From positions 4,340,001 through 4,404,000 of the forward strand of contig NZ_CP095050.1 of NCBI RefSeq assembly GCF_022921075.1: DNA of 64,000 nucleotides, in the 5' to 3' direction. The stretch is from Hymenobacter sp. 5317J-9 (GTDB lineage: Bacteria; Bacteroidota; Bacteroidia; Cytophagales; Hymenobacteraceae). Positions 1 to 64,000 of this stretch are shown in pieces (the first letter of the stretch is position 1; each line of letters begins with the position of its first letter). The notes beneath the pieces were generated by a model, which saw only the letters and a program-made list of their open reading frames with translations, did no database searches and had not been told where the DNA came from. The position numbers and the translations under genes are program-made.

Positions 1-1
1 C

Positions 2-691
2 GAAATCAACCGCGAAGTGGCCCGCTTCATGCTGGAAGAATGGGGCGTGGTGCTGGAAGAAGCCATGGACGGCGAGCAGGGCCTGCGCCTGCTCACGCAG
101 CACGACTACGATGTGGTGCTGATGGACATTCAGATGCCCGGCCTCAGCGGCGTGGAAGTGACCCAGGCCGTGCGCCTGCTGCCCGACCCCGTGCGGGCGC
201 AGGTGCCCATTCTGGCCCTCACGGCCAACGCTTTCCGCGAGGACAACGAGCGCTACCGCGCCGCCGGCATGAACGACTGCCTGGCCAAGCCCTTTGAGGA
301 GGCCGACCTCTACGCCAAGCTCGAAGCCCTGCGCGGCACTCCGCGCAACACCGCGCCCTATAACCTGACCAAGCTGCGCAACATGGCCCACGGCCGCGAC
401 GCGTTTGTGGCAAAAATCATTCGCTCGTTTCTGGCCAACACCCCGGCCAGCTTGTCGCAGCTGCAGGCCGCGGCCGCCGAGGGCCACTGGGAGCGAGTAG
501 CCGAAATCACCCACCACATCAAGCCCAGCCTGGAAATGATAGGCGTGACCGGGGTGACCGACCTGGTGGCCGTGCTCGAAAAAGCCCCGCGACCCATGCA
601 GTCGGCCACGGAGCGGCCCGCCCTGGCCACGCAGCTGGTGGCGCTGGTGGAGCGGGCCCTGGCCGCCGTGCCCGCCGAACTGCCTGAGTAG
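2..691 (+). CDS. Receiver-HPt C-terminal part of a hybrid sensor kinase (5' truncated)
   Basis: The reading frame is open from base 2, so the N-terminus lies outside the window. The first half is a CheY-like receiver with the phospho-acceptor Asp at codon 125-127 in VVLMDIQMPG and the conserved Lys in CLAKPF. The second half is a histidine phosphotransfer helix bundle with HHIKPS (His codon 512-514). Receiver followed by HPt is the usual C-terminal order of ArcB/BarA-type hybrid kinases, and EINREVA at the visible start fits the beginning of such a receiver, so a kinase core is expected upstream. It would relay phosphate from Asp to His to a separate regulator. It ends 15 bp from the convergent LytTR regulator, which could be its partner; that is inferred from position only. 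Confidence 0.85.
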   Translation, partial: EINREVARFMLEEWGVVLEEAMDGEQGLRLLTQHDYDVVLMDIQMPGLSGVEVTQAVRLLPDPVRAQVPILALTANAFREDNERYRAAGMNDCLAKPFEEADLYAKLEALRGTPRNTAPYNLTKLRNMAHGRDAFVAKIIRSFLANTPASLSQLQAAAAEGHWERVAEITHHIKPSLEMIGVTGVTDLVAVLEKAPRPMQSATERPALATQLVALVERALAAVPAELPE

Positions 692-706
692 GCAGCCCAG
701 CGGGGC

Positions 707-1453
707 CTAAAAGTCGCGCAGCTGGCGCTGGAATCCTTCCTGGTAGGACTTGCCCACCGGCACTTCGTGGCGGGCAAACTGCACCATGTGGTCTTCCACC
801 GTCTCTATACGGCGCATGTTGACGATGTAGGACCGGTGCACCCGGGCAAACTGCTGCGTTGGCAGCCGTTCTTCGAGGCGGCGTAGGGTGCTGTACACGA
901 TGAGTTTCTGCTTGTCGAGCACCAGCACGCAGTAGTCCGACAGGGCTTCCACGTAGAGAATGTCGCCCAGGTTCACGCGCATCAGCTTCTTGTTCACTTT
1001 CACAAACAGGTGCCGGGGGTCGGCCAGCGCCGTTTCGGCCGGTCCTTTGCTCTCGGCGGGTGCGGACGCGGCCTGGCGGTGCGCCACCACGCGTTGTACT
1101 GCTTGCAGGAAGCGCGGCAGTTCCACGGGCTTCACCAGGTAGTCGCTCACGCCCACGTTCAGGTCAAAGGCATCGACGGCATAGTCGCGGTGCGACGTCA
1201 CGAGGACGATGTCGGGCGGGGGCACGGGCAGGATGCGTACCAGGTCCAGCCCCGACAGCTCGGGCATTTCAATGTCGAGAAATAGCACGTCGGCCCGGCC
1301 GCCCTGGGTGAAAAAAGCCAGGCAGTCGACCGCGCTATTGAACGAGGCCGTGAGGTGCAGTTGGGGGGTCAGTTCGATGAGGTGCTCCAGGTTGAAGCGG
1401 TTCATCTCGTTGTCGTCGACCACCAGGCAGGTCAGGGGAGCAGCAGGGTTCAT
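707..1453 (-). CDS. LytTR-family response regulator
   Basis: This 248-residue protein has an N-terminal receiver (acidic pair VVDDNE, phospho-acceptor Asp60 in VLFLDIEMPELSG, Lys108 in DYLVKP) and a C-terminal LytTR DNA-binding domain from about residue 148 (LFVKVNKKLMRV, ILYVEALSDYCVL, FARVHRSYIVN). The linker is Ala-rich. In this family phosphorylation promotes dimerisation and binding of the LytTR domain to direct repeats, and cognate kinases are often LytS/HisKA-like membrane proteins. No such kinase is adjacent; the only neighbour is the convergent receiver-HPt protein. The ATG at 1453 is followed directly by the receiver core, so the start is likely right. Confidence 0.9.
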   Translation of the reverse strand: MNPAAPLTCLVVDDNEMNRFNLEHLIELTPQLHLTASFNSAVDCLAFFTQGGRADVLFLDIEMPELSGLDLVRILPVPPPDIVLVTSHRDYAVDAFDLNVGVSDYLVKPVELPRFLQAVQRVVAHRQAASAPAESKGPAETALADPRHLFVKVNKKLMRVNLGDILYVEALSDYCVLVLDKQKLIVYSTLRRLEERLPTQQFARVHRSYIVNMRRIETVEDHMVQFARHEVPVGKSYQEGFQRQLRDF

Positions 1454-1641
1454 GCAAGCAGAGAAAAGCTCCGGCCCAGGCCGGCCCCGCTGCGGAGCGA
1501 ACGGCTGTGAACCCGGAATGCAGGCAAGCTATGCCCGCCCGAGAGCCATCCTCCCTGGTTTTCGTTTAACTCGTCAGGTCAGGCGTTTAAGCGGCCTGAT
1601 ATGCTGACGAATGAAACGTGCTTCTGCGCAGCTTGCCCGCC

Positions 1642-2640
1642 CTACCGGGCAGCAGGCGGCAGCGTAGCGGCATCCTTCGCCTCCAAATCGCGCGGGGCGT
1701 AGCCATAGGGATTCTTCGGGTCTTTGCCCGCGCGCCACAACACCCAGATGCCGATGAGAATGAGCGGAATGCTCAGCAGCTGGCCCTGGTTGAGCAGGCG
1801 GCCGTTTTCAAAATCGACCTGGTTTTCCTTCAGGAATTCGCCCAAGAAACGCTGCGTAAATAGCAGCACCACAAACAGCCCAAACAGCTGCCCGCGCGGC
1901 GTGTGCTTCTTGGTGCGGTTCCACATCGAGTAGAGCAGCGCGAGCAGGAAAATGCAGAACAGCGCCTCGTAAATCTGGGTGGGGTGGCGCGGCACGGCCA
2001 TGGGCGAATCGGGGGCTACGGCCGTGCCTTCGGGCAGCAGGCGGTAGCTGGTGGTGCCGTCCTGAAAGCGCACCGGCTCGGCGGCCACCTGCACGGCGCC
2101 GGCGGGCAGCGGCCGCGTCACGGGCAGCAGGTGCTCGACGTCGCGCGGGAACACAAAGCCCCAGGGCGCCGTGGTGGGCTTGCCCACAATTTCGGAGTTC
2201 ATCAGGTTGCCCGTGCGGATGCAGGCGCCGCCCAGCGCCACCACAATCACAATGCGGTCGAGCACCCACAGGTAATCGAACTTGTTGTTACGGGCAAACA
2301 GCCAGCAGGCAAACAGAATGCCGATGGTGGCGCCGTGGCTGGCCAGGCCGCCCTGCCAGATTTTGAACACCACCATGGGGTCAGCTTTCAGCGCCTCAAA
2401 GTCATAAAACAGCATATGCCCCAGCCGCGCGCCCACAATGGTGCCGATGAGCATGTAGATGGTAATGACGTCGACCCACTGCGGCGACACCCGCTCGGAG
2501 CGGTAGATGTGCGTGAGCACGAACGTGCCCACCACGAAGGGCAGCATGAAAAACAGCCCGTACCAGCGCAGCGTGACCGGCCCCAGGTGGGCAATGATGG
2601 GGTTGACGTTCCAGAAAACAGCGGCGAGGAAAGGCGACAT
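1642..2640 (-). CDS. lgt: Prolipoprotein diacylglyceryl transferase
   Basis: Integral inner-membrane enzyme that transfers diacylglycerol from phosphatidylglycerol to the lipobox Cys of prolipoproteins, the first step of lipoprotein maturation. Family marks are the N-terminal LRWYGLFF region, GGLASHG, the signature IRTGNLMNSEIVG and the C-terminal HPTQIYEA motif; at least six hydrophobic helices are visible. At 332 residues it is longer than the usual 260-290 because a polar loop of roughly 50 residues lies between the IRTGN and HPTQIYE motifs, probably periplasmic. The ATG at 2640 is preferred to an in-frame TTG two codons upstream; a TACCTTTG -7 box lies 25 bases before it. Several substrates are in the window, for example the lipoproteins at 28574, 39695 and 45282. 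Confidence 0.95.
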   Translation of the reverse strand: MSPFLAAVFWNVNPIIAHLGPVTLRWYGLFFMLPFVVGTFVLTHIYRSERVSPQWVDVITIYMLIGTIVGARLGHMLFYDFEALKADPMVVFKIWQGGLASHGATIGILFACWLFARNNKFDYLWVLDRIVIVVALGGACIRTGNLMNSEIVGKPTTAPWGFVFPRDVEHLLPVTRPLPAGAVQVAAEPVRFQDGTTSYRLLPEGTAVAPDSPMAVPRHPTQIYEALFCIFLLALLYSMWNRTKKHTPRGQLFGLFVVLLFTQRFLGEFLKENQVDFENGRLLNQGQLLSIPLILIGIWVLWRAGKDPKNPYGYAPRDLEAKDAATLPPAAR

Positions 2641-2665
2641 GCGCAACGAAAATGAATAGTGGTTT

Positions 2666-2673
2666 CAAAGGTA
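2666..2673 (-). promoter_or_regulatory. Bacteroidota -7 box for lgt
   Basis: TACCTTTG reads on the minus strand, 25 bases before the lgt ATG. It matches the TAnnTTTG consensus exactly. No convincing -33 TTTG is visible upstream. Confidence 0.5.
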
Positions 2674-2753
2674 GTCAGCCCCGGCATGCGGCTGCGCCGG
2701 CACGGGGTATGGTTGGCTGGCAGCGCAGCGGGCAGCGGCGGCCGGCAAGGACC

Positions 2754-3035
2754 TCAGGGCAGGGGGCGGGCGGTGGCAGCGCCGGGCACCGGGGCGGGCG
2801 CATTCAGCGCCTTGTCGTCGCCGCTGAGGGCCAGCACCAAGGCCCCGAGCAGCACGGCGTAGGCCGGCCGGCGCAGCCACCCAAGCGCGGCCGGGCGCGC
2901 GGGCGGGCCGGCCAGCCGGGCCATTACCCGGCCATAAAAGTACGGGCGGGGCCGGGCCGGGGGCTGCTCGCGCAGCTGGCGCAGCACGGCCTGCCACTCG
3001 TCATCGGAAAGCGAACGAACGGCTGGTTTAGACAT
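2754..3035 (-). CDS. Small single-pass membrane protein overlapping an ECF sigma gene
   Basis: I do not recognise a named family. The 93 residues comprise a soluble N-terminal part (DDEWQAVLRQLRE, FYGRVMARLAG), one hydrophobic helix near residues 58-72 (AYAVLLGALVLAL) and a short Pro/Ala-rich tail. Its ATG lies inside the last codons of the sigma factor gene (8-base overlap), so the two are translationally coupled. Small membrane proteins encoded directly after an ECF sigma factor are often anti-sigma factors with a short cytoplasmic sigma-binding helix and one membrane helix, and the shape fits. No zinc-binding HxxxCxxC motif is present, so an anti-sigma role is inference. Confidence 0.65.
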   Translation of the reverse strand: MSKPAVRSLSDDEWQAVLRQLREQPPARPRPYFYGRVMARLAGPPARPAALGWLRRPAYAVLLGALVLALSGDDKALNAPAPVPGAATARPLP

Positions 3036-3762
3036 GGCGAAAAGTCGATTTTAACTGCTTGCGCAGCGTTTGACGGGCCCGAAACAGCAGCGACTCCACG
3101 GCTGGCACCGTGCTGCCGAGCACGGCGGCAATTTCGTCGTAGCTCAGCTCCTGCTCGTGGCGCAGGGTGAAGGCCACCTGCTGCTGCGCAGGCAAGCGGG
3201 CCACTTGGGCCAGCAGCAGCCGCAGCTGCTGCTGGCCCTCCAGCAGCGCCAAGGGGTGGGCGTGGTCGGGCTGTTCGTGCAGCAAGGCATTGTCGAAGCC
3301 CAGCAGGCTGGTGAAATAGGCAAACCGTTTTTTGGCGCGGGCTTTCCGCAGGCTTTTCAATGCCCGCGACGTGGCCAGCCGGTAGAGCCAGGTGCTAAGC
3401 GATGCCTCGCCCCGAAAGCGGGCCACGGTCTGGTGCACTTCCACGAATACTTCCTGGGCCACGTCTTCGGCTTCCTCCGCATTGCGGAGCAGTGAGAAAA
3501 CCGTGCGGTAGATGCGGTCCTGGTAGCGCTCCACCAACGTGCGGAAAGCCGCTTCGCTGCCCTGCTGCAGCTGCGCCAGCAGGTTTGCCTCGGCCGCCGC
3601 CGCATCAGGCTGGCGCGGCGGCGCCGGGGGGCTGTCGGTCAGCAATAAGGAGAGAGAATACGCCACAAAAACGAGGCAGATGCACCGGTGAAGAGTGTCC
3701 CCGGCGTGCGCCGCCGGGATGTACAACGCATTAGGCCCCGACCAGCGCACAAACTTGCGCAC
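3028..3762 (-). CDS. ECF-type RNA polymerase sigma factor
   Basis: Sigma-70 family member of the ECF group. Region 2 is clear (RYQDRIYRTVFSLLRN, DVAQEVFVEVH, STWLYRLATSRAL) and region 4 carries the helix-turn-helix (LSYDEIAAVLG, AVESLLFRARQTL). The full frame from GTG 3762 gives 244 residues, but the first 40-50 are not sigma-like; ECF proteins usually begin a few residues before region 2, so the true start is probably a GTG, TTG or CTG between about 3665 and 3635. No in-frame ATG exists there. The 3' end overlaps the small membrane protein at 2754, suggesting a sigma/anti-sigma pair. Confidence 0.85.
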   Translation of the reverse strand: MRKFVRWSGPNALYIPAAHAGDTLHRCICLVFVAYSLSLLLTDSPPAPPRQPDAAAAEANLLAQLQQGSEAAFRTLVERYQDRIYRTVFSLLRNAEEAEDVAQEVFVEVHQTVARFRGEASLSTWLYRLATSRALKSLRKARAKKRFAYFTSLLGFDNALLHEQPDHAHPLALLEGQQQLRLLLAQVARLPAQQQVAFTLRHEQELSYDEIAAVLGSTVPAVESLLFRARQTLRKQLKSTFRHV

Positions 3763-3792
3763 GCGCCTGCTTTTTTCTTCGCCCGGCCGCTA

Positions 3793-4779
3793 TCACCGGC
3801 GGGCGGCGGCTTTCTCCAGCCGCTCGTTCAGGGCGAGGCCCAGGCGGGTGGCGGGCAGGCGCTCGGCCAGCAGCAGGCGCAGGCCCAGGGCGTCGAGGTG
3901 GTGCAGGGCCGCGTACAGCCCGTGAGCGGCCTCGGCCAAATCGCCGCGGCCGGGACTCAGCACCACTTGCTGGGCGGCGGGCAGGCCGGGCAGCGGCTCG
4001 CGCAGGGTGAGCGCGCCGGTGGTGGCTGCCGCGAACGGGGGCAGCCCCGCCAGCCCCGGGCCAAACAGCTGCAGCGGCGTGTGGGGCGCGTAATGGTATG
4101 GCAGCAGGCCGGGGCTGGCGGCGGGGCGGACCGTCTCGGGGGCGGTGCGCAGACGGGCGGCGGGCACCACGGCCTGCAGCATTTCCAGCGAAATAACGCC
4201 GGGCCGGTAGAGCACGGGCTCGCCGGCCGGCCCAAACCCCACCACCGTGCTTTCGATGCCGGCCTCGCAGGGCCCGCCATCGAGCACGTAGGGAATGCGG
4301 CCGCCGAGCTGGCTCAGCACGTGCGCGGGCCGGGTGGGGCTGATGTAGCCGAACGGATTGGCCGAGGGCGCGGCCAGCGGGAAATCAAGCCGTTGCAGCA
4401 GGTCCAACGCCACGGGGTGGGCCGGGATGCGCACCGCCACGTCGGGCAGCCCGGCCGTGACAAGGCCGGGCACCGTGGCCGGGTCGCGGGGCAGCAGCAG
4501 CGTGAGGGGCCCCGGGCTAAACGCCGCCAGCAACTGGTGTGCCGCCGCGGGCACGGCCGCCATGCGCACGTAGCCGGCCAGTTGCGCCACGCTGCCAAAG
4601 TGCAGAATGAGCGGGTTGGTGAGGGGCCGGCCCTTCACGGCGAAAATGCGGCGCAGGCTGTCTTCGCGCAGGCCGTGGCCAGCCAGCCCATACACGGTTT
4701 CGGTGGGAATGGCCACCAGCTCGCCCGCGCGCAGCAAGGCCGCGGCGTGGGCCACATCCGGGCCAATGGAAGTTGTCAT
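3793..4779 (-). CDS. tsaC: L-threonylcarbamoyladenylate synthase (Sua5/YwlC type)
   Basis: Makes threonylcarbamoyl-AMP from threonine, bicarbonate and ATP, the first step of the t6A37 modification of ANN-decoding tRNAs. The N-terminal YrdC domain is clear (VAIPTETVYGLAG, FAVKGRPLTNPLILH, PLTLLLPRD, AVRIPAHPVAL, APSANPFGYISPT, STVVGF) and is followed by the Sua5-specific C-terminal domain after a linker (SPGLLPYHYAPHTPL). The 328 residues fit the two-domain Sua5 form, not the short TsaC form. An in-frame ATG exists at 4812, but the TATTTTTG box at 4820-4827 would put the transcript start at about that codon, so ATG 4779 is preferred. Confidence 0.93.
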   Translation of the reverse strand: MTTSIGPDVAHAAALLRAGELVAIPTETVYGLAGHGLREDSLRRIFAVKGRPLTNPLILHFGSVAQLAGYVRMAAVPAAAHQLLAAFSPGPLTLLLPRDPATVPGLVTAGLPDVAVRIPAHPVALDLLQRLDFPLAAPSANPFGYISPTRPAHVLSQLGGRIPYVLDGGPCEAGIESTVVGFGPAGEPVLYRPGVISLEMLQAVVPAARLRTAPETVRPAASPGLLPYHYAPHTPLQLFGPGLAGLPPFAAATTGALTLREPLPGLPAAQQVVLSPGRGDLAEAAHGLYAALHHLDALGLRLLLAERLPATRLGLALNERLEKAAARR

Positions 4780-4819
4780 GGCAAGTGGTGAGGCGTCGGA
4801 GGAGTAGAGCATACGGCTT

Positions 4820-4827
4820 CAAAAATA
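4820..4827 (-). promoter_or_regulatory. -7 box upstream of the Sua5 gene
   Basis: TATTTTTG on the minus strand fits TAnnTTTG. It lies 40 bases before the preferred ATG at 4779 and only 7 bases before the alternative ATG at 4812, which supports the downstream start. Confidence 0.4.
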
Positions 4828-4965
4828 GTTTAGCCCGCTGGCGAACGCCAGCGCAGGCAAAGAAGGGACAGTCGGCGGGTGTTTTCGCTGGGCCAGGGCG
4901 GATGGTGCCCGTGGCCAACGACTTCGGGGCGAAGAAACAAGTAAACCTACCATCTTTGGCAGTAC

Positions 4966-4973
4966 TATCTTTG
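4966..4973 (+). promoter_or_regulatory. -7 box of the tetR-family gene
   Basis: TATCTTTG matches TAnnTTTG and ends 10 bases before the ATG at 4984, which leaves almost no 5' leader. Confidence 0.5.
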
Positions 4974-4983
4974 CCCTGTCCGT

Positions 4984-5652
4984 ATGCCCCCCCAGCTCCG
5001 CCTCGACCTCAACGAAAAACTCTACCTGCGCGACCCGCAGGCCACCGCTCTGGGCCGCCAGCTGGTGGCCCAGAGCGTGCTGCTGATTGACGAAATCGGG
5101 TTTGAGCAATTCACGTTCAAGAAACTGGCCCAGCGGCTGGAGTCCACCGAGGGCTCGCTCTACCGTTACTTCGAAAACAAGCACCGGCTGCTGGTGTACC
5201 TGGTGAGCTGGCACTGGGCTTGCCTGCGCTACCAGATTCGGTTTCATACCCACAACGTGGCCTCGCCCCAGGAGCGGCTGCGCCTCATCATCGGCATCCT
5301 CACCCGCGCGCATCAGGACGACCCCACCACCGAGCTCGACGAAGCCGCCCTCTACCGCATTGTGGTGCACGAGGCGTCGAAGGCCTACCTGACCCGCGAC
5401 GTGGACGACGACAACCGCGAGGGGCTATTCCGGGAGTATAAACAGCTGGCAGCCAGCATTGCGGCCGTGGTGCAGGAAATCAATCCGGCCTACGCCTACC
5501 CGCACGCGCTGGTGAGCACCCTGCTGGAATCGGCCCGCAAGCAGCGGTTCTTTGCTGAGCACCTGCCCTCGCTGACCGACACGGCGGCCCACGACGTCAG
5601 CAACACCATCCGCGCCTTTCTGGAACAGCTGGCTTTTGCGGCGCTGGCGTAG
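4984..5652 (+). CDS. TetR/AcrR-family transcriptional regulator
   Basis: The N-terminal helix-turn-helix is clear: LLIDEIGFEQFTFKKLAQ, then STEGSLYRYFENKHRLLVYL, the recognition-helix pattern of TetR proteins. The remaining ~150 residues are a helical ligand-binding/dimerisation domain with no recognisable ligand signature. Total length 222 residues is normal. It stands alone between divergent tsaC and convergent nadE, so there is no obvious target apart from itself. The gene is preceded almost immediately by a -7 box, so the mRNA may be nearly leaderless. Confidence 0.85.
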   Translation: MPPQLRLDLNEKLYLRDPQATALGRQLVAQSVLLIDEIGFEQFTFKKLAQRLESTEGSLYRYFENKHRLLVYLVSWHWACLRYQIRFHTHNVASPQERLRLIIGILTRAHQDDPTTELDEAALYRIVVHEASKAYLTRDVDDDNREGLFREYKQLAASIAAVVQEINPAYAYPHALVSTLLESARKQRFFAEHLPSLTDTAAHDVSNTIRAFLEQLAFAALA

Positions 5653-5697
5653 CCACCGCAGGGGCCGGGCGGCTTCGGTAGCGGCCTGCCCGTCCTG

Positions 5698-7611
5698 CTA
5701 CAGCCCCGCCAGCTCCTCGGCAAAGCCGCCGCTGAGAATGGGGAAGCGCAGCCAGGAGCGCGGGTCCACGTTGTAATCGTCGAGGTGAAAACTGGGGGCG
5801 TAGCGCTCACGCTTCCACTGGTTGCGGCTCCAGAGATTGTAGAAGCGGCGCACGTAGGTTTTCAATTGCTCTTCGTCAAAGCCCGTGCCCTCCCCTTCCA
5901 GCATGGCCAGCACCTGTTTGGGACTGAGGCGGTCGTAGAACGCCAGGCGCTCGATGCGGTTGAGCAGTGTGTAGGGCATGAGGTCGCGCTCGTCGGTTTG
6001 CTTGTCTTCGAGGGGGCGCAGTTCGGCGGTGGGCTGCAGGGCATTCACGTGGCGCAGGGCCTTGTAGCCCAGTTCGGTTTCGGCCCAGCGCAGCCATTTT
6101 TTCACAAAGTCCTTATCCACGCCTGCGATGGGCGAAATGCTGCCGGCCGTGTCGCCGTCCATGGTGCAGTAGCCCACGCTGGCCTCGGAGCGGTTGGAAG
6201 TGGTGATGAGCAGGCAGTTTTGTACGTTGGCCAAGAGCCAGATGGCCGGGGCCCGTACCCGGGCCTGAATGTTTTGCAGGGCCAGGTCGTCGGTTTTCCA
6301 GGTCAGCTCCCGGCCCAGCGCACCCTCAATCTTGCCCACGTAGCCGGTCACTTCCTCGTCAATGGTCCAGTTGTGAAAGCGGGCCCCCAAGCTGTCGGCC
6401 AGCTCTTTAGCAGAGTTGAAGGTATCGTCCGAAGAGTTGACGGTGCCCTGATAGGCGCAGGTGAGCAACTGTTGCACCAACTGCTGGTTGGCACTCAGGC
6501 CACTTGCGGGCGCGGACTGTTCCACCACTTGCGCGGCTTTGCCACCGGCGCCCTCCTGCTTCACGGTTTCGGCCGCGGCCGGGAAGCAGCCGCTGCGGCG
6601 CTTAAACTCGTCCAAGCCCAGTTCTTCCACGCCCAGCCGCACCATCTCAGCCACGCCCACGGCACAGAAGCAGGAGTCGGCCCCGCCGCTCAGGCTCAGC
6701 ACGAAGCCGCGGCTGCGCGCCTTGCGCAGGTAGTCGAAAAGGGCCAGACTCATGGCTTGGTTGAGCTCTTTGTACTCGTCGGGCGTGGGCAGCGGCGCTA
6801 TTTCTTCGGCCGGTGCCTGCTCGGCCGCAAAGTCAACGTCCACCCATTCCAAATCGACTTCCTTGAAGCTCAGCAGCTGGTTGCGCTTCAGCAAATGGCC
6901 GTTGCGGGCCACCAGAATTTCGCCGTCGAAAATGATGCGGCCGGCCTCGTTGCCCAGCAAATTGGCGTACAGGTAAGTGCAGTTGAACGTGCGCGAGGCC
7001 TTCATCACCAGCTGGTAGCGCACGTCGGTTTTGCTCATCGCAAAGTGGCTGGCCGAGGGATTCACAATCAAATCCACCTTGCCCATGAGGCGGCAGGCGG
7101 GGCGCACGTTATCGGGCCGCCAGGCGTCTTCGCATATCTCGAAGCCGAAGCGCACGCCTTCGTGCTCGAAGGTGAGGTCGCCCAGCGGCCAGGTTTCGCC
7201 CTCGCAGGTCACGGTGGTTTGCTCGCCCGCCAGCCAGGGCACAAAGAAGCGAGTTTCGTAGTGCACCCCGTCGTTGGCCAGAAACTGCTTGGCCGCGAAG
7301 CCGAGAATCTGGCCGTCGCGCAGCACCGCCGCCGTGTTGTAAGTGCGGTGGTTGAGGCGCACCGGCAGGCCCACCACCACGCAGATGCCCTGCGTCCACT
7401 CCCGCACCTGCTGCAGGTGCGCCAAGGCCGATTCGGGCATCCAGTCGCTCAGAAACAGGTCTTCGCAGGCGTAGCCCGTCAGGCAGAGCTCGGGCAGGCA
7501 CAGCAGCTGCACGCCGCTCTCCCTGGCCAGCTCAATGGCCGTTTTGATGTTGCGAAGGTTGTTTTCCCAATCGATGGGAATCTGGTTGAGGGCGGCGCCG
7601 GCAATACGCAT
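5698..7611 (-). CDS. nadE: Glutamine-dependent NAD+ synthetase
   Basis: Converts deamido-NAD to NAD using glutamine and ATP, the last step of NAD synthesis. The N-terminal nitrilase-type glutaminase domain has the catalytic triad Glu41 (LCLPELCLTGY), Lys108 (FAAKQF) and Cys160 (FEICEDAWRP). The C-terminal synthetase domain has the pyrophosphatase P-loop SGGADS at 308-313 and downstream TTSNRSEASVGYCTMDGDTAG. Compared with the shorter two-domain form, the segment at about residues 335-385 is expanded with low-complexity sequence (GAGGKAAQVVEQSAPASG). Length 637 fits the large two-domain class. The stop converges on the TetR gene 45 bp away. Confidence 0.96.
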   Translation of the reverse strand: MRIAGAALNQIPIDWENNLRNIKTAIELARESGVQLLCLPELCLTGYACEDLFLSDWMPESALAHLQQVREWTQGICVVVGLPVRLNHRTYNTAAVLRDGQILGFAAKQFLANDGVHYETRFFVPWLAGEQTTVTCEGETWPLGDLTFEHEGVRFGFEICEDAWRPDNVRPACRLMGKVDLIVNPSASHFAMSKTDVRYQLVMKASRTFNCTYLYANLLGNEAGRIIFDGEILVARNGHLLKRNQLLSFKEVDLEWVDVDFAAEQAPAEEIAPLPTPDEYKELNQAMSLALFDYLRKARSRGFVLSLSGGADSCFCAVGVAEMVRLGVEELGLDEFKRRSGCFPAAAETVKQEGAGGKAAQVVEQSAPASGLSANQQLVQQLLTCAYQGTVNSSDDTFNSAKELADSLGARFHNWTIDEEVTGYVGKIEGALGRELTWKTDDLALQNIQARVRAPAIWLLANVQNCLLITTSNRSEASVGYCTMDGDTAGSISPIAGVDKDFVKKWLRWAETELGYKALRHVNALQPTAELRPLEDKQTDERDLMPYTLLNRIERLAFYDRLSPKQVLAMLEGEGTGFDEEQLKTYVRRFYNLWSRNQWKRERYAPSFHLDDYNVDPRSWLRFPILSGGFAEELAGL

Positions 7612-7686
7612 AAGAAGGCGGGAAAGGAAGGAGATGGTGTGGCTAAATAACTCGAAATATCTCCCGCAAGTTGTCCTTCGGGGTGG

Positions 7687-8943
7687 CTAGCGGCTTAGCT
7701 CGGCCAGCAGCCAGTCGCGGGTGGCGGGGCCGCTGGTTTGGGCCACTACCTCCAAGAGGGCATCGGTGGTGCTCACGTGGCGGGCGGCCACGATTGCCAG
7801 CAGGTGCACAAATTGCGCGGTGCCCAGGCGCTCGTGCAGCGCGGCCAGCACCACGGTGCCTTTGTTGTATACCACCCGCCGGTACATCGGCCGGGGGTAT
7901 CGTTGGTAGTCAAATCCACGAATTGGCGGCGCGTCGCCTACAGTGGCGGCGCGTTTGGCCAATTCGGCCCGGTAGCCGGCCTCGTCCCCGTTTTCGCGCA
8001 GGTACAGCAGGCTCGAATAGGTAGCAAATGCTTCGTTCAGCCAGTCGTTGTAGTCGTGTACGCCGCCGTAGCCCCACCATTTGTGGCTGATTTCGTGGGC
8101 CAGAATCAGTAGCGCTTCCCGGTCGGCGGCCACGTCGAAGTCGGTGTAGGTTATCACCGTCGCGTTGTCCAGCACACCGAACGCGTCGGAATTGGTGCCG
8201 GGCAGAAAAATGGTGAAATGCGAAATTGGGTCCTGCCGGCCAATGGTGCGGTTGTAGAACGCCACGATGCCTTCGGCCTTGCGCAGCAGCACGGTATCGA
8301 CCCGGGACAGTGTCGGGCCGGTTTTCGCCAACCGAATTAGCGGGGCGCTGCCCGAAGTCAACTGCTGAAATTGCCGGCCCACCATGGCCGTGATTTCGAT
8401 GGCACTGGCCCGCCCCCGAAAAAACCACTTGCCGCCGCCCTGCCGTTGCACCTGTGTGGTGCTGAGCACGTGGTACGGGCCCGGTGCGGCCACTTCCAAT
8501 TCGTACTCCACCGCTTCGTACTCGCGGTAGGGCCGAAACGGCAGCCAGTTGGTGTGGCCGCTAAACACCATGCCCTGCTCCGTGAAGTACGGCTTGCCCA
8601 ACGTGCCCGCATAGGTCACGCTCACCTCCCGTTTCCGGCGGCGCGCAGGCGTAGCGTAGCGCCACACCACGCGTTGCAGGGTGTCGGCGAAATACGGGTA
8701 GAAAACCCGGCTCAGGCGCTGCGCTGCCGCGCCGGGGCTGGCCATGTGGTCGATGCGGAAGTCCCGGCTCACGTTCAGCGCGATAACAGAAGCGGTATCA
8801 GCAGCAGGCAGCGTGAGGGTGTAGCGGCAGGTAAACGAATGCGTGGCGGGCTCTACCCGAAGCGTTACCCGCACGATAGGTGCGGCACGGCCGATGAGAG
8901 GCATCGCCAACAGCAGGCTCGCCAGAACTACCAGGTATTTCAT
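7687..8943 (-). CDS. Secreted M1-like (gluzincin) metallopeptidase
   Basis: Starts at the ATG at 8943, which gives a signal peptide (MKYLVVLASLLLAMPLIG); a longer frame to 9015 adds non-signal sequence. The first ~200 residues are beta-rich like the N-terminal domain of M1 peptidases. The zinc site is HEISH at residues 283-287 and the third ligand Glu304 lies in WLNEAFATYSS. The spacing HExxH-x16-E is two residues shorter than the x18 usual in M1 enzymes, and the region between (KWWGYGGVHDYND) differs from the standard NLVTMEWW loop. There is no ERAP-like C-terminal domain (418 residues in total). Likely exported to the periplasm; substrate unknown. Confidence 0.82.
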   Translation of the reverse strand: MKYLVVLASLLLAMPLIGRAAPIVRVTLRVEPATHSFTCRYTLTLPAADTASVIALNVSRDFRIDHMASPGAAAQRLSRVFYPYFADTLQRVVWRYATPARRRKREVSVTYAGTLGKPYFTEQGMVFSGHTNWLPFRPYREYEAVEYELEVAAPGPYHVLSTTQVQRQGGGKWFFRGRASAIEITAMVGRQFQQLTSGSAPLIRLAKTGPTLSRVDTVLLRKAEGIVAFYNRTIGRQDPISHFTIFLPGTNSDAFGVLDNATVITYTDFDVAADREALLILAHEISHKWWGYGGVHDYNDWLNEAFATYSSLLYLRENGDEAGYRAELAKRAATVGDAPPIRGFDYQRYPRPMYRRVVYNKGTVVLAALHERLGTAQFVHLLAIVAARHVSTTDALLEVVAQTSGPATRDWLLAELSR

Positions 8944-9007
8944 GCAATAAAATGCTCTGCACCGGCAAAACGCCCCGATGGTAGAAACCGGCAGGGAGTT
9001 GATAGCA

Positions 9008-9733
9008 TTAACCAACGCCCAACTCCGTCAGCGCACGTTCGGCGGCCAGCTGCTCCGCCTGTTTCTTGCTCAGGCCCATGCCGGTGGCAATGACTTCCTC
9101 GTCCAGCAGCACGCTGGCCGTGAATTCCATTGCGCCGCCGGGCCGGGCCTCGCCGCTGATGTCGTAGCGCAGGGTTTTGCCTTGGCGCTGAGCCCACTCC
9201 ACCAGCTTGCTCTTGAAATTGGCCGTGGTGGTGGTGAGGGTGTGCACGTCCACGAAGCCCTTCACCAGGCGCGTGAGCACAAACTTCCGGGCGGCCTTGT
9301 AGCCCAAATCCAGGTACACGGCGCCCACCAGCGCCTCCAGCGCGTTGCCGTTCACCGAGCGTGAGCGGGCGGCGCGGCCCTGCGCGGCATCCAGCTGCAC
9401 CAGCTTGTCGAGGCCTAACTTCAGGGCGATGCCGTTCAGGCTTTCGCGGTTCACGATGCGGGAGCGCACTTCCGTCAGGAAGCCTTCCTGCTCGTACGGA
9501 TATTTTTTAAAGAGATATTCCGCCACCACCGTGCCCAACACGGCGTCGCCGAGGAACTCCAGGCGCTCGTTGGTCTGGTGGCGGCCGATGCTGGGCTGCT
9601 GTCGCACCGCCGAGGAGTGCGTGAACGCCAGTCGGTACAGCTTGGCGTTCTTGGGCGTCTGCCCCGTGACGGTCGCCACGGCCTGCCGAAACGCCTTGTC
9701 GGAAGCAAAAAAACGGGAAACGAAGCCGAGCAA
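9008..9733 (-). CDS. rnc: Ribonuclease III
   Basis: Endonuclease that cuts double-stranded RNA in rRNA and mRNA processing. The RNase III signature NERLEFLGDAVLG is present, with the second acidic cluster in NALEALVGAVYLDLG, and a C-terminal double-stranded RNA-binding domain (FKSKLVEWAQRQGK ... KKQAEQLAAERALTELG). The frame stays open to 9880, but that extension reads through an intergenic palindromic repeat and through the -7 box TACCTTTG at 9770-9777, so it is not coding. No ATG exists near the conserved start; I chose TTG 9733 (LGFVSRFFASDKAF). The exact start is uncertain by up to about 12 codons. It follows fabF and acpP in direction and order. Confidence 0.93.
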   Translation of the reverse strand: MLGFVSRFFASDKAFRQAVATVTGQTPKNAKLYRLAFTHSSAVRQQPSIGRHQTNERLEFLGDAVLGTVVAEYLFKKYPYEQEGFLTEVRSRIVNRESLNGIALKLGLDKLVQLDAAQGRAARSRSVNGNALEALVGAVYLDLGYKAARKFVLTRLVKGFVDVHTLTTTTANFKSKLVEWAQRQGKTLRYDISGEARPGGAMEFTASVLLDEEVIATGMGLSKKQAEQLAAERALTELGVG

Positions 9734-9769
9734 AGGAGATAAGGCTTGATTAACGGTAGAAAACTGGGG

Positions 9770-9777
9770 CAAAGGTA
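9770..9777 (-). promoter_or_regulatory. -7 box of rnc
   Basis: TACCTTTG on the minus strand, an exact TAnnTTTG match between the intergenic repeat and the conserved part of rnc. It argues that rnc has its own promoter and that translation starts downstream of about 9765. Confidence 0.5.
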
Positions 9778-9834
9778 GAACGCCGGGCCGGAGAACGTCA
9801 GTGTTCGGAATCAGGGAAGAAAAGAAGCAAAAAA

Positions 9835-9940
9835 GAACGTCATGCTGAGCGCAGCCGAAGCATCTCGCGTGGGGTAGCAATCCAATCGTTGGGATTACTG
9901 CCGCACGCGAGATGCTTCGGCTGCGCTCAGCATGACGTTC
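9835..9940. repeat. Palindromic intergenic repeat, copy A
   Basis: Two perfectly complementary 37-base arms (9835-9871 and 9904-9940) flank a 32-base loop. The arms contain the family core CTGAGCGCAGCCGAAGCATC; this copy has CC where most others have TC. It lies between the 5' side of rnc and the 3' end of fabF, both on the minus strand, so it sits in their transcript and could fold as a long hairpin. It is one of six paired copies in the window. Confidence 0.95.
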
Positions 9941-9961
9941 TATAATAAGTCCGCCTTCCGC

Positions 9962-11212
9962 CTACAGCTTGCGGAAAATCACCGACGTGTTGTGGCCACC
10001 AAACCCGAAGGTGTTGCTCATGGCCACCCGCACGTCGCGCTCCTGCGCCACGTTTGGCGTGAAGTTCAACGCTTGGTTGATTTCTGGGTCGGGCGTGTGC
10101 AGGTTGATGGTGGGGGGCACCAGGCCGTGTTGCATAGCTAGCAAGCAGGCCACGGCCTCTACACCACCGGCACCGCCCAGCAGGTGGCCGGTCATGCTCT
10201 TGGTCGAGGAGATGTTCAGCTTTTCGGCGTGCTCGCCAAACACCTGCTCAATGGCTTTGATTTCGGCGCCGTCGCCCAGCGGCGTGCTGGTGCCGTGGGT
10301 GTTGATGTAGTCCACATCGGCGGCCGTGATGCCGGCGTCGCGCAGGGCGTTCTGCATTACCAGCACCACGCCGCTGCCCGTGGGGTCGGGCGCGGTGATG
10401 TGGTAGGCGTCCGACGACATGCCGCCGCCAATCAGCTCGGCGTACATTTTGGCGCCGCGGGCCTTGGCGTGCTCGTACTCTTCGAGCACCAGCGCGCCGG
10501 CGCCCTCGCCCAGCACGAAACCGTCGCGGTCCTTGTCGTAGGGCCGCGAGGCCGAAGCCGGGTCGTCGTTGCGCTCACTCATGGCCTTGAGGGCGTTGAA
10601 GCCGCCCACGCCCGATTCGGTGATGGCCGCTTCGGAACCGCCCGTAATCATCACGTCGGCCAGGCCGAGGCGGATGTTGTTGAAGGCCGCGATGATGGAA
10701 TCGTTCGACGAGGCGCAGGCCGACGTGGTCACGAAATTCGGCCCGCGGAAACCGTTCTTAATGCTGATGTTGCCCGACGCGGAGTCGGCAATCATGCGCG
10801 GAATGAAGAAGGGCGAATAGCGCGGTGTGCCGTCGCCCCGCTCAAACTGGAAACATTCTTCCTGCAAGGACTTCAGGCCGCCGATGCCGGAGCCCCAAAT
10901 CACGCCCACGCGGTCCTTGTTCACGCCGCTTTCCAGCAGGCCCGAGTCGGCGATGGCCTCGTCGGCGGCAATCACGCCAAACTGCGTGAACAAGTCCATT
11001 TTGCGGCCCTCCTTGCGGTCGAAGTAGGCGTCCGGATTATAATCCTTCACCTCGCAGGCAAAGCGGGTTTTGAACTTGCTGGGGTCGAAGCGGGTGATGG
11101 TGGCCGCGCCGCTGGTGCCCGCGCGCAGGCCTTCCCAGTAAGCGGGGGCGGTGTTGCCCAGGGGCGTGATGGCCCCGAGGCCGGTAACGACAACCCGTCG
11201 GATGGACGTCAT
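9962..11212 (-). CDS. fabF: 3-oxoacyl-[acyl-carrier-protein] synthase II
   Basis: Elongating beta-ketoacyl-ACP synthase of type II fatty acid synthesis; condenses malonyl-ACP with acyl-ACP. The Cys-His-His triad is visible: Cys in VTTSACASSND, His in INTHGTSTPLGD and His in KSMTGHLLGGAGG; the N-terminal RRVVVTGLGAITPLGN and C-terminal NTFGFGGHN are also typical. Start is ATG 11212; a TTG two codons upstream is less likely. The 416 residues are the standard length. It lies downstream of acpP on the same strand, in the acpP-fabF order common to bacteria. Confidence 0.97.
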   Translation of the reverse strand: MTSIRRVVVTGLGAITPLGNTAPAYWEGLRAGTSGAATITRFDPSKFKTRFACEVKDYNPDAYFDRKEGRKMDLFTQFGVIAADEAIADSGLLESGVNKDRVGVIWGSGIGGLKSLQEECFQFERGDGTPRYSPFFIPRMIADSASGNISIKNGFRGPNFVTTSACASSNDSIIAAFNNIRLGLADVMITGGSEAAITESGVGGFNALKAMSERNDDPASASRPYDKDRDGFVLGEGAGALVLEEYEHAKARGAKMYAELIGGGMSSDAYHITAPDPTGSGVVLVMQNALRDAGITAADVDYINTHGTSTPLGDGAEIKAIEQVFGEHAEKLNISSTKSMTGHLLGGAGGVEAVACLLAMQHGLVPPTINLHTPDPEINQALNFTPNVAQERDVRVAMSNTFGFGGHNTSVIFRKL

Positions 11213-11259
11213 AAGCAAGCGCCACTGGCGCGAATGATGAAGCGGGATAAAACAGCAAA

Positions 11260-11284
11260 ACCGGCCGGCGGCTAGCCGGCCGGT
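11260..11284. other. GC-rich hairpin between acpP and fabF
   Basis: ACCGGCCGGC pairs with GCCGGCCGGT around a 5-base loop in the 164-bp gap between acpP and fabF. There is no T-run, so it may attenuate or stabilise the transcript rather than fully terminate; the very different protein demand for ACP and FabF would suit a partial block. That role is inference. Confidence 0.5.
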
Positions 11285-11376
11285 ATGCGCAGAACAGGGG
11301 TCACGCCGAACGAAACGAGGAACCGGGGTAAAGGCTACAACTCAAATTGCTCGCAATGCTGGACGGTGACGAAATA

Positions 11377-11613
11377 CTACTTGGCGTGCTCTTCGAGGTA
11401 GCTAATGGCTTGGCCCACGGTGCCGATGTTCTCGGCCTGGTCGTCGGGGATGCTCACGTTGAACTCCTTTTCGAACTCCATGATGAGCTCAACGGTATCC
11501 AGCGAGTCAGCACCCAGGTCGTTGGTGAAGCTTGCTTCGGGGGTAACCTCCGAGGCTTCAACGCCCAGTTTATCAATAATAATGGCCTTTACTTTTTCTG
11601 CGATTTCAGACAT
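11377..11613 (-). CDS. acpP: Acyl carrier protein
   Basis: Small acidic carrier of acyl chains during fatty acid synthesis. The 78 residues carry the 4'-phosphopantetheine attachment Ser37 in [15 protein letters not shown]. Length and charge are typical. It is the first gene of the minus-strand acpP-fabF-rnc group. Upstream is a near-consensus -7 sequence (TTACTTTG, 11644-11651), one mismatch from TAnnTTTG. The divergent neighbour is the IPExxxVDY gene. Confidence 0.98.
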
Positions 11614-11742
11614 TTCCGTGGGGGTTTAAGGAAAACTACGGCACAAAGTAACGAGAGATTTTCCAATGAACCCACGGCCGCGCTTTTCAAATAGGGGTAC
11701 AACATTATGGCGGTGCGGCTGGCAACCGCCCCGCGCAGGCCG

Positions 11743-11750
11743 TAGCTTTG
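11743..11750 (+). promoter_or_regulatory. -7 box of the IPExxxVDY gene
   Basis: TAGCTTTG matches TAnnTTTG and lies 36 bases before the ATG at 11787. With the acpP promoter about 100 bp away on the other strand it forms a divergent promoter region. Confidence 0.5.
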
Positions 11751-11786
11751 CCCTGCCCGCCCGCGGGTGCCCTTTTTGCGGCTGCT

Positions 11787-12215
11787 ATGAAAACCTTCAC
11801 CCTCGACGTTGACTACGAGTGCGACTTTGCCCTGTTTGGGCTGGTGAGCAGCACCCGCGACTACACCCTGGCCTGGACCCTGAACCGGGCCCTGCGCCTG
11901 CGCCTGGTGAAGCAGCCCGAACTGCTGCTCAATCTGCTCAGCCGCGGCCGGCTCGTGTTCACGCACTACCTGCACGCCACCGAGGCCCTCACCTTCCGGC
12001 TGCTGCGCAACCGCTCAGTGGCGCCCTCCACGCTCAAAAAGCCCTTTCTGGCGCCCGACATCAAGGAGTACGACTACCTGCTGGCCGTCACCAACGGCAC
12101 CGGGGCCCTGGCCGACCATGAGCTGATGGAGCAGCTTGCCGCCCTCGATGCCGTGCAGTACGTGTGCCAGTTCGACCCCAATACGCTCAAGTACAAGGAG
12201 AACCTGATTCTGTGA
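11787..12215 (+). CDS. IPExxxVDY-family protein
   Basis: 142-residue protein of unknown function. It fits the Bacteroidota family named for an IPExxxVDY motif; here the motif is degenerate (APDIKEYDYLL). The N-terminus MKTFTLDVDYECDFALFGL and the central LVSSTRDYTLAWTLN are typical. I recognise it partly by its conserved place between acpP/fabF/rnc and pyk, which occurs widely in Bacteroidota. No catalytic motif, membrane helix or signal peptide is visible, so it is probably cytoplasmic. ATG 11787 is chosen over upstream in-frame codons because of the -7 box at 11743. Confidence 0.8.
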   Translation: MKTFTLDVDYECDFALFGLVSSTRDYTLAWTLNRALRLRLVKQPELLLNLLSRGRLVFTHYLHATEALTFRLLRNRSVAPSTLKKPFLAPDIKEYDYLLAVTNGTGALADHELMEQLAALDAVQYVCQFDPNTLKYKENLIL

Positions 12216-12480
12216 GGTGGAGCTGGCGGGCAGTGGAATTATTGCCGCCAGCGTGGTTTGGAGACAGGGCCTTTTCGCAATGGTATTGACATCTTCATGA
12301 CAATTGCCCCGTCGGCAATAGGCATTTCAATTTAATTAAACGACTTTTGCCCTGCTGGGCCCCTGTAAACCAGGGCCTGTCTCTTTCAGCGCCTGCTACT
12401 TCAGCCGATGTACTGTAGGCAACCCATCCCCTCCTTTTTCAGGTGGGGAGTTTTTTTGTACCGACATTTTTGCAATTCGC

Positions 12481-13920
12481 ATGGATAACCCTCCTGTTTT
12501 CAACAAAACCAAAATCGTGGCCACTGTGGGCCCCGCTTCCAATACCTACGAGCGTCTGGGCGTGCTTATCCGCGAAGGCGTGGACGTGTTTCGCCTCAAC
12601 TTTTCGCACGGCTCCTACGAAGACCACCTGAGCGTAATCAACACCGTGCGCCGCCTCAATAAGGACATGCGCACTTCGGTGGGGCTGCTGCAGGATTTGC
12701 AGGGCCCCAAGATTCGCCTGGGCGAAGTGGAAGGCGGCGGCGTCGAAATCAAGGCCGGCGATAAGCTGAAGCTGGTGTGCGGCGAGAAGGAAATCAGCAC
12801 GGCCACGCGCCTGAGCACCATTTACATGGGCCTGGCCCGCGACGTGAAGGCCGGCGACATGATTCTGATTGACGACGGCAAGATTGAGCTGAAAGTGCTG
12901 GCCACCGACCGCGAAACCGAGGTGGACGTGGAAGTGGTGTATGGCGGCCTGGTGAAGCCCCGCAAAGGCATCAACCTGCCCGATTCGGAAGTGTCGGCGC
13001 CGAGCATGACCGAAAAAGACATCGAGGACCTGCAGTTTGGCCTGAAACACGACGTGGATTGGGTGGCCCTCAGCTTTGCCCGCAAAGCCGACGACATCCG
13101 CTTCATCAAGCAAATCATTGCCGAGGCCGGCAAAACCACCCGCGTGGTGGCCAAGATTGAGACGCCCGACGGCCTGCGCAACATCGACGAAATCATCGCC
13201 ATCACCGACGCCGTGATGGTGGCCCGCGGCGACCTCGGCGTGGAGGTGAAGATGGAAGAGGTGCCAATGGCCCAGAAAATGATTATTGCCAAGTGCAACG
13301 CCGCCGGCAAGCCCGTCATCGTGGCCACGCAGATGATGGAGTCGATGATAACCGCCCCCCGCCCCACCCGCGCCGAAACCAGCGACGTGGCCAACGCCGT
13401 GCTCGACGGCGCCGACGCCGTGATGCTCTCGGCCGAAACCGCCGTGGGCGCCTACCCCGCCGAGGTGATTCGCTCGATGGTGGGCACCATTCTGAGCGTG
13501 GAAAGCCGCAGCCCGCAGCTGTTCCATAAGTGGTGGCCCATCGACCCCAACGGCCCCAACTTCATGGCCGACAGCGTGCTGTCCGCGTCCTGCCACCTGG
13601 CTAAGAATACAGGTTCGAAGGCCATTACCGGCATGACGCACCACGGCTACACGGCTTTCCAGCTGGCCAAGTACCGCCCCAAAGCCAACATTTTTATCTT
13701 CACCGATAACCGCAACCTGCTCACGGCGCTGAGCCTGGTGTGGGGCGTGCGCAGCTTCTACTACGACCGCCTCATCAGCACCGACAGCACCATTACGGAC
13801 ATCCGCTACGTCCTCACCACCACCGGCCACCTCGAAGCCGGCGATGTGTTCATCAACACCGGCTCCATGCCCATCCAGGACAAGGGCAAAGCCAACATGG
13901 TGAAAGTGAGCGTGGCGTAA
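12481..13920 (+). CDS. pyk: Pyruvate kinase
   Basis: Glycolytic enzyme converting phosphoenolpyruvate and ADP to pyruvate and ATP. Starts with NKTKIVATVGPASNTYERL; the active-site helix signature VVAKIETPDG and the metal/substrate loop VMVARGDLGVEV are intact, as are MTHHGYTAFQLAKYRP and the C-terminal domain. The 479 residues equal the usual bacterial length without an extra C-terminal domain. The 265 bp before it hold an AT-rich stretch (12330-12350) and short hairpin-prone C/T-rich sequence but no exact -7 consensus. A strong bidirectional terminator follows. Confidence 0.97.
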   Translation: MDNPPVFNKTKIVATVGPASNTYERLGVLIREGVDVFRLNFSHGSYEDHLSVINTVRRLNKDMRTSVGLLQDLQGPKIRLGEVEGGGVEIKAGDKLKLVCGEKEISTATRLSTIYMGLARDVKAGDMILIDDGKIELKVLATDRETEVDVEVVYGGLVKPRKGINLPDSEVSAPSMTEKDIEDLQFGLKHDVDWVALSFARKADDIRFIKQIIAEAGKTTRVVAKIETPDGLRNIDEIIAITDAVMVARGDLGVEVKMEEVPMAQKMIIAKCNAAGKPVIVATQMMESMITAPRPTRAETSDVANAVLDGADAVMLSAETAVGAYPAEVIRSMVGTILSVESRSPQLFHKWWPIDPNGPNFMADSVLSASCHLAKNTGSKAITGMTHHGYTAFQLAKYRPKANIFIFTDNRNLLTALSLVWGVRSFYYDRLISTDSTITDIRYVLTTTGHLEAGDVFINTGSMPIQDKGKANMVKVSVA

Positions 13921-13935
13921 GACACTTTGGTCTCT

Positions 13936-13979
13936 CACAAAAAAGCGCCCGCTGCATGTGCAGCGGGCGCTTTTTTGTG
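13936..13979. terminator. Bidirectional terminator, pyk / T9SS protein
   Basis: 21-base arms (13936-13956 and 13959-13979) pair perfectly, containing GCGCCCGCTGCA flanked by A6 and T6 tracts. It can end pyk (+) and the convergent T9SS gene (-). Confidence 0.9.
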
Positions 13980-13990
13980 ATGGGTATTTC

Positions 13991-15550
13991 TTATTCGTGG
14001 GTGAGCTTCCAGGTTACTGTAGCGTCCGGGCCGCTCAAGTGCAGCAGGTAGAGGCCGGCGGGCTGCCCGGCCAGGGGCACGGGCACCGTGGTTTGCCCGA
14101 TGGGTACAGGCGTGCTCCACACGGCGCGGCCCAGCGCGTCGGTTAGGCGCAGGAACTGCCCCGGGCGGGCGGGCTGCGCCAGCGTGAGCGCGGCTGCGTT
14201 GGTAGCCGGGTTGGGGTGCAGGGTGGCCACGCTGGCCGCTTCGGCGGCGCGGGTGGGCAGCAGGCTGGCGAAGTTGATAAAGGAGCCGCACACCAGGGGC
14301 GTGCCCGTGCTGCGGCGGTAATACACCATGCTGGTTTCGCCGGTGGCCACGTCGCCCAGTCCCGGCGCGCCCCCAAACGACTGCTGCCACGCGAATACGT
14401 CCATGCCCAGCGAGTAGGTAGGCGGCGTGGTTGGGCCGCCCGTGCTGTTGACGTACACCCGGGTGTAGGGCAGGTAGTTGCCGCTGCTCAGGCAGTCGTT
14501 GGCGAAATTGGGCATGATGCCCACGCCCATCAGTTGCCCTTGGCGAAAGGTGAAAACGGGGTCCGGCTTGTATTCGCCGGCGAGCAATGCCAGGGCCGGA
14601 AACTGCGGCGAGGCCCCCGTGACGAGCGAAACTGCCATCCGGCGCGTTTGCACCGACCCAATGGTGACCGATGCCGGAACCCCTCCGCACACAGACCAGC
14701 CAAAATTCTCAGAACGCGTCTGTTCGCGGTACGTGAAAACCAGGCTGTCGGCCCGCTGCTGCCGCGTCAGGATGCGGCGCAGGGTGTAGGAGTTGGAACA
14801 GAAGATGCCACTTAGGTAATTGAAGGGCTCCCAATAATAGCCCATCTCATCGCCGGGCTGCATGGTGAAGAGGGCCAGCGGGCTATACGCCGACCGCAGC
14901 AGTGGTGCCGGCAGGGCGGCCATCAGCGGCGCGCTGGTCGGCGTGCCGGGGGCAGCCGCCCCCAGCCACGGCGTGGCTTCCACCAGCCCGTGGGTGCGGG
15001 AAAGCGTGAATGCCACCACCGGCGGCCCGGTGGTGGACGTGCCGTTGCGCAGTTCGATGGTCACCACCGAATCCAGTGTTCCCGCCAGGATGGGGAGTTG
15101 GCTTCGGGCTTGCACAATAGCCGTCATCAACGGCGAGGCGCTGGCCACCCACGTTTGCCCCACGCTGGCGCGCGGGTAGATGCGAAGCGCCGTCGCGTTT
15201 TGCACGTTGTTTTGGGCGTCGCTTTCCAGGATGTAAAATCCCTGCCCGGGCGTCCAGCGCATGCGCGCACCGAACAGGTTGTTGCGGCTCTTCGCAAACG
15301 TGCCCGCGCCGGAAGAGCCAGCCATTCGCCGCATCACGCGGTTGAACGCATACACCGAATCGCCGGCCGGCGTGGCATAGGCGGAGTCGACCCGCAACGT
15401 GTGCGTGACGTTGGTGCTGTTGCGTAGCGCGTAGCTGTAAATCATTCCCGGCCGAAACGGCCGCCAAGCCTGCTGGGCGTGCACGCCAAAGCCCATGAAA
15501 AGGAACAGCGCCGCCAGCAGCGGCCGCGCCCAAGAGTAGATGTGTTTCAT
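13991..15550 (-). CDS. T9SS type A sorting-domain protein (paralogue 1)
   Basis: Secreted protein of 519 residues. An N-terminal signal peptide (MKHIYSWARPLLAALFLFMG, cleavage after VHAQ) is followed by a ~400-residue body with no recognised enzyme motif and the C-terminal Por/type IX sorting domain (LHPNPATNAAALTLAQPA, LRLTDALGRAVW, LYLLHLSG, TWKLTHE). Such domains route cargo across the outer membrane and are removed on attachment to the surface. The body is clearly paralogous to the next gene (both begin QQAWRPFRPG and share SRNNLFG). Function unknown. Confidence 0.88.
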   Translation of the reverse strand: MKHIYSWARPLLAALFLFMGFGVHAQQAWRPFRPGMIYSYALRNSTNVTHTLRVDSAYATPAGDSVYAFNRVMRRMAGSSGAGTFAKSRNNLFGARMRWTPGQGFYILESDAQNNVQNATALRIYPRASVGQTWVASASPLMTAIVQARSQLPILAGTLDSVVTIELRNGTSTTGPPVVAFTLSRTHGLVEATPWLGAAAPGTPTSAPLMAALPAPLLRSAYSPLALFTMQPGDEMGYYWEPFNYLSGIFCSNSYTLRRILTRQQRADSLVFTYREQTRSENFGWSVCGGVPASVTIGSVQTRRMAVSLVTGASPQFPALALLAGEYKPDPVFTFRQGQLMGVGIMPNFANDCLSSGNYLPYTRVYVNSTGGPTTPPTYSLGMDVFAWQQSFGGAPGLGDVATGETSMVYYRRSTGTPLVCGSFINFASLLPTRAAEAASVATLHPNPATNAAALTLAQPARPGQFLRLTDALGRAVWSTPVPIGQTTVPVPLAGQPAGLYLLHLSGPDATVTWKLTHE

Positions 15551-15583
15551 AGCAAACCAGCAGAAGTTAGGTAGCAGATGGGC

Positions 15584-17125
15584 TTATTCGTGGATGAGCT
15601 TCCAGGTAGTTGAGGAACCGGAGCCGCTCAGGTTGAGCAGATAAAAGCCAGAGGGCCGCCCGGTGAGGGGCACCGTTGCTATGGTCTGCCCAGCGGCCAC
15701 GGGCGCACTCCACACCACGCGGCCCAGCGCGTCGGTCAGGCGTAGCTGCTGGCCGACGCGGGCGGGCTGGGCCAGCGTGAGCGTGGCCACGTCGGTGGCC
15801 GGGTTGGGGTGCAGCGCGCCCAAAGCCGCAGCTTGCGCGGCGCGCGTGGGCAGCAGGCCCGTGAAACTACCGGCCAAGCCACACGTGTAAACCAAACCAC
15901 TGGGCAGGGTGCGTCGGACGTAGCGCAACCCGAGGTCATACGTCGCCATGTCGCCTACACCGCTGGGGCCGGGGGCCGAAGGGTCGGCAACGGCAAAAGT
16001 TTGCTGCCAGCCTTGCGAGTCTATCCCAGGCCGGTATTGGCCCGGCAGGGTGTTGGCCTGAAAACTGAAAACCCGCTGGTAGCGAATCTGTAGCGGCGTT
16101 TGGCACAGGCCGCCTGCCGGAGCGCCCACAAGGACTCTTCCCATCACCAGCGGCGCACTCGGGCCGGCATGGGCGGGGCCGTATTCGCCCGTGAGGAGCG
16201 GCAGCGCCGTGAACTGCGGCGACTTGCCCGTGCGCAACGAAAAAGCCCAACGCTTCGACACCACCGGGTCCGTGAAAGGCCCCACGGGGCCGCTGCACTC
16301 GGGCATGCCGTACCGCTGTCCCCGGCGCTGCTCCTGCAGCAGAAAAACCAGGCTGTCGGGGGTCAGTTGCCGCGCCGTGATGCGCCGCAGCACCACGCCC
16401 TCTTCACAGGGGGAGAAACCGAAATAGAAAGGCTGCCACGCATACCCCAGCTCATCGCCGGGCGCCAGGCCAAATAGCGTGGTGGGATAATAGGGTGACT
16501 GCGCCAGCGTTTGGGGCACCTGCGCAGCCCGCCACTGCGCTGTGCCGCTGCCCAGCGCCAGCCACTGCGGCCCCTCCAGCAGGCCGAAGCGCCGGCTCAG
16601 CCGCAGCACCGGCCCCGTACTCAGGGTGATGGTGGCCACTGTGTCGGGCTGGCCGTTCACCGTTTGTGGGCCGCGTCTGCTCAGCGTGGCCATCACGGCG
16701 CCGCTGGCCAGCCACGTGCTGCCCACGGCGGCCCGCGGGCGCAGGCGCAGCGCGGCGCCGGTTTGCGCCGTGCCCTCGGTCAGGGTTTCCAATGTAAACT
16801 CCGAGGAACCCGGCTGCCACACCAGTCGCTGCCCGAAGAGGTTGTTGCGGCTTTTGCGGAAGGCAAACGCGTCGTTATCCGGCACTTTACCCGTCACGTC
16901 GCGCATCACGCGGTTGAAGGCCCAGGCCGAATCCCCGGCGGCCGTGACGTAAGCCGAATCGAGCTTCAGGGTATAGGCGTTGGCTGCCCCCGTTGCCGCA
17001 ACCGGACTAAAGGTATAAATCAGGCCCGGCCGAAACGGCCGCCAGGCCTGTTGCGCCCGGGCGCTGAATCCAATAAAGAGCAGCACGGCCAGCAACGGCC
17101 GCGCCCAGCGGTAGGCGTGTTTCAT
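15584..17125 (-). CDS. T9SS type A sorting-domain protein (paralogue 2)
   Basis: The 513 residues from ATG 17125 give a clean signal peptide (MKHAYRWARPLLAVLLFIGF, ARAQ); the frame extends to 17191 but that extension would hide the signal. The C-terminal type IX sorting domain matches its neighbour almost residue for residue (LHPNPATDVATLTLAQPA, LTDALGRVVW, YLLNLSG, TWKLIHE). The middle is diverged but shares AFNRVMRD, SRNNLFGQR and PGDELGYAWQPF. It is separated from paralogue 1 by 33 bp on the same strand, so they are probably co-transcribed. No catalytic motif recognised. Confidence 0.87.
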   Translation of the reverse strand: MKHAYRWARPLLAVLLFIGFSARAQQAWRPFRPGLIYTFSPVAATGAANAYTLKLDSAYVTAAGDSAWAFNRVMRDVTGKVPDNDAFAFRKSRNNLFGQRLVWQPGSSEFTLETLTEGTAQTGAALRLRPRAAVGSTWLASGAVMATLSRRGPQTVNGQPDTVATITLSTGPVLRLSRRFGLLEGPQWLALGSGTAQWRAAQVPQTLAQSPYYPTTLFGLAPGDELGYAWQPFYFGFSPCEEGVVLRRITARQLTPDSLVFLLQEQRRGQRYGMPECSGPVGPFTDPVVSKRWAFSLRTGKSPQFTALPLLTGEYGPAHAGPSAPLVMGRVLVGAPAGGLCQTPLQIRYQRVFSFQANTLPGQYRPGIDSQGWQQTFAVADPSAPGPSGVGDMATYDLGLRYVRRTLPSGLVYTCGLAGSFTGLLPTRAAQAAALGALHPNPATDVATLTLAQPARVGQQLRLTDALGRVVWSAPVAAGQTIATVPLTGRPSGFYLLNLSGSGSSTTWKLIHE

Positions 17126-17208
17126 GCGCAGGGGTAGCTTGACGTGGAACAGGACCGGTAAGGTACGCCACTTGAGCACTTTATCAAGCACCTATTGGAC
17201 TGAACGCA

Positions 17209-17240
17209 AGAAGCCCCGCACGTTTCCGAGCGGGGCTTCT
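17209..17240. terminator. Stem-loop between rpsT and the T9SS pair
   Basis: AGAAGCCCCGC pairs with GCGGGGCTTCT around a 10-base loop. It lies downstream of rpsT. No long T-run follows, so termination strength is uncertain. Confidence 0.6.
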
Positions 17241-17303
17241 GTGATGAGCGCGAGACCAGGCCTTGGGGCGGCGCAGCCTGGCCTCGCTAAACTCGTAGTC
17301 GCA

Positions 17304-17555
17304 CTAGAGCGCGTTAACGAGCTTTGTCAGCTTGCTTTTGTTGTTAGCAGCTTTGTTTTTGTGGATGATGTTCTTCTTGGCCAGACGGTCCAACATCGAA
17401 GTAACTTTTTTCAGCAATTCCTGAGCAGCCGTTTTGTCGGTCGTCGTGCGCAGCTTCTTGATGGCCGTGCGGGTGGATTTGTGCTGGTAACGGTTCAACA
17501 CGCGCTTGGCTTCGTTGCTGCGGATGCGTTTGAGGGCCGACTTATGGTTTGCCAT
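17304..17555 (-). CDS. rpsT: 30S ribosomal protein S20
   Basis: Small basic 16S-rRNA-binding protein of 83 residues beginning MANHKSALKRIRSNEAKRVLN and ending KSKLTKLVNAL, the standard S20 pattern. The open frame extends upstream to 17780 but the conserved start and the promoter at 17606-17636 fix the ATG at 17555. It is monocistronic. Confidence 0.97.
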   Translation of the reverse strand: MANHKSALKRIRSNEAKRVLNRYQHKSTRTAIKKLRTTTDKTAAQELLKKVTSMLDRLAKKNIIHKNKAANNKSKLTKLVNAL

Positions 17556-17605
17556 GAGCAGGAAATATATAGGAGCGTTATGCTTTAGTTCTGTGTTTGG
17601 GAGGG

Positions 17606-17636
17606 CAAAGGTACGAAACCGTCTGACATTTTCAAA
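17606..17636 (-). promoter_or_regulatory. Complete Bacteroidota promoter of rpsT
   Basis: On the minus strand TTTG (17636-17633) is followed after exactly 19 bases by TACCTTTG (17613-17606). This is the clearest -33/-7 pair in the window and about 50 bases upstream of the rpsT ATG. Confidence 0.8.
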
Positions 17637-17850
17637 CCATGCCATCAAAAATATTGATGCAAAGCCGTTTCGGACACCTGCCGTCGGCAATGACGGGGAA
17701 AAAGCCCGCCACACTCGTTCAGGCCAACCGGATGCCCTATTCACGTCCACTTCATTTTGGCCTGCTAAATTAGTATGCATGCCGATTACTACCGAACTTT
17801 ACTACCTGCCCACCCAGCGCGCTTCTAGTATCCGTTAGCCACCCCGCGCC

Positions 17851-18831
17851 ATGCCCCTTGTATCGAAACCCGCTTATCAGCCGCCGTTTTACCTTTTCAA
17901 CGGCCACTTGCAAACCATCGTGCCCAGCCTGTGGCGCACCGTGCCCGACGTGGCCTACCAGCGCGAACGCCTGGAGCTGCCCGACGGCGACTTCCTGAAC
18001 CTGGACTGGAGCCGCCTGCCCGAGATGCGCCCCACCGATGGCCTGGCCATCGTGTCGCACGGCCTGGAGGGCGATGCTTCACGGCCCTACGTGCGCGGCA
18101 TGGTGCGCGCGCTCAACCGCGCCGGCCTCGACGCGCTGGCCTGGAACTACCGTAGCTGCGGCGGCGAAATGAACCGCCTACTCCGCTCCTACCACCTCGG
18201 CGACACCGAAGACCTGGACGCCGTGCTGCGCCACGCGCTGGCTACCGGCCGCTACCGCCGGGCCTACCTGCTGGGCTTCTCGGCCGGCGGCAACGTGACC
18301 TTGAAGTACCTGGGCGAAGATGCCGGCCGCGTGCCGGCCGAGGTGCAGCGCGCGGCCGTGTTTTCGGTGCCAACCGATTTGCGGGCCAGTTCCATTCACA
18401 TCGGCCGGCCGCAAAACCAAGTGTACATGCGCCGTTTCCTGAAATCGCTGCGCCAAAAAATTCGCGACAAGGCGGCCCTGATGCCGGGCGAAGTGGACGT
18501 GGAAGGCCTGGACGCGCTACGCGACTTTCCGCAGTTCGACAACAAGTACACCGCGCCCATGCACGGCTTCGACTCGGCCGATGCCTACTACCAGCACGCC
18601 AGCTCTGGGCGCTACCTGAGCGGCATCCGGGTGCCCACGCTGCTGGTGAATGCCCAGAACGACCCGTTTCTGCCGGCTTCGTGCTTTCCGCGGGAGGTGG
18701 CGGAGCAGTCGGCCTACGTATTTCTGGAAACGCCACCGGAAGGCGGGCACGTGGGCTTTGCCGAAAGCAACGGCGAGTACTATTCGGAGCGGCGCGCGGT
18801 GGAATTTCTTACGGCCGAAGTACCGGCGTAA
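17851..18831 (+). CDS. YheT-family alpha/beta hydrolase
   Basis: 326-residue hydrolase of the YheT/Eht1 group. The N-terminal FNGHLQTIVPSLWR is the family hallmark; the oxyanion region is HGLEGDASRPYVRGM. The triad is nucleophile Ser in GFSAGGN, Asp in NAQNDPFLP and His in GGHVGFAE. No signal peptide. Members act on short-chain esters, but the physiological substrate is unknown. It converges on rsmG with a 19-bp gap. Confidence 0.9.
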   Translation: MPLVSKPAYQPPFYLFNGHLQTIVPSLWRTVPDVAYQRERLELPDGDFLNLDWSRLPEMRPTDGLAIVSHGLEGDASRPYVRGMVRALNRAGLDALAWNYRSCGGEMNRLLRSYHLGDTEDLDAVLRHALATGRYRRAYLLGFSAGGNVTLKYLGEDAGRVPAEVQRAAVFSVPTDLRASSIHIGRPQNQVYMRRFLKSLRQKIRDKAALMPGEVDVEGLDALRDFPQFDNKYTAPMHGFDSADAYYQHASSGRYLSGIRVPTLLVNAQNDPFLPASCFPREVAEQSAYVFLETPPEGGHVGFAESNGEYYSERRAVEFLTAEVPA

Positions 18832-18850
18832 ATGGATGCCCCCTGTCCTC

Positions 18851-19468
18851 TTATTTCGCAGGTACAAAAACCACCTTTTTGGTTTCGAAGAATTCCTCTT
18901 CGAAAAAGCTGCTCAAATCCGTGACTTTGGCCTTGAGGCCGGACTCGGCAATTTCCTCGGTCAGGTCGCCGCCCTTCAGGTAGTAGAGGCCCGCGCCGGG
19001 TGCGCCCTGGGGTTTGAAGCGGTGCGCAATCCAAGGGTGGAAGGTGGCGAGGCGGGCCACGGCGCGGCTCACCACGTAGTCGAACTTCTGGCGCAGCTGC
19101 TCGGCGCGGGTTTGCTCGGCGGTTACGTTGTTGAGGCCCAGCGCAGCGGCCATGAACTGCACGGCCCGGATTTTCTTGCCGATGCTGTCGACGAGGTGGA
19201 AATGGACCTCCGGAAACATGATGGCCAGCGGCAGGCCGGGCAGGCCGCCGCCGGTGCCCACGTCGAGCACGGCGCTGCCTTTCGGGAACTGGATGGCTTT
19301 GGCAATGCCCAGCGAGTGCAGCACGTGGCGCTCCACAAAATTGTCCATGTCGGTGCGCGACACGAGGTTGATGGCTTCGTTGGTGGCCCGAAACTCGGTT
19401 TCAAGCTGCTGAAATAGCTGAAGCTGCTGGGGCGTGAGCGCGGGGAAGTAGTGCTGCAAAAGGTTCAT
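18851..19468 (-). CDS. rsmG: 16S rRNA (guanine-527-N7)-methyltransferase
   Basis: SAM-dependent methylase of G527 in 16S rRNA. The 205 residues show the RsmG pattern: INLVSRTD, FVERHVLHSL, the SAM-binding VLDVGTGGGLPGLPLAI, VDSIGKKI and the AVARL segment. Length is normal. The minus-strand sequence CACCTTTG at 19474-19481 is one base from the -7 consensus and only 5 bases before the ATG, so this transcript may lack a leader. Confidence 0.95.
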   Translation of the reverse strand: MNLLQHYFPALTPQQLQLFQQLETEFRATNEAINLVSRTDMDNFVERHVLHSLGIAKAIQFPKGSAVLDVGTGGGLPGLPLAIMFPEVHFHLVDSIGKKIRAVQFMAAALGLNNVTAEQTRAEQLRQKFDYVVSRAVARLATFHPWIAHRFKPQGAPGAGLYYLKGGDLTEEIAESGLKAKVTDLSSFFEEEFFETKKVVFVPAK

Positions 19469-19508
19469 GGGTGCAAAGGTGCACGGTTTGGGCCTTTGCT
19501 ACGACATG

Positions 19509-19610
19509 GAACGTCATGCTGAGCGCAGTCGAAGCATCTCTACCGCTTCGTTGCTCCGATTACATTTAGTTGCGCACACGAGATGCTTCGCTGCGCTCTG
19601 CATGACGTTC
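19509..19610. repeat. Palindromic intergenic repeat, copy B (chimeric arms)
   Basis: Left arm 19509-19540 is the common type (GCAGTCGAAG), right arm 19580-19610 is the variant type (CTTCGCTGCGCTCTGCATG). The arms therefore pair imperfectly, with one deletion and one mismatch. It lies between the 5' end of rsmG and the 3' end of the upstream sigma factor gene. Confidence 0.9.
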
Positions 19611-19633
19611 TTATTTCTCTTCTGAACGCCCAC

Positions 19634-19665
19634 AAAAAAAGCCCCGACTTACGCCGGGGCTTTTT
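19634..19665 (-). terminator. Terminator of the sigma factor gene
   Basis: GCCCCG pairs with CGGGGC and is flanked by A7 and T5 tracts. It lies directly after the stop at 19671 on the minus strand and its A-tract becomes the U-run. Confidence 0.85.
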
Positions 19666-19670
19666 CCTGC

Positions 19671-20294
19671 TTAAATAATTTGCTTGGTGTGCTTCACCAT
19701 GTCATAGAGCAGCTCGCGGGCGCGGTGCAGCTGGGCTTTCACAGTGCCGAGCGGGGCTTTGAGCTCGGTGGCAATTTCTTCGTAGCTGAGCTCGTCGAAA
19801 TAGCGCAGGCTCACGAGGCGCTGGTATTTATCGGGCAGGCGGGCCACCACGTGGCGCATGATTTCGATTTTCTGGTTGCGCACGGCGTGCTCGGCCGGGT
19901 TCAGGTCGTTGTCGCGGAAATCGATGGTGATTTCGTCGCCGTTGTCGACCTTGATGGCCGAGTCAATCGACATGGTTTTGATTTTATTCTTGCGAATAAA
20001 GTCGATGCAGTTGTTGGTGGCAATGCGAAACAGCCAGGTGCTGAAAGCGTACTCCGGGTTGAATTTGTGCAGGTTGCGAAACGCTTTGGCGAAGGCTTCG
20101 ATGGTGAGGTCTTCGGCGTCGTCCTGATTGCGCACCATCTTGAGCACCACGTGGTACACGGGCTTCTTGTAGATGTGCATCAGCTCGGCATACGCCTTTT
20201 CATCGCCGTTGTCCACCGCGGCCCGAATCAACTTGAAGTCGTGCTTGGCTTTGGCGGAAAACTGCTTTTGAATATCTTGATTGTTTACTTCCAT
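19671..20294 (-). CDS. Sigma-70 family (ECF) RNA polymerase sigma factor
   Basis: 207 residues. Region 2 is clear (AYAELMHIYKKPVYHVVLKM, DAEDLTIEAFAKAFRNLHKF, FSTWLFRIATNNCIDFIRK) and region 4 carries the helix-turn-helix (LPDKYQRLVSLRYF, LSYEEIATELKAPLGTVKAQLHRA). This is the general Bacteroidota ECF form with no extra C-terminal domain. The ATG at 20294 lies inside the last codons of the glycosyltransferase gene (10-base overlap), so expression is coupled. No anti-sigma gene is adjacent. A dedicated terminator follows. Confidence 0.93.
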   Translation of the reverse strand: MEVNNQDIQKQFSAKAKHDFKLIRAAVDNGDEKAYAELMHIYKKPVYHVVLKMVRNQDDAEDLTIEAFAKAFRNLHKFNPEYAFSTWLFRIATNNCIDFIRKNKIKTMSIDSAIKVDNGDEITIDFRDNDLNPAEHAVRNQKIEIMRHVVARLPDKYQRLVSLRYFDELSYEEIATELKAPLGTVKAQLHRARELLYDMVKHTKQII

Positions 20295-21430
20295 CGAAGG
20301 GTGCGGTTGAGGAATAGCGAGATTCCCAGGGCAAGGTATTGGAAAAAATAAACCACGTCGAGCACGGGTAGCAACCCGACGATTACGGGCTGACCCAGGC
20401 GGCTACTCAAACGGGCATACACCGCACCCACAAACAAAGTTCGGAGGGTGTATACCACCGCCAAAGGTACCCAATTGTTTGAAGAAAATGCTAGCGCGAC
20501 CGTAGCGAAGTAGAACAACACGTTTGCCGCCACGAACGTGCCAATGCGCAACCGGTCGGCCAGGCGGTAGGCCCGGCCGGCCGACAAATGCCGCCGTTTC
20601 TGGTGCCACCAGGCACGCCAGGTGGCTGCGGGCTCGCTCAGGGTGTGGGCGCTGGCATCGGCCACCACGGTGATGCGCTGGCCGTAGCGCACGGCATCCT
20701 GCACCAGCAGGTCGTCGTCGCCGGAGAGCAGGCGCATGTGCGAGGCGTAGCCCTTAGTGGCGTTGAAGCAGGCCCGCGTGTAGGCCAAGTTGCGGCCCAC
20801 GCCCATGTAGGGCCAGCCGCGCCAAGCAAAGCTGAGGTACTGCGCGGCGGTGAGCAGCGTTTCGTAGCGAATGAGGTGGTTGAGAAAGCCGGGGGCCGCG
20901 GCGTAGGCCGAAAAGCCGAGCACCACGTCGGCCCCGCCGCCGTGCGCAAAGCCGCGCTGCATGAGGCGCAGCCATTGATTGGTGGCCGGAATGCAGTCGG
21001 CGTCGGTGAAAAGCAGGCGGGCGTAGCGGGTGGTTTTGACGCCCAGCGTGAGGGCGTATTTCTTGGGAGCGAAGCCGCGGGGCGTGCGGGCCACGCTCAC
21101 GAGGCGCACTTTCTCGTGGTAGTACTGGGCCAGCTGCTGGGCGTAGAGGTAGGTATCGTCGTCACTGCGGTCGTCGATGAGCACGATTTCGAAGCCGGCC
21201 GGGTAGTCTTGCTGTAGCAGCAGGGGCAGCAGGCGGCGCAGGTTGTCGAGCTCGTTGTGGGCGCATACCACGATGGAAACTGGCTCGGCATCCGGCCCGG
21301 GCGCGTCGGCCGGGGCTTCGGCGGGCCGGCTGGCGAAGGGCCAGAAGAAATACGCGGCGTACATGAACTGCACCACCACGCACGCCACGAGCAGCCAGAA
21401 AATCGGGGAAGTGGGTACGGGTATCTGCAA
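20285..21430 (-). CDS. Membrane-bound family 2 glycosyltransferase
   Basis: 381 residues. An N-terminal membrane helix (FWLLVACVVVQFMYAAYFF) precedes a GT-A domain: VSIVVCAHNELDNLRRLLP, IVLIDDRSDDDTY, the DxD-type metal site FTDADCIPA and the acceptor-side LSGDDDLLVQDA; C-terminal membrane helices follow (FVAANVLFYFATVALAF, LPVLDVVYFFQYLALG). QxxRW is replaced by WHQKRRHLSAG, the form seen in processive or membrane GT2 enzymes. Starts at a TTG (21430); no ATG is available before residue 23. A -7 box TACTTTTG lies at 21457-21464. Product unknown. Confidence 0.88.
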   Translation of the reverse strand: MQIPVPTSPIFWLLVACVVVQFMYAAYFFWPFASRPAEAPADAPGPDAEPVSIVVCAHNELDNLRRLLPLLLQQDYPAGFEIVLIDDRSDDDTYLYAQQLAQYYHEKVRLVSVARTPRGFAPKKYALTLGVKTTRYARLLFTDADCIPATNQWLRLMQRGFAHGGGADVVLGFSAYAAAPGFLNHLIRYETLLTAAQYLSFAWRGWPYMGVGRNLAYTRACFNATKGYASHMRLLSGDDDLLVQDAVRYGQRITVVADASAHTLSEPAATWRAWWHQKRRHLSAGRAYRLADRLRIGTFVAANVLFYFATVALAFSSNNWVPLAVVYTLRTLFVGAVYARLSSRLGQPVIVGLLPVLDVVYFFQYLALGISLFLNRTLRWK

Positions 21431-21456
21431 CGGGACTATGGGCGTGAAGGGGCCGG

Positions 21457-21493
21457 CAAAAGTACGGGACGCCGGGCGGCTGGGCTACCTTTG
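21457..21493. promoter_or_regulatory. Divergent promoters, glycosyltransferase / tgt
   Basis: TACTTTTG (minus, 21464-21457) serves the glycosyltransferase-sigma operon and TACCTTTG (plus, 21486-21493) serves tgt. Their -7 boxes point away from each other 21 bp apart. The tgt box ends 9 bases before its ATG. Confidence 0.6.
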
Positions 21494-21502
21494 TGGTTGC
21501 TT

Positions 21503-22633
21503 ATGACTTTTGACCTTCTCGCCCAGGACCCCGCCACCAAAGCCCGCGCCGGCCGCCTCGAAACCGCCCACGGCGCCATCGAAACGCCCATTTTCATGCC
21601 CGTGGGCACGGCCGGCACCGTGAAAGCGGTGTCGCAGCAAACCCTGAAAACCGACATCAACGCCCAGATTATTCTCGGCAACACCTATCACCTCTACCTG
21701 CGGCCGGGGCTCGACGTGCTGCGTGCGGCCGGCGGCCTGCACCAGTTTAATGGCTGGGACCGGCCCATCCTCACGGACTCGGGCGGCTACCAGGTGTACT
21801 CGCTCAGCAACACCCGGAAGATTAAGGAGGAGGGCGTGAAATTTCGCTCGCACGTGGACGGCAGCCAGCATTTGTTCTCGCCCGAGGGCGTGATGGACAT
21901 TCAGCGCGTCATCGGGGCCGACATCATCATGGCCTTCGACGAGTGTACGCCCTGGCCCTGCGAGTATGACTACGCCGCCCGCTCCCTCGACATGACGCAC
22001 CGCTGGCTGAAGCGCTGCATCCAGCGTTTCGACAGCACCGAAGGGCTTTACGGCTACGAGCAGAACCTTTTCCCCATTGTGCAAGGCAGCACGTTCCGGG
22101 ATTTGCGCATCAAATCGGCCGAGTTCATTGCCGAGCAGGGCCGGGCCGGCAACGCCATTGGCGGGCTGAGCGTGGGCGAGCCGGCCGAGCTGATGTACGA
22201 AATGACCGAGTTGGTGTGCGACATTCTGCCCAAGGACAAGCCGCGCTACCTGATGGGCGTGGGCACGCCGGCCAACATTCTGGAAAACATCGCCCTGGGC
22301 GTGGACATGTTCGACTGCGTGATGCCGACCCGCAACGCCCGCAACGGCATGCTGTTTACCACGCAGGGCATCGTCAACATCACCAACAAGAAGTGGGAAA
22401 CCGACTTCTCGCCCCTCGACCCCGAACTTGGCGGGCACGCCAGCACGTTCTATAGCCGCTCCTACGTGCGCCATTTGTTCCAGTGCAAGGAGATGCTCGG
22501 CCCGCAAATTGCCTCGGCCCACAACCTGGCCTTCTACCTGTGGCTGGTGAAGGAGGCCCGCAAGGAAATCCTGGCCGGCACGTTTGGCCCCTGGAAAGAC
22601 CGCATGGTGAAGCAGGTAATGACCCGCCTCTAG
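21503..22633 (+). CDS. tgt: tRNA-guanine(34) transglycosylase
   Basis: Exchanges G34 for the queuosine precursor preQ1 in GUN tRNAs. The 376 residues from ATG 21503 contain the general acid in LTDSGGYQVYSL, IIMAFDECTPWP, GGLSVGEPAELMYEM and the nucleophile Asp in FDCVMPTRNARNGM. The C-terminal zinc site CxCxxC of the E. coli enzyme is absent: the equivalent segment reads DPELGGHASTFYSRSYVRHL (about 22417-22476). The rest of the fold is intact, so it is probably active; I recall loss of these cysteines in other Bacteroidota. An open frame upstream to 21257 is rejected because of the -7 box at 21486. Confidence 0.96.
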   Translation: MTFDLLAQDPATKARAGRLETAHGAIETPIFMPVGTAGTVKAVSQQTLKTDINAQIILGNTYHLYLRPGLDVLRAAGGLHQFNGWDRPILTDSGGYQVYSLSNTRKIKEEGVKFRSHVDGSQHLFSPEGVMDIQRVIGADIIMAFDECTPWPCEYDYAARSLDMTHRWLKRCIQRFDSTEGLYGYEQNLFPIVQGSTFRDLRIKSAEFIAEQGRAGNAIGGLSVGEPAELMYEMTELVCDILPKDKPRYLMGVGTPANILENIALGVDMFDCVMPTRNARNGMLFTTQGIVNITNKKWETDFSPLDPELGGHASTFYSRSYVRHLFQCKEMLGPQIASAHNLAFYLWLVKEARKEILAGTFGPWKDRMVKQVMTRL

Positions 22634-22648
22634 AACGCTACAACGGCC

Positions 22649-22740
22649 GTCATGCTGAGCGCAGTCGAAGCATCTCTACTGCGCAAGTACTTAATTACTG
22701 CTGCACGCGAGATGCTTCGACTGCGCTCAGCATGACGTTC
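22649..22740. repeat. Palindromic intergenic repeat, copy C
   Basis: Arms 22649-22676 and 22709-22740 share the core GCTGAGCGCAGTCGAAGCAT in opposite orientations with a 32-base spacer. It sits between the tgt stop and the LptF/G start. Confidence 0.95.
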
Positions 22741-22761
22741 TGATTACAACTTGCCCATAGC

Positions 22762-23841
22762 ATGAACATCCTCGATAAATACATCATCAAGAAGTTTCTG
22801 GCCGCGTTTTTCTTCTCGGTGGTGATACTCGTGTCGGTGATTTGTGTAATTGATTTCACCGAAAAAAACGATGACTTTATCCAGCACAATTTGTCGATGG
22901 GTAAAATCATTTTCGGCTATTACATCTACCTGTTTCCGTATTTCGCCAACCTGCTTTCGCCGATTACCATTTTCATCGCCGTGGTGTTTGTGACGGCGCA
23001 GCTGGCGGCGCGCACCGAGATTGTGGCCATTCTGGCGAGCGGTGTGAGTTTTAAGCGACTAATGCTGCCGTATGCGCTGGGCGGGGCGGTGGTGGGGCTG
23101 CTCATTTTCGCGCTCATTGGCTGGGTGCTGCCCATCGGCAACAAGTCGCGCGTGGCGTTTGAGCGGGCGTATATCAAGCTGCCGTTTCGGTTTCAGGGGC
23201 GCAACGTGCACATCAAGATTGGCCCGAAAAGCTACGTGTACATGGAAAGCTACGACAACACGAGCAACGTGGGCTTTCACTTCGCCCTCGAAACCGTGGA
23301 CGGCACCGTGCTGCGCCGCCGCCTGACGGCTGACGCCATCAACTGGGACTCGACCAAGCACGTGTGGCATTTGTCGCCGCAGCTGGTGCGCACCTTCCGC
23401 GGCGCGCAGGACGAAACCCTGCAAACCCTGCCCGCCCGCGACACCACCATGAACCTGCGCACCGAGGACTTCGCCAGCAACTACAAGCTGGCCGAAACCC
23501 TGACCCTGCCGCAGCTCAACGCCTACATCAAGGACAAGATAGAGCGCGGCGCCGACGACACCCAGCTCTACATGAGCGAGAAGTACGAGCGGTATGCCTA
23601 CCCGTTTTCCATCATCATCCTGACGCTGATTGGCGTGACGTTGAGCGCCCGAAAATCCCGAGCCGGCGTGGGCGGGCAGATTGCGCTGGGGTTCGTGCTG
23701 GCCTTCATATTCATCATTTTCGTGATGCTGAGCCGCAATCTGGCCCAGGTGGGCAGCCTCTCGCCGCTGGTGGCGGCCTGGGTACCCAGCACGGTATTCA
23801 GCGTCATTGGGCTGGCGCTGTACCGGTTTGTGCCGAAGTAA
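22762..23841 (+). CDS. LptF/LptG-family permease
   Basis: 359-residue membrane protein of the YjgP/YjgQ family, the transmembrane half of the LPS exporter Lpt that takes LPS from the inner membrane to the LptA bridge. The family N-terminus LDKYIIKKFLAAFFFSVVIL is followed by LFPYFANLLSPITIFIAVVF, a beta-jellyroll periplasmic domain (about residues 135-265) and three C-terminal helices (YPFSIIILTLIGVTLSARKS, LGFVLAFIFIIFVMLS, VAAWVPSTVFSVIGLAL). Which of the two subunits it is cannot be told from one copy. No Lpt partner is in the window. Confidence 0.92.
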   Translation: MNILDKYIIKKFLAAFFFSVVILVSVICVIDFTEKNDDFIQHNLSMGKIIFGYYIYLFPYFANLLSPITIFIAVVFVTAQLAARTEIVAILASGVSFKRLMLPYALGGAVVGLLIFALIGWVLPIGNKSRVAFERAYIKLPFRFQGRNVHIKIGPKSYVYMESYDNTSNVGFHFALETVDGTVLRRRLTADAINWDSTKHVWHLSPQLVRTFRGAQDETLQTLPARDTTMNLRTEDFASNYKLAETLTLPQLNAYIKDKIERGADDTQLYMSEKYERYAYPFSIIILTLIGVTLSARKSRAGVGGQIALGFVLAFIFIIFVMLSRNLAQVGSLSPLVAAWVPSTVFSVIGLALYRFVPK

Positions 23842-23872
23842 TATCTGGAGCAAGCAGACAAGGTGTTGGGCG

Positions 23873-23964
23873 GTCATGCAGAGCGCAGCGAAGCATCTCG
23901 CGTGCCACCGTTAATTCGGTTGATTGTTGCTCCGAGCGAGATGCTTCGCTGCGCTCTGCATGAC
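23873..23964. repeat. Palindromic intergenic repeat, copy D (variant)
   Basis: Perfectly complementary 28-base arms (23873-23900 and 23937-23964) of the variant type GCAGAGCGCAGCGAAGCATC, which lacks one base and has a compensated change relative to the common type. It lies between the LptF/G and DMT transporter genes. Confidence 0.95.
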
Positions 23965-23984
23965 GTTCTGTTTGCTTACCTTCT

Positions 23985-24932
23985 ATGCTTCGCGACTACC
24001 TCAAGCTCCATTTCATTGTGCTCCTGTGGGGCTTCACGGCCATACTGGGCAAGCTCATTGCGCTGCCGTCGGTGGAGCTGGTATTTTGGCGCACGCTGCT
24101 GGCGGCCACGGGGCTAGCCGTGCTGCTGGGCGCGCGGCGCATGCCCTGGCGCATTCCGGCGGGGCAGGTACTGCGGCTGCTGGCGGTGGGCGCGCTGGTG
24201 GCCACGCACTGGATTACCTTTTTTCTGGCGGCGCGGCTGTCGTCGGTGAGCGTGTGTCTGGCGGGCTTGGCCACGCTGGCGCTGTGGACCTCGCTGCTCG
24301 AACCGCTGCTGCTCTGGCGCCGGGTGCGCGGCTACGAGGTGGGCCTGGGCCTCATCACCATGGTGGGCCTTTATCTGGTAAGCCAGGCCGAACTCGACCA
24401 GCTGCTGGGCCTGGGTGTTGCGGTGCTGTCGGCGGGCTTGTCGGCGCTGTTCAGCGTGCTGAACTCGAAGCTAATAAAGCAGCACCCGCCGCTGCGGCTC
24501 ACCTTTTACGAGATGCTGGGGGCCTGCCTGAGCATTGCGCTGTTCTTCCCCATCTACAGCCACTTTTTCACCCAGGGCAGGGGCCTGCAGCTGGCCTGGC
24601 ACGGCCTAGACTGGCTCTGGCTGGGCCTGCTGGCAGGCGTGTGCACCGTGTACGCCTTCTCCACGTCGGTAGAGCTCATGAAGCGCCTCTCCCCTTTCGC
24701 CGTCAATCTGACCATCAACCTCGAGCCGGTGTATGGCATTGCCATGGCGGCGGGCATCTACTGGCTGCACACCAAGGGCCTGTTGCACGCCCCGCAGTTC
24801 AACGGCGAACGCATGAGCATGGGCTTCTACATTGGCACCCTGCTCATTGTGCTCAGCGTGCTCATCCACCCGCTGGTGGCGCGGCTGATGAAGGACAAAG
24901 AGCCGGATTTGGAGCCGGCCATGCCAGTTTAG
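23985..24932 (+). CDS. DMT-superfamily (EamA) transporter
   Basis: 315 residues with about ten membrane helices in two EamA halves (LHFIVLLWGFTAILGKLI, ATHWITFFLAARLSSVSV, then LGVAVLSAGLSALFSVLN, VYAFSTSVELMKRLSPFAV, LTINLEPVYGIAMAAGIY). The PVYG/EP motif near the last helices is typical. Substrates in this family include amino acids and metabolites; none can be assigned here. The stop overlaps the ispE stop on the opposite strand by four bases. Confidence 0.9.
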   Translation: MLRDYLKLHFIVLLWGFTAILGKLIALPSVELVFWRTLLAATGLAVLLGARRMPWRIPAGQVLRLLAVGALVATHWITFFLAARLSSVSVCLAGLATLALWTSLLEPLLLWRRVRGYEVGLGLITMVGLYLVSQAELDQLLGLGVAVLSAGLSALFSVLNSKLIKQHPPLRLTFYEMLGACLSIALFFPIYSHFFTQGRGLQLAWHGLDWLWLGLLAGVCTVYAFSTSVELMKRLSPFAVNLTINLEPVYGIAMAAGIYWLHTKGLLHAPQFNGERMSMGFYIGTLLIVLSVLIHPLVARLMKDKEPDLEPAMPV

Positions 24933-25753
24933 AGCACGCCCTGCCACACAGAATACTCGGCCGGCCACGCCATCGGCGCGGGCTGCGCGCCCGCGGGCCA
25001 CAGCCCGTACACCGCTGAGCCCGAGCCCGACAGGCTGGCGTACGTAGCACCGGCCTCGTAAAGGCGCTGTTTAATATCGGCCAGTACCGGGTACGTTGGC
25101 GCCAGGGCCTTTTCAAAATCATTGGTGACGGTGTCGCGCCAGGTACTCATTGGCTGTGCCAGGGCTTCGCGCAGCGGAAACTTCGGCGCCTGCGGCACAA
25201 TGCGGGCGTACGCCTCGGCCGTGCCAATGTGCAGCCCCGGGTACACTACCACGCACGTCAGGCCGGACAGGTTGAGGTCTATTTTCTCGAAAATGTCGCC
25301 TTTCTCCACGGCCAGCACGGGTTGGTTGCGAATGAAGAACGCGCAATCGGAGCCCAGACGGCGGGCGTAGTTTTCCAGGGCTTCCGGCGCGAGGCCTAAC
25401 TGAAATAATTCATTGGTGGCCTTGAGCGCAAATGCCGCATCAGCCGAGCCGCCGCCCAACCCCGCCCCGATGGGCACAATCTTGTGCAGGTAAAGCTGCG
25501 CGGGCGGCAGTTGCGGAAAGTCGGCCTGTAGCAGCTCATAGGCGCGCACGCAGAGGTTGGTGGCCGGGTCGCCGGGAATGGGGCGGCCGGTGAGTGTGAT
25601 GCTGGTGGGCTGGCCCGGCGCGGCGGGCAGAATTTCCAGCGCATCGGTCCAGGGCAGGGGCACAAACACCGATTCGAGGCTGTGGAAGCCATCGGGCCGG
25701 CGCTCCGTAACGTAGAGGCCGAGGTTGAGCTTGGCGTTGGGGAAAACGAGCAT
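24929..25753 (-). CDS. ispE: 4-diphosphocytidyl-2-C-methyl-D-erythritol kinase
   Basis: GHMP kinase of the non-mevalonate isoprenoid pathway. N-terminal PNAKLNLGLYVTERRPDGFH is the substrate-binding motif and PIGAGLGGGSADAA is the ATP-binding glycine-rich loop; the third motif is GATYASLSGSGSAVYGLW. From ATG 25753 the protein has 274 residues, standard length; a frame extension to 25771 enters the promoter. The -7 box TAACTTTG lies 29 bases upstream. Confidence 0.95.
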   Translation of the reverse strand: MLVFPNAKLNLGLYVTERRPDGFHSLESVFVPLPWTDALEILPAAPGQPTSITLTGRPIPGDPATNLCVRAYELLQADFPQLPPAQLYLHKIVPIGAGLGGGSADAAFALKATNELFQLGLAPEALENYARRLGSDCAFFIRNQPVLAVEKGDIFEKIDLNLSGLTCVVVYPGLHIGTAEAYARIVPQAPKFPLREALAQPMSTWRDTVTNDFEKALAPTYPVLADIKQRLYEAGATYASLSGSGSAVYGLWPAGAQPAPMAWPAEYSVWQGVL

Positions 25754-25782
25754 AAGAGCAACGCGGGCCAAAGCCTGCGACG

Positions 25783-25796
25783 CAAAGTTACTTTTG
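25783..25796. promoter_or_regulatory. Overlapping divergent -7 boxes, ispE / sugar transferase
   Basis: TAACTTTG on the minus strand (25790-25783) and TACTTTTG on the plus strand (25789-25796) share the two central bases TA. Both match TAnnTTTG. RNA polymerase should be unable to occupy both at once. Confidence 0.6.
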
Positions 25797-25800
25797 CGCT

Positions 25801-26442
25801 GTGCCCACTCCCGATTCTTTTTACGCCCGCCACGGCAAGCGCTGGCTCGACGTGGCCATTGCCTTGCCGCTGCTGCTGCTCACGCTGCCGCTGCTGATGG
25901 GCGGAGCCGCCGTGGCCGCCGCCCAAAACCGGGGCCGCTGGCTGTTTCGGCAGGTGCGGCCGGGCTGGCACGGGCGCCTGTTCACGCTCTACAAGCTCCA
26001 GACCATGACCGACACGCGCGACACCGCCGGCCAGCTGCTGCCCGATGCCGCCCGCCTGCCCGCCACGGGCCGCTGGCTGCGCGCCACTTCGCTCGACGAG
26101 CTGCCCCAGCTCTGGAACATCCTGCGCGGCGACCTGAGCCTGGTGGGCCCGCGCCCGCTGCTGCCCGAGTACCTGCCCCTCTACACGCCCACCCAGGCCC
26201 GCCGCCACGAGGCGCGACCCGGCCTCACGGGCTGGGCGCAGGTGAACGGACGCAACGCCATCAGCTGGGAAGAAAAATTTGCCTTCGACGTATGGTACGT
26301 CGATAACCTCTCGTGGCGGCTGGATATGACCATTTTGTGGCGCACGGCCGGGCGCGTGCTGCGCGGCAGCGGCGTGGCCACGCCCGGCCACGCCACCACC
26401 GTGGCTTTCCGGGGCACGCCCCCACCTCCCGTTTCCCCGTAG
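25801..26442 (+). CDS. PglC-like phosphoglycosyl transferase (sugar transferase)
   Basis: Monotopic bacterial sugar transferase that loads a phospho-sugar onto undecaprenyl phosphate, starting assembly of a surface glycan. The 213 residues show the re-entrant helix (KRWLDVAIALPLLLLTLPLL), FRQVRPGWHGRLFTLYKLQTM, the catalytic Asp-Glu in ATSLDELPQLWN, GDLSLVGPRPLLPEYL and the C-terminal RPGLTGWAQVNGRN. There is no large N-terminal membrane domain, so it resembles PglC more than WcaJ. It starts at GTG 25801, only 4 bases after its -7 box. It heads a three-gene run with a PglD-like acetyltransferase and a PglE-like aminotransferase. Confidence 0.93.
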   Translation: MPTPDSFYARHGKRWLDVAIALPLLLLTLPLLMGGAAVAAAQNRGRWLFRQVRPGWHGRLFTLYKLQTMTDTRDTAGQLLPDAARLPATGRWLRATSLDELPQLWNILRGDLSLVGPRPLLPEYLPLYTPTQARRHEARPGLTGWAQVNGRNAISWEEKFAFDVWYVDNLSWRLDMTILWRTAGRVLRGSGVATPGHATTVAFRGTPPPPVSP

Positions 26443-26452
26443 ATAGCACCCT

Positions 26453-27130
26453 ATGACCACCTTGTTTTTCTCAGACTACGAAGCCGGCGAAACCGGCACC
26501 CCACTCGTCATATTCGGGGCCGGCGGGCTGGGCCGCGAGGTGCTGCACCTCGTGCGCCAACTCAACGCCACGCACCCCGCCTGGGACGTGCGAGGCTTTT
26601 ACGACGACGTGGCGCCGACTACCCCCACCGTGGCCGGCCTCCCCTACCTCGGCACCAGCGCCGACCTCAACGCCACCGCTGAGCCGCTGGCCGTGGCCGT
26701 GGCCGTGGGCAGCTCGGCCAGCCGGGCCGCCGTGGTGGGCCGCCTCACCTCTGCCAACCTGTCGTTTCCGGCGTTGGTGCACCCGCAGGTGGTGCTGGGG
26801 CCCGAGCAGCGCATTGCGCTGGGCGAAGGCTGCATTGTGCAACAAGGCTGCATCCTGACCTGCGACATTTCGTTGGGCCGCTTCGTGCTGCTCAACCTGG
26901 GCTGCACCGTGGGCCACGACGCCGTGCTGGAAGATTTCTGCTCCCTGATGCCGCACGCCAACCTGAGCGGCGCCGCCCGGCTGGCCGCCGGCTGCTACCT
27001 GGGCACCAACGCCACGGTCATTCAGGGCGTGCGCGTGGGAGAAGGCAGCATTGTGGGGGCGGGCGCAGTGGTGGTGCGCGACCTTCCGCCCCACGTGACG
27101 GCCGTGGGCGTGCCGGCGCGGGCACTCTGA
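26453..27130 (+). CDS. PglD/NeuD-like sugar O- or N-acyltransferase
   Basis: 225 residues. An N-terminal PglD_N nucleotide-sugar-binding Rossmann-like part (LVIFGAGGLGREVLHLVRQL, VRGFYDD) leads into a left-handed beta-helix of hexapeptide repeats (GEGCIVQQGCIL, LGRFVLLNLGCTVGHDAVLE, catalytic-type His in GHD, CYLGTNATVIQGVRVGEGSIVGAGAVVVRDLPP). PglD acetylates the 4-amino group of UDP-4-amino sugars and NeuD acts on sialic acids; the aminotransferase next door favours the former. It starts 10 bp after the sugar transferase stop. Confidence 0.9.
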   Translation: MTTLFFSDYEAGETGTPLVIFGAGGLGREVLHLVRQLNATHPAWDVRGFYDDVAPTTPTVAGLPYLGTSADLNATAEPLAVAVAVGSSASRAAVVGRLTSANLSFPALVHPQVVLGPEQRIALGEGCIVQQGCILTCDISLGRFVLLNLGCTVGHDAVLEDFCSLMPHANLSGAARLAAGCYLGTNATVIQGVRVGEGSIVGAGAVVVRDLPPHVTAVGVPARAL

Positions 27131-27168
27131 GAGGAAGATAAATAAATCGTAGGAACCCGAATGCCGTG

Positions 27169-27192
27169 TCGGCTGCGCCTAGCATGACGTTC
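27169..27192. repeat. Remnant of the palindromic repeat, copy G
   Basis: A single decayed right arm ending CTAGCATGACGTTC lies between the acetyltransferase and aminotransferase genes. The partner arm is missing. Confidence 0.7.
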
Positions 27193-27214
27193 TTTGCAGC
27201 TCTTAAGCGACAGC

Positions 27215-28381
27215 ATGCGCAGCCAGGATTACGACCGCCTTTACCTTTCCCCGCCCCACCTCGGCCGGCACGAGCTCAACTACGTGCACAAGGCCATTGA
27301 AGACAACTGGGTGGCGCCGGCCGGGCCCAACCTGGCGGGGTTTGAGGCCGACATCTGCGCGGCCGTGGGCGTGCCGTATTGCGTGGCGCTGAATTCGGGC
27401 ACGGCGGCCATTCACCTGGGGCTGATTTTGCTGGGCGTGGGGCCGGGCGATGAGGTGCTGTGCCCCTCCTTCACCTTCGTGGCCACGGCCAACCCCGTGG
27501 TGTACCTGGGGGCCACGCCGGTGTTTGTCGACAGCGAGCCCGATACCTGGAACCTCTGTCCCGAGCGCCTGCGCGAGGCCATTGTGGACCGCCTAGCCCA
27601 AGGCAAAAAGCCCAAGGCGCTCATCGTGGTGCACCTCTACGGCATGCCGGCCAAGCTGCCCGAAATTCTGGCCGTGGCCAAAGAATTCGACATTCCCATT
27701 CTGGAAGATGCCGCCGAGGCCTTGGGCTCCGAGTGGCAGCAGCAGCCGCTGGGCGGCTTCGGGCGGGTGGGCGTGTTTTCCTTCAACGGCAACAAGATTC
27801 TGACCACGAGCGGCGGCGGCGCCCTCGTGACTTATGACAAGGCATTAGCTGAAAAAGCCCGTTTCCTGGCCACCCAGGCCAAGGACGACGCGCCCCATTA
27901 CCAGCACTCCCAAACCGGCTACAACTACCGCCTCAGCAACATCCTGGCCGGCATTGGCCGCGGCCAGATGGAGCTGCTGGAGGAGCGGGTGAAGCGCCGC
28001 CGCCAGATTTTCGACTGGTACCGCGAGCACCTTTCCCGCCTGCCCGGCATCACGGTGGCCCTGGCGCCGGAGCCGGCCGGCAGCCGCTCCAACCGCTGGC
28101 TCACCACCATCCTGGTGAACCCCGCCGACCCGGACACCGACGCGCCCGCCCGCCCCGTCACGCCCGAAACCCTGCGCCTGCACCTGGAAACGCGCAACAT
28201 CGAGAGCCGGCCGCTGTGGAAGCCCCTGCACCTGCAGCCGCTGTTTGCCAGCGCGCCCGTGTACGGCGGCGCCGTGTGCGCCGACCTCTTCGCCCGCGGC
28301 CTGTGCCTGCCCAGCGGCACGGCCATGGGCGAAGGCGAGCTGCGCCGCGTGAAAGAGGCCCTGGCCGAGGCGCTGGGGTAG
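27215..28381 (+). CDS. DegT/DnrJ/EryC1/StrS (PglE-like) sugar aminotransferase
   Basis: PLP enzyme of 388 residues that transaminates a UDP-4-keto sugar. Seen: SPPHLGRHELNYV, NSGTAAIHLGLILLGVGPGDEV, the pyridine-nitrogen Asp region LEDAAEALGSEW, the Schiff-base Lys in FSFNGNKILTTSGGG and the C-terminal specificity residues ESRPLWKPLHLQP typical of PglE/PseC-type enzymes. ATG 27215 is chosen; an in-frame TTG at 27194 is adjacent to the repeat remnant. With the two genes before it this gives three steps of a bacillosamine-like route; the expected 4,6-dehydratase (PglF) is not in the window. Confidence 0.93.
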   Translation: MRSQDYDRLYLSPPHLGRHELNYVHKAIEDNWVAPAGPNLAGFEADICAAVGVPYCVALNSGTAAIHLGLILLGVGPGDEVLCPSFTFVATANPVVYLGATPVFVDSEPDTWNLCPERLREAIVDRLAQGKKPKALIVVHLYGMPAKLPEILAVAKEFDIPILEDAAEALGSEWQQQPLGGFGRVGVFSFNGNKILTTSGGGALVTYDKALAEKARFLATQAKDDAPHYQHSQTGYNYRLSNILAGIGRGQMELLEERVKRRRQIFDWYREHLSRLPGITVALAPEPAGSRSNRWLTTILVNPADPDTDAPARPVTPETLRLHLETRNIESRPLWKPLHLQPLFASAPVYGGAVCADLFARGLCLPSGTAMGEGELRRVKEALAEALG

Positions 28382-28438
28382 CCGCTGATACCGTCGGCTA
28401 ACCCTCCTTTGAGGAAGCGTAGGCGCTTGTTGGCTGGA

Positions 28439-28502
28439 GTTTACGAAACTCATCCCTACCAGCCATTTCGTAAACAGTGAATCGTAGACGGGTTTCGTAA
28501 AC
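28439..28502. repeat. Three copies of an 11-mer GTTTCGTAAAC
   Basis: GTTTACGAAAC (inverted, 28439-28449), TTTCGTAAAC (28466-28475) and GTTTCGTAAAC (28492-28502) occur within 64 bp. They lie between the aminotransferase stop and the convergent YwqK-like gene. The inverted and direct copies could bind a dimeric regulator or form a weak hairpin; no function is known to me. Confidence 0.7.
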
Positions 28503-28573
28503 TTGGTTTGCGCTACAGGGGCCAGTTGGCCAAGAGATATAGAGCCAGTCCTTTTCGTTCTCGGAAAGGAGCG

Positions 28574-29419
28574 TTATTGTTTCCTCCGGGGCTCACGCAC
28601 AAAAAAAGGCATATCCCCTGCCAAGTAGTCCACAGACAACGAATCCTTGCGGGGGCGCGCATTCCAGGGGCTTCCGGGTTGTAGAAATCGATAACCCATC
28701 GCGTTGTTCCCGGCACGTTTGGGGTAGTAAGCGAAGTAAAAGCGCCCGTCGGGGCTGGGCGCTACTACCTGAAAAGTGTCCACGAGCACGGGCGAGTCGC
28801 TGGCTTTTCTGCCTTTGCTCAGCGTTCCAACCAGCATCGTAGCCGGTTTCTGGAGCGGGTAGCCAAAGGACACCGAGCCCGTGTACTTTTCGCCCCAATT
28901 CAGCGTGTCCGGCGCGTCAATCAGCGTCATCATGCCGCCGGGGGATGGCTGCCCGCCCGGTTCGTATCCGTTGGCGTAGATTAACCGACCGGCCCGGTTG
29001 TAAATCTCGCGTTCCACCGGCTTGCCCAACGAGTCGAACCGCATCGTGAGCCCCGTTTGGGTACCGTTCGTGTAGTGGGCCTGTTCTTGGAGGACGCCGT
29101 TCGGGTAGTAACGCAACGCCGGGCCGTGCAGCGAGTCGTTGCGGAACGCGGAACTGTCGCGCACCCCCCCATTCGGGTAATAGAGCCGGGTAAAACCGGT
29201 GCGGCGACCGGCGACCCAGTAGGAAGTCGCACGCACCTTCCCATTTGGATAGTACGCCACGCTTCGTCCGTCCAACCGTCCGTTTAGCAGAGCAGCTACG
29301 CCACGCAGGCGGCCGTTAGGATAGCGAGAGGACTCAGTGGTACGCTCTTGCTTTGGGGTGCAACTGGCCATGCAAAGGGCCCCCAGTAGCAAGGCAAGGA
29401 ATAGGGGCTGGAATTTCAT
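28574..29419 (-). CDS. YwqK-like repeat lipoprotein
   Basis: 281-residue protein with a lipoprotein signal (LLLGALCMASC, lipobox Cys about residue 20). Residues 30-165 are a run of about five repeats of the form YYPNGxxR...G (YPNGRLRG, YYPNGKVRATSYW, YYPNGGVRDSSAF, YYPNGVLQEQAHY), the MORN-like pattern of the YwqK family. The last ~100 residues form a separate beta-rich part (LNWGEKYTGSVSFGYPL). The YwqK name carries a toxin-antitoxin label in databases, but the repeats only suggest a binding surface. A -7 box TAGCTTTG is at 29435-29442. No partner gene is adjacent. Confidence 0.85.
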   Translation of the reverse strand: MKFQPLFLALLLGALCMASCTPKQERTTESSRYPNGRLRGVAALLNGRLDGRSVAYYPNGKVRATSYWVAGRRTGFTRLYYPNGGVRDSSAFRNDSLHGPALRYYPNGVLQEQAHYTNGTQTGLTMRFDSLGKPVEREIYNRAGRLIYANGYEPGGQPSPGGMMTLIDAPDTLNWGEKYTGSVSFGYPLQKPATMLVGTLSKGRKASDSPVLVDTFQVVAPSPDGRFYFAYYPKRAGNNAMGYRFLQPGSPWNARPRKDSLSVDYLAGDMPFFVREPRRKQ

Positions 29420-29434
29420 GTTTTACGGGCGCCA

Positions 29435-29442
29435 CAAAGCTA
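29435..29442 (-). promoter_or_regulatory. -7 box of the YwqK-like lipoprotein gene
   Basis: TAGCTTTG on the minus strand, 15 bases before the ATG at 29419; exact TAnnTTTG match. Confidence 0.45.
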
Positions 29443-29641
29443 GTATGCAGCCCCAGGGCCATGCATGATTAGGCTTCTTGAGTTCAAGAAAACGGTCTAT
29501 TTTCTATTCCGTCTTTTCTGTCAGTAGCAACTCGTGCGGTGCCTTCTTGTTCGCGACGAGTGCCACGAGTCACCCGGATGCGCAGCCATACGCCGCCAGG
29601 TTTCAGCGGCAACACGCACTGCCACCACCCGCAGTGCCCGG
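29443..29641. other. Unassigned sequence upstream of the 42-bp array
   Basis: Part of a 444-bp stretch with no supported gene. The left half (29443-29530) is AT-richer than its surroundings. The right half contains several CGAGT or GCGAC-type words that may be decayed copies of the array that starts at 29642. Open frames cross it in several directions but none has coding-like composition or a start signal. Confidence 0.5.
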
Positions 29642-29853
29642 CCAGTACTCGCGGCGGGCTTCAGGAGTTGCCGAAGGGCCGCACGAGTGCTTGCAGAGCA
29701 TTTCCCGATTTTCCAGAACCGGGCAACGAGGACTCGCGGGGCATTTCCGGTGTTTCGGAACCGGGCCGCGAGTCCTCGTTGCCCGCTTCCGGCAACGCCA
29801 AAGGCCCCCGCGAGTCCTCGCGGAGGCCTTGCGTATGGACCGGCAGCGGCCGG
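29642..29853. repeat. Tandem array of 42-43 bp units
   Basis: Five adjoining units begin at 29642, 29684, 29727, 29769 and 29811. Units align over their length, with a 10-base start of CGAGTCCTCG or its exact reverse complement CGAGGACTCG, then a GC..TTCC segment and an end near GGGCC. The period is a multiple of three, so every frame shows a 14-residue periodicity (for example PGNEDSRGISGVSE / PGRESSLPASGNAK). The array ends just after the 3' end of the unknown gene at 29864. No spacers separate the units. Confidence 0.8.
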
Positions 29854-29863
29854 CGAGCTCGCG

Positions 29864-30562
29864 CTAGGGCTGGACGGGCGAGGGACCGTCCGCGGCTTTC
29901 TTTTTGGCCTTGGGCAGCTTGGCCGCCGAGAAATCGAAGAAGCTGTACACCTTCTCGGCGTCGTCGTACGTGAGTTCCAGCTGGGCCTTGAAGCGGCGCT
30001 GGGCGCGGGCAATGGCGGCGCGGTCGTCGGCCAGCTCCAGGCGGGCGTCGGCGATGGTGGCGGCCCGGGCGTCGCGGGCGGCATCGGCGGCGACCAGGGC
30101 GGCGTACCGGGCCTGGGCGCCGGCGGCCACCTCGGCGGGCAAGGCGGCTTGCTGGGCCCGGTACAGGGCCACGAGGGCCTGCGACGCGGTGAGCAGCTCG
30201 GGCTGGGCCAGCTCGGCCAGCCGGCTCTTGCCAAACTTCTTGAAGTCGGCGTAGACGGGCAGCTTGCGGAGCTTGGGCGTGACGTGGTCCTTCATGGCGT
30301 CGTCCACGAACAGCAGCCACTCGGCGCGGGCCTGGCGGAAGGCGTCGGTGCCCCCGGCCGTGGGCTGGTTGCGGTCGGTCAGGTTTTCGTCGAAGCCGGC
30401 AATGGCGGTTTCCAGCTCGGCCAGCAGCGGGGCAAACGCGGCGCCGAGGGCGGCCTCGCGGCCGGCCCGCAGGGCGTATTCGGCCTGGGCTTTGTAGGCG
30501 GGCCGCGCCATGCGCAAGGCCAGGAAGGGGTTGTCGAAATAGGTAGAGTACGCGCCTTGCAT
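29864..30562 (-). CDS. Hypothetical helical protein
   Basis: I do not recognise this 232-residue protein. It is Ala/Leu/Arg-rich and predicted almost wholly helical, with no signal peptide or membrane helix. Notable stretches are YSTYFDNPFLALRMARPAYK at the start, FRQARAEWLLFVDDAMKDHV, LRKLPVYADFKKFGKSRL, and a C-terminal DDAEKVYSFFDFSAAKLP followed by a basic KAKKK tail. The stop abuts the 42-bp tandem array. Composition fits a real gene, and a match to uncharacterised Hymenobacter proteins would be expected. Confidence 0.75.
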   Translation of the reverse strand: MQGAYSTYFDNPFLALRMARPAYKAQAEYALRAGREAALGAAFAPLLAELETAIAGFDENLTDRNQPTAGGTDAFRQARAEWLLFVDDAMKDHVTPKLRKLPVYADFKKFGKSRLAELAQPELLTASQALVALYRAQQAALPAEVAAGAQARYAALVAADAARDARAATIADARLELADDRAAIARAQRRFKAQLELTYDDAEKVYSFFDFSAAKLPKAKKKAADGPSPVQP

Positions 30563-30714
30563 GGGGGAAGAAAAAAGAGAAAACGGTAGACCGCGGAAGT
30601 GGTCACGCGCTGACTATCAGCGGCGGCGTAAGAGTAGCGCTTTTTTGTTTACCAACCTAGCGCACACCGTAGCACGGTGTTTGCCGTTAAAGGGGCATCC
30701 ATCTTTTTATTTCC

Positions 30715-31311
30715 ATGAAAAACCTTCGCCTTTTCGCGGCCCTCCTGCTGGCCCTGCCGCTGGCCGCCGCCGCCCAGACCACGCCCACCAAAACCACCAC
30801 CACGCCGGCCCCGGCCACCACTCCCGCTACGGTGCCGCCCGGCATGCAGCCCCAAACCGAAGTAACCGAAGACCTGGACCCGGCCACCGGCAAAGTCATC
30901 CGGCGCACCACGCGCACCATTTACGTGCCGGCGGGCACCGCCGCGCCGTCGTCCACGACCACCAAAACCACCACGCCCACCACCATCGACTACCCCGCCA
31001 GCACCACCGCGACCGATGCCCAGGTGAGCACCTTCTTGCGCAAGCAGACCAAGGTTTCCACCCTCACCACCACCGGCCTGCTCGACGCCTACAGCCGCTT
31101 CATGGACCGCGTGCACAGCGACCGCCAAGGCTGGAAGCCCAGCGACTGGACCACCGCCTCGGCCGTGCTCAGCCGCCTCAACGGGCGCTACGAAGAGCTG
31201 CGCGGCAGCTTCTCGTTCGACGACAAAGTGAACATTCGTGCGCAGCAGGCCGAATACCAGGCCCTGCGCACCGGCCGCCAGATTTCCGATTCGGTGTCGG
31301 ACAAGCTGTAG
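30715..31311 (+). CDS. Secreted Thr-rich hypothetical protein
   Basis: 198 residues with a signal peptide (MKNLRLFAALLLALPLAAAA, cleavage near AQT). Residues 20-100 are low-complexity and Thr/Pro-rich (TTTTPAPATTPATVPPG, STTTKTTTPTTIDYPAST), like a flexible linker. Residues 100-198 are a compact helical part (VSTFLRKQTKVSTLT, LLDAYSRFMDRVHSDRQGW, AVLSRLNGRYEELRG). No family recognised. The protein is probably periplasmic or surface-exposed. It shares a bidirectional terminator with the convergent desaturase gene. Confidence 0.8.
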   Translation: MKNLRLFAALLLALPLAAAAQTTPTKTTTTPAPATTPATVPPGMQPQTEVTEDLDPATGKVIRRTTRTIYVPAGTAAPSSTTTKTTTPTTIDYPASTTATDAQVSTFLRKQTKVSTLTTTGLLDAYSRFMDRVHSDRQGWKPSDWTTASAVLSRLNGRYEELRGSFSFDDKVNIRAQQAEYQALRTGRQISDSVSDKL

Positions 31312-31360
31312 GAAGCCACCACAACGCCGCCGTGGCTTATTGCCGAATGGCTATTTACCT

Positions 31361-31395
31361 AAAAGGCCCCTGTGTACGCACAGGGGCCTTTTTTA
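31361..31395. terminator. Bidirectional terminator
   Basis: AAAAGGCCCCTGTG pairs perfectly with CACAGGGGCCTTTT around a TACG tetraloop, with A and T tracts at both ends. It serves the secreted protein gene (+) and the desaturase gene (-). Confidence 0.9.
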
Positions 31396-31401
31396 TTTTC
31401 C

Positions 31402-32151
31402 TTAGTGGTGGTGGTGCTCCTCCTCGGGCGGCGGGGGCAGCTCGGCCGCGGCGCGGTAGAGCAGGGCCGTGGGCACGCGCGGGTAGTGGTGGTGCAGGTG
31501 ATGAAAGGCAAACGAGGCCGTGATGGGCGTCCAGGCCTGGGCCAGGGCCGCGGCCGTGCGCGCCGCCGGGTTGCGCGACGACACGTGGTGCGGCACATAC
31601 GACGCCCAGATGGGCATCGTCGCGCTCATCACGAAGGCCACGCCCCAGTACACCAGCCCCACCAGCGAGCCCGTGGCCCAGTACAGGACCACAAAAGCCA
31701 GCAGCAACGCCAGCGTCAGCCCGGTTTCGATGAGCTGAATGCGGCGCGTATTCGGAGCAATGCGCAACGACTCGCGGCGCAGCATGAGCGTGTGCCAGGG
31801 CCCCTGCCACAGCACCCGCGAGAAGCTCCAGGTGGCCGGCGCGCCTTCGGGGTCGGCCTCGGTGAGGCAGCGGCCGTGGTGGCGCAGGTGCGTCACCTGC
31901 AAGCCGTGGCCGCTTTTGAGAATGAGCAGCCCGGCCAGGGTCAGCACTCGCTCGTTGGCGGGCTTGGGCAGGCCCAGGGAGTTGTGCATGGCGTCGTGCA
32001 TCATCACAAAAGCCGCCAGGCACACCACGGCGGCCAGCGGCACGGCCAGCCACCACCAGCCGGCCAGCGCGCAGCCCACATACAGGGCCAGCAGCACCCC
32101 GGGCCGGGCCAGTTCCACGCGCCGCTGGGCAGGAGTAAGTTCGAGTTTCAT
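31402..32151 (-). CDS. Fatty acid desaturase / hydroxylase-family membrane enzyme
   Basis: 249 residues with four or more membrane helices and the three histidine boxes of membrane di-iron oxygenases: HDAMHN near residue 52, HLRHHG near 87 and HHLHHHYP near 218. The PHHVSSRN segment supplies further histidines. Such enzymes desaturate or hydroxylate lipids or carotenoids; the second box HxxxHH and short length leave both open. The C-terminus is LPPPPEEEHHHH, an unusual natural His tail. It precedes DUF4166 and SRPBCC-DoxX genes in the transcription order of the minus strand, which may form a lipid- or pigment-related operon. Confidence 0.85.
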   Translation of the reverse strand: MKLELTPAQRRVELARPGVLLALYVGCALAGWWWLAVPLAAVVCLAAFVMMHDAMHNSLGLPKPANERVLTLAGLLILKSGHGLQVTHLRHHGRCLTEADPEGAPATWSFSRVLWQGPWHTLMLRRESLRIAPNTRRIQLIETGLTLALLLAFVVLYWATGSLVGLVYWGVAFVMSATMPIWASYVPHHVSSRNPAARTAAALAQAWTPITASFAFHHLHHHYPRVPTALLYRAAAELPPPPEEEHHHH

Positions 32152-32166
32152 GGAATTGAATGAGGT

Positions 32167-32847
32167 TTATTCCCGGGCTTCATACCGCAGCGGCAAGGCG
32201 TGCGCCGGAATGTGCTCCGGGACCACGCTGTGCCAGGAAGAACGAAACGAACCCGTATAGCCAAACAGCTTGCCCAGCACCGGATTGCGCACCACCACCT
32301 CAATGCGGTAGCAGTCGGCGGCATCGTCGTACCACTCTTCCACATCGGCCAGCGCCGCCAGCACGCCGGGCAGGCGAAACGCCAGCCGGCCTTCGCGGAA
32401 GCGCTGCGCACCCGAGCGCAGCCGCAGCCCGCCCCGCTCGGTCACGGCCATGTCAATGTCCACGGCCACGTGTTGGTGGGTGCCCAGGTAGTCCACAATC
32501 GACTGGCGGGCGGCACTGCGAATCATCGTGGCATCGAAGCACCGGGTGTGCTCCGGGAAATGAAAGCGCCGAATCCAGGTCACGGTTTCGCGGCCCAAGG
32601 GATCTTGGTACGCGTAGTTTTCGATGCGAAACGGCACATTATGCCCCGTCTCCGGGAAGGTGATGTGGCGCGCCAAGCCCGCTCGCAAAAACGGCTGCGT
32701 GAAAAACGGCCCGTGCCACACCCGTTCCATCACGCCCTCGCCCACAAACGCGCGATGGTCGCCGCTGCTAAAGCCCAGCCGCTCCTGAATGCGCGGGTGC
32801 AGCTTCTCAAAGTCGGCGCCCAGCTGCTGCTGATAGATGGAAGACAT
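32167..32847 (-). CDS. DUF4166 domain protein
   Basis: 226 residues from ATG 32847 (MSSIYQQQLGADFEKLHPRI). The pattern LHPRIQERLGF, GEGVMERVWHGPF, FLRAGLARHITFPETGHNVP, ENYAYQDPLGRETVTWIRRF and FRLPGVLAALADVEEW fits DUF4166, a beta-barrel-like domain often found fused to SDR or DoxX-like proteins. Function unknown. It starts 21 bases after the stop of the SRPBCC-DoxX gene and 15 bases before the desaturase start, so the three are probably one operon. The frame upstream of 32847 overlaps that neighbour and is rejected. Confidence 0.82.
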   Translation of the reverse strand: MSSIYQQQLGADFEKLHPRIQERLGFSSGDHRAFVGEGVMERVWHGPFFTQPFLRAGLARHITFPETGHNVPFRIENYAYQDPLGRETVTWIRRFHFPEHTRCFDATMIRSAARQSIVDYLGTHQHVAVDIDMAVTERGGLRLRSGAQRFREGRLAFRLPGVLAALADVEEWYDDAADCYRIEVVVRNPVLGKLFGYTGSFRSSWHSVVPEHIPAHALPLRYEARE

Positions 32848-32867
32848 GGCAGGAAACGTAGTGAATG

Positions 32868-33833
32868 TTAAGCAGTGGCTACGGGATTTTCCCGCGGCAC
32901 GCTCGCGGCAGTGCGCGGGCTTTCCATCGGCCGACGCAGGCACCGCGTGGCACTGGGCACTAGTTCCGTCGGAATCAGCAGCGCCACCGCGGCCAGCGCC
33001 ACCAGCGCCAGGTTCAGCGTGAGCGGATTGAAAGGCGCCACAAACACCGCCGGCTGGCTGAATAGCGCCCCCGCGCCCAGTACCACCAGCCCCAGCATGT
33101 TCAGCCAGTACACCGGCCGCAGCCGCTGCATCGGCAGCACCCAAAACAGCAGCCCGAACAGGATTTCGCCCACGCCCACCGCCGAGGCCACGGTGCGCGC
33201 CGCGCCCGCCGAAAAACCCGCGCCCTGCAAAATGCTCAGCTCACCGGTGTCCGGGTACAGCAGCTTGGGCACCACGCCCTGATACATCCACACAAAGCCC
33301 AGTGTGAACCGCACCAGAGCCGTTATCAGCGCCAAAGCCCGCGATACCGCCGGCCGCTGCCCCTGCTCCAGCCACAGCCGCAGGCTGTCGAAGCTCCAGG
33401 CCGTGGCCCAACCGATGAGCGGCCGAAACACCAGCCGGTCGAGCCACTCCCCCGCCGCGCCAAAACGCGTCTGGTAATCGTAGCGCGTGAAAAACCGCAG
33501 GCCGTCCTCCATTGGCACGTACTTCCAGAAGCCCGCGCCTTCGCGAATCAGCGACACCTTTTCGTCAGACCAAAACTTGAGCACCGAGGTACGCTCTCCG
33601 TTCTTCTCATTCGTGCCGAGGCTTTCGCCGCAGCCGGCCACGCCCAGCCCAAACCCGATGCGCGTGGCGTACAGAAACTGCTGCGGCTCGGCCTCCGATG
33701 GGCGCGGCAAGTACTCTATTTCGGTGAAGCGCAGGTCCCACTGCTGGTGCAGTTCGGGCTGCTGGGTGTGCGCCCACAGCTGCTCCATGGAGCAGCGCAT
33801 TCGGGCTTCTACGTAAATCGAGGGCCTCTTCAT
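32868..33833 (-). CDS. SRPBCC domain fused to a DoxX-like membrane domain
   Basis: 321 residues from ATG 33833. Residues 1-160 look like a START/SRPBCC lipid-binding fold (PSIYVEARMRCSMEQLWAHT, LHQQWDLRFTEIEYL, FTRYDYQTRFGAAGEWLDRL). The rest is a DoxX-like four-helix membrane domain (LVRFTLGFVWMYQGVVPKLL, GVGEILFGLLFWVLPMQRL, YWLNMLGLVVLGAGALF, LNLALVALAAVALLIP). The order SRPBCC-DoxX next to DUF4166 is a recurring combination in databases of domain architectures, to my recollection. Role unknown; lipid handling at the membrane is a guess. Confidence 0.82.
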   Translation of the reverse strand: MKRPSIYVEARMRCSMEQLWAHTQQPELHQQWDLRFTEIEYLPRPSEAEPQQFLYATRIGFGLGVAGCGESLGTNEKNGERTSVLKFWSDEKVSLIREGAGFWKYVPMEDGLRFFTRYDYQTRFGAAGEWLDRLVFRPLIGWATAWSFDSLRLWLEQGQRPAVSRALALITALVRFTLGFVWMYQGVVPKLLYPDTGELSILQGAGFSAGAARTVASAVGVGEILFGLLFWVLPMQRLRPVYWLNMLGLVVLGAGALFSQPAVFVAPFNPLTLNLALVALAAVALLIPTELVPSATRCLRRPMESPRTAASVPRENPVATA

Positions 33834-33913
33834 TTGGTATAATGAAGGTAGGCAGGAAGGGCCGGGCACCCAAGCATTTCGGGCACCCGCGAGAGAATAA
33901 ACTGCTTGGATTA

Positions 33914-35041
33914 TTACTCCAGTGCCTGGGCCAGGTCGGCCAGCAACTCTTCCACGGGCTCGATGCCCACGCTCAGGCGCACCAGTCCTACGGTGATTCC
34001 CAACTCGGCGCGCTGCGCCTCGGTCAGGGCCCGGTGCGAGGTAGTGAGCGGGTGCGAGCACGACGAGTCCACACCCGCCAGCGAAGGCGCGAACGGAAAC
34101 CGCTGGCTGCGCTGCATAAACCGGTTCACGGCCGCCTCATCAGCCAGCCGAAACGATATCATGCCGCCAAACCGGCCGCCGCCCTGCGCTACCGCCAGCG
34201 CGTGCTGCGGGTGCGCGGGCAGGCCCGGGTAATACACCGCCTCCACGGCCGGGTGCTCGTCCAGAAACTCGGCCACCAGCCAGGCATTTTCGGAGTGGGC
34301 GGCCATGCGCAGGCGCAGCGTTTTGAGGCCGCGCACGCTCAGCCAGCTTTCCATGGGGCTTAGGGTGAGGCCGTACACCGTCACGATTTGGCGCAGGCGC
34401 GCGGCATCTTCGGCCGAGCGGGCCACCACGGCCCCGGCCGTCACGTCGGAGTGGCCGGCGAGGTATTTGGTCACGCTGTGCATCACTAGGTCGGCACCAT
34501 ATGCCAGCGGCTTGGTGAGCACGGGCGAGGCAAACGTGTTGTCGACCACCAGCTTCAGGCCGTGCGCGTGGCATTCGGTGGCAACGCGGTGCAGGTCCAC
34601 CACGCGCAGCAGCGGGTTGCTCATGGTTTCGCAGAGCAGCAGCCGGGTTGCCAGCGTCACGTGGGCCTTCAGGTCATACAGCTCCTCAAACGGCACGTAG
34701 CTCACCGTGATGCCCAGCCGCGCCAGCTCCAGATTGAGCAGCGCCGCCGAGCCGCCGTAGATGTCGGCCGCGCACAGCACGTGGTCCCCGGCCCGGCAAT
34801 ACGTCATCAGCGCCGCGAAAATGGCGGCCATGCCCGAGCCCGTGACCACCGCCCCGGTGCCGCCCTCCCAGCGGCTCACAGCCTCGGCCAGCTCGTCGGA
34901 ATTGGGGTTGCCGTTACGCGAATACATGTAGCGGCTCTGCGGGTCGTCGATGTACTCCTGAATGGCGTGCAGGTCCTCGAACTTGAAAACCGAGGTTTGG
35001 TAGATGGGGGTGACTTTGGGCTGAATGGTCGAGAAGTCCAT
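33914..35041 (-). CDS. Cys/Met-metabolism PLP-dependent enzyme
   Basis: 375 residues of the trans-sulfuration family (cystathionine synthases/lyases, methionine gamma-lyase). Seen: TPIYQTSVFKFEDL, YSRNGNPNSDELAEAVSRWE, TGSGMAAIFAALMTYCRAGD, PLP-stacking region DIYGGSAALLN, LVVDNTFASPVLTKPLAYGAD, Schiff-base Lys in HSVTKYLAGHSDV and the C-terminal GVDSSCSHPLTTSH with LVRLSVGIEP. The family subtypes are not separable by eye; the Ser/Cys-poor active-site Cys of methionine gamma-lyase was not identified. It stands alone, 72 bp from the SRPBCC-DoxX start. Confidence 0.93.
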   Translation of the reverse strand: MDFSTIQPKVTPIYQTSVFKFEDLHAIQEYIDDPQSRYMYSRNGNPNSDELAEAVSRWEGGTGAVVTGSGMAAIFAALMTYCRAGDHVLCAADIYGGSAALLNLELARLGITVSYVPFEELYDLKAHVTLATRLLLCETMSNPLLRVVDLHRVATECHAHGLKLVVDNTFASPVLTKPLAYGADLVMHSVTKYLAGHSDVTAGAVVARSAEDAARLRQIVTVYGLTLSPMESWLSVRGLKTLRLRMAAHSENAWLVAEFLDEHPAVEAVYYPGLPAHPQHALAVAQGGGRFGGMISFRLADEAAVNRFMQRSQRFPFAPSLAGVDSSCSHPLTTSHRALTEAQRAELGITVGLVRLSVGIEPVEELLADLAQALE

Positions 35042-35089
35042 GGGTGGGATGAAGCACGTGGTGGCGCAAAGGTCGGCACAAGCCCGGCT

Positions 35090-36154
35090 TTACAGCGGCC
35101 CGGCCACGGCCTTATTCGTCGCCCGGTTTTCGCGCCGGAACACCTCCATCAGCACCAGGAAATACGACACCAGCAAGGGCCCTACCACCAGCCCAATCAG
35201 CCCAAAAATCTCTACGCCCAGCACCAGCCCCACCAGCGTCACCAGCGGGTGAATGTCGCCCATGCGCTTGGCCAGCACGATGCGCAGCAGGTTGTCGACG
35301 TTGATAATGACAATAAAGCCCGCCAGCAGAATGCCGATGGCCTGCCCGTTGTGCCCCTGCGAAAACTGATACAGCGCCGCCGGCCCCCACACCAGCGGCG
35401 TACCCAGTACCGGCAGAAACGCCATAAAAAACGCCACCACGCCCCAGAACAGCGCATCGGGCACGCCAAATATCCACAGCGTAACGCCCGTCAATATGCT
35501 TTGCACCAGCGCCACCACCACCTGCCCTAGCACGTTGGCGTTCACGTTGTTTTTCAGCGACTCGCCCAGCTCCTTCAGCGTTTCGTTGCGAAACGGCAGG
35601 TAGCGGTGCAGGCCCAGCAGAAAGTAGGTTTCTTGCATGAACATGTAGTACATCGTGAACAGCATCAGGCCCACGATGACCAGAAAGTTGAGCGCGCTGC
35701 TGGCCAGCGTGGGCAGCCAGCTGCTCACCTTGGCGCCGCCCTGCAGCAGCACCTGCCGCACATTAAACTGTTCAGTTATCTTAAATCCCACGGCCCGCTC
35801 CACCTTGTGCACCACCTCCAGAATCTGCTCCGGGTTTTGGGCAAACCGCACCAACCGGTCGAGCAGCAGCGAGCTCAGGGCGTAGAACGGAATCACGAGC
35901 ACCACCACCGTCACCAGCAGCAGCAGAATGGTGACCAAGCGCCGGTTCCAGCGCCGCCGGTGCACCAGCGCCACCCACCACGGCCGAAACACCACGAACA
36001 GAATGCCCGCCGCCAAAAACGCCGTCAGGTACTGCGCCAGCCCGAATACCATGAGGGCAGCCAAGCCCAGCAATGAGGCCACCAGCAATACATAGCGCTG
36101 GCGGGGCGTGTAAATATTCTCGACGGCAATAAAGGGTTCAGAAGGTTTGTGCAT
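35090..36154 (-). CDS. AI-2E family transporter (PerM-like)
   Basis: 354-residue membrane protein of the AI-2E/PerM family, about seven helices: VLLVASLLGLAALMVFGLAQ, YLTAFLAAGILFVVFRPWW, LVTILLLLVTVVVLVIPFY, then a cytoplasmic-periplasmic stretch, LNFLVIVGLMLFTMYYMFMQ, LVQSILTGVTLWIFGVPDAL, FWGVVAFFMAFLPVLGTPLV and GLVLGVEIFGLIGLVVGPLL. The GVPDALFWGVVAFFMAFLPV stretch is the family signature. Members export autoinducer-2 or act as ion antiporters; substrate unknown here. Confidence 0.92.
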   Translation of the reverse strand: MHKPSEPFIAVENIYTPRQRYVLLVASLLGLAALMVFGLAQYLTAFLAAGILFVVFRPWWVALVHRRRWNRRLVTILLLLVTVVVLVIPFYALSSLLLDRLVRFAQNPEQILEVVHKVERAVGFKITEQFNVRQVLLQGGAKVSSWLPTLASSALNFLVIVGLMLFTMYYMFMQETYFLLGLHRYLPFRNETLKELGESLKNNVNANVLGQVVVALVQSILTGVTLWIFGVPDALFWGVVAFFMAFLPVLGTPLVWGPAALYQFSQGHNGQAIGILLAGFIVIINVDNLLRIVLAKRMGDIHPLVTLVGLVLGVEIFGLIGLVVGPLLVSYFLVLMEVFRRENRATNKAVAGPL

Positions 36155-36227
36155 AGTGGCGCAATTACGTCAGCATAGAATATTGCCTATACGCGTCAGC
36201 CGGCGTTTGGCCGCCGCGGCGCACAAA

Positions 36228-36260
36228 AAAAGCCGTTCCTGCGAAGCAGAAACGGCTTTT
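36228..36260 (-). terminator. Terminator of the atpD-atpC operon
   Basis: AAAGCCGTTCCTGC pairs with GCAGAAACGGCTTTT (one mismatch), and the A7 tract at 36224-36230 gives a U-run on the minus strand. It lies directly after the atpC stop. Confidence 0.88.
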
Positions 36261-36279
36261 GGTACCTTACGGCTGATGC

Positions 36280-36525
36280 TTACGCCATGGCGCCTTCGGC
36301 CAGCACAATCACGTTATTGCGCAGCACCTCCACCACGCCGCCTTCGATGCGGATGGCTTCGCGGCCGGCCGGGCCGGTCAGCGTCACCTGGCCGGCTTGC
36401 AGGGCGGCAATCAGCGGGGCGTGATTGTTCAGCACTTCAAACAAGCCATCCGTACCCGGAAACTGGGCCGACGTCACTTCGCCTTCGAAAACCTTGCGGT
36501 CGGGGGTGATGATTTCTAAATGCAT
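36280..36525 (-). CDS. atpC: ATP synthase F1 epsilon subunit
   Basis: 81 residues from ATG 36525 (MHLEIITPDRKVFEGEV). Contains the beta-sandwich half only (FPGTDGLFEVLNNHAPLIAA, IRIEGGVVEVLRNNVIVLAE), without the C-terminal helical hairpin; short epsilon subunits occur in Bacteroidota. It inhibits and couples F1. The frame extends upstream through the heptamer hairpin, which is not coding. It follows atpD with a 94-bp gap holding that hairpin. Confidence 0.95.
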   Translation of the reverse strand: MHLEIITPDRKVFEGEVTSAQFPGTDGLFEVLNNHAPLIAALQAGQVTLTGPAGREAIRIEGGVVEVLRNNVIVLAEGAMA

Positions 36526-36535
36526 ATTTTTTTTG

Positions 36536-36615
36536 GTGCTTGGAGCTTGGTGCTTAGTGCTTGGTATCTGGGATTGCGAGAACAACCCAAGCACCAAGCA
36601 CTAAGCTCCAAGCAC
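36536..36615. repeat. Heptamer-built hairpin between atpD and atpC
   Basis: Arms of 29 bases (36536-36564 and 36587-36615) are built from 7-mers: the right arm reads CCAAGCA, CCAAGCA, CTAAGCT, CCAAGCA and the left arm the complement in a shuffled order. The arms pair with only a few mismatches around a 22-base loop. The structure sits inside the F1 operon, between stop of atpD and start of atpC. Confidence 0.9.
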
Positions 36616-36619
36616 TACA

Positions 36620-38146
<1,527 letters not shown>

Positions 38147-38166
38147 TTATGCAGTTTTTCAGGCCG

Positions 38167-38197
38167 CAAAATTACGGCAGAAGCGCGGTTTTTCCAA
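38167..38197 (-). promoter_or_regulatory. Promoter of atpDC
   Basis: TAATTTTG (38174-38167) with a TTG about 20 bases upstream (38197-38195) on the minus strand fits the TTG-N19/20-TAnnTTTG form. The leader to the atpD ATG is about 40 bases. Confidence 0.6.
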
Positions 38198-38337
38198 CCC
38201 TGCCGCTCAGGAAGCTGCGCCCGCAGCCTCACTCCTGTCGCGGGGCTGGACCGGTGAAAATCAGGCAATCATGAGTTTTTAGCGGCATTCCGAGCGCCGT
38301 GGCTGATTTTTTTCTTCAGATTTTTTTGCTCCAACCC

Positions 38338-38367
38338 TTGTCCGAAATTTTTCCAGTAGTACATTTG
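38338..38367 (+). promoter_or_regulatory. Promoter of tRNA-Gln
   Basis: TTG at 38338-38340 is followed after 19 bases by TACATTTG at 38360-38367. The mature tRNA begins 33 bases later. Confidence 0.65.
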
Positions 38368-38400
38368 CACTCCCAAACGGCACGTAGCTCGCTGGGAAAT

Positions 38401-38472
38401 TGTCCGATGGTGTAACCGGCAACACGCTTGATTTTGATTCAAGAAAGTCCAGGTTCGAGCCCTGGTCGGACA
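38401..38472 (+). tRNA. tRNA-Gln (anticodon TTG)
   Basis: A 72-base cloverleaf. The acceptor TGTCCGA pairs with TCGGACA, the anticodon stem CTTGA/TCAAG closes the loop TTTTGAT with anticodon TTG at 38434-38436 (Gln), and the T arm contains GGTTCGAGC. CCA is not encoded: ACG follows. A Bacteroidota promoter lies 33 bases upstream and a hairpin terminator 24 bases downstream. Confidence 0.95.
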
Positions 38473-38495
38473 ACGACACCGCTCGCATAGCAACT

Positions 38496-38546
38496 GAAAG
38501 GCGCTGGCTTCTCCCCTGTCGGAGAGGCCGGCGCCTTTCTCTTTTT
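38496..38546 (+). terminator. Terminator after tRNA-Gln
   Basis: GAAAGGCGC pairs with GCGCCTTTC (extending through CTTCTCC/GGAGAGG inside) and is followed by TCTTTTT. Confidence 0.85.
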
Positions 38547-38620
38547 CCCCCAAGCTGTCGGCAGCGATTTTGCCGCCAGCCGCCTTCCGCGCATCATTCC
38601 CGCTCTCAGCACCTTCCCCT

Positions 38621-39547
38621 ATGAAACAGGTCAAAATATTCGCCGGCAGCGCTTCCCAGGTTCTGGCCGAAAATATTGCTGCCGCCTACGGCACCACCCT
38701 CGGCGACCTCACCCTGCAGCGCTTCGCCGACACCGAAATGGGCCCCAGCTTCAACGAAAGCGTGCGGGGCTGTGAGGTGTTCCTGGTGCAGAGCACGCCC
38801 CCGCCCGCCGAGCACCTCATGGAGCTCATGCTGATGGTGGACGCCGCCAAGCGCGCCTCGGCCCACAAGGTCAACATTCTGATGCCCTACATGGGCTACG
38901 CCCGGCAAGACCGCAAAGACAAGCCGCGCGTGAGCATCGGCGCCAAGGTGGTGGCCAACATCATCCAGAGCGTGGGCACCGACCGCCTGATGACCTGCGA
39001 CCTGCACGCCGGCCAGATTCAGGGCTTCTTCGACATCCCGGTCGACCATCTGGATGGCGCCACCGTCACGGCTCCTTATATCAAGTCGCTCAACCTCGAA
39101 AACCTGATTTTCGCCTCGCCCGACGTGGGCGGCGTGGTGCGCACCCGGGCCTTCGCCAAGAAGTTCGGGGCCGAAATTGTGGTCTGCGACAAGATGCGTT
39201 TGCGGGCCAACGAAATCGCCTCAATGCAGGTGATTGGCGACGTGAAGGGCATGGACGTGGTGTTCGTGGACGACATGGTGGACACCGCCGGCACCATCTG
39301 CAAAGCCGCCGAGCTGGTGATGGAGCGCGGGGCCAAGTCGGTGCGCGCCGTGGTGACGCACCCGCTGCTGAGTGGCCCCGCCCACGAGCGCATCCGCAAC
39401 AGCGTGCTCACCGAGCTGATTACGACCGACACCATCCCGCTGCGCCAGGAAAACGAGAAGATTCATGTCATCACGCTGGCGCCGCTCTTTGCGGCCGCCA
39501 TCCGCAACGTGGTGACGCACGAGAGCATCAGCTCGCTGTTTGTGTAG
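38621..39547 (+). CDS. prs: Ribose-phosphate pyrophosphokinase
   Basis: Makes PRPP from ribose-5-phosphate and ATP for nucleotide, His and Trp synthesis. The 308 residues have the N-terminal VKIFAGSASQVLAENIAA, the ATP/flexible loop YARQDRKDKPRVSIGAKVV, TCDLHAGQIQGFF and the PRPP-binding VVFVDDMVDTAGTICKAAE. ATG 38621 is chosen; the upstream frame to 38570 lacks conservation. Length is standard. The hairpin at 39570 serves as terminator. Confidence 0.97.
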   Translation: MKQVKIFAGSASQVLAENIAAAYGTTLGDLTLQRFADTEMGPSFNESVRGCEVFLVQSTPPPAEHLMELMLMVDAAKRASAHKVNILMPYMGYARQDRKDKPRVSIGAKVVANIIQSVGTDRLMTCDLHAGQIQGFFDIPVDHLDGATVTAPYIKSLNLENLIFASPDVGGVVRTRAFAKKFGAEIVVCDKMRLRANEIASMQVIGDVKGMDVVFVDDMVDTAGTICKAAELVMERGAKSVRAVVTHPLLSGPAHERIRNSVLTELITTDTIPLRQENEKIHVITLAPLFAAAIRNVVTHESISSLFV

Positions 39548-39569
39548 AACGGCCTGGGATTGAATAGCA

Positions 39570-39610
39570 GCACGTCATGCTGAGCTGGGCTTGGCATGAC
39601 GTGCTTTTTT
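39570..39610 (+). terminator. Terminator of prs made of a truncated intergenic repeat (copy H)
   Basis: GCACGTCATGC (39570-39580) pairs with GCATGACGTGC (39594-39604), followed by T6. The arms are the outermost part of the palindromic repeat family, with the inner core lost or replaced by TGAGCTGGGCTTG. Confidence 0.8.
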
Positions 39611-39694
39611 CGGCGCAATTCCCCTTCCATCCCCAAAAACTGGCACAATTTTGTAGAACTGACTTCCCAACTGGAACCTCTTTCTGCAATTGCG

Positions 39695-40756
39695 ATGCAC
39701 AAGCTTTACTCTGCTGCCTCCACCCTTTTCATGGCGCTGCTGCTCAGTGCTTGCGCTTCCTCAGTTCACATTCGGGCGCTGGCGCCGGCAGCGGTGCCCA
39801 TGCCGGCCAACCTGCAAAGCGTGGCCACTGCCAACCGCATTGTACCGGAATCGCGCCGCGACAAATTTTTTGATGTGCTTGAAGGCGCTTTCACCGGCGA
39901 GGGCATCGGCGTGGACCGCGCCGGCGCCGACGAGTGCGTGAACGTGGTGGGCCAGGCGCTGGCCAACAACAGCTACCGTTTTAAGGTGACGCAGGCGCAG
40001 CTGCAGCTGCTGGGCCGCAGCCGCGAGTTTTTTCTGCCGCCGCTGGCCCCGCGCTACGTGCAGGACCTGTGCCGCCGCACGCAGGTCGACGGCCTGGTGG
40101 TGCTCGAAGCCTTCGACTCGGACATGGCCCTGAGCCGCACCAACGGCACCCGCACTGTGAAAGACAAGGAAGGCAAGGAACATCAGGTGCCTACGGTGAG
40201 CGTTGAGCTGGTGATGAAAGTGGTGACCGGCTTCCGCACCTACGGCGCCGCCCAAGGCTTCGTGCTCGACCAGGCCCGGCAGGAAGACCAACTCGCGTTC
40301 CGGGGCAGCGGCGATACTTACCGCGACGCCCTGCGCCAGCTGCCCCCGCCCGAAGAGTGCATCCGGCGGGTGGCCGTGCGCGCCGGCGACGGCTATGCGC
40401 GCCGCATCGCGCCCTCTTACGTCGACCTCAACCGCGACTATTTCACCGCCGCTAAAAAGGACGCCCTCATGAAGCAGGCCGCCGTGCGGGCCGAAGCCGG
40501 CGACTGGGCCGGCGCCGAAACCATCTGGCAGCAGGCGGCCCGCAACCTGCACCCTAAAATTGCCGGCCGCGCGTTCTTTAACTTGGCCGTGGCCAGCGAA
40601 GTGCGCGGCGACCTGCCCGGCGCCATTGACTGGGCCAAAAAGTCGGCTTTCACGTGCAACAACGGGCAAGCCAAATCTTACCTGCGCGTGCTCAACAACC
40701 GCCTGCTGGCCCAGCAAGTGGTGCAGGAGCAGTTGAAGAGCGTGCCGGCCAACTAG
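39695..40756 (+). CDS. DUF6340-family lipoprotein
   Basis: 353 residues from ATG 39695 with a lipoprotein signal (FMALLLSAC, lipobox Cys near residue 19). The N-terminal IRALAPAAVPMPANLQSV ATANR pattern fits DUF6340, a Bacteroidota family of unknown function. Middle motifs: QVDGLVVLEAFDSDMALS, VELVMKVVTGFRTYGAAQ. The last ~90 residues are TPR-like helices (GDWAGAETIWQQAARNLH, AFFNLAVASEVRGDLPGAID). Likely anchored in the outer or inner membrane. Monocistronic. Confidence 0.82.
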   Translation: MHKLYSAASTLFMALLLSACASSVHIRALAPAAVPMPANLQSVATANRIVPESRRDKFFDVLEGAFTGEGIGVDRAGADECVNVVGQALANNSYRFKVTQAQLQLLGRSREFFLPPLAPRYVQDLCRRTQVDGLVVLEAFDSDMALSRTNGTRTVKDKEGKEHQVPTVSVELVMKVVTGFRTYGAAQGFVLDQARQEDQLAFRGSGDTYRDALRQLPPPEECIRRVAVRAGDGYARRIAPSYVDLNRDYFTAAKKDALMKQAAVRAEAGDWAGAETIWQQAARNLHPKIAGRAFFNLAVASEVRGDLPGAIDWAKKSAFTCNNGQAKSYLRVLNNRLLAQQVVQEQLKSVPAN

Positions 40757-40799
40757 CTTAATTCTTCGTAAAGCGCTGGTTTTTTAGCCCAAAAGCCCC

Positions 40800-40807
40800 T
40801 ACCTTTG
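40800..40807 (+). promoter_or_regulatory. -7 box of the L25 gene
   Basis: TACCTTTG, exact consensus, 64 bases before the L25 ATG; the leader it defines contains the terminator-like hairpin at 40811. Confidence 0.6.
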
Positions 40808-40810
40808 CGG

Positions 40811-40852
40811 CCCGTTTGCCCCCAACGTCGGGAGCAAACGGGTCATTTTTTT
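40811..40852 (+). promoter_or_regulatory. Terminator-like hairpin in the L25 leader
   Basis: CCCGTTTGC pairs with GCAAACGGG (40834-40842), followed by TCATTTTTTT. It lies between the -7 box and the ATG at 40872, so it is in the 5' leader, not after a gene. The geometry is that of an intrinsic terminator used as an attenuator. No upstream antiterminator pairing was found by eye. Confidence 0.6.
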
Positions 40853-40871
40853 ATCTTCAAAAACCACTTTT

Positions 40872-41444
40872 ATGAAAAGCCTCGAGATTGTAGGGTTTAA
40901 AAGAGCGAATCTCGGTAAGACGGACGCCAAGGCATTGCGCCTCGACGCCCAAGTACCGTGCGTGTTGTATGGCGGCAAAGAGACCGTGCACTTCTCCGTG
41001 CCCGCTATCCTGTTCCGCGAGTTGTTGTACACGCCGGAGGCTCACATTGTGGACCTGAACGTGGAAGGCACCACCTACCGCGCCATCGTGCAGGACGCCC
41101 AATTCCACCCCGTGAACGAAATGCTCCTCCACGTTGACTTCCTCGAGTTGGAAGAAGGCAAAGAGGTGAAAATGGACATCCCCGTGAAGTACGTGGGCGT
41201 GTCGCCGGGCGTGCTGGCCGGCGGCAAGCTGGTGAGCAAGCTGCGCAAAGTGAAAGTGCGCGCTACCGCCGACAACCTCCCCGACTACGTGGAAGTGAAC
41301 ATCAGCGGCCTCGAACTCGGCAAATCCATCAAGGTGGGCGCCGTGGAGCCGAAGAACTACACCATCCTGACCAACGCCGCTGCTCCGATTGCGACCATCG
41401 CCATCCCGCGTGCGCTGAAAGGCGAAATGGCTGCCAACAAGTAA
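40872..41444 (+). CDS. rplY: 50S ribosomal protein L25 (Ctc form)
   Basis: 5S-rRNA-binding protein of 190 residues: the N-terminal L25 domain (SLEIVGFKRANLGKTDAKAL, VPCVLYGGKETVHFSV) and the C-terminal beta domain of the TL5/CTC type (DIPVKYVGVSPGVLAGGKLV, LPDYVEVNISGLELGKSIKV). Precedes pth, the common rplY-pth order. Its leader carries a terminator-like hairpin, suggesting control by attenuation or autoregulation. Confidence 0.96.
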   Translation: MKSLEIVGFKRANLGKTDAKALRLDAQVPCVLYGGKETVHFSVPAILFRELLYTPEAHIVDLNVEGTTYRAIVQDAQFHPVNEMLLHVDFLELEEGKEVKMDIPVKYVGVSPGVLAGGKLVSKLRKVKVRATADNLPDYVEVNISGLELGKSIKVGAVEPKNYTILTNAAAPIATIAIPRALKGEMAANK

Positions 41445-41510
41445 TTCTGCCCCACGGAGTCGACGAATTTTCGAATTGGTCGGATTTTGTGGACGACTTA
41501 CTGCTGTTTC

Positions 41511-41547
41511 AAAAAAGCCGCTCCAATTTTGGGGCGGCTTTTTATTT
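41511..41547 (+). terminator. Terminator of rplY
   Basis: AAAAAGCCGCTCC pairs with GGGGCGGCTTTTT (one G-U), followed by a T-rich run. It separates rplY from pth. Confidence 0.8.
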
Positions 41548-41587
41548 ATTGCGCCCGGCTTACTGCCTGTTTAGTTTTTCTGCTATT

Positions 41588-42154
41588 ATGAAATTTCTGG
41601 TTCTCTGTCTGGGCAATATCGGGCCCGAATATGCCGACACGCGGCACAACATCGGCTTCATGGTGGCAGATTTTCTGGCGGCCAAATTCGATGCGCCGCG
41701 CTTTGAAATAGGCCGCCACGCCTTCACCACCGAAATCAAACACAAAGGCCATACATACGTGCTGGTGAAGCCCACCACCTACATGAACCTCAGCGGGAAA
41801 GCCGCCGCGCACTGGCTGGCCACGCTGAAAATCCCGGTCGAAAACATGGTGGTCGTGACCGACGACCTGGCCCTGCCCTTTGGCAAGCTGCGGCTGAAAG
41901 GCCAGGGCTCGGCCGGCGGCCACAACGGCCTGAAAGACATTCAGGCCACTTTGGGCACCGATGTATATGCCCGCCTACGCTTTGGCGTGGACGCTAACTT
42001 TCCGAAAGGCCGGCAGGTAGACTATGTATTGAACCCGTTTTCGGCCGACGAATTAATTGAACTGCCGACCCGCGTCGAGAAAGCCGCCGATGCCGTGCTG
42101 GCATTTGGTGCGCTGGGCCTGGAACGGGCCATGAATGTCGTGAATGTGAAGTAG
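41588..42154 (+). CDS. pth: Peptidyl-tRNA hydrolase
   Basis: Recycles peptidyl-tRNA released from stalled ribosomes. 188 residues from ATG 41588 (MKFLVLCLGNIGPEYADTRH with catalytic His20, then NIGFMVADFL). Further motifs: KPTTYMNLSG, VVTDDLALPFGKLRLKG and GSAGGHNGLKDI. Length normal. A strong terminator follows. Confidence 0.96.
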   Translation: MKFLVLCLGNIGPEYADTRHNIGFMVADFLAAKFDAPRFEIGRHAFTTEIKHKGHTYVLVKPTTYMNLSGKAAAHWLATLKIPVENMVVVTDDLALPFGKLRLKGQGSAGGHNGLKDIQATLGTDVYARLRFGVDANFPKGRQVDYVLNPFSADELIELPTRVEKAADAVLAFGALGLERAMNVVNVK

Positions 42155-42160
42155 CCGATT

Positions 42161-42220
42161 CACGTTGCAAAAAGAAAGGCCGACCGCAATAATGCGGTCG
42201 GCCTTTCTTTTTGCAACGTG
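42161..42220. terminator. Long bidirectional terminator, pth / metG
   Basis: Perfect 28-base arms (42161-42188 and 42193-42220) with a 4-base loop contain GAAAGGCCGACCGCA. Inner A/T tracts (AAAAAG and CTTTTT) give a U-run after the GC stem in both directions. Confidence 0.92.
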
Positions 42221-42225
42221 GTTAT

Positions 42226-44268
42226 TTATGCCACGCCGCTGCCGTTGCGCACGGGCGCACTGGGCTGCATCAGGGCGAGGGTACCGTCGGCATTTTCAGC
42301 CATGAGCAGCATGCCCTGGCTCTTGATGCCTTTGATTTCACGCGGGGCCAGGTTGAGCAGCACCTGCACCTGCTGCCCTACGAGGGCTTCAGGAATAAAA
42401 TATTCGGCAATGCCGCTCACGATGGTGCGCTGCTCCAGGCCCACATCAACGGTAAGCTTCAGCAGCTTTTTGGTTTTAGCAACTTTTTCGGCGGCCACGA
42501 TGGTGGCCACGCGCAAATCCATCGCGCCAAAATCATCAAATGATACGTCCGATTTAGCGGGCGTGACGGGCGTGTTGGCCAGTTGATTTTCCTTTTTGGT
42601 ATCCAGCAGCTTTTGCACCTGGGCTTCCACCACGGCATCCTCAATTTTGGCGAATAGCAGGGCTGCTTCGCGCAATTGATGGCCGGCTTTCAGAGTATCG
42701 CGGCGGCCGGCGCTGGCCCAGTTGCCCAACTCCATATCAAGCATATTGGCCAGTTTCTGCGCCGATTCGGGCAGGAAGGGCTCCAGCACCGGAGCCAGGG
42801 CGGCGGCAATTTGCAGGGCTACGTGCAGCACCGTACCGGTGCGTGCGGCATCGGTTTTAATCAGGTGCCAGGGCTGCGTTTCGGCGAGGTATTTATTGCC
42901 TAAGCGGGCCAAGTTCAGCACTTCGGCCAAGGCGTCGCGGAAACGATAATTTTCAATCAGCTCGCCAATTTTCGCGGGAAATTCGGCGAACTGCGCAAAT
43001 GCTTCCTCATCAATGGGCTGCAATTTTCCCAATTCCGGCACTTTGCCTTCAAAGAATTTGTGCGTCAGCACGGCGGCCCGGTTCACAAAATTGCCGAGCG
43101 TGGCCACCAATTCGTTGTTGTTCCGGGCCTGAAAATCTTTCCAGGTAAAATCGTTGTCTTTCGTTTCGGGCGCGTTGGCGCACAGCACGTAGCGCAGCAC
43201 GTCGGCCTGGCCGGGGAAGTCGGCCAGATATTCGTGCAGCCACACCGCCCAGTTGCGCGAGGTGCTGATTTTGTCGCCTTCCAGATTCAGAAATTCATTG
43301 GCCGGCACGTTGTCCGGCAGCACGTAGTCGCCGTGCGCTTTAAGCATTACCGGAAAAATAATGCAGTGAAAAACGATGTTGTCTTTGCCAATGAAATGCA
43401 CCAATTTGGAATCCTTGTCTTTCCAATAGGTCTCCCACTCATTGGGGAATGCTTCCTTAGTAGCCGAGATGTAGCCAATGGGCGCATCAAACCACACATA
43501 CAGCACTTTACCTTCGGCGCCGGGCACCGGCACGGGCACGCCCCAATCCAGGTCGCGCGTCACGGCGCGGGGGTGCAGACCCTGGTCAATCCAGGATTTG
43601 CACTGGCCGTACACGTTGGTTTTCCAGTCGTTTTTGTGGCCTTCAATTATCCATTCGCGCAGCCAGGGCTCGTATTGGTCGAGGGGCAAAAACCAGTGTT
43701 TGGTATCGCGCAACACGGGGTGCGCGCCGCTGAGCATGCTGCGCGGATTAATTAGTTCCGTGGGGCTGAGTGAGGTGCCGCAACGCTCGCACTGGTCGCC
43801 ATAGGCGTTTTCGTTGCCGCAATTGGGGCAGGTGCCCACGATGTAGCGGTCGGCCAGGAATTGTTGCGCCGACTCGTCGAAATATTGTTGCGTGGTCTGC
43901 TCAATGAATTTGCCCTCGTTATTGAGCTTGGTAAAAAACCCGCTCGACACCTCGGCGTGCGTGGCCGACGACGTGCGCGAATACACGTCGAACGACACGT
44001 TGAATTCCTTAAACGAATCGCGAATGAGGGCGTGGTATTTATCCACCACTTGCTGCGGCGTCACGCCTTCTTTCTGGGCGCGAATGGTAATGGGTACGCC
44101 GTGCTCGTCGGAGCCGCAAATAAATTTCACGTCGCGTCCCGCCGAGCGCAGGTAGCGCACATAAATATCGGCCGGTAAATAAACGCCCGCCAGGTGGCCA
44201 ATGTGCACCGGGCCATTGGCATAAGGCAACGCAGCGGTGACGGTGTAGCGTTTAGGAAGAGAAGACAT
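42226..44268 (-). CDS. metG: Methionyl-tRNA synthetase
   Basis: Class I aminoacyl-tRNA synthetase, 680 residues. HIGH motif in [13 protein letters not shown], zinc knuckle [23 protein letters not shown]-loop as KISTSRNW, anticodon-binding domain ([20 protein letters not shown]) and a C-terminal EMAP/Trbp tRNA-binding domain ([20 protein letters not shown]). The C-terminal extension is common in dimeric MetG. The upstream 230 bp are AT-rich and shared with the divergent histone-like gene. Confidence 0.98.
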
Positions 44269-44411
44269 ACGTAAACTGAAAAATAAAACAACTCATTGAG
44301 CGCGCAGCTAAAACACGCGCAAACAATGATTGCAAAGAGAAAGAAACATTAAAAACTATCGGTTTTAAATCAACTTAAAACCAACAAAACCGTTTGACAA
44401 GCAATTCATTT

Positions 44412-44419
44412 TACATTTG
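44412..44419 (+). promoter_or_regulatory. -7 box of the histone-like gene
   Basis: TACATTTG, exact TAnnTTTG, in an AT-rich stretch; a TTTG lies 15 bases upstream, shorter than the usual 19. The ATG is 80 bases downstream. Confidence 0.5.
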
Positions 44420-44499
44420 AACGCGGCGTATTCACACCGACGTACAAATAAGCGCTTCTCTTCTGCCTTTCTTCACCTTCATCAACCATTTTTTTTCAC

Positions 44500-45198
44500 A
44501 TGAAAAAACCTGCTTCTCCGACTCAAACGGAAAAACGCGCGAAACGCACGCCGGAAGAAAAAGCGGCCCGCAAATCGGCAAAAAATGCCGGACGCGCCAA
44601 GTCCGAACTGAACGATGACCGGGCCAGCCGCAAAGCCAGCCAGAAAAAATCGCTCAAATCGGCCGCCAAGCAATTGCAGAAAGAGTTGAACAACCGCATG
44701 AGTGAGGTGGTGACTCGCATCCGCAAAGAAACGAAAGCCAAGCTGAAGGAAGTGGTGAAGGAAGCCACGCGTCGCCTCGACGTGGATACGGAGCGCATGT
44801 TTGAGGAAGCCCTGCACACCATTGTGCGGCACTACGACTCGGTGGCCGGCAGCGGCAGCACCGCAGGTGCCGCCAACGTCGCCGCCGATGACAGCACCAC
44901 CAGCCGCGGCCGCAAAAAAAGCCAAACCCTGAACAAAGACGGCTCGCCGCGCAAACCCCGCGCCACGCGCGCCGACGCAGGCGCTGCCAGCAGCAACGAA
45001 GCTGCTCCGGCCGCCACTGGCACACGCGGCCGCAAGCCAGCCGCCGCCGCGGGAGCCCGGCGTGGCCGGCCCGCGGCAGCAGCTGCCACCGGTGCGCGCC
45101 GCGGCCCTAAGCCCCGCGCCCAGGCCAGCACCGCGCCCGAAGCCAACGACGTAATGAACTCAGCCGATAGCCCTGGCACCGGCGAAATCAGCGCATAG
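44500..45198 (+). CDS. Histone-H1-like basic protein with AT-hook-like repeats
   Basis: 232 residues in three parts. Residues 1-65 are very Lys/Arg/Ala-rich (KRAKRTPEEKAARKSAKNAG). Residues 45-110 are a long amphipathic helix or coiled coil (LQKELNNRMSEVVTRIRKET, KLKEVVKEATRRLDVDTERM). Residues 125-232 are low-complexity with RGRK, RGRP and GPKP motifs (TRGRKPAAAAGARRGRPAAA) resembling AT-hooks and eukaryotic H1 tails. This is the shape of bacterial histone-H1-like or AlgP-like DNA-binding proteins. It probably binds DNA nonspecifically; this is inferred from composition. Confidence 0.78.
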   Translation: MKKPASPTQTEKRAKRTPEEKAARKSAKNAGRAKSELNDDRASRKASQKKSLKSAAKQLQKELNNRMSEVVTRIRKETKAKLKEVVKEATRRLDVDTERMFEEALHTIVRHYDSVAGSGSTAGAANVAADDSTTSRGRKKSQTLNKDGSPRKPRATRADAGAASSNEAAPAATGTRGRKPAAAAGARRGRPAAAAATGARRGPKPRAQASTAPEANDVMNSADSPGTGEISA

Positions 45199-45220
45199 CG
45201 CCACTATTGCCTCCGCAACC

Positions 45221-45255
45221 AAAAGCCCGCTTCTGACATCAGGAGCGGGCTTTTT
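45221..45255. terminator. Bidirectional terminator
   Basis: AAAAGCCCGCT pairs with AGCGGGCTTTT, with A and T tracts on both ends. It lies between the histone-like gene (+) and the small lipoprotein gene (-). Confidence 0.9.
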
Positions 45256-45281
45256 GCAATGTGCGATGTGATGAGCGCAGG

Positions 45282-45629
45282 CTACGGGCGGCGCGCCGTG
45301 TCGAGGGGGGCGGGATAGTTTAACTGCCGAATGCGGGTTTCGGGCGAGGTGGTGTTAGCGTCGTTGGTGTTCACGCTTTCGATGCGCTTTTGCCGGTTGA
45401 TGTCGGAGGCCTGCTCGCCGAGACGCACGCGGTTAGGCGTGGCGTCGGGCACGGCCGAGCTGGTGCCCGCCCCGTTGCCGTTGTAGATGGCGCGGCGGTC
45501 GGCGTCGGAGTTCACTTGCGTGGGCGTGGCGGTTTCGGCCGTTTGCTCGGTGGCCGTGCAGCTCACCAGCGCCACCGCCAGGCCGGCAGCCGCTCCCAGG
45601 CGGAAGCCTATTATTCTACAGTTCAACAT
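45282..45629 (-). CDS. Small hypothetical lipoprotein
   Basis: 115 residues from ATG 45629 with a lipoprotein signal (GAAAGLAVALVSC, Cys near residue 24). The mature part is polar and Asn/Thr-rich (TATEQTAETATPTQVNSDAD, INRQKRIESVNTNDANTTSP), with no family recognised. Probably a membrane-anchored unstructured peptide. The frame upstream of 45629 overlaps the DUF3050 gene and is not coding. Confidence 0.72.
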   Translation of the reverse strand: MLNCRIIGFRLGAAAGLAVALVSCTATEQTAETATPTQVNSDADRRAIYNGNGAGTSSAVPDATPNRVRLGEQASDINRQKRIESVNTNDANTTSPETRIRQLNYPAPLDTARRP

Positions 45630-45709
45630 GGACAGCGCCGGTATAGCGCAGCCAGAGGCGGCTGCGCCCTTCAAACGCAGACCCGGCCCGGCTGGTTCGG
45701 GGCGGTGCG

Positions 45710-46501
45710 CTACGCCAGCGCGGGGCGGGCGCCGGCCAGCTTCACGCCGTCCCAGAGGGCCATGCGGGCTTCGAGGCAGCGCACCACCACCTGCTGGGCC
45801 TCCAGCCAGCGCTCGGGATAGTCGGCGCACAGCTCGCGCACCATTTGCCGGGCCAGCGGGGCGTGCACGTCCTCGTCGAGCTCGATGTGGCGGTTGAGGT
45901 AGTAGGTGAACGTGTCGAGCTGGCCAGGAAATCGCGTGCTCAGGTCGTCCACCAATTGGCGAAACATGTCCGGGATTAAATCCTCACGGCCGAAGGTGAA
46001 GGCCGCGGCCACCGCGTGGGGCCGCCCCCCACGGATAATGTCGAACGTCGTGAGCACAAACTCGCGCACCGATTCCGGCACCTGGGCCGCTTCCAAGGCC
46101 CGCTCCACAGTGTCGCCGGCCGCCACGGCAGCCACCAGGCGGCGAATGGGGCCCGTGTCGGCGCCGCATTCGTCCATGGCGCGCACGTAGAGTTCGAAAT
46201 GGCTGGTGGCGTGGCCCGCCGGGTCCACGTCGGACTCCTCTTCGAGCACGATTTCGTTGATGAGGCGCCGCATGGCCGAGTTGGCGGTGGGCACCCAAGG
46301 CACCTGCACGCAGGTCAGGTCGCCCTGCAGGGCCTTGAGCAGCGACATAAAGTCCCACACCGCAAACACGTGGTGCTCCATAAAGCGCCGCAGGTCGGCC
46401 ATGGACTGAATGCCGCGGTACAGGCTATTATTGAGCAGCAGGCGGCGCGTAGGTGCTATTTCCTGCTGCAGAAATTCGATGGGGTCAGAGGTAGTTTCCA
46501 T
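45710..46501 (-). CDS. DUF3050 domain protein (heme-oxygenase-like fold)
   Basis: 263 residues from ATG 46501. Typical DUF3050 stretches: NNSLYRGIQSMADLRRFMEH, HVFAVWDFMSLLKALQGDLT, INEIVLEEESDVDPAG, HATSHFELYVRAM, AAAFTFGREDLIPDMFRQLV and TYYLNRHIELDEDVHAPLAR. The repeated His/Glu pairs in helices (EHHVFAVWDF, RHIELDEDVH) suggest a heme-oxygenase-like or di-iron metal site. Biochemical role unknown. A 21-codon frame extension upstream lacks conservation. Confidence 0.85.
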   Translation of the reverse strand: METTSDPIEFLQQEIAPTRRLLLNNSLYRGIQSMADLRRFMEHHVFAVWDFMSLLKALQGDLTCVQVPWVPTANSAMRRLINEIVLEEESDVDPAGHATSHFELYVRAMDECGADTGPIRRLVAAVAAGDTVERALEAAQVPESVREFVLTTFDIIRGGRPHAVAAAFTFGREDLIPDMFRQLVDDLSTRFPGQLDTFTYYLNRHIELDEDVHAPLARQMVRELCADYPERWLEAQQVVVRCLEARMALWDGVKLAGARPALA

Positions 46502-46589
46502 AGGGAGAGAAGAAAAATTATAATTTTTCTCAGAGAGATATTCCTGCAACAGCACGTCCATAAGAGCAGGCTGCCTAGATTCATCAACG

Positions 46590-46622
46590 AAAAAGGCCCG
46601 GTGAGTGGTTCTCGCCGGGCCT
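46590..46622 (-). terminator. Terminator of msrB
   Basis: AGGCCCGGTGAG pairs with CTCGCCGGGCCT, preceded on the plus strand by A5, which gives a U-run on the minus strand. Confidence 0.85.
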
Positions 46623-46659
46623 CTGTTTTGTGAATTTTCCTATAATAATACAGGAAGGT

Positions 46660-47214
46660 CTACTTTTTCTTCTCAAACACCAGGGCGTTGCCGTCCATGC
46701 AGTAGCGCTGGCCGGTGGGCTTGGGGCCGTCGTCGAACACGTGGCCGAGGTGGCCGCCGCACTTGGCGCACACTATTTCGTCGCGGCTCATGCCGAAGGT
46801 GTTGTCTGAAGCCACTTTCACGCTGTTGTCGGTGGCCGGAGCGTAGAAACTGGGCCAGCCGGTGCCCGACTCAAACTTGGTATCGGAGGTAAAAAGCAGG
46901 TTGTGGTCAGCGGCGCAGTAATAGGTGCCGGCGGCGTGATTGTCGTGGTATTTGCCGGTAAAGGCGCGCTCGGTGCCCTTTTCACGCAGGATGTAGTACT
47001 GGTCGGGCGTGAGCAGTTTTTTCCACTCGGCTTCGGTGTGGCGCACCGGAAATTCGTCGGGCTTGCCGGTCACGGGCTTGGGCTGAAAGTAGGTTTTGCC
47101 GGCCGCCGCGCGAGCCGCCGCGGGCGTGTTAGCGGCCACGTCGGCGCGCTTCTGCGAGCAGGCGGTGTCGAGCGTGAACAGGGAAACGAGCAGGAGCAAC
47201 AAGGAAAAGCGCAT
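46660..47214 (-). CDS. msrB: Peptide-methionine (R)-S-oxide reductase, exported
   Basis: 184 residues with a lipoprotein-like signal (RFSLLLLLVSLFTLDTAC, then SQKR) and an MsrB domain: AEWKKLLTPDQYYILREKGT, FESGTGWPSFYAP, CAKCGGHLGHVFDDGP and the catalytic Cys in RYCMDGNAL. It reduces Met-R-sulfoxide in exported proteins. Of the usual four zinc ligands one appears replaced: the first pair reads YYCAADHN (near 46900-46920), with Asp in place of the second Cys. The export signal suggests a periplasmic or membrane-anchored repair enzyme. Confidence 0.92.
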   Translation of the reverse strand: MRFSLLLLLVSLFTLDTACSQKRADVAANTPAAARAAAGKTYFQPKPVTGKPDEFPVRHTEAEWKKLLTPDQYYILREKGTERAFTGKYHDNHAAGTYYCAADHNLLFTSDTKFESGTGWPSFYAPATDNSVKVASDNTFGMSRDEIVCAKCGGHLGHVFDDGPKPTGQRYCMDGNALVFEKKK

Positions 47215-47415
47215 GAGCAGGAATGGGCTGGGGTGATGGTAAGTCAACATACGGCACGGTGCCGGGGTTCGGACTGCGGGATAGACGAAAACCAGGCGGG
47301 AACCTTACAGTGGTCCTAAGCCATTTAAGGCGACGCGCTTGGCGGTGCGGCCGGCGGCCGGAGCGGGCCGGTTGTTAAACATTGATTACCACAAGGCTTT
47401 GCGCCATTTTTTCCG

Positions 47416-47423
47416 TACCTTTG
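47416..47423 (+). promoter_or_regulatory. -7 box of typA
   Basis: TACCTTTG, exact consensus, 20 bases before the typA ATG. Confidence 0.55.
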
Positions 47424-47443
47424 CACCCGCAAAACCAACCCAT

Positions 47444-49255
47444 ATGGCCCAGAATATCCGGAACATTGCCATCATCGCTCACGTTGACCACGGCAAGACC
47501 ACCCTGGTGGATAAGATTATCCACGCATCTAAAATTTTCGACGCCCACCAGCAGTTCGACGACCTCATCCTCGACAACAACGACCTGGAGCGCGAGCGTG
47601 GCATCACCATCGTTTCCAAAAACGTGTCGGTGCGCTACAAAGACGTTAAAATCAACATCATCGACACCCCTGGTCACGCCGACTTTGGCGGCGAGGTAGA
47701 GCGCGTGTTGAAGCTGGCCGACGGCGTGCTGCTGCTCGTGGATGCCTTTGAGGGCGCCATGCCGCAGACGCGTTTCGTGCTGGGCAAAGCCATTGATTTG
47801 GGCCTGAAGCCCATCGTGGTGGTAAACAAAGTGGACAAAGAAAACTGCCGTCCCGACGAGGTGCACGAGCAGGTGTTCGACCTGATGTTCAACCTCGGGG
47901 CCTCGGAAGACCAGCTTGATTTCGTGACCCTGTACGGCTCGTCGAAGCAGGGCTGGATGAGCACCGACTGGAAGGTAAAAACCGACAACATCACCCCGCT
48001 GCTCGACGCGGTGCTGGAGTCGATTCCGCCGGCGCCGGCCCTGGAAGGCACGCCTCAGATGCAGATTACCTCGCTCGACTACTCGTCGTTCGTGGGTCGT
48101 ATCGCCATCGGCCGTGTGCACCGCGGCACCCTGCGCGAAGGCGCCAACATGAGCCTGATGAAGGCCGATGGCACCATCAAAAAGGTGAAAATTCGCGAGC
48201 TGCACGTGTTTGAAGGCCTGGGCCGCAACAAAGTGAGCGAAGTGAACAGCGGCGAAATCTGCGCCGTGTCGGGCATCGAAGGCTTCGACATTGGCGACAC
48301 GCTGGCCGACTTCGAGAATCCGGAGGCGCTGGAGCGCATCAGCATCGACGAGCCAACGATGAACATGCTGTTCACCATCAACAACTCGCCGTTTTTCGGC
48401 AAGGAGGGCAAGTTTGTGACCTCGCGCCACCTGCGCGACCGCCTGTTCAAGGAAACCGAGAAAAACCTGGCCCTGCGCGTGCAAGTGACCGACAAAGAGG
48501 ATACGTTCCTCGTGTTCGGCCGCGGCATTCTGCACTTGTCGGTGCTCATCGAGACCATGCGTCGCGAGGGCTACGAGCTGCAAGTGGGTCAGCCGCAGGT
48601 AATCTTCAAGGAGGACGACAACGGCAAGCGTCTGGAGCCGATGGAACTGCTCGTGGTGGACGTGCCTGAGGAAACCGCCGGCAAGGTGATTGAGCTGGTG
48701 AGCATGCGCAAGGGCGAAATGACCATCATGGAGCCCAAAGGCGACCTGCAACACCTCGAATTCCGCATCCCGAGCCGCGGCCTGATTGGCCTGCGCAACA
48801 ACGTGCTGACGGCTACTGGCGGCGAGGCCATCATGAACCACCGCTTCATCGATTTCGAAGAGCACAAGGGCACCATCCCCGGCCGCATCGCGGGCTCGCT
48901 GATTTCGCTGGAGACCGGTCCCGGCACCGCTTACACCATCGACAAGATGCAGGACCGCGGCGCGTTCTTCGTGGACCCGGGCGAGGAAGTGTACGCCGGC
49001 CAGGTAATCGGCGAGCACACCCGCCCCAACGACCTGACCATCAACATCCAGAAAGGCAAGAAGCTGACCAACATGCGCGCTTCCGGTTCGGACGACAACG
49101 CCAAGATTGTGCCCAAGCGCCAGTTCTCGCTGGAAGAAGCCATGGAATACATCCAGAAGGATGAGTACCTGGAAGTGACGCCGAAGTCGATTCGCATGCG
49201 CAAGATTCTGCTCGACGAGAACGAGCGTCTGCGCTACGCCAAGCAGGCCGACTAA
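47444..49255 (+). CDS. typA: Translational GTPase TypA/BipA
   Basis: Ribosome-binding GTPase of the EF-G superfamily, 603 residues from ATG 47444. G1 AHVDHGKTTL, G2 ERERGITI, G3 DTPGHADF, G4 VVNKVDK; then the domain II/III segments and the TypA C-terminus (GLIGLRNNVLTATGGEAIMN, DPGEEVYAGQVIGEHTRPND). It assists 50S assembly and growth under stress and cold. The start after a -7 box at 47416 excludes the upstream frame. Length is standard. Confidence 0.97.
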   Translation: MAQNIRNIAIIAHVDHGKTTLVDKIIHASKIFDAHQQFDDLILDNNDLERERGITIVSKNVSVRYKDVKINIIDTPGHADFGGEVERVLKLADGVLLLVDAFEGAMPQTRFVLGKAIDLGLKPIVVVNKVDKENCRPDEVHEQVFDLMFNLGASEDQLDFVTLYGSSKQGWMSTDWKVKTDNITPLLDAVLESIPPAPALEGTPQMQITSLDYSSFVGRIAIGRVHRGTLREGANMSLMKADGTIKKVKIRELHVFEGLGRNKVSEVNSGEICAVSGIEGFDIGDTLADFENPEALERISIDEPTMNMLFTINNSPFFGKEGKFVTSRHLRDRLFKETEKNLALRVQVTDKEDTFLVFGRGILHLSVLIETMRREGYELQVGQPQVIFKEDDNGKRLEPMELLVVDVPEETAGKVIELVSMRKGEMTIMEPKGDLQHLEFRIPSRGLIGLRNNVLTATGGEAIMNHRFIDFEEHKGTIPGRIAGSLISLETGPGTAYTIDKMQDRGAFFVDPGEEVYAGQVIGEHTRPNDLTINIQKGKKLTNMRASGSDDNAKIVPKRQFSLEEAMEYIQKDEYLEVTPKSIRMRKILLDENERLRYAKQAD

Positions 49256-49328
49256 TTATTCTCAATTGAATAGTTTTGGGAAGGGCGCGGCTTTGGTCGC
49301 GCCCTTTTTCATTCACCCCCGCCCCAAT

Positions 49329-49844
49329 ATGAACCAAGAAAATCTGAGCCGCTTTGTGCAGCTTTTTACGTTGAATGACGCCGCGGCTACCCAGCGCGTG
49401 AGCGAGCGGCTGGCGCTGGCGCTGCAACGCCCGGCGGCTTACCAGGAGCAGTTTGCCGAGGAATTGGAGGAGCGCGGCATTACGGCCGTGCTGCCCGAGC
49501 CGGAACTGCGCGCCGTGGCGCTGATTGACGCGCTGCTGGCCGAGGAGCTGGTGTGGGAAAGCGACTGGCAAGACCCCGCCGCCGACCTGGTGTATGGCCT
49601 CAATGAAACCCTAACCCAACAGGGCCGGGCCATGCGGGTGGGCGAACCCGCGCCGGGACGCACTGCCGTGACCGGCCCCGATGCCCTGGACCTGCTGCAA
49701 GACCTGCTGGAGCCCCTTGGCCTGGCGCTGGTGCTGTTGACGCTGGATAGCGACGCCTACGCCTTGACCGTGGTGGCCGATGCCCAAGCCGAGGAATCCC
49801 GCCAGCTGGCTCAGGAATTGGGCTTCGGTGTAACGGTTTACTAA
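49329..49844 (+). CDS. Hypothetical protein downstream of typA
   Basis: 171 residues from ATG 49329. Acidic, with alternating helices: LSRFVQLFTLNDAAATQRVS, ITAVLPEPELRAVALIDALL, LVWESDWQDPAADLVYGLN, LLEPLGLALVLLTLDSDAYA. The WESDWQD segment and overall layout suggest DUF6630, but this is a weak recollection. No signal peptide or membrane helix. It follows typA by 73 bp and overlaps the TrmH-type gene by four bases at the 3' end. Confidence 0.7.
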   Translation: MNQENLSRFVQLFTLNDAAATQRVSERLALALQRPAAYQEQFAEELEERGITAVLPEPELRAVALIDALLAEELVWESDWQDPAADLVYGLNETLTQQGRAMRVGEPAPGRTAVTGPDALDLLQDLLEPLGLALVLLTLDSDAYALTVVADAQAEESRQLAQELGFGVTVY

Positions 49845-50674
49845 CCTCTGCCCTCCCCGCGCTGGCGCACGGCCTCAAAGGCCAGCACGGCGCCGGCCAC
49901 GCTCACGTTGAGCGAGTCGATGCGGCCCATCATGGGGATGATGATGGTTTCATCGCAGGCGGCCTGGGCGGTGGGCGTCAGGCCGTCGGCTTCGGTGCCG
50001 AGGACGAGGGCCGTGGGGTAGCGAAAGTCGCACTCGAGGTAAGAGTGCGCTTTCGGCGTGAGGGCGGCGGCGTAGCTGCGGATGCTTTTCTGGCGCAGAA
50101 AATCGAAAATATCCGCCATGGGCGCGGCCACCACGGGCACCGAAAACACGCAGCCGATGCTGGACCGAATGGTGTTGGGGTTGAAGAGGTCGGTGCGCGG
50201 GTCGCCGATGAGGACGGCGTCGACGGGGGCTGCGTCGGCGGTGCGGAGGATGGCGCCGAGGTTGCCGGGCTTTTCCACGGCCTCTAGCACCAGGACGAGC
50301 GGGTTGGCGGGCAGGCGCAGGTCGGCGAGGGTGCGGCCGGGCGTCTTCAGCACGGCCAGCAGGCCGTCGGAGCCTTCGCGGTAGGCCACTTTTTCGAAAA
50401 CCGGGCGCGTGACTTCGAACCACTCAGGAGCGTCTTTTTTGCCGGCAAACAGCTTTTGTAGGTCGCCCAGGCCGGTTTCGCCGGCTAGCTCGGGGCAGCT
50501 GTAGAGGGTGGCCACGGCCACGCCGGCGTCTACGGCGATGGTTAATTCGCGCAGGCCTTCGACCAGGGTGAGGCCCAGGGCGCGGCGCTCGGCTGATTTC
50601 TGCTGCAGCTTGAGCAGCTGCTTGATGCGGGGGTTTTGGGGGCTGCTGAGGCGGTCGGAGGGGGCAAACGGCAT
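49841..50674 (-). CDS. TrmH/SpoU-family RNA methyltransferase
   Basis: 277 residues from ATG 50674. The N-terminal part (LSSPQNPRIKQLLKLQQKSA, LTLVEGLRELTIAVDAG) is the substrate-binding domain of the RsmB/TrmH group; the C-terminal SPOUT knot carries motif 1 LEAVEKPGNLGAILRTADA, motif 2 ALVLGTEADGLT and motif 3 IPMMGRIDSLNVSVAGAVLA. It 2'-O-methylates rRNA or tRNA; exact target unknown. The -7 box TATCTTTG is only 5 bases upstream, so the mRNA may be leaderless. The frame beyond 50674 is rejected. Confidence 0.93.
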   Translation of the reverse strand: MPFAPSDRLSSPQNPRIKQLLKLQQKSAERRALGLTLVEGLRELTIAVDAGVAVATLYSCPELAGETGLGDLQKLFAGKKDAPEWFEVTRPVFEKVAYREGSDGLLAVLKTPGRTLADLRLPANPLVLVLEAVEKPGNLGAILRTADAAPVDAVLIGDPRTDLFNPNTIRSSIGCVFSVPVVAAPMADIFDFLRQKSIRSYAAALTPKAHSYLECDFRYPTALVLGTEADGLTPTAQAACDETIIIPMMGRIDSLNVSVAGAVLAFEAVRQRGEGRG

Positions 50675-50679
50675 GGGCG

Positions 50680-50687
50680 CAAAGATA
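50680..50687 (-). promoter_or_regulatory. -7 box of the TrmH-type gene
   Basis: TATCTTTG on the minus strand ends 5 bases before the ATG at 50674; exact TAnnTTTG match. Confidence 0.5.
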
Positions 50688-50756
50688 CCCGGCCGCGGGC
50701 CGGGCCCAACCTTAGCGGCAGCGCGGGCGTAGGGCGGCCCAGTACATTCGCTGCCC

Positions 50757-52247
50757 ATGAAATCGAAAATTGACCCCAAAATCATCGTCGGCTTGGCCTT
50801 GGCCGTGGGCGTGCTGCTGCTCACGGCCGCGGCTTCGTTCTGGAGCATTCGGGGCCTGAAGGTGCAAACCGAGCGCGTGGAGCACACCTATCAGGTGCTG
50901 CAGGAAGCCGAAACCATCACGGCCGTGCTCAAAGACGCACAGGCCGGCACCCGGGGCTACTTGCTCACTGGCGACACGGCCTACCTGCGGCCCTACAGCA
51001 TTGCCACGGGCGACCTGCCGGCGGCGCTGGCCCGCGTGCGCACCCTCACCGTGGATAACCCCGCGCAGCGCGCCCGCCTCGACTCGCTGCAGGCACTGGT
51101 GGAGCAGGAATTTCACATTCTGCGGCCACTCACCGAAATCAAGAAGTCCATGAGCCAGTCGGCCATGCAAACCTTGCTCGACACCGACCGCCAGACGCTG
51201 CGTCAGGTGCGCTCGCTGTATGCCCGCATCAAGGGCAGCGAAATGGCGCTGCTGGCCCAGCGCAGCAAGCTGCAGGACATTTTCGAAACCGCTACGCCCA
51301 TCGTGGTGCTGGTATCGGCGGTGCTGGCGGTGCTGATTGTGGTGTGGCTGGTGATGAAAATAGTGCGGGAGCTGGCCGACAACCGGCGCCTGCAGGACGA
51401 ACTGGCCGCCATTAATGCCGAAGTAAGCCGGCGCATTGCCCAGATTCGGGTGCTGGCCGAGCAGGTGGTGCAGGGCGACTACACCGTGAAAATCACCGAC
51501 ACGGCCGAAGACAACCTCGGCGGGCTGGCCACTTCCCTCAACCGCATGACCCAGACGCTGGACGAGAGCTTCAGCGCCCTGGAAAAGCGCAACCAGGAAC
51601 TCGACCAGTTTGCCTACGTGGCCTCGCACGACCTGAAGGCGCCCCTGCGCGGCGTGACCACCATCGTGAAGTGGATAGAAGATGAGCTGGCGGCCGAGCT
51701 TTCGCCCCAGCTGCGCACTTACCTCGACCAGATGAAGGGCCGCCTCAGCCGCCTCGAAGACCTGATAAACGGCCTGCTAGCCTACGCCCGCGTGGGCCGC
51801 GTGGCCCAGCCGCCGGCTCCCGTCGACGTGGCCCAGCTGTTGCAGGAAGTGGCCGAACTGGTGGTGCCGCCCGACTTTACGCTGCGCGTGGGGCCCGACA
51901 TGCCCACCCTGACCACCGACCGACTGGGCCTGCAGCAGGTGTTCACCAACCTGCTTTCCAACGCCGTGAAGTACCACCACCGCGGCGCCGGCCAACTGGA
52001 AGTAAGCTGCCGCGACATCGGCCGCTGCTACGAGTTTCGGGTGCAGGACGACGGGCCGGGCATTGCGCCCGAATACCACCAGAAGATTTTCCTGCTCTTT
52101 CAGACCCTGCGCGACCGGCACACGGCCGAGAGCACCGGCATCGGCCTGAGCATTGTGAAAAAAATTATTGACGAGCACAAGGGCACCATCAAGGTCGAAT
52201 CGGCACCGGGCCAGGGGGCCGGGTTTATTTTTACGTGGCCGAAGTAA
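50757..52247 (+). CDS. Membrane sensor histidine kinase (CHASE3 domain)
   Basis: 496 residues. Membrane helices at about 8-28 and 180-201 enclose a CHASE3-type periplasmic domain (AVLKDAQAGTRGYLLTGDTA). A HAMP-like linker follows, then the HisKA H-box with His291 (QFAYVASHDLKAPLRGV), and a HATPase domain (N-box LQQVFTNLLSNAVKY, G1 VQDDGPGIAP, F-box HQKIFLLFQ, G2 STGIGLSIVKKII, then GQGAGFIFTW). It pairs with the response regulator 87 bp downstream. The CHASE3 ligand is unknown. Confidence 0.94.
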   Translation: MKSKIDPKIIVGLALAVGVLLLTAAASFWSIRGLKVQTERVEHTYQVLQEAETITAVLKDAQAGTRGYLLTGDTAYLRPYSIATGDLPAALARVRTLTVDNPAQRARLDSLQALVEQEFHILRPLTEIKKSMSQSAMQTLLDTDRQTLRQVRSLYARIKGSEMALLAQRSKLQDIFETATPIVVLVSAVLAVLIVVWLVMKIVRELADNRRLQDELAAINAEVSRRIAQIRVLAEQVVQGDYTVKITDTAEDNLGGLATSLNRMTQTLDESFSALEKRNQELDQFAYVASHDLKAPLRGVTTIVKWIEDELAAELSPQLRTYLDQMKGRLSRLEDLINGLLAYARVGRVAQPPAPVDVAQLLQEVAELVVPPDFTLRVGPDMPTLTTDRLGLQQVFTNLLSNAVKYHHRGAGQLEVSCRDIGRCYEFRVQDDGPGIAPEYHQKIFLLFQTLRDRHTAESTGIGLSIVKKIIDEHKGTIKVESAPGQGAGFIFTWPK

Positions 52248-52334
52248 ATTCCCAAGAGTGGGAACCTGAGGGGCCCCATTGTGCTTGTGCAGGTTCGGCT
52301 TTTATCAACCGGCCGACTCTATTTCCTGAAGCGT

Positions 52335-52745
52335 ATGCGTTCTGTTCTACTCGTCGAAGACGATATTTTTGATACCATGACGGCGGAGAAGTCCTTCGCC
52401 AAGTTCAACGTGCCGCACCGGCTGCACACAGCCTTCAACGGCGAAGAAGCCCTGGACCTGCTGCTGGGCCGCAACGGCACCGAGCCCCTGCGCCCGCTGC
52501 CCGAGGTCATCCTGCTCGACCTGAACATGCCGCGCATGAACGGCATCGAGTTCCTGACCGAGCTGCGCGCCAACCCCGAATTTCAGCACATCCCGGTGTT
52601 TATCACCACCACGTCGGGCATGGACGTGGACCGGGTGAACACCGGCAACTTGGGCATCAGCGGCTACATCCTCAAGCCGTTGGATTTTGAAACCGGCACC
52701 GACCTTTCCGACAGCTTAAGCCTGCTGGAGAAGCTGTTGAACTAG
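52335..52745 (+). CDS. Single-domain response regulator (CheY-like)
   Basis: 136 residues from ATG 52335 with no output domain. Acidic pair VEDD, phospho-acceptor Asp62 in VILLDLNMPRMNG, Thr/Ser in FITTTSGMD and Lys114 in YILKPLDF. The layout is like cyanobacterial Rcp1 and other phytochrome-type partner regulators. Adjacent to the kinase at 50757, it is probably its partner and passes the signal by protein contact or a further relay, for example an HPt protein. Confidence 0.93.
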   Translation: MRSVLLVEDDIFDTMTAEKSFAKFNVPHRLHTAFNGEEALDLLLGRNGTEPLRPLPEVILLDLNMPRMNGIEFLTELRANPEFQHIPVFITTTSGMDVDRVNTGNLGISGYILKPLDFETGTDLSDSLSLLEKLLN

Positions 52746-52750
52746 CCCGG

Positions 52751-52839
52751 CGGGCGGTTAGCCATTCACGCAAACTTCACGGCCGCCGCGCGGAATTTGT
52801 GCAGGCCGCCGGGGGTTTGCGTGAATGGCTAACTGCCCG
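52751..52839. repeat. Inverted repeat after the response regulator
   Basis: 25-base arms (52751-52775 and 52815-52839) containing GTTAGCCATTCACGCAAAC pair with one mismatch around a 39-base loop. No T-run follows. It differs from the palindromic family seen elsewhere. Role may be a transcript end or a protein-binding site; unknown. Confidence 0.85.
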
Positions 52840-52924
52840 CAGCAGGTGTTTCGGTCCTTTGGGCGAATATTTGCCGGGTGTTGCTACCTTGTTCGGCCTC
52901 GTGGCCATTAGCGCTGTTCAACTT

Positions 52925-53890
52925 ATGAGAATTCCCGTTGTTTGTTCCGCATTGCTGGTGGCGCTGCTGGGCGGCTCGGCGGCCCGCGCCCAGGACGAGG
53001 GCCCGCGCCAGCTGGGGGCCCCGCCCTCCCTGCCCACACCGGCCAAGCCCCGCGTGGCCCCGGCCCCGCGCCAGCTCGAGAGCGTGCCCGTGGCCCCGCC
53101 CGATACCACGCGCCGCGCCACCGTGACGGCTCCGCTGCCCGCGCCCATGCCCGCACCGGTATACGCACCCACGCCCGCCGGCCAGCTTCCCGGCAACAAC
53201 ACGCGCCCGCCCCGCTTCCAGGTGGGCCTGAAAAACGGCCTGCTCTACAGCGCCAACGACGTGGAAACCAAGACGCCGCTGTTTGGCCGCTCCTACCTGC
53301 TGCTCGACGGGCAGCGCAAGTTTGAGTTGGCCGAAGTCGGGTTTTATGAAGACGAAACGGGTCACTACGTGCGCACCAACCTGCCGGGTTCTTCGCGCGA
53401 GACGACCCTGCGGCGCGAGAAAACCGGCCGCATCAGCCTGTATTCCATCACCACCACGCAGTACAACTCGGGGCCGGGCGGCTTTGGCTACCCCGGCTAC
53501 GGCTACGGCGGCTATGGCTACGGCGGTTTCGGGGGCTACCCCTACGGCGGCTACCGCACCGTGAAAACCGAGTATTTCTCGAAAGACAACGGCCCCATTC
53601 AGAACCTGAACTCCCGCAACCTGATGCTGGCCACCACCGACAACGCCGGTGCCCAGCAGCTGCTGGCCGATGCCCAACGCTACCAGCACGCCACCGTGGG
53701 CGCCTACGTGGTGGGCGGCGGCCTGCTCATCTACGGGCTGCTGCAGTCGGTGCGGCCCACCGATGCGGGCCGCAGCATTTCGCCGCTGGTGTACGCGGCC
53801 ATTCCGGTGCTCATCGTGCCCATTGTGCTGCAAAGCAAGCAGGCCAACAACCAGCGCCAAGCCATTGCGCTGTACAACTCGGGGCGCTAA
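52925..53890 (+). CDS. Secreted Gly/Tyr-rich hypothetical protein
   Basis: 321 residues from ATG 52925 with a signal peptide (MRIPVVCSALLVALLGGSAA, ARAQ). A Pro-rich linker (PSLPTPAKPRVAPAPRQLES, PLPAPMPAPVYAPTPAG) precedes a beta-rich domain (RPPRFQVGLKNGLLYSANDV, RSYLLLDGQRKFELAEVGFY). A Gly/Tyr stretch (GYPGYGYGGYGYGGFGG) and two hydrophobic helices near the C-terminus (VGAYVVGGGLLIYGLLQSV, LVYAAIPVLIVPIVLQS) follow. No family recognised; the helices suggest membrane association. A hairpin lies after the stop. Confidence 0.8.
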   Translation: MRIPVVCSALLVALLGGSAARAQDEGPRQLGAPPSLPTPAKPRVAPAPRQLESVPVAPPDTTRRATVTAPLPAPMPAPVYAPTPAGQLPGNNTRPPRFQVGLKNGLLYSANDVETKTPLFGRSYLLLDGQRKFELAEVGFYEDETGHYVRTNLPGSSRETTLRREKTGRISLYSITTTQYNSGPGGFGYPGYGYGGYGYGGFGGYPYGGYRTVKTEYFSKDNGPIQNLNSRNLMLATTDNAGAQQLLADAQRYQHATVGAYVVGGGLLIYGLLQSVRPTDAGRSISPLVYAAIPVLIVPIVLQSKQANNQRQAIALYNSGR

Positions 53891-53912
53891 GACAGAGAAT
53901 AAGCCATGCGGC

Positions 53913-53955
53913 GGAGGCCCACAGAACCGGCTTAGCCGTGCTTCTGTGGGCCTCC
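53913..53955. terminator. Hairpin after the Gly/Tyr-rich gene
   Basis: GGAGGCCCACAGAA pairs perfectly with TTCTGTGGGCCTCC around a 15-base loop; the U-run is weak (TTCATG). Confidence 0.7.
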
Positions 53956-54014
53956 TTCATGTTGTGTTGCATTGGTCGCATAACCCCAACCTACATGGCA
54001 CGCGTAGGCAGCAG

Positions 54015-54752
54015 ATGAAATCCGCTTCCACGGCCGATGCCCTGACTACCGATTTTGCTGCGCTTCAAGCCAAGGCCTTGCTGGTGCACGAGCGGCTCTG
54101 CGCCGAGTACGGCGCCCCGTTTCGCTTCTTCAGCACCAAAGACCCGCTGAGCGAGCTGGTGAGCGCTCTGCTCTCGCACCGCACCAAAAACGCCGACTCG
54201 CACCGCGCCTACCAGGAGCTGCGGGCCACGTTCCCGACCTGGGAGGCCGTGCGCGACGCCCCTACCGAAGCCGTGCAGCACGCCATCCGGGCCTGCACCT
54301 GGCCCGAGCAAAAGGCGCCCCGCATCCAGGCCGTGCTGCGCGAAATCAGCCAGCGCTGCGGTACCGATGCTCCCTGCTCGCTGGATTTTCTGGCCGACAT
54401 GCCCATTCCCGAGGCCCGCGCCTGGCTGGAAAGCATCAGCGGCGTGGGACCTAAAACCAGCGCGGCCACGCTCCTCTTCAGCTCGCTGCGCATCCCGGCC
54501 ATGCCCGTCGACAGCCACCATCATCGGGTGGCCCAGCGTCTGGGCCTGATAGGGCCCAAGGTGGGCGAAGGCCCGGCCCACAAGCTGCTGGAGGCGCTAT
54601 TGCCGCCCGGCTGGGACGCCCAGCAGGTGTACGACCACCACGAGGCGCTCATGTTTCATGGGCAGAAGTGCTGCTATTTCAGCGGGCCGGCCTGCGGCCG
54701 CTGCGTGGTGCTGGACCAGTGCCCCTTTGGCCAGGCACGGGTTGGGGGATAG
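54015..54752 (+). CDS. nth: Endonuclease III-like DNA glycosylase
   Basis: 245 residues from ATG 54015. HhH-GPD base-excision enzyme: helix-hairpin-helix SISGVGPKTSAATLLF with the Schiff-base Lys, catalytic Asp in MPVDSHHHRVAQRL, and a C-terminal [4Fe-4S] cluster Cys-x6-Cys-x2-Cys-x5-Cys (CYFSGPACGRCVVLDQC). N-terminal FFSTKDPLSELVSALLSHRT is typical. It removes oxidised pyrimidines. Length is slightly above E. coli Nth because of an N-terminal extension of about 30 residues. Exact class (Nth or related) is not certain. Confidence 0.9.
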   Translation: MKSASTADALTTDFAALQAKALLVHERLCAEYGAPFRFFSTKDPLSELVSALLSHRTKNADSHRAYQELRATFPTWEAVRDAPTEAVQHAIRACTWPEQKAPRIQAVLREISQRCGTDAPCSLDFLADMPIPEARAWLESISGVGPKTSAATLLFSSLRIPAMPVDSHHHRVAQRLGLIGPKVGEGPAHKLLEALLPPGWDAQQVYDHHEALMFHGQKCCYFSGPACGRCVVLDQCPFGQARVGG

Positions 54753-54774
54753 TGGTGAGGTGGTAAGTAAAAAA

Positions 54775-54881
54775 GAACGTCATGCTGAGCGCAGTCGAAG
54801 CATCTCGCGTGCAACAGTAAACCAATTTCATTGAGTTACTACCACACGCGAGATGCTTCGACTGCGCTCAGCATGGCGTTC
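54775..54881. repeat. Palindromic intergenic repeat, copy E
   Basis: 37-base arms (54775-54811 and 54845-54881) with core GCTGAGCGCAGTCGAAGCAT pair with a single mismatch (GGCG for GACG in the right arm). The loop is 33 bases. It lies between the Nth-like and DUF167 genes. Confidence 0.95.
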
Positions 54882-54921
54882 TTTATTTCGTTAAACCATT
54901 ACTCCGCCAACTCGCCAACCC

Positions 54922-55188
54922 ATGATTCTGCACCTGCGCGCCAAGCCCAATGCCCGGCAAAACCAGCTGCTGCGCGCCGCTGATGGCAGCCTGACCGTGC
55001 GCCTGCAAGCACCGCCCCAGGACGGCCAGGCCAATGCGGTGCTGCTGGCGTTTCTGGCCGCCACGTTTGGCGTGCCCAAAAGCCGCGTGACGCTGCTGAG
55101 CGGCCACACGGCCCCGTTTAAGAAAGTGGAAATTGAAGGTATGAGCGAGGAAGAGGGCGAGCGGGCGCTGGCGCAGCTGCCCGCCTGA
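54922..55188 (+). CDS. DUF167 (YggU-family) protein
   Basis: 88 residues: LHLRAKPNARQNQLLRAADG, LTVRLQAPPQDGQANAVLLA, VTLLSGHTAPFKKVEIEG. This is the whole length of the family, a small alpha/beta fold of unknown function. It starts just after repeat copy E. Confidence 0.92.
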   Translation: MILHLRAKPNARQNQLLRAADGSLTVRLQAPPQDGQANAVLLAFLAATFGVPKSRVTLLSGHTAPFKKVEIEGMSEEEGERALAQLPA

Positions 55189-55262
55189 GGACTTGGGAAG
55201 GCGCGGCAGCCGGCGGCCGGTGCTAACTTCCGGCTCGATTTTCCCAGCCCTTGCCCACCACC

Positions 55263-56621
55263 ATGTCTGCCGAACTCCAGCCGCTGCTCGACGCCCTGCA
55301 ATTTTCGCCCGATAACCTGCCCCTGCGCCAGCACCTGGCCCGCCAGCTCAACGCCGCTGGCCGCCACCAGGAGGCCGAAACCCTGTGCCGCGACGGCCTG
55401 CGCCAGCACCCCACCGACGACGCTTTGCGCCTGAGCCTGGCCGAGGCCTATTTTGCTAGCAACAAGCATTCGGCCGCTTTCGTGGTAGTGGAGGAACTAC
55501 TGGACCAGCACGCCGATAATGCCGCTGCCCACCTGTTGCACGCCCGCCTGCTGCTGGCCGCCGGCCAGCCCGCCGAAGCCCGCGAGGCCTACGCCCACGC
55601 CCTGGAAATCAACCCCGGCCTGGCCGACCGCGACCTCGGCCAGGCCCTGGAAGCCGCCGCGCCCGCCCGCCGCGTGCCCGCCAGCGGCTACAGCCCCGCG
55701 CCCGCGCCCAACGAGGACGAACCGAGCCCTCAGGCCAAGCTTCTGGGCCTGGAACGGCCGAAAATCAACTTCGCCGACGTTGGCGGCATGGAGGCGGTGA
55801 AGGACGAAATCCGCCTCAAAATCATTCATCCGCTGCAATTCCCGGACCTGTACAAGGCTTATGGCAAAGCCAGCGGCGGCGGGCTGCTGCTCTACGGCCC
55901 GCCCGGCTGCGGCAAAACCCACCTGGCCCGCGCCACGGCAGGCGAAGTGCAGGCTAGCTTCATCAGTGTGGGGATTGCCGATATTCTGGACATGTGGCTG
56001 GGCAACAGCGAGAAAAACCTGCATCAGTTGTTCGAGCTGGCCCGCAGCCAGGCGCCGTGCGTGCTATTTTTCGACGAAGTGGACGCCCTGGCCGCCAACC
56101 GCCACGACCTGCGCCAGAGCGCGGGCCGCACCGTCATCAACCAATTTCTGGAGGAGCTGGACGGCGCCACGCGCTCCAACGAGGGAGTGCTCATCATGGC
56201 CGCGACCAATGCACCCTGGCACCTCGACCCCGCCTTCCGCCGCCCCGGCCGCTTCGACCGCATCACGCTGGTGACGCCGCCCGACGAGCCGGCCCGCGCC
56301 GCCATCCTCGACATCCTGCTGCGCGGCAAGCCGCTGGCGCCCGGCGTGAACACCACGGCCGTGGCCGCCCGCACCGCCGGCCTCAGCGGCGCCGACCTGA
56401 TGGCGCTGGTAGACGGCGCCGTGGACGTGTGCCTGCGCGCCTCCATGCGCAGCGGCCGCCCCCTGCCCATCGAGCAAAGCCACTTGCTCGACGCTGCCAA
56501 GCTGGTGAAGCCCAGCACCAAGGAGTGGTTTGCCACTGCCCGCAACTACGCGCTGTACTCCAACGAAGGCGGGCTGTACGACGACATTCTGGTGTATTTG
56601 GGGGTGAAGAAGCCGGGATAA
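55263..56621 (+). CDS. AAA+ ATPase with N-terminal TPR domain
   Basis: 452 residues. Residues 1-135 are tetratricopeptide-like helices (LRQHLARQLNAAGRHQEAET, AAHLLHARLLLAAGQPAEAR); after a Pro-rich linker an AAA+ module of the p97/CDC48-FtsH type starts at about 165: NFADVGGMEAVKDEIRLKII, Walker A GPPGCGKT at 212-219, pore-loop region, Walker B CVLFFDEVDAL at 266-275, sensor Asn316, Arg fingers in DPAFRRPGRFDRI, and the C-lid. There is one AAA+ ring and no peptidase motif. The three genes after it encode TPR membrane proteins. It may unfold or remodel proteins recruited by TPRs. Confidence 0.9.
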   Translation: MSAELQPLLDALQFSPDNLPLRQHLARQLNAAGRHQEAETLCRDGLRQHPTDDALRLSLAEAYFASNKHSAAFVVVEELLDQHADNAAAHLLHARLLLAAGQPAEAREAYAHALEINPGLADRDLGQALEAAAPARRVPASGYSPAPAPNEDEPSPQAKLLGLERPKINFADVGGMEAVKDEIRLKIIHPLQFPDLYKAYGKASGGGLLLYGPPGCGKTHLARATAGEVQASFISVGIADILDMWLGNSEKNLHQLFELARSQAPCVLFFDEVDALAANRHDLRQSAGRTVINQFLEELDGATRSNEGVLIMAATNAPWHLDPAFRRPGRFDRITLVTPPDEPARAAILDILLRGKPLAPGVNTTAVAARTAGLSGADLMALVDGAVDVCLRASMRSGRPLPIEQSHLLDAAKLVKPSTKEWFATARNYALYSNEGGLYDDILVYLGVKKPG

Positions 56622-56659
56622 TAGTCCGGACTGGCCCGACTGCCAACGACGATTTCGAC

Positions 56660-57727
56660 ATGAACACCCCGTCCAAAAAACGACTCAGTGCGCGGTTGCC
56701 CGGCATGCAGCGCATTTGGCTGCTGCTAAAGCTCAACCGGCCGCGGCTGGCCATGGAGCTGGCCCAAGTGCGCCTGGCCAGCCAACCCACCGACCTTGGT
56801 GCCCGGCTAGCCTTGGTCGACGCGCTGCTCTTGGACCGACAGGCTATGCGGGCACTGGACCAAGCTAAAACCGCCGTAGGGCAGGCTCCCGAAAACGCCG
56901 ACAGCCATTTTGCGCTGGCGCGGGTGCACGGGCAGCTCGGCAACCTGCACACGGCTGCCCAAGGCATGCGCGAAGTGCTGCGGCTCAATCCTTATGAGGC
57001 CGATTTTTTCGCGTTTCAGGCTCAGGTGCAATTCCTCATTCAGGCATATGCCAACGCGGTGGCAGCGGCCGAATCCGGGCTTTCGTTGCACCCGCGGCAC
57101 GGCGAATGCCTGTTGTGGCTGATGCGGGCGGCGGAGCAACAAGGCCATCTGCCCATCGCCGACGCAGCCCGGGAGCGTTTGCTGGCGGTGGCCCCGAACA
57201 GTGGCCCCGTACACCGCGCAATAGGCCAGCTTCTGCTGCGTCGGGGCGAGGCCACTCTCGCCGCCACCCACCTCGCCCAGGCCTTGGCCTTGGAGCCCCC
57301 GCAAGCCGCCAGCTTGGTGCCCCTGCTCCGGCAGGCGCGGCGGTGGGAAAGCTGGCCGCCGGAGCTACTGCGCCTGGGCGACTATGGACGCGCCCCCTAC
57401 TTGGCAGGCTGGTCTGCTGTTCCGAGCTTTTTTGTCCGCGTTGTTTGCACGCCGGTGGCGTGGTACTACATGGCCGTGGCCAACGCCAAAACCAAGCAAG
57501 ACCCCTTGTTTCAACGTGAGCCCAGCCCGCCTGCTCCCGCTATCGGAACCAAGGAGGACCTGGATGTTCTGGCAAGCGCGGCCACAGCCTCGCCAGGTAA
57601 ATGGCTGGCTTTTGTGGGCTTCATTGGCCTGCTGGGCTGGATTTCGGTAGCATGGAAGCTCCCGCCTGCTGGGGTCGCAATCATCGCCTTTTTTCTGGGC
57701 CGCAGCCTGCTGCGACAACACCGCTAA
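56660..57727 (+). CDS. TPR membrane protein 1 of the AAA+ cluster
   Basis: 355 residues. Residues 15-230 are TPR helices (RPRLAMELAQVRLASQPTDL, SHFALARVHGQLGNLHTAAQ, YEADFFAFQAQVQFLIQAYA, GPVHRAIGQLLLRRGEATLA). The C-terminal third has hydrophobic segments (FFVRVVCTPVAWYYMAVANA, LAFVGFIGLLGWISVAWKL, AGVAIIAFFLGRSL). N-terminus lacks a signal peptide, so the TPRs are probably cytoplasmic. Clearly paralogous to the next gene. It follows the AAA+ gene by 38 bp. Confidence 0.85.
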   Translation: MNTPSKKRLSARLPGMQRIWLLLKLNRPRLAMELAQVRLASQPTDLGARLALVDALLLDRQAMRALDQAKTAVGQAPENADSHFALARVHGQLGNLHTAAQGMREVLRLNPYEADFFAFQAQVQFLIQAYANAVAAAESGLSLHPRHGECLLWLMRAAEQQGHLPIADAARERLLAVAPNSGPVHRAIGQLLLRRGEATLAATHLAQALALEPPQAASLVPLLRQARRWESWPPELLRLGDYGRAPYLAGWSAVPSFFVRVVCTPVAWYYMAVANAKTKQDPLFQREPSPPAPAIGTKEDLDVLASAATASPGKWLAFVGFIGLLGWISVAWKLPPAGVAIIAFFLGRSLLRQHR

Positions 57728-57736
57728 CTTTCTGGC

Positions 57737-58786
57737 TTGCCGCCTGCCCCCTCCGTGCACCCTACTCCGCAACGCCTCCCTTCGTTGGCTAGCATCTGGC
57801 AGCTGCTGGAGCTGCACCGGCCCGCCCTGGCCGAGGCCGCGGCCCGGGAGCGCTTGGCCGTTGACCCCACCGACTGGCAAACCCTGCTGGCCCTGACCGA
57901 GGCCCTCCGACAGCAGCGGCGCCTGGAAGAAGCCGTGCACACCGCTACGGCGGCCATCCAGGCGGAACCCAACGCCCACGAGGCCCATTTTGCGCTGGCG
58001 CAGGTACTGGGCATGCAGGGCCAGCTGCGCCAGGCCGACATCGCCCTCCGACAAGCTCTGCGCCTGAGCCACCGGGAGCCCGGCTACCACGCGTTTCGAG
58101 CGCAGCTTTTTTACTTGCAGCGCAGCTACAACGCGGCCATCAGCTGCGCCGAAGATGGCCTGCAGCTGGCGCCCGCACACGCCGACTGCCTGCTGTGGCG
58201 TGCCCTGTCCCAGGAGCGCCTCGACCAGCCCGCCGCGGCCGACGATGACTTTCAGCGCCTGCTGCGCGTGGCCCCGGAGAGCGATTTGGTGCACGCCCGC
58301 CTGGGCCGGGTGCTGTTCAACCGCTACCAGCCCGCTGCCGCCGACCGCCACCTCACCGAAGCGCTGCGCCAAAACCCCGCCTTGGCGCCTGAGCTGGTGC
58401 CCCTGTTGCGCGAAGCCCGCCGCCAGCAGCTGTGGCCCGAGTGGCTGTTGCGTAGCGAGCGCCAAGGGGCCGCGCGCCGCGCCCTGGGCCTCGACCCCGG
58501 CCTGGGCATGCTTTTCAACCGCATTCGGGCCACGGGCGCGGTGACCCGGGCATGGTGGCACACTCGGCGCGACCCGTTGTTTCGCCACCGCCTGCCGCCG
58601 AACCCGCACAGCCGCTGGCGCTGGCAGCTGAAGGTGTGGGGCGTGGTGCTGGTCATTATCGGCGGCATCATCGGGCTCACTGCGCTCAGCGTGCAGTTGG
58701 GTTTGCCGGCCATGACGGGCCTTGTCGTCGGGTCCGGCTTGCTGGCCATTGCGCGCTACCTGCAAGAGCGCCGCGATGAAGACTAA
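57737..58786 (+). CDS. TPR membrane protein 2 of the AAA+ cluster
   Basis: About 349 residues. TPR helices fill residues 15-225 and align to its upstream neighbour (SIWQLLELHRPALAEAAARE versus RIWLLLKLNRPRLAMELAQV; AHFALAQVLGMQGQLRQADI). The C-terminus holds two membrane helices (VWGVVLVIIGGIIGLTALSV, MTGLVVGSGLLAIARYL) and an acidic tail. The start is a TTG at 57737 or a GTG six codons downstream; no ATG is available near. The gene is 9 bp from its upstream neighbour and probably co-translated. Confidence 0.83.
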   Translation: MPPAPSVHPTPQRLPSLASIWQLLELHRPALAEAAARERLAVDPTDWQTLLALTEALRQQRRLEEAVHTATAAIQAEPNAHEAHFALAQVLGMQGQLRQADIALRQALRLSHREPGYHAFRAQLFYLQRSYNAAISCAEDGLQLAPAHADCLLWRALSQERLDQPAAADDDFQRLLRVAPESDLVHARLGRVLFNRYQPAAADRHLTEALRQNPALAPELVPLLREARRQQLWPEWLLRSERQGAARRALGLDPGLGMLFNRIRATGAVTRAWWHTRRDPLFRHRLPPNPHSRWRWQLKVWGVVLVIIGGIIGLTALSVQLGLPAMTGLVVGSGLLAIARYLQERRDED

Positions 58787-58917
58787 TAACCAAAGGGAAC
58801 CAAGGGCTTGATTGCGGGACGGCCTGCGGCCCCGCTGACCGGGGCAGGCTATATTCGAACCAACTTGCTGACCGGCCCTGGCAATCAGACGCAAAAGCAC
58901 CCTATCCTTCTATTCGT

Positions 58918-60126
58918 TTGGAAAACGCTACCGACTACCTCCCGCGTGTGGAGTTGCTGCTGAGCCAGCACCGCCACGCCCACGCCACCCAGGAGCTGCG
59001 CCGCCAGCTCGCGCAGGACCCGCACGATGCCATTGCCCACGCCCTGCTGGCCGTGTGCCTGCTGGAGCAGAAGCAGCTAGCCGAAGCGCAGTCCGAAGCC
59101 GAGCTGGCCATTCACCTGTCGCCCGAATACGACTTCGCATTCTACGCGCTGGCCTTGATTGAAAACCGCCGGCACCGCCCCAAAGAGGCGCTGGCCGCCA
59201 TCAACGAAGCCCTGGCGCTAGACCCCAACGACGCCGACTACTACCACCTGCTTGGCCAGCTGCGCCTGCAAAGCGGCCAGTGGCAGGCCGCCCTGCAAGC
59301 CGCCCAAACCGGCCTCGGCCTCGACGCCGAGCACGCCGGTCTGCACGGCCTGCAGGCTCGCGCCCTGGCCCGCCAGGGCCGCCCCGACGAAGCCGGCACC
59401 GCCGCCCGCTCGGCCCTGAGCTATGCGGCCAGCAGCAGCAGCACCCAAGCCCAGGCCGGCTGGGTGGCCCTCGAAACCAACCGCCCCAAAGAAGCCCTGG
59501 AGCACTTCCGCGAAGCCCTACGCCTCGACCCCGAATCAGACTTTGCCCGCGAGGGCCTGGTGGAGGCGCTGAAGGCCCGCTACTGGGTGTACCGCACGTT
59601 CATGCGGTTCGTGTACTGGTCGGGCACGCTGAGCGAGGGCGCGCGGCGCGGCTTGTTTCTGGGCGCCTGGGTGGTGGTGCGCTTTGTGCGGGTGCTGCTG
59701 CCGGTGTACCTGCTGTTTGTGTTCCTGAGCTGGTTTGCCGACGTTATTTTCGAGAGCCTGCTGCGCGTGAGTGCCTACGGCCGGCTGGCCCTGAGCGAGC
59801 GGCAGACGCGGCACTCCAACCAGTTTCTGGGTTTGCTGGCGGTGGCGGCGGGCGCACTGGCCGGGCGGCTGGCGGCGCCAACCGTACCGGGCACCAGCAC
59901 GCTGGGCATGGTGGCGCTGGGGCTGCTGTTTCCGCTGGCGGGCACCTGGCGGCTGCCGGCGGGCACACTGGCCTGGCAACGCTCGCGCTGGGCGGGCTTC
60001 GGGCTGGCCGCGGTGGGCGGGCTAAGCGTGGCGCTGGAAGTACTGGGCCTGGGTGGCGACGGCGTGGCGTTCGGCGCCTTCCTCGTGGGCACCTTGGCCT
60101 ACACCTGGGTTTTTGCCCTGCGGTAG
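58918..60126 (+). CDS. TPR membrane protein 3 of the AAA+ cluster
   Basis: About 402 residues. Residues 5-225 are TPR helices (ELRRQLAQDPHDAIAHALLA, KEALAAINEALALDPNDADY, PKEALEHFREALRLDPESDF); residues 240-402 contain about six membrane helices (LFLGAWVVVRFVRVLLPVYL, LGLLAVAAGALAGRLAAP, LGMVALGLLFPLAGTW, AVGGLSVALEVLGLGGDGV). It starts at TTG 58918 (no ATG near). Separated from gene 2 by 131 bp with no terminator, so it may belong to the same unit or a second transcript. Confidence 0.83.
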   Translation: MENATDYLPRVELLLSQHRHAHATQELRRQLAQDPHDAIAHALLAVCLLEQKQLAEAQSEAELAIHLSPEYDFAFYALALIENRRHRPKEALAAINEALALDPNDADYYHLLGQLRLQSGQWQAALQAAQTGLGLDAEHAGLHGLQARALARQGRPDEAGTAARSALSYAASSSSTQAQAGWVALETNRPKEALEHFREALRLDPESDFAREGLVEALKARYWVYRTFMRFVYWSGTLSEGARRGLFLGAWVVVRFVRVLLPVYLLFVFLSWFADVIFESLLRVSAYGRLALSERQTRHSNQFLGLLAVAAGALAGRLAAPTVPGTSTLGMVALGLLFPLAGTWRLPAGTLAWQRSRWAGFGLAAVGGLSVALEVLGLGGDGVAFGAFLVGTLAYTWVFALR

Positions 60127-60135
60127 TAGGCGGGG

Positions 60136-61968
60136 CTACTTGCCGCGCTTCCAGCGGTAGTACTTGCGGTACCAGGCCGACGTTTTTTTGAACAGACTGC
60201 TGGTCGACTCGTTCGGAAACATGTTGATGCGGAACACCTGCATGCGGTCGTCTTCAATGGTCAGGCCGCCGGTGTCGGTGGCTACGCCCAGGGCGAAACC
60301 GGCGGCGCGCACCGCTTCTTTCACGGGCTCATTGAGGTCGCCGTAGGGATAGGCAAAGCTCACGATTTTGGTTTGCAGCGCTTCTTCCAAGGCGGCTTTG
60401 CTGCGCACTAGTTCCTGGGCGGCTTCGGGCAGTGGCAGCGTGGTGAGGCGCGGGTGCGACATGGTGTGCGCTCCGATTTCCCAGCCGGCCGCTACAAACG
60501 CCTGCTTTTGCCCCCGGTCCATGATGTCGGAGCGGGGCTCGGTGGGGTCGGCGGCGAGGTCCCACTGGTTGTGGCGCACGTCGAAATCGCCGAGCAGGTA
60601 GAGCACGCCGCGGTAGCCGTACTGCTGCATCAGGGGCAGCAGGTTAGTGTAGTTATCGGTGTAGCCGTCGTCGAAGGTAAGAATGATGGGGCGGGCCGGA
60701 AACTCGCTCAGCGGCCGTTCGCCAGCGGCAAATTTCAGGTAGTCGGCGAAGGTGATGGGCGTGAGCTTGCGCGACTTGAAATAGGCCAGATGCCGGGCAA
60801 AATTGTCTTTGGTGACGTAAATCTGATGCTTAGTAGCCAGCGGCGCGTCCGGGATTTTGTGGTACATCAGCACCGGGATGAAGGCGGGCACGGCCTTCTG
60901 CATGCGGGCGGCCTGGTAGGTTTCCAGCACCCGCGCCGCCACGGTGCGGAGGTCGTAGTGCGCCCGTACCTGCTGCTGCAGGGCAGTTGTCACGGGCTGC
61001 GGCGCCTGCAGGCAGCCCCACGCCGCGGCCAGCACCGCCGAAAAATCCACCGCCGAAGGCGCCTGCCGGGCCGAGATGTCGCCAAAATTGGAAGCCGCGG
61101 CCGCGCCAAAGGTGGCTTCGGCCACCAGCCCCTCATAGGTGGCTTCGCCCAGGGCCAGCACCGGCCGGCCGGCACCCAGCGCCTCAATGGCCACCCGCCC
61201 CGCCCCGATGACCAGCGTGGTACGGGCCAGCCAGCCGGGCACGTCAGAAGTGAAGCCCACGACTTCCACCCGCTCGCCAAACTCCGCCTGCAGCTGCGTC
61301 AGAGCTACTTTACCGGCCTCGGGCAAGTGTTCCAGCTCGCCGCCGATGAGGGCCACGCGCAAGCCCGGCAGCTCCCGCAGCAGCACCGGAAACACCTGTT
61401 GCAGCAGGTCCGCCGCCCGCTCGCCCTTGCCACCATTGAAGCGCCCGATGAATGCAAGCCTAAGCGGCTCAGCTGATTCTGCTTCGGGCGCAGCCCCAAA
61501 GCTCACGCCATTCGGAATTTCAACAATTTTGGCCATCTGCATCTTCACCTCATCGACAAGATGCGTGCGCAGGTTGCCGCAGATGGCGATGACTTTGTCG
61601 CCGTAGATATCGAAGAGTGAGGTGGAAGTGTGCAGGTGCTGGCGACCGTGCACGGTGCTCACCAGCGGCACCTTCAGGCCGCGCAGGGCCACGTAGCTCA
61701 CCCAGCTGGCCGCCCGCGAGTGGGCGTGCACCACCTGAATGTCTTCGGCTTGCACCAGCCGGCGAATGAGCCGGGCGTTGCGCAAGCGCTGCCCGAAGCG
61801 GCGGTTGCTGATGGGCGCCATAACCAGCGTAGCCCCCGTGGGAAGCTGCGCCGCATCTGACACCATCCACACGTGGTGCCCCTGCGCGCGGTGCGCCTCG
61901 GCCAGCTGCACGGCATAGGCCACCGAACCCGCAAAAAACTCAGCCGACAAAACGTGGAGGATGCGCAT
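60136..61968 (-). CDS. GT4 glycosyltransferase fused to NodB polysaccharide deacetylase
   Basis: 610-residue bifunctional protein from ATG 61968. The N-terminal half is a GT4-type transferase (MRILHVLSAEFFAGSVAYA, VHAHSRAASWVSYVALRG, ICGNLRTHLVDEV, RLAFIGRFNGGKGERAADLL, IEALGAGRPVLALGEATYEG). The C-terminal half is a NodB-type deacetylase (ILTFDDGYTDNYTNLLPLM, the metal-site His in GAHTMSHPRL, FAYPYGDLNEPVKEA). Joining the two suggests a sugar is added and N-deacetylated in one pathway. The -7 box TACCTTTG (61973-61980) is four bases before the ATG. The frame beyond it is repeat sequence. Confidence 0.92.
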   Translation of the reverse strand: MRILHVLSAEFFAGSVAYAVQLAEAHRAQGHHVWMVSDAAQLPTGATLVMAPISNRRFGQRLRNARLIRRLVQAEDIQVVHAHSRAASWVSYVALRGLKVPLVSTVHGRQHLHTSTSLFDIYGDKVIAICGNLRTHLVDEVKMQMAKIVEIPNGVSFGAAPEAESAEPLRLAFIGRFNGGKGERAADLLQQVFPVLLRELPGLRVALIGGELEHLPEAGKVALTQLQAEFGERVEVVGFTSDVPGWLARTTLVIGAGRVAIEALGAGRPVLALGEATYEGLVAEATFGAAAASNFGDISARQAPSAVDFSAVLAAAWGCLQAPQPVTTALQQQVRAHYDLRTVAARVLETYQAARMQKAVPAFIPVLMYHKIPDAPLATKHQIYVTKDNFARHLAYFKSRKLTPITFADYLKFAAGERPLSEFPARPIILTFDDGYTDNYTNLLPLMQQYGYRGVLYLLGDFDVRHNQWDLAADPTEPRSDIMDRGQKQAFVAAGWEIGAHTMSHPRLTTLPLPEAAQELVRSKAALEEALQTKIVSFAYPYGDLNEPVKEAVRAAGFALGVATDTGGLTIEDDRMQVFRINMFPNESTSSLFKKTSAWYRKYYRWKRGK

Positions 61969-61972
61969 GGCG

Positions 61973-61980
61973 CAAAGGTA
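61973..61980 (-). promoter_or_regulatory. -7 box of the GT4-NodB gene
   Basis: TACCTTTG on the minus strand, exact consensus, four bases before the ATG. Confidence 0.55.
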
Positions 61981-62014
61981 TTGCCGGGCTTGGGCTGTTG
62001 GCCGAAAAGCAAAC

Positions 62015-62100
62015 GTCATGCTGAGCGCAGTCGAAGCATCTCTACCGCGCAACTAAATTCTTGCGTGAGGTAGAGATGCTTCGACTGCGCTCAGCATGAC
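62015..62100. repeat. Palindromic intergenic repeat, copy F
   Basis: 31-base arms (62015-62045 and 62070-62100), perfectly complementary, with core GCTGAGCGCAGTCGAAGCAT and a 24-base loop. The inner ends read CTCTAC/GTAGAG, unlike copies A and E (CGCGTG). It lies between the GT4-NodB start and the threonine synthase stop. Confidence 0.95.
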
Positions 62101-62125
62101 AGTATTTCTTGGTGACTTGGCGAGG

Positions 62126-63328
62126 CTAGCTTTTTGCGCGGCCGGCCACATTGTCCATGTATTTCTGGCCGTTGCCGGTGTTCAGGAGCAGCACATTCTC
62201 GTCGGGGTGCAGCCAGCCGGTGCCGAGCAGCTTGCGGGCGGCCATCCACACGGCCGCGCCTTCGGGGGCCACGAATAGGCCTTCCTGCTGGCCCAGGTCG
62301 CGCATGCCGGCCAGCATGTCTTCCTCGCTGATGCTCACCACCGTGCCGTTGGATTCGCGCAGCACGCGCAGCATCATGGCCTCGCCCAGCGGGTGCGGCA
62401 CGGCCAGGCCGTTGGCCAGCGTGGGGCTGCCGTGGTAGGCGTGGCAGTTGGCCTGCCGGCCGGCGTAGGTTTCGAGCAGGGGGCAGCAGTTTTTGGCCTG
62501 CACGGCCACCATGCGCGGCAGGCGGGTTTCGGGGGCCAGCCAGCCCAGGGCTTTCATCTCCTGAAACGCTTTCCAGATGCCGATGAGGCCCGTGCCGCCG
62601 CCGGCGGGGTACAGCAGCACGTCGGGCAGCGTCCAGTTGAGCTGCTCCGCAATTTCGTAGCCCATGGTTTTCTTGCCTTCGAGGCGGTAGGGCTCTTTCA
62701 GGGTCGAGATGTCGAGCAGGGCGCCGTCGGCGTTGCGCTGCCGCACCCGGGCGCCGCAGTCGCTGATGAGGCCGTCAATCAGCTCCACCTCGGCGCCGTA
62801 CCAGTAGCATTCCTCCTTGAAGGCCTGGGGCGTGTGGCGGGGCATCACCACCACGGCTTTGAGACCGGCGCGGGCGCAGTAGGCGGCCATGGCCACGCCT
62901 GCATTGCCAGCGGTGGGAATGATGCAGCCGTCCACGCCCAGTTCCTTGGCCTTGGAGATGGCCATGCTAAGGCCGCGCGCCTTGAACGAACCGGTGGGAT
63001 TTTGGCCCTCGTCCTTCAGCAGAAGCGAGGACAATTCGTGGCGCGCGGCCAGGCGCGGCAAGCGCAGCAGCGGAGTAAAGCCTTCGCCCAGGGTCACTTT
63101 ATTTTCTTCGCTGAGCAGCGGCAGCAAGGCGCCGTAGCGCCACATCGAGGAATCGGCCTGGTCGATGACGTCGCGGCCCAGGGGTTCAAACAGGGCGTAG
63201 TCGGCCACCAGGGGCACATTGCAGCAGGCCGACACGCGCTGCAATTCAAACGCCGAGTAGGCAGTGCCGCACGCCGAGCAATGCAGGGCGCTGAGGCGGG
63301 AAGGAGATTCGAGGGCCACCATTTTCAT
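62126..63328 (-). CDS. thrC: Threonine synthase
   Basis: PLP enzyme that makes threonine from O-phosphohomoserine; 400 residues. The N-terminal zinc-ribbon-like CSACGTAYSAFEL and SACCNVPLV are typical of one class. Core: GEGFTPLLRLPRLAARHELS, Schiff-base Lys in NPTGSFKARGLSM, TAGNAGVAMAAYCARAG, PAGGGTGLIGIWKAFQEM and GAAVWMAARKLL. The minus-strand TACTTTG five bases before the ATG is a shortened -7 candidate. A start at the second Met (63322) is also possible. Confidence 0.92.
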   Translation of the reverse strand: MKMVALESPSRLSALHCSACGTAYSAFELQRVSACCNVPLVADYALFEPLGRDVIDQADSSMWRYGALLPLLSEENKVTLGEGFTPLLRLPRLAARHELSSLLLKDEGQNPTGSFKARGLSMAISKAKELGVDGCIIPTAGNAGVAMAAYCARAGLKAVVVMPRHTPQAFKEECYWYGAEVELIDGLISDCGARVRQRNADGALLDISTLKEPYRLEGKKTMGYEIAEQLNWTLPDVLLYPAGGGTGLIGIWKAFQEMKALGWLAPETRLPRMVAVQAKNCCPLLETYAGRQANCHAYHGSPTLANGLAVPHPLGEAMMLRVLRESNGTVVSISEEDMLAGMRDLGQQEGLFVAPEGAAVWMAARKLLGTGWLHPDENVLLLNTGNGQKYMDNVAGRAKS

Positions 63329-63391
63329 GGGGCAAAGTACGGGAGTCCCCCAGCCGCGGTATGCCTTATGGGCATAGGCTTTTGGAATAGG

Positions 63392-64000
63392 CTATGCCTT
63401 CCCAGAATAGTAGCGCTTGGTAAAAAGCAGAAAGTCGCGGTAGGGCGCGTTGTTTTCGGTGCCCTTGCGCTGAATGAAATTGAACTCTCGCTTCAGGGGA
63501 AAATTATTGATTTTCACTTCCGAAAACTCGCCCGACGCCAGCTCCTTCAGCACGGCCTGCCGGGGCAAAAACGCCAGGCAGTTGTCGACGCGCACGAAGT
63601 TTTTGAGGGCTTCGGTGCCGCCCAGGCGCACGCGCACCGGCAGCGCGGCCAGCTTGATGCGGTGCTGGGCCAGGGCTTCTTCGAGCACGGCCAGCGTGCC
63701 GGAGCCGGCCTCGCGCAGGGCCAGCGGCGTGCTGAGCAGGTCGTGCACTTCGAGGGTGCGGTTTTCGAGCGGATTGTTGGCGGCGCACACGGCCACCACG
63801 TCGTCGGTGAGCAGGGGCGTGTACGTCACGTGGCTCACCTTGTGAATGCCCTCGATGATGCCGAGCTCGATTTCGTGGTCGAGCAGGGCGCGCAGAATGT
63901 TGTCGGAATTGCGGTTTTTGAGGCTGAGCTGGCGGTTGGGGTGCTGGCGCAGGTAGGCCGACACCACCGGCGGCAGCACGTACAGCGAAATGGTGGTGCT
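63392..64000 (-). CDS. LysR-family regulator, effector domain (5' truncated)
   Basis: Open to the right window edge; 202 residues of the C-terminal substrate-binding domain are visible (STTISLYVLPPVVSAYLRQH, ILRALLDHEIELGIIEG, LLTDDVVAVCAANNPLENRT, LSTPLALREAGSGTLAVLEE, GGTEALKNFVRVDNCLAFLP). The wing-HTH lies outside. It is upstream of threonine synthase on the same strand, 63 bp apart, but whether it controls it is unknown; the effector cannot be told. Confidence 0.9.
   Translation of the reverse strand, partial: STTISLYVLPPVVSAYLRQHPNRQLSLKNRNSDNILRALLDHEIELGIIEGIHKVSHVTYTPLLTDDVVAVCAANNPLENRTLEVHDLLSTPLALREAGSGTLAVLEEALAQHRIKLAALPVRVRLGGTEALKNFVRVDNCLAFLPRQAVLKELASGEFSEVKINNFPLKREFNFIQRKGTENNAPYRDFLLFTKRYYSGKA

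Follow-up and report, generated by a model that had tools for sequence, protein, structure and literature searches.

The window analyzed here, a stretch of 64,000 nucleotides from the genome of Hymenobacter sp. 5317J-9, contains a cassette of four genes, A to D, all encoded in the same direction (Table 1). Judged by their conservation, all four are real genes. The first three are tightly spaced, with 38 bp between A and B and 9 bp between B and C, and a further 131 bp separate C from D. This agrees with a preliminary description of the locus, which placed four genes here and regarded B and C as paralogues and D as a more distant protein. Indeed, the C-terminal regions of B and C are 33% identical (E 9e-5), and the tree separates D, which evolves more slowly, from both of them.

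Table 1. Features of the cassette in the window (positions are those of the window).
Feature	Position	Strand	Description	Basis
Cassette limits	55189..60135	+		Comparison with Hymenobacter genomes lacking A
Gene A, ATPase	55263..56621	+	452 aa; start ATG 55263; TPRs ~5-120; disordered linker ~132-155; classical AAA+ domain ~163-397; conserved C-terminal helices	Pfam, NCBIfam, AlphaFold (pLDDT 86), 39-row alignment, Foldseek
Gene B	56660..57727	+	355 aa; TPRs, W..TK.DPLF motif, C-terminal hydrophobic hairpin	Pfam, hydropathy, tree, alignment
Gene C	57737..58786	+	349 aa; same features as B	Pfam, hydropathy, tree, alignment
Gene D, conserved partner of A	58918..60126	+	402 aa; TTG start; six TPRs ~7-206, conserved basic helix EALKARxxxYR, then six membrane helices	AlphaFold (pLDDT 93.2, pTM 0.84), positive-inside charges, co-occurrence

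Domain organization of the encoded proteins

The N-terminus of A consists of about three and a half TPRs, matched by several Pfam models, and is followed by a single classical AAA+ domain, as indicated by Pfam (AAA, E=3.9e-40, and AAA_lid_3) and by the AlphaFold model. The motifs of such ATPases can be read directly in the protein: Walker A (GPPGCGKT), Walker B (VLFFDEVDAL), the pore loop (DMWLG), a sensor (AATN), and the Arg-finger motif (RRPGRFD). In the 39-row alignment of A and its homologues, the pore-loop-1 tryptophan (Trp245), Walker A and B, sensor 1, and the Arg fingers are invariant or nearly so. The initial view of A as an AAA+ ATPase with N-terminal TPRs holds. This motif set is probably that of an active threading ATPase. 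The C-terminus, which forms two helices in the AlphaFold model, is also conserved and carries the signature KPSTKEWFxxAxNYALYxN..GxYDD. We found neither a protease domain (Pfam) nor a membrane helix (hydropathy) in A.

The solved structures nearest to A are the D2 rings of the Cdc48/p97 unfoldases (PDB search, Foldseek), and Cdc48/p97 is also the best Foldseek match. The PDB search puts Cdc48-type proteins first with scores that sum over two domains. At the level of the ATPase domain, D2 is the closest solved relative in both fold and sequence (38-41% identity). However, A has only one AAA domain, lacks the Cdc48 N domain, and has its own C-terminal signature; it reaches 218 bits for TIGR01243, whose cut-off is 803, and we rejected its assignment to Cdc48/p97. 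FtsH is a single classical AAA ring working at the membrane, and an FtsH-like protein encoded in the same genome is 37% identical to A. Yet A has no N-terminal membrane helix (hydropathy) and no zinc peptidase domain (Pfam), which excludes that it is FtsH, in line with the earlier remark that a single ATPase ring domain and no protease motif are present.

All three remaining proteins have TPRs followed by C-terminal membrane segments, as had been noted, but they are not alike: D has six membrane helices, predicted by AlphaFold to form a bundle, whereas B and C each have one hydrophobic hairpin. One concern raised at the outset was that these could be signal-anchored periplasmic proteins, out of reach of a cytoplasmic ATPase. 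This does not apply to D. Its TPRs come first, and we saw no signal or membrane helix N-terminal to them. Across 46 D proteins, the net charge averages +3.5 just ahead of the first membrane helix (TM1). The predicted cytoplasmic loops average +1.0 and +1.9, versus -0.2 and -0.9 for the two long loops on the predicted periplasmic side; the short turn between TM1 and TM2 has +1.1. These positive-inside charges support a cytoplasmic location of the TPRs and of the C-terminus of D. The mean column identity is lower in TM3-6 (0.33) than in the TPRs (0.50), as expected of an anchor, not of a transporter. When the membrane part was searched with Foldseek, only TPR proteins were found among the best 50 matches.

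Distribution of the ATPase and its partner across phyla

We scanned one genome per species for homologues of A and kept 80 loci, whose ATPases are 47-99% identical to that of the window. They are found in Bacteroidota, Planctomycetota, Cyanobacteriota, Omnitrophota, Verrucomicrobiota, Chloroflexota, and other phyla, and the nearest named relative is in Hymenobacter armeniacus (99% identity). A gene of the D family lies directly downstream of A in 74 of the 80 loci, and four of the six loci without it stop at a contig edge right after A. On a Caenarcaniphilales contig (L049), A is present and no D occurs in the 4.8 kb downstream. Outside Hymenobacter, the two genes are usually very close: of the 58 loci with D, the gap is at most 15 bp in 45, and in 31 the genes overlap by 4 or 1 bp. 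In the window, B and C separate A from D. We found no other gene conserved beside the pair across phyla in the 80 loci once Hymenobacter is set aside.

The association was also assessed on whole genomes, using a profile of A and a separate profile of the non-TPR part of D only. Matches to A were taken as strong at E<1e-150 in Planctomycetota (an even draw of 149 genomes) and Cyanobacteriota (146 genomes), and at E<=1e-60 in Bacteroidota, where the set was a chosen one composed of a genus sample and A-bearing genomes. Overall, D is present in 49 of the 51 genomes with a strong A and in none of the 290 others. The pattern is the same in Bacteroidota (20/20 with A versus 0/26 without it), Planctomycetota (21/22 versus 0/127), and Cyanobacteriota (8/9 versus 0/137). 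The two genomes that have A and no recognised D come from two different phyla, one for each (G421 and G633). In another two (G287 and G595), both genes are present and lie far apart on the chromosome, which indicates that their link is not merely a matter of operon inheritance. The pairing of an ATPase with a membrane TPR protein, anticipated from the window, is near-exceptionless, a far firmer link than the letters alone could reveal. The conserved unit is nevertheless not the four-gene cluster that had been put forward, since the neighborhood of all four genes is an arrangement of Hymenobacter only; the conserved core is the pair of A and D, a real and widely distributed two-gene system with lineage-specific additions.

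The pair is nonetheless patchily distributed. Within Bacteroidota A is rare, with 7 of 296 genomes, and in Hymenobacter it occurs in 11 of 37 sampled genomes, the window's own being included in both counts. At a looser cut-off, 29 of the 149 Planctomycetota have it. The pair also occurs on large actinobacterial plasmids, in the same order and with 4-bp overlaps, where A is annotated merely as "ATP-binding protein" or "AAA family ATPase" and D as "tetratricopeptide repeat protein" or "hypothetical protein". On one of these plasmids, from Actinomyces oris (L101), genes of the dnaK-grpE-dnaJ group are found a few kb from the pair.

Several variants of the pair were observed. Two genomes of about 2 Mb in the cyanobacterial set (G602, locus L145, and G585, locus L146) have a minimal version, in which the ATPase lacks TPRs and a TPR protein ending in about two membrane helices follows within a few bases downstream. 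Three more genomes of about this size in the same set match the ATPase. In three Planctomycetota with more distant relatives of A, the gene immediately upstream instead encodes a TPR protein that has one or two membrane helices, and tandem pairs of D genes occur in several genomes. The preliminary description had suggested that TPRs on the ATPase and on the membrane proteins interact and thereby recruit the former. The minimal pair, with its TPR-less ATPase, shows that such contacts cannot be the general or the sole mode of docking of A. Apparent natural fusions of A and D in G287 (1235 aa) and G400 (1316 aa) were discarded: these are frames without an upstream stop that contain ordinary separate genes.

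Turnover of the cassette in Hymenobacter

The examined Hymenobacter carriers share a common chromosomal setting. In genomes of the genus that lack A, the flanks of the cassette, a DUF167 gene and a glycosyltransferase-deacetylase gene, are retained and A to D are absent. The two flanking genes are then nearly joined, at a distance of about 40 bp in G029, 17 bp in G021, and 160 bp in G019, which shows that the cassette is gained or lost as a unit. The cassette is surrounded, within the window, by genes that are ordinary or of housekeeping type. The one on the right, on the reverse strand (60136-62052), is a single open reading frame in which a polysaccharide deacetylase is fused to a glycosyltransferase of family 4; it is convergent with D and occupies this place in several Hymenobacter.

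Genes B and C are confined to Hymenobacter and evolve fast. Within the genus, zero to three extra genes are found between A and D, and in a series of loci (L019-L033 and L047) these intervening genes vary in number and sequence among close species, with A and D staying in place. When the window is compared with the species that is nearest after H. armeniacus, A is 97% and D 87% identical, whereas C is 59% identical in its C-terminal part and B is replaced by another gene. The motor and the main receptor thus stay constant, in contrast to the middle genes between them, whose variation looks like a fast turnover of adaptors.

A putative unfoldase held at the membrane

The absence of a named system with this make-up, noted from the start, is confirmed in the sense that no name exists. 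The pair is not wholly undescribed, though: Ravi et al. (mSystems 2024, PMC11237479) mention, in one sentence and with no analysis in the main text, that bacterial Vps4-like ATPases adjoin a TPR-6TM gene (example ACB74714.1). A and D are almost certainly the same pair, as judged by the features stated there: a single classical AAA+ ATPase of bacteria and a neighbor gene for a protein with TPRs and six membrane helices. Our literature searches found no functional study of the pair, which has been noticed once in print and never studied. Absent from that earlier mention are the TPRs on the ATPase, the TPR-less minimal pair, the counts of co-occurrence, and the extra genes B and C.

On balance, it seems probable, if only just, that A and D form one machine, a threading unfoldase held at the inner membrane by D. 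Classical AAA+ domains whose pore loop is aromatic thread polypeptides, as described for Pex1/Pex6 (PMC5762779). D would be embedded in the inner membrane, its TPR superhelix facing the cytoplasm, and would serve as both receptor and adaptor, and A would assemble into a single-ring AAA+ hexamer that D contacts directly and holds at the membrane. Using ATP and its tryptophan pore loop, A would pull on, unfold, or disassemble clients presented by D and, in Hymenobacter, also by B and C. Such clients would most likely be membrane or membrane-associated proteins or complexes, and, because the system has no protease, they would be released, remodelled, or passed on. As D brings an anchor together with a scaffold of protein-binding repeats, and A has neither an anchor nor a protease, it is most parsimonious to assume that D would hold A and present clients to it, much like Pex15 for Pex1/Pex6. 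The yeast and human system (PMC5762779) also combines an anchorless AAA unfoldase with a dedicated anchored receptor (Pex15/Pex26) that has a cytoplasmic helical domain. However, Pex1/Pex6 is a double-ring hetero-hexamer, and Pex15/Pex26 have a single tail anchor and are not evidently related to D in sequence, so the likeness is an analogy only.

Other readings of the pair can be considered. Ravi et al. group such ATPases, with the same TPR-6TM neighbor, with Vps4, and suggest in their one sentence that the TPR-6TM protein replaces ESCRT-III (PMC11237479); A would then be a Vps4-like ATPase of ESCRT-type membrane remodelling, acting with this replacement or disassembling a polymer of PspA/Vipp1. 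Vps4 and CdvC are indeed single-ring classical AAA proteins with a small helical N-terminal domain binding membrane-associated partners, the A family matches the CdvC model strongly (E to 4e-61), and the genome of the window encodes PspA. Yet the NCBIfam scores of the A of the window are higher for CDC48 (218 bits), FtsH (208), and PAN (204) than for CdvC (168), A has TPRs instead of MIT, neither MIT nor Vps4_C is found among its Pfam matches at E 0.01, and there is no ESCRT-III partner gene. Full-length PspA is missing from 8 of 20 genomes with A and present in 11 of 26 Hymenobacter without it, a distribution that does not support a dependence of A on PspA. We regard this reading as unlikely.

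The pair could instead assist the insertion or assembly of a specific membrane complex without extracting anything, which a TPR scaffold with an unfoldase, in an operon without a protease, would suit equally well. We hold this to be quite improbable, as we found no gene of such a complex that accompanies the pair in different phyla. A conflict or defence module, in which the fast-changing TPR proteins detect invaders and act on the membrane, would account for the patchy distribution of the pair, its presence on large plasmids, and the turnover of B and C. However, the PADLOC matches are merely at the general AAA level (mainly IetA and TRIP13), no relative in phage records covers 80% of A, the annotated matches there being mostly FtsH, and both the ordinary neighbors in the window and the single chromosomal setting of the carriers speak against it, which makes a role in defence distinctly improbable. 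The IetAS defence system itself was rejected, as A reaches 115 bits against a cut-off of 510 for the NCBIfam model IteA, and its partner is a TPR membrane protein, not a protease.

Going beyond a motor held at the membrane by D, we tentatively suggest that the pair may be a stand-alone machine for the extraction or remodelling of membrane proteins that depends neither on ESCRT-III/PspA nor on proteases and combines a single AAA+ ring with exchangeable membrane TPR adaptors. In Hymenobacter, the adaptors (B, C, and their relatives) would then diversify, with the motor and the main receptor on either side of them kept constant. The clearance and rearrangement of membrane proteins in bacteria are thought to run mainly via FtsH and other proteases, and the organelles of eukaryotes have extraction machines such as Msp1, Cdc48, and Pex1/Pex6. 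If our reading is true, bacteria would possess a counterpart of these machines: an AAA+ motor that is widespread, works without a protease, and has a membrane receptor of its own. The pair is small, its genes are nearly always found together, and it occurs in culturable Hymenobacter, Flavobacteriaceae, Calothrix, and Streptomyces, so it is directly testable. Its presence in such distant phyla points to an unstudied machine that would pull apart or rearrange proteins at the cell membrane.
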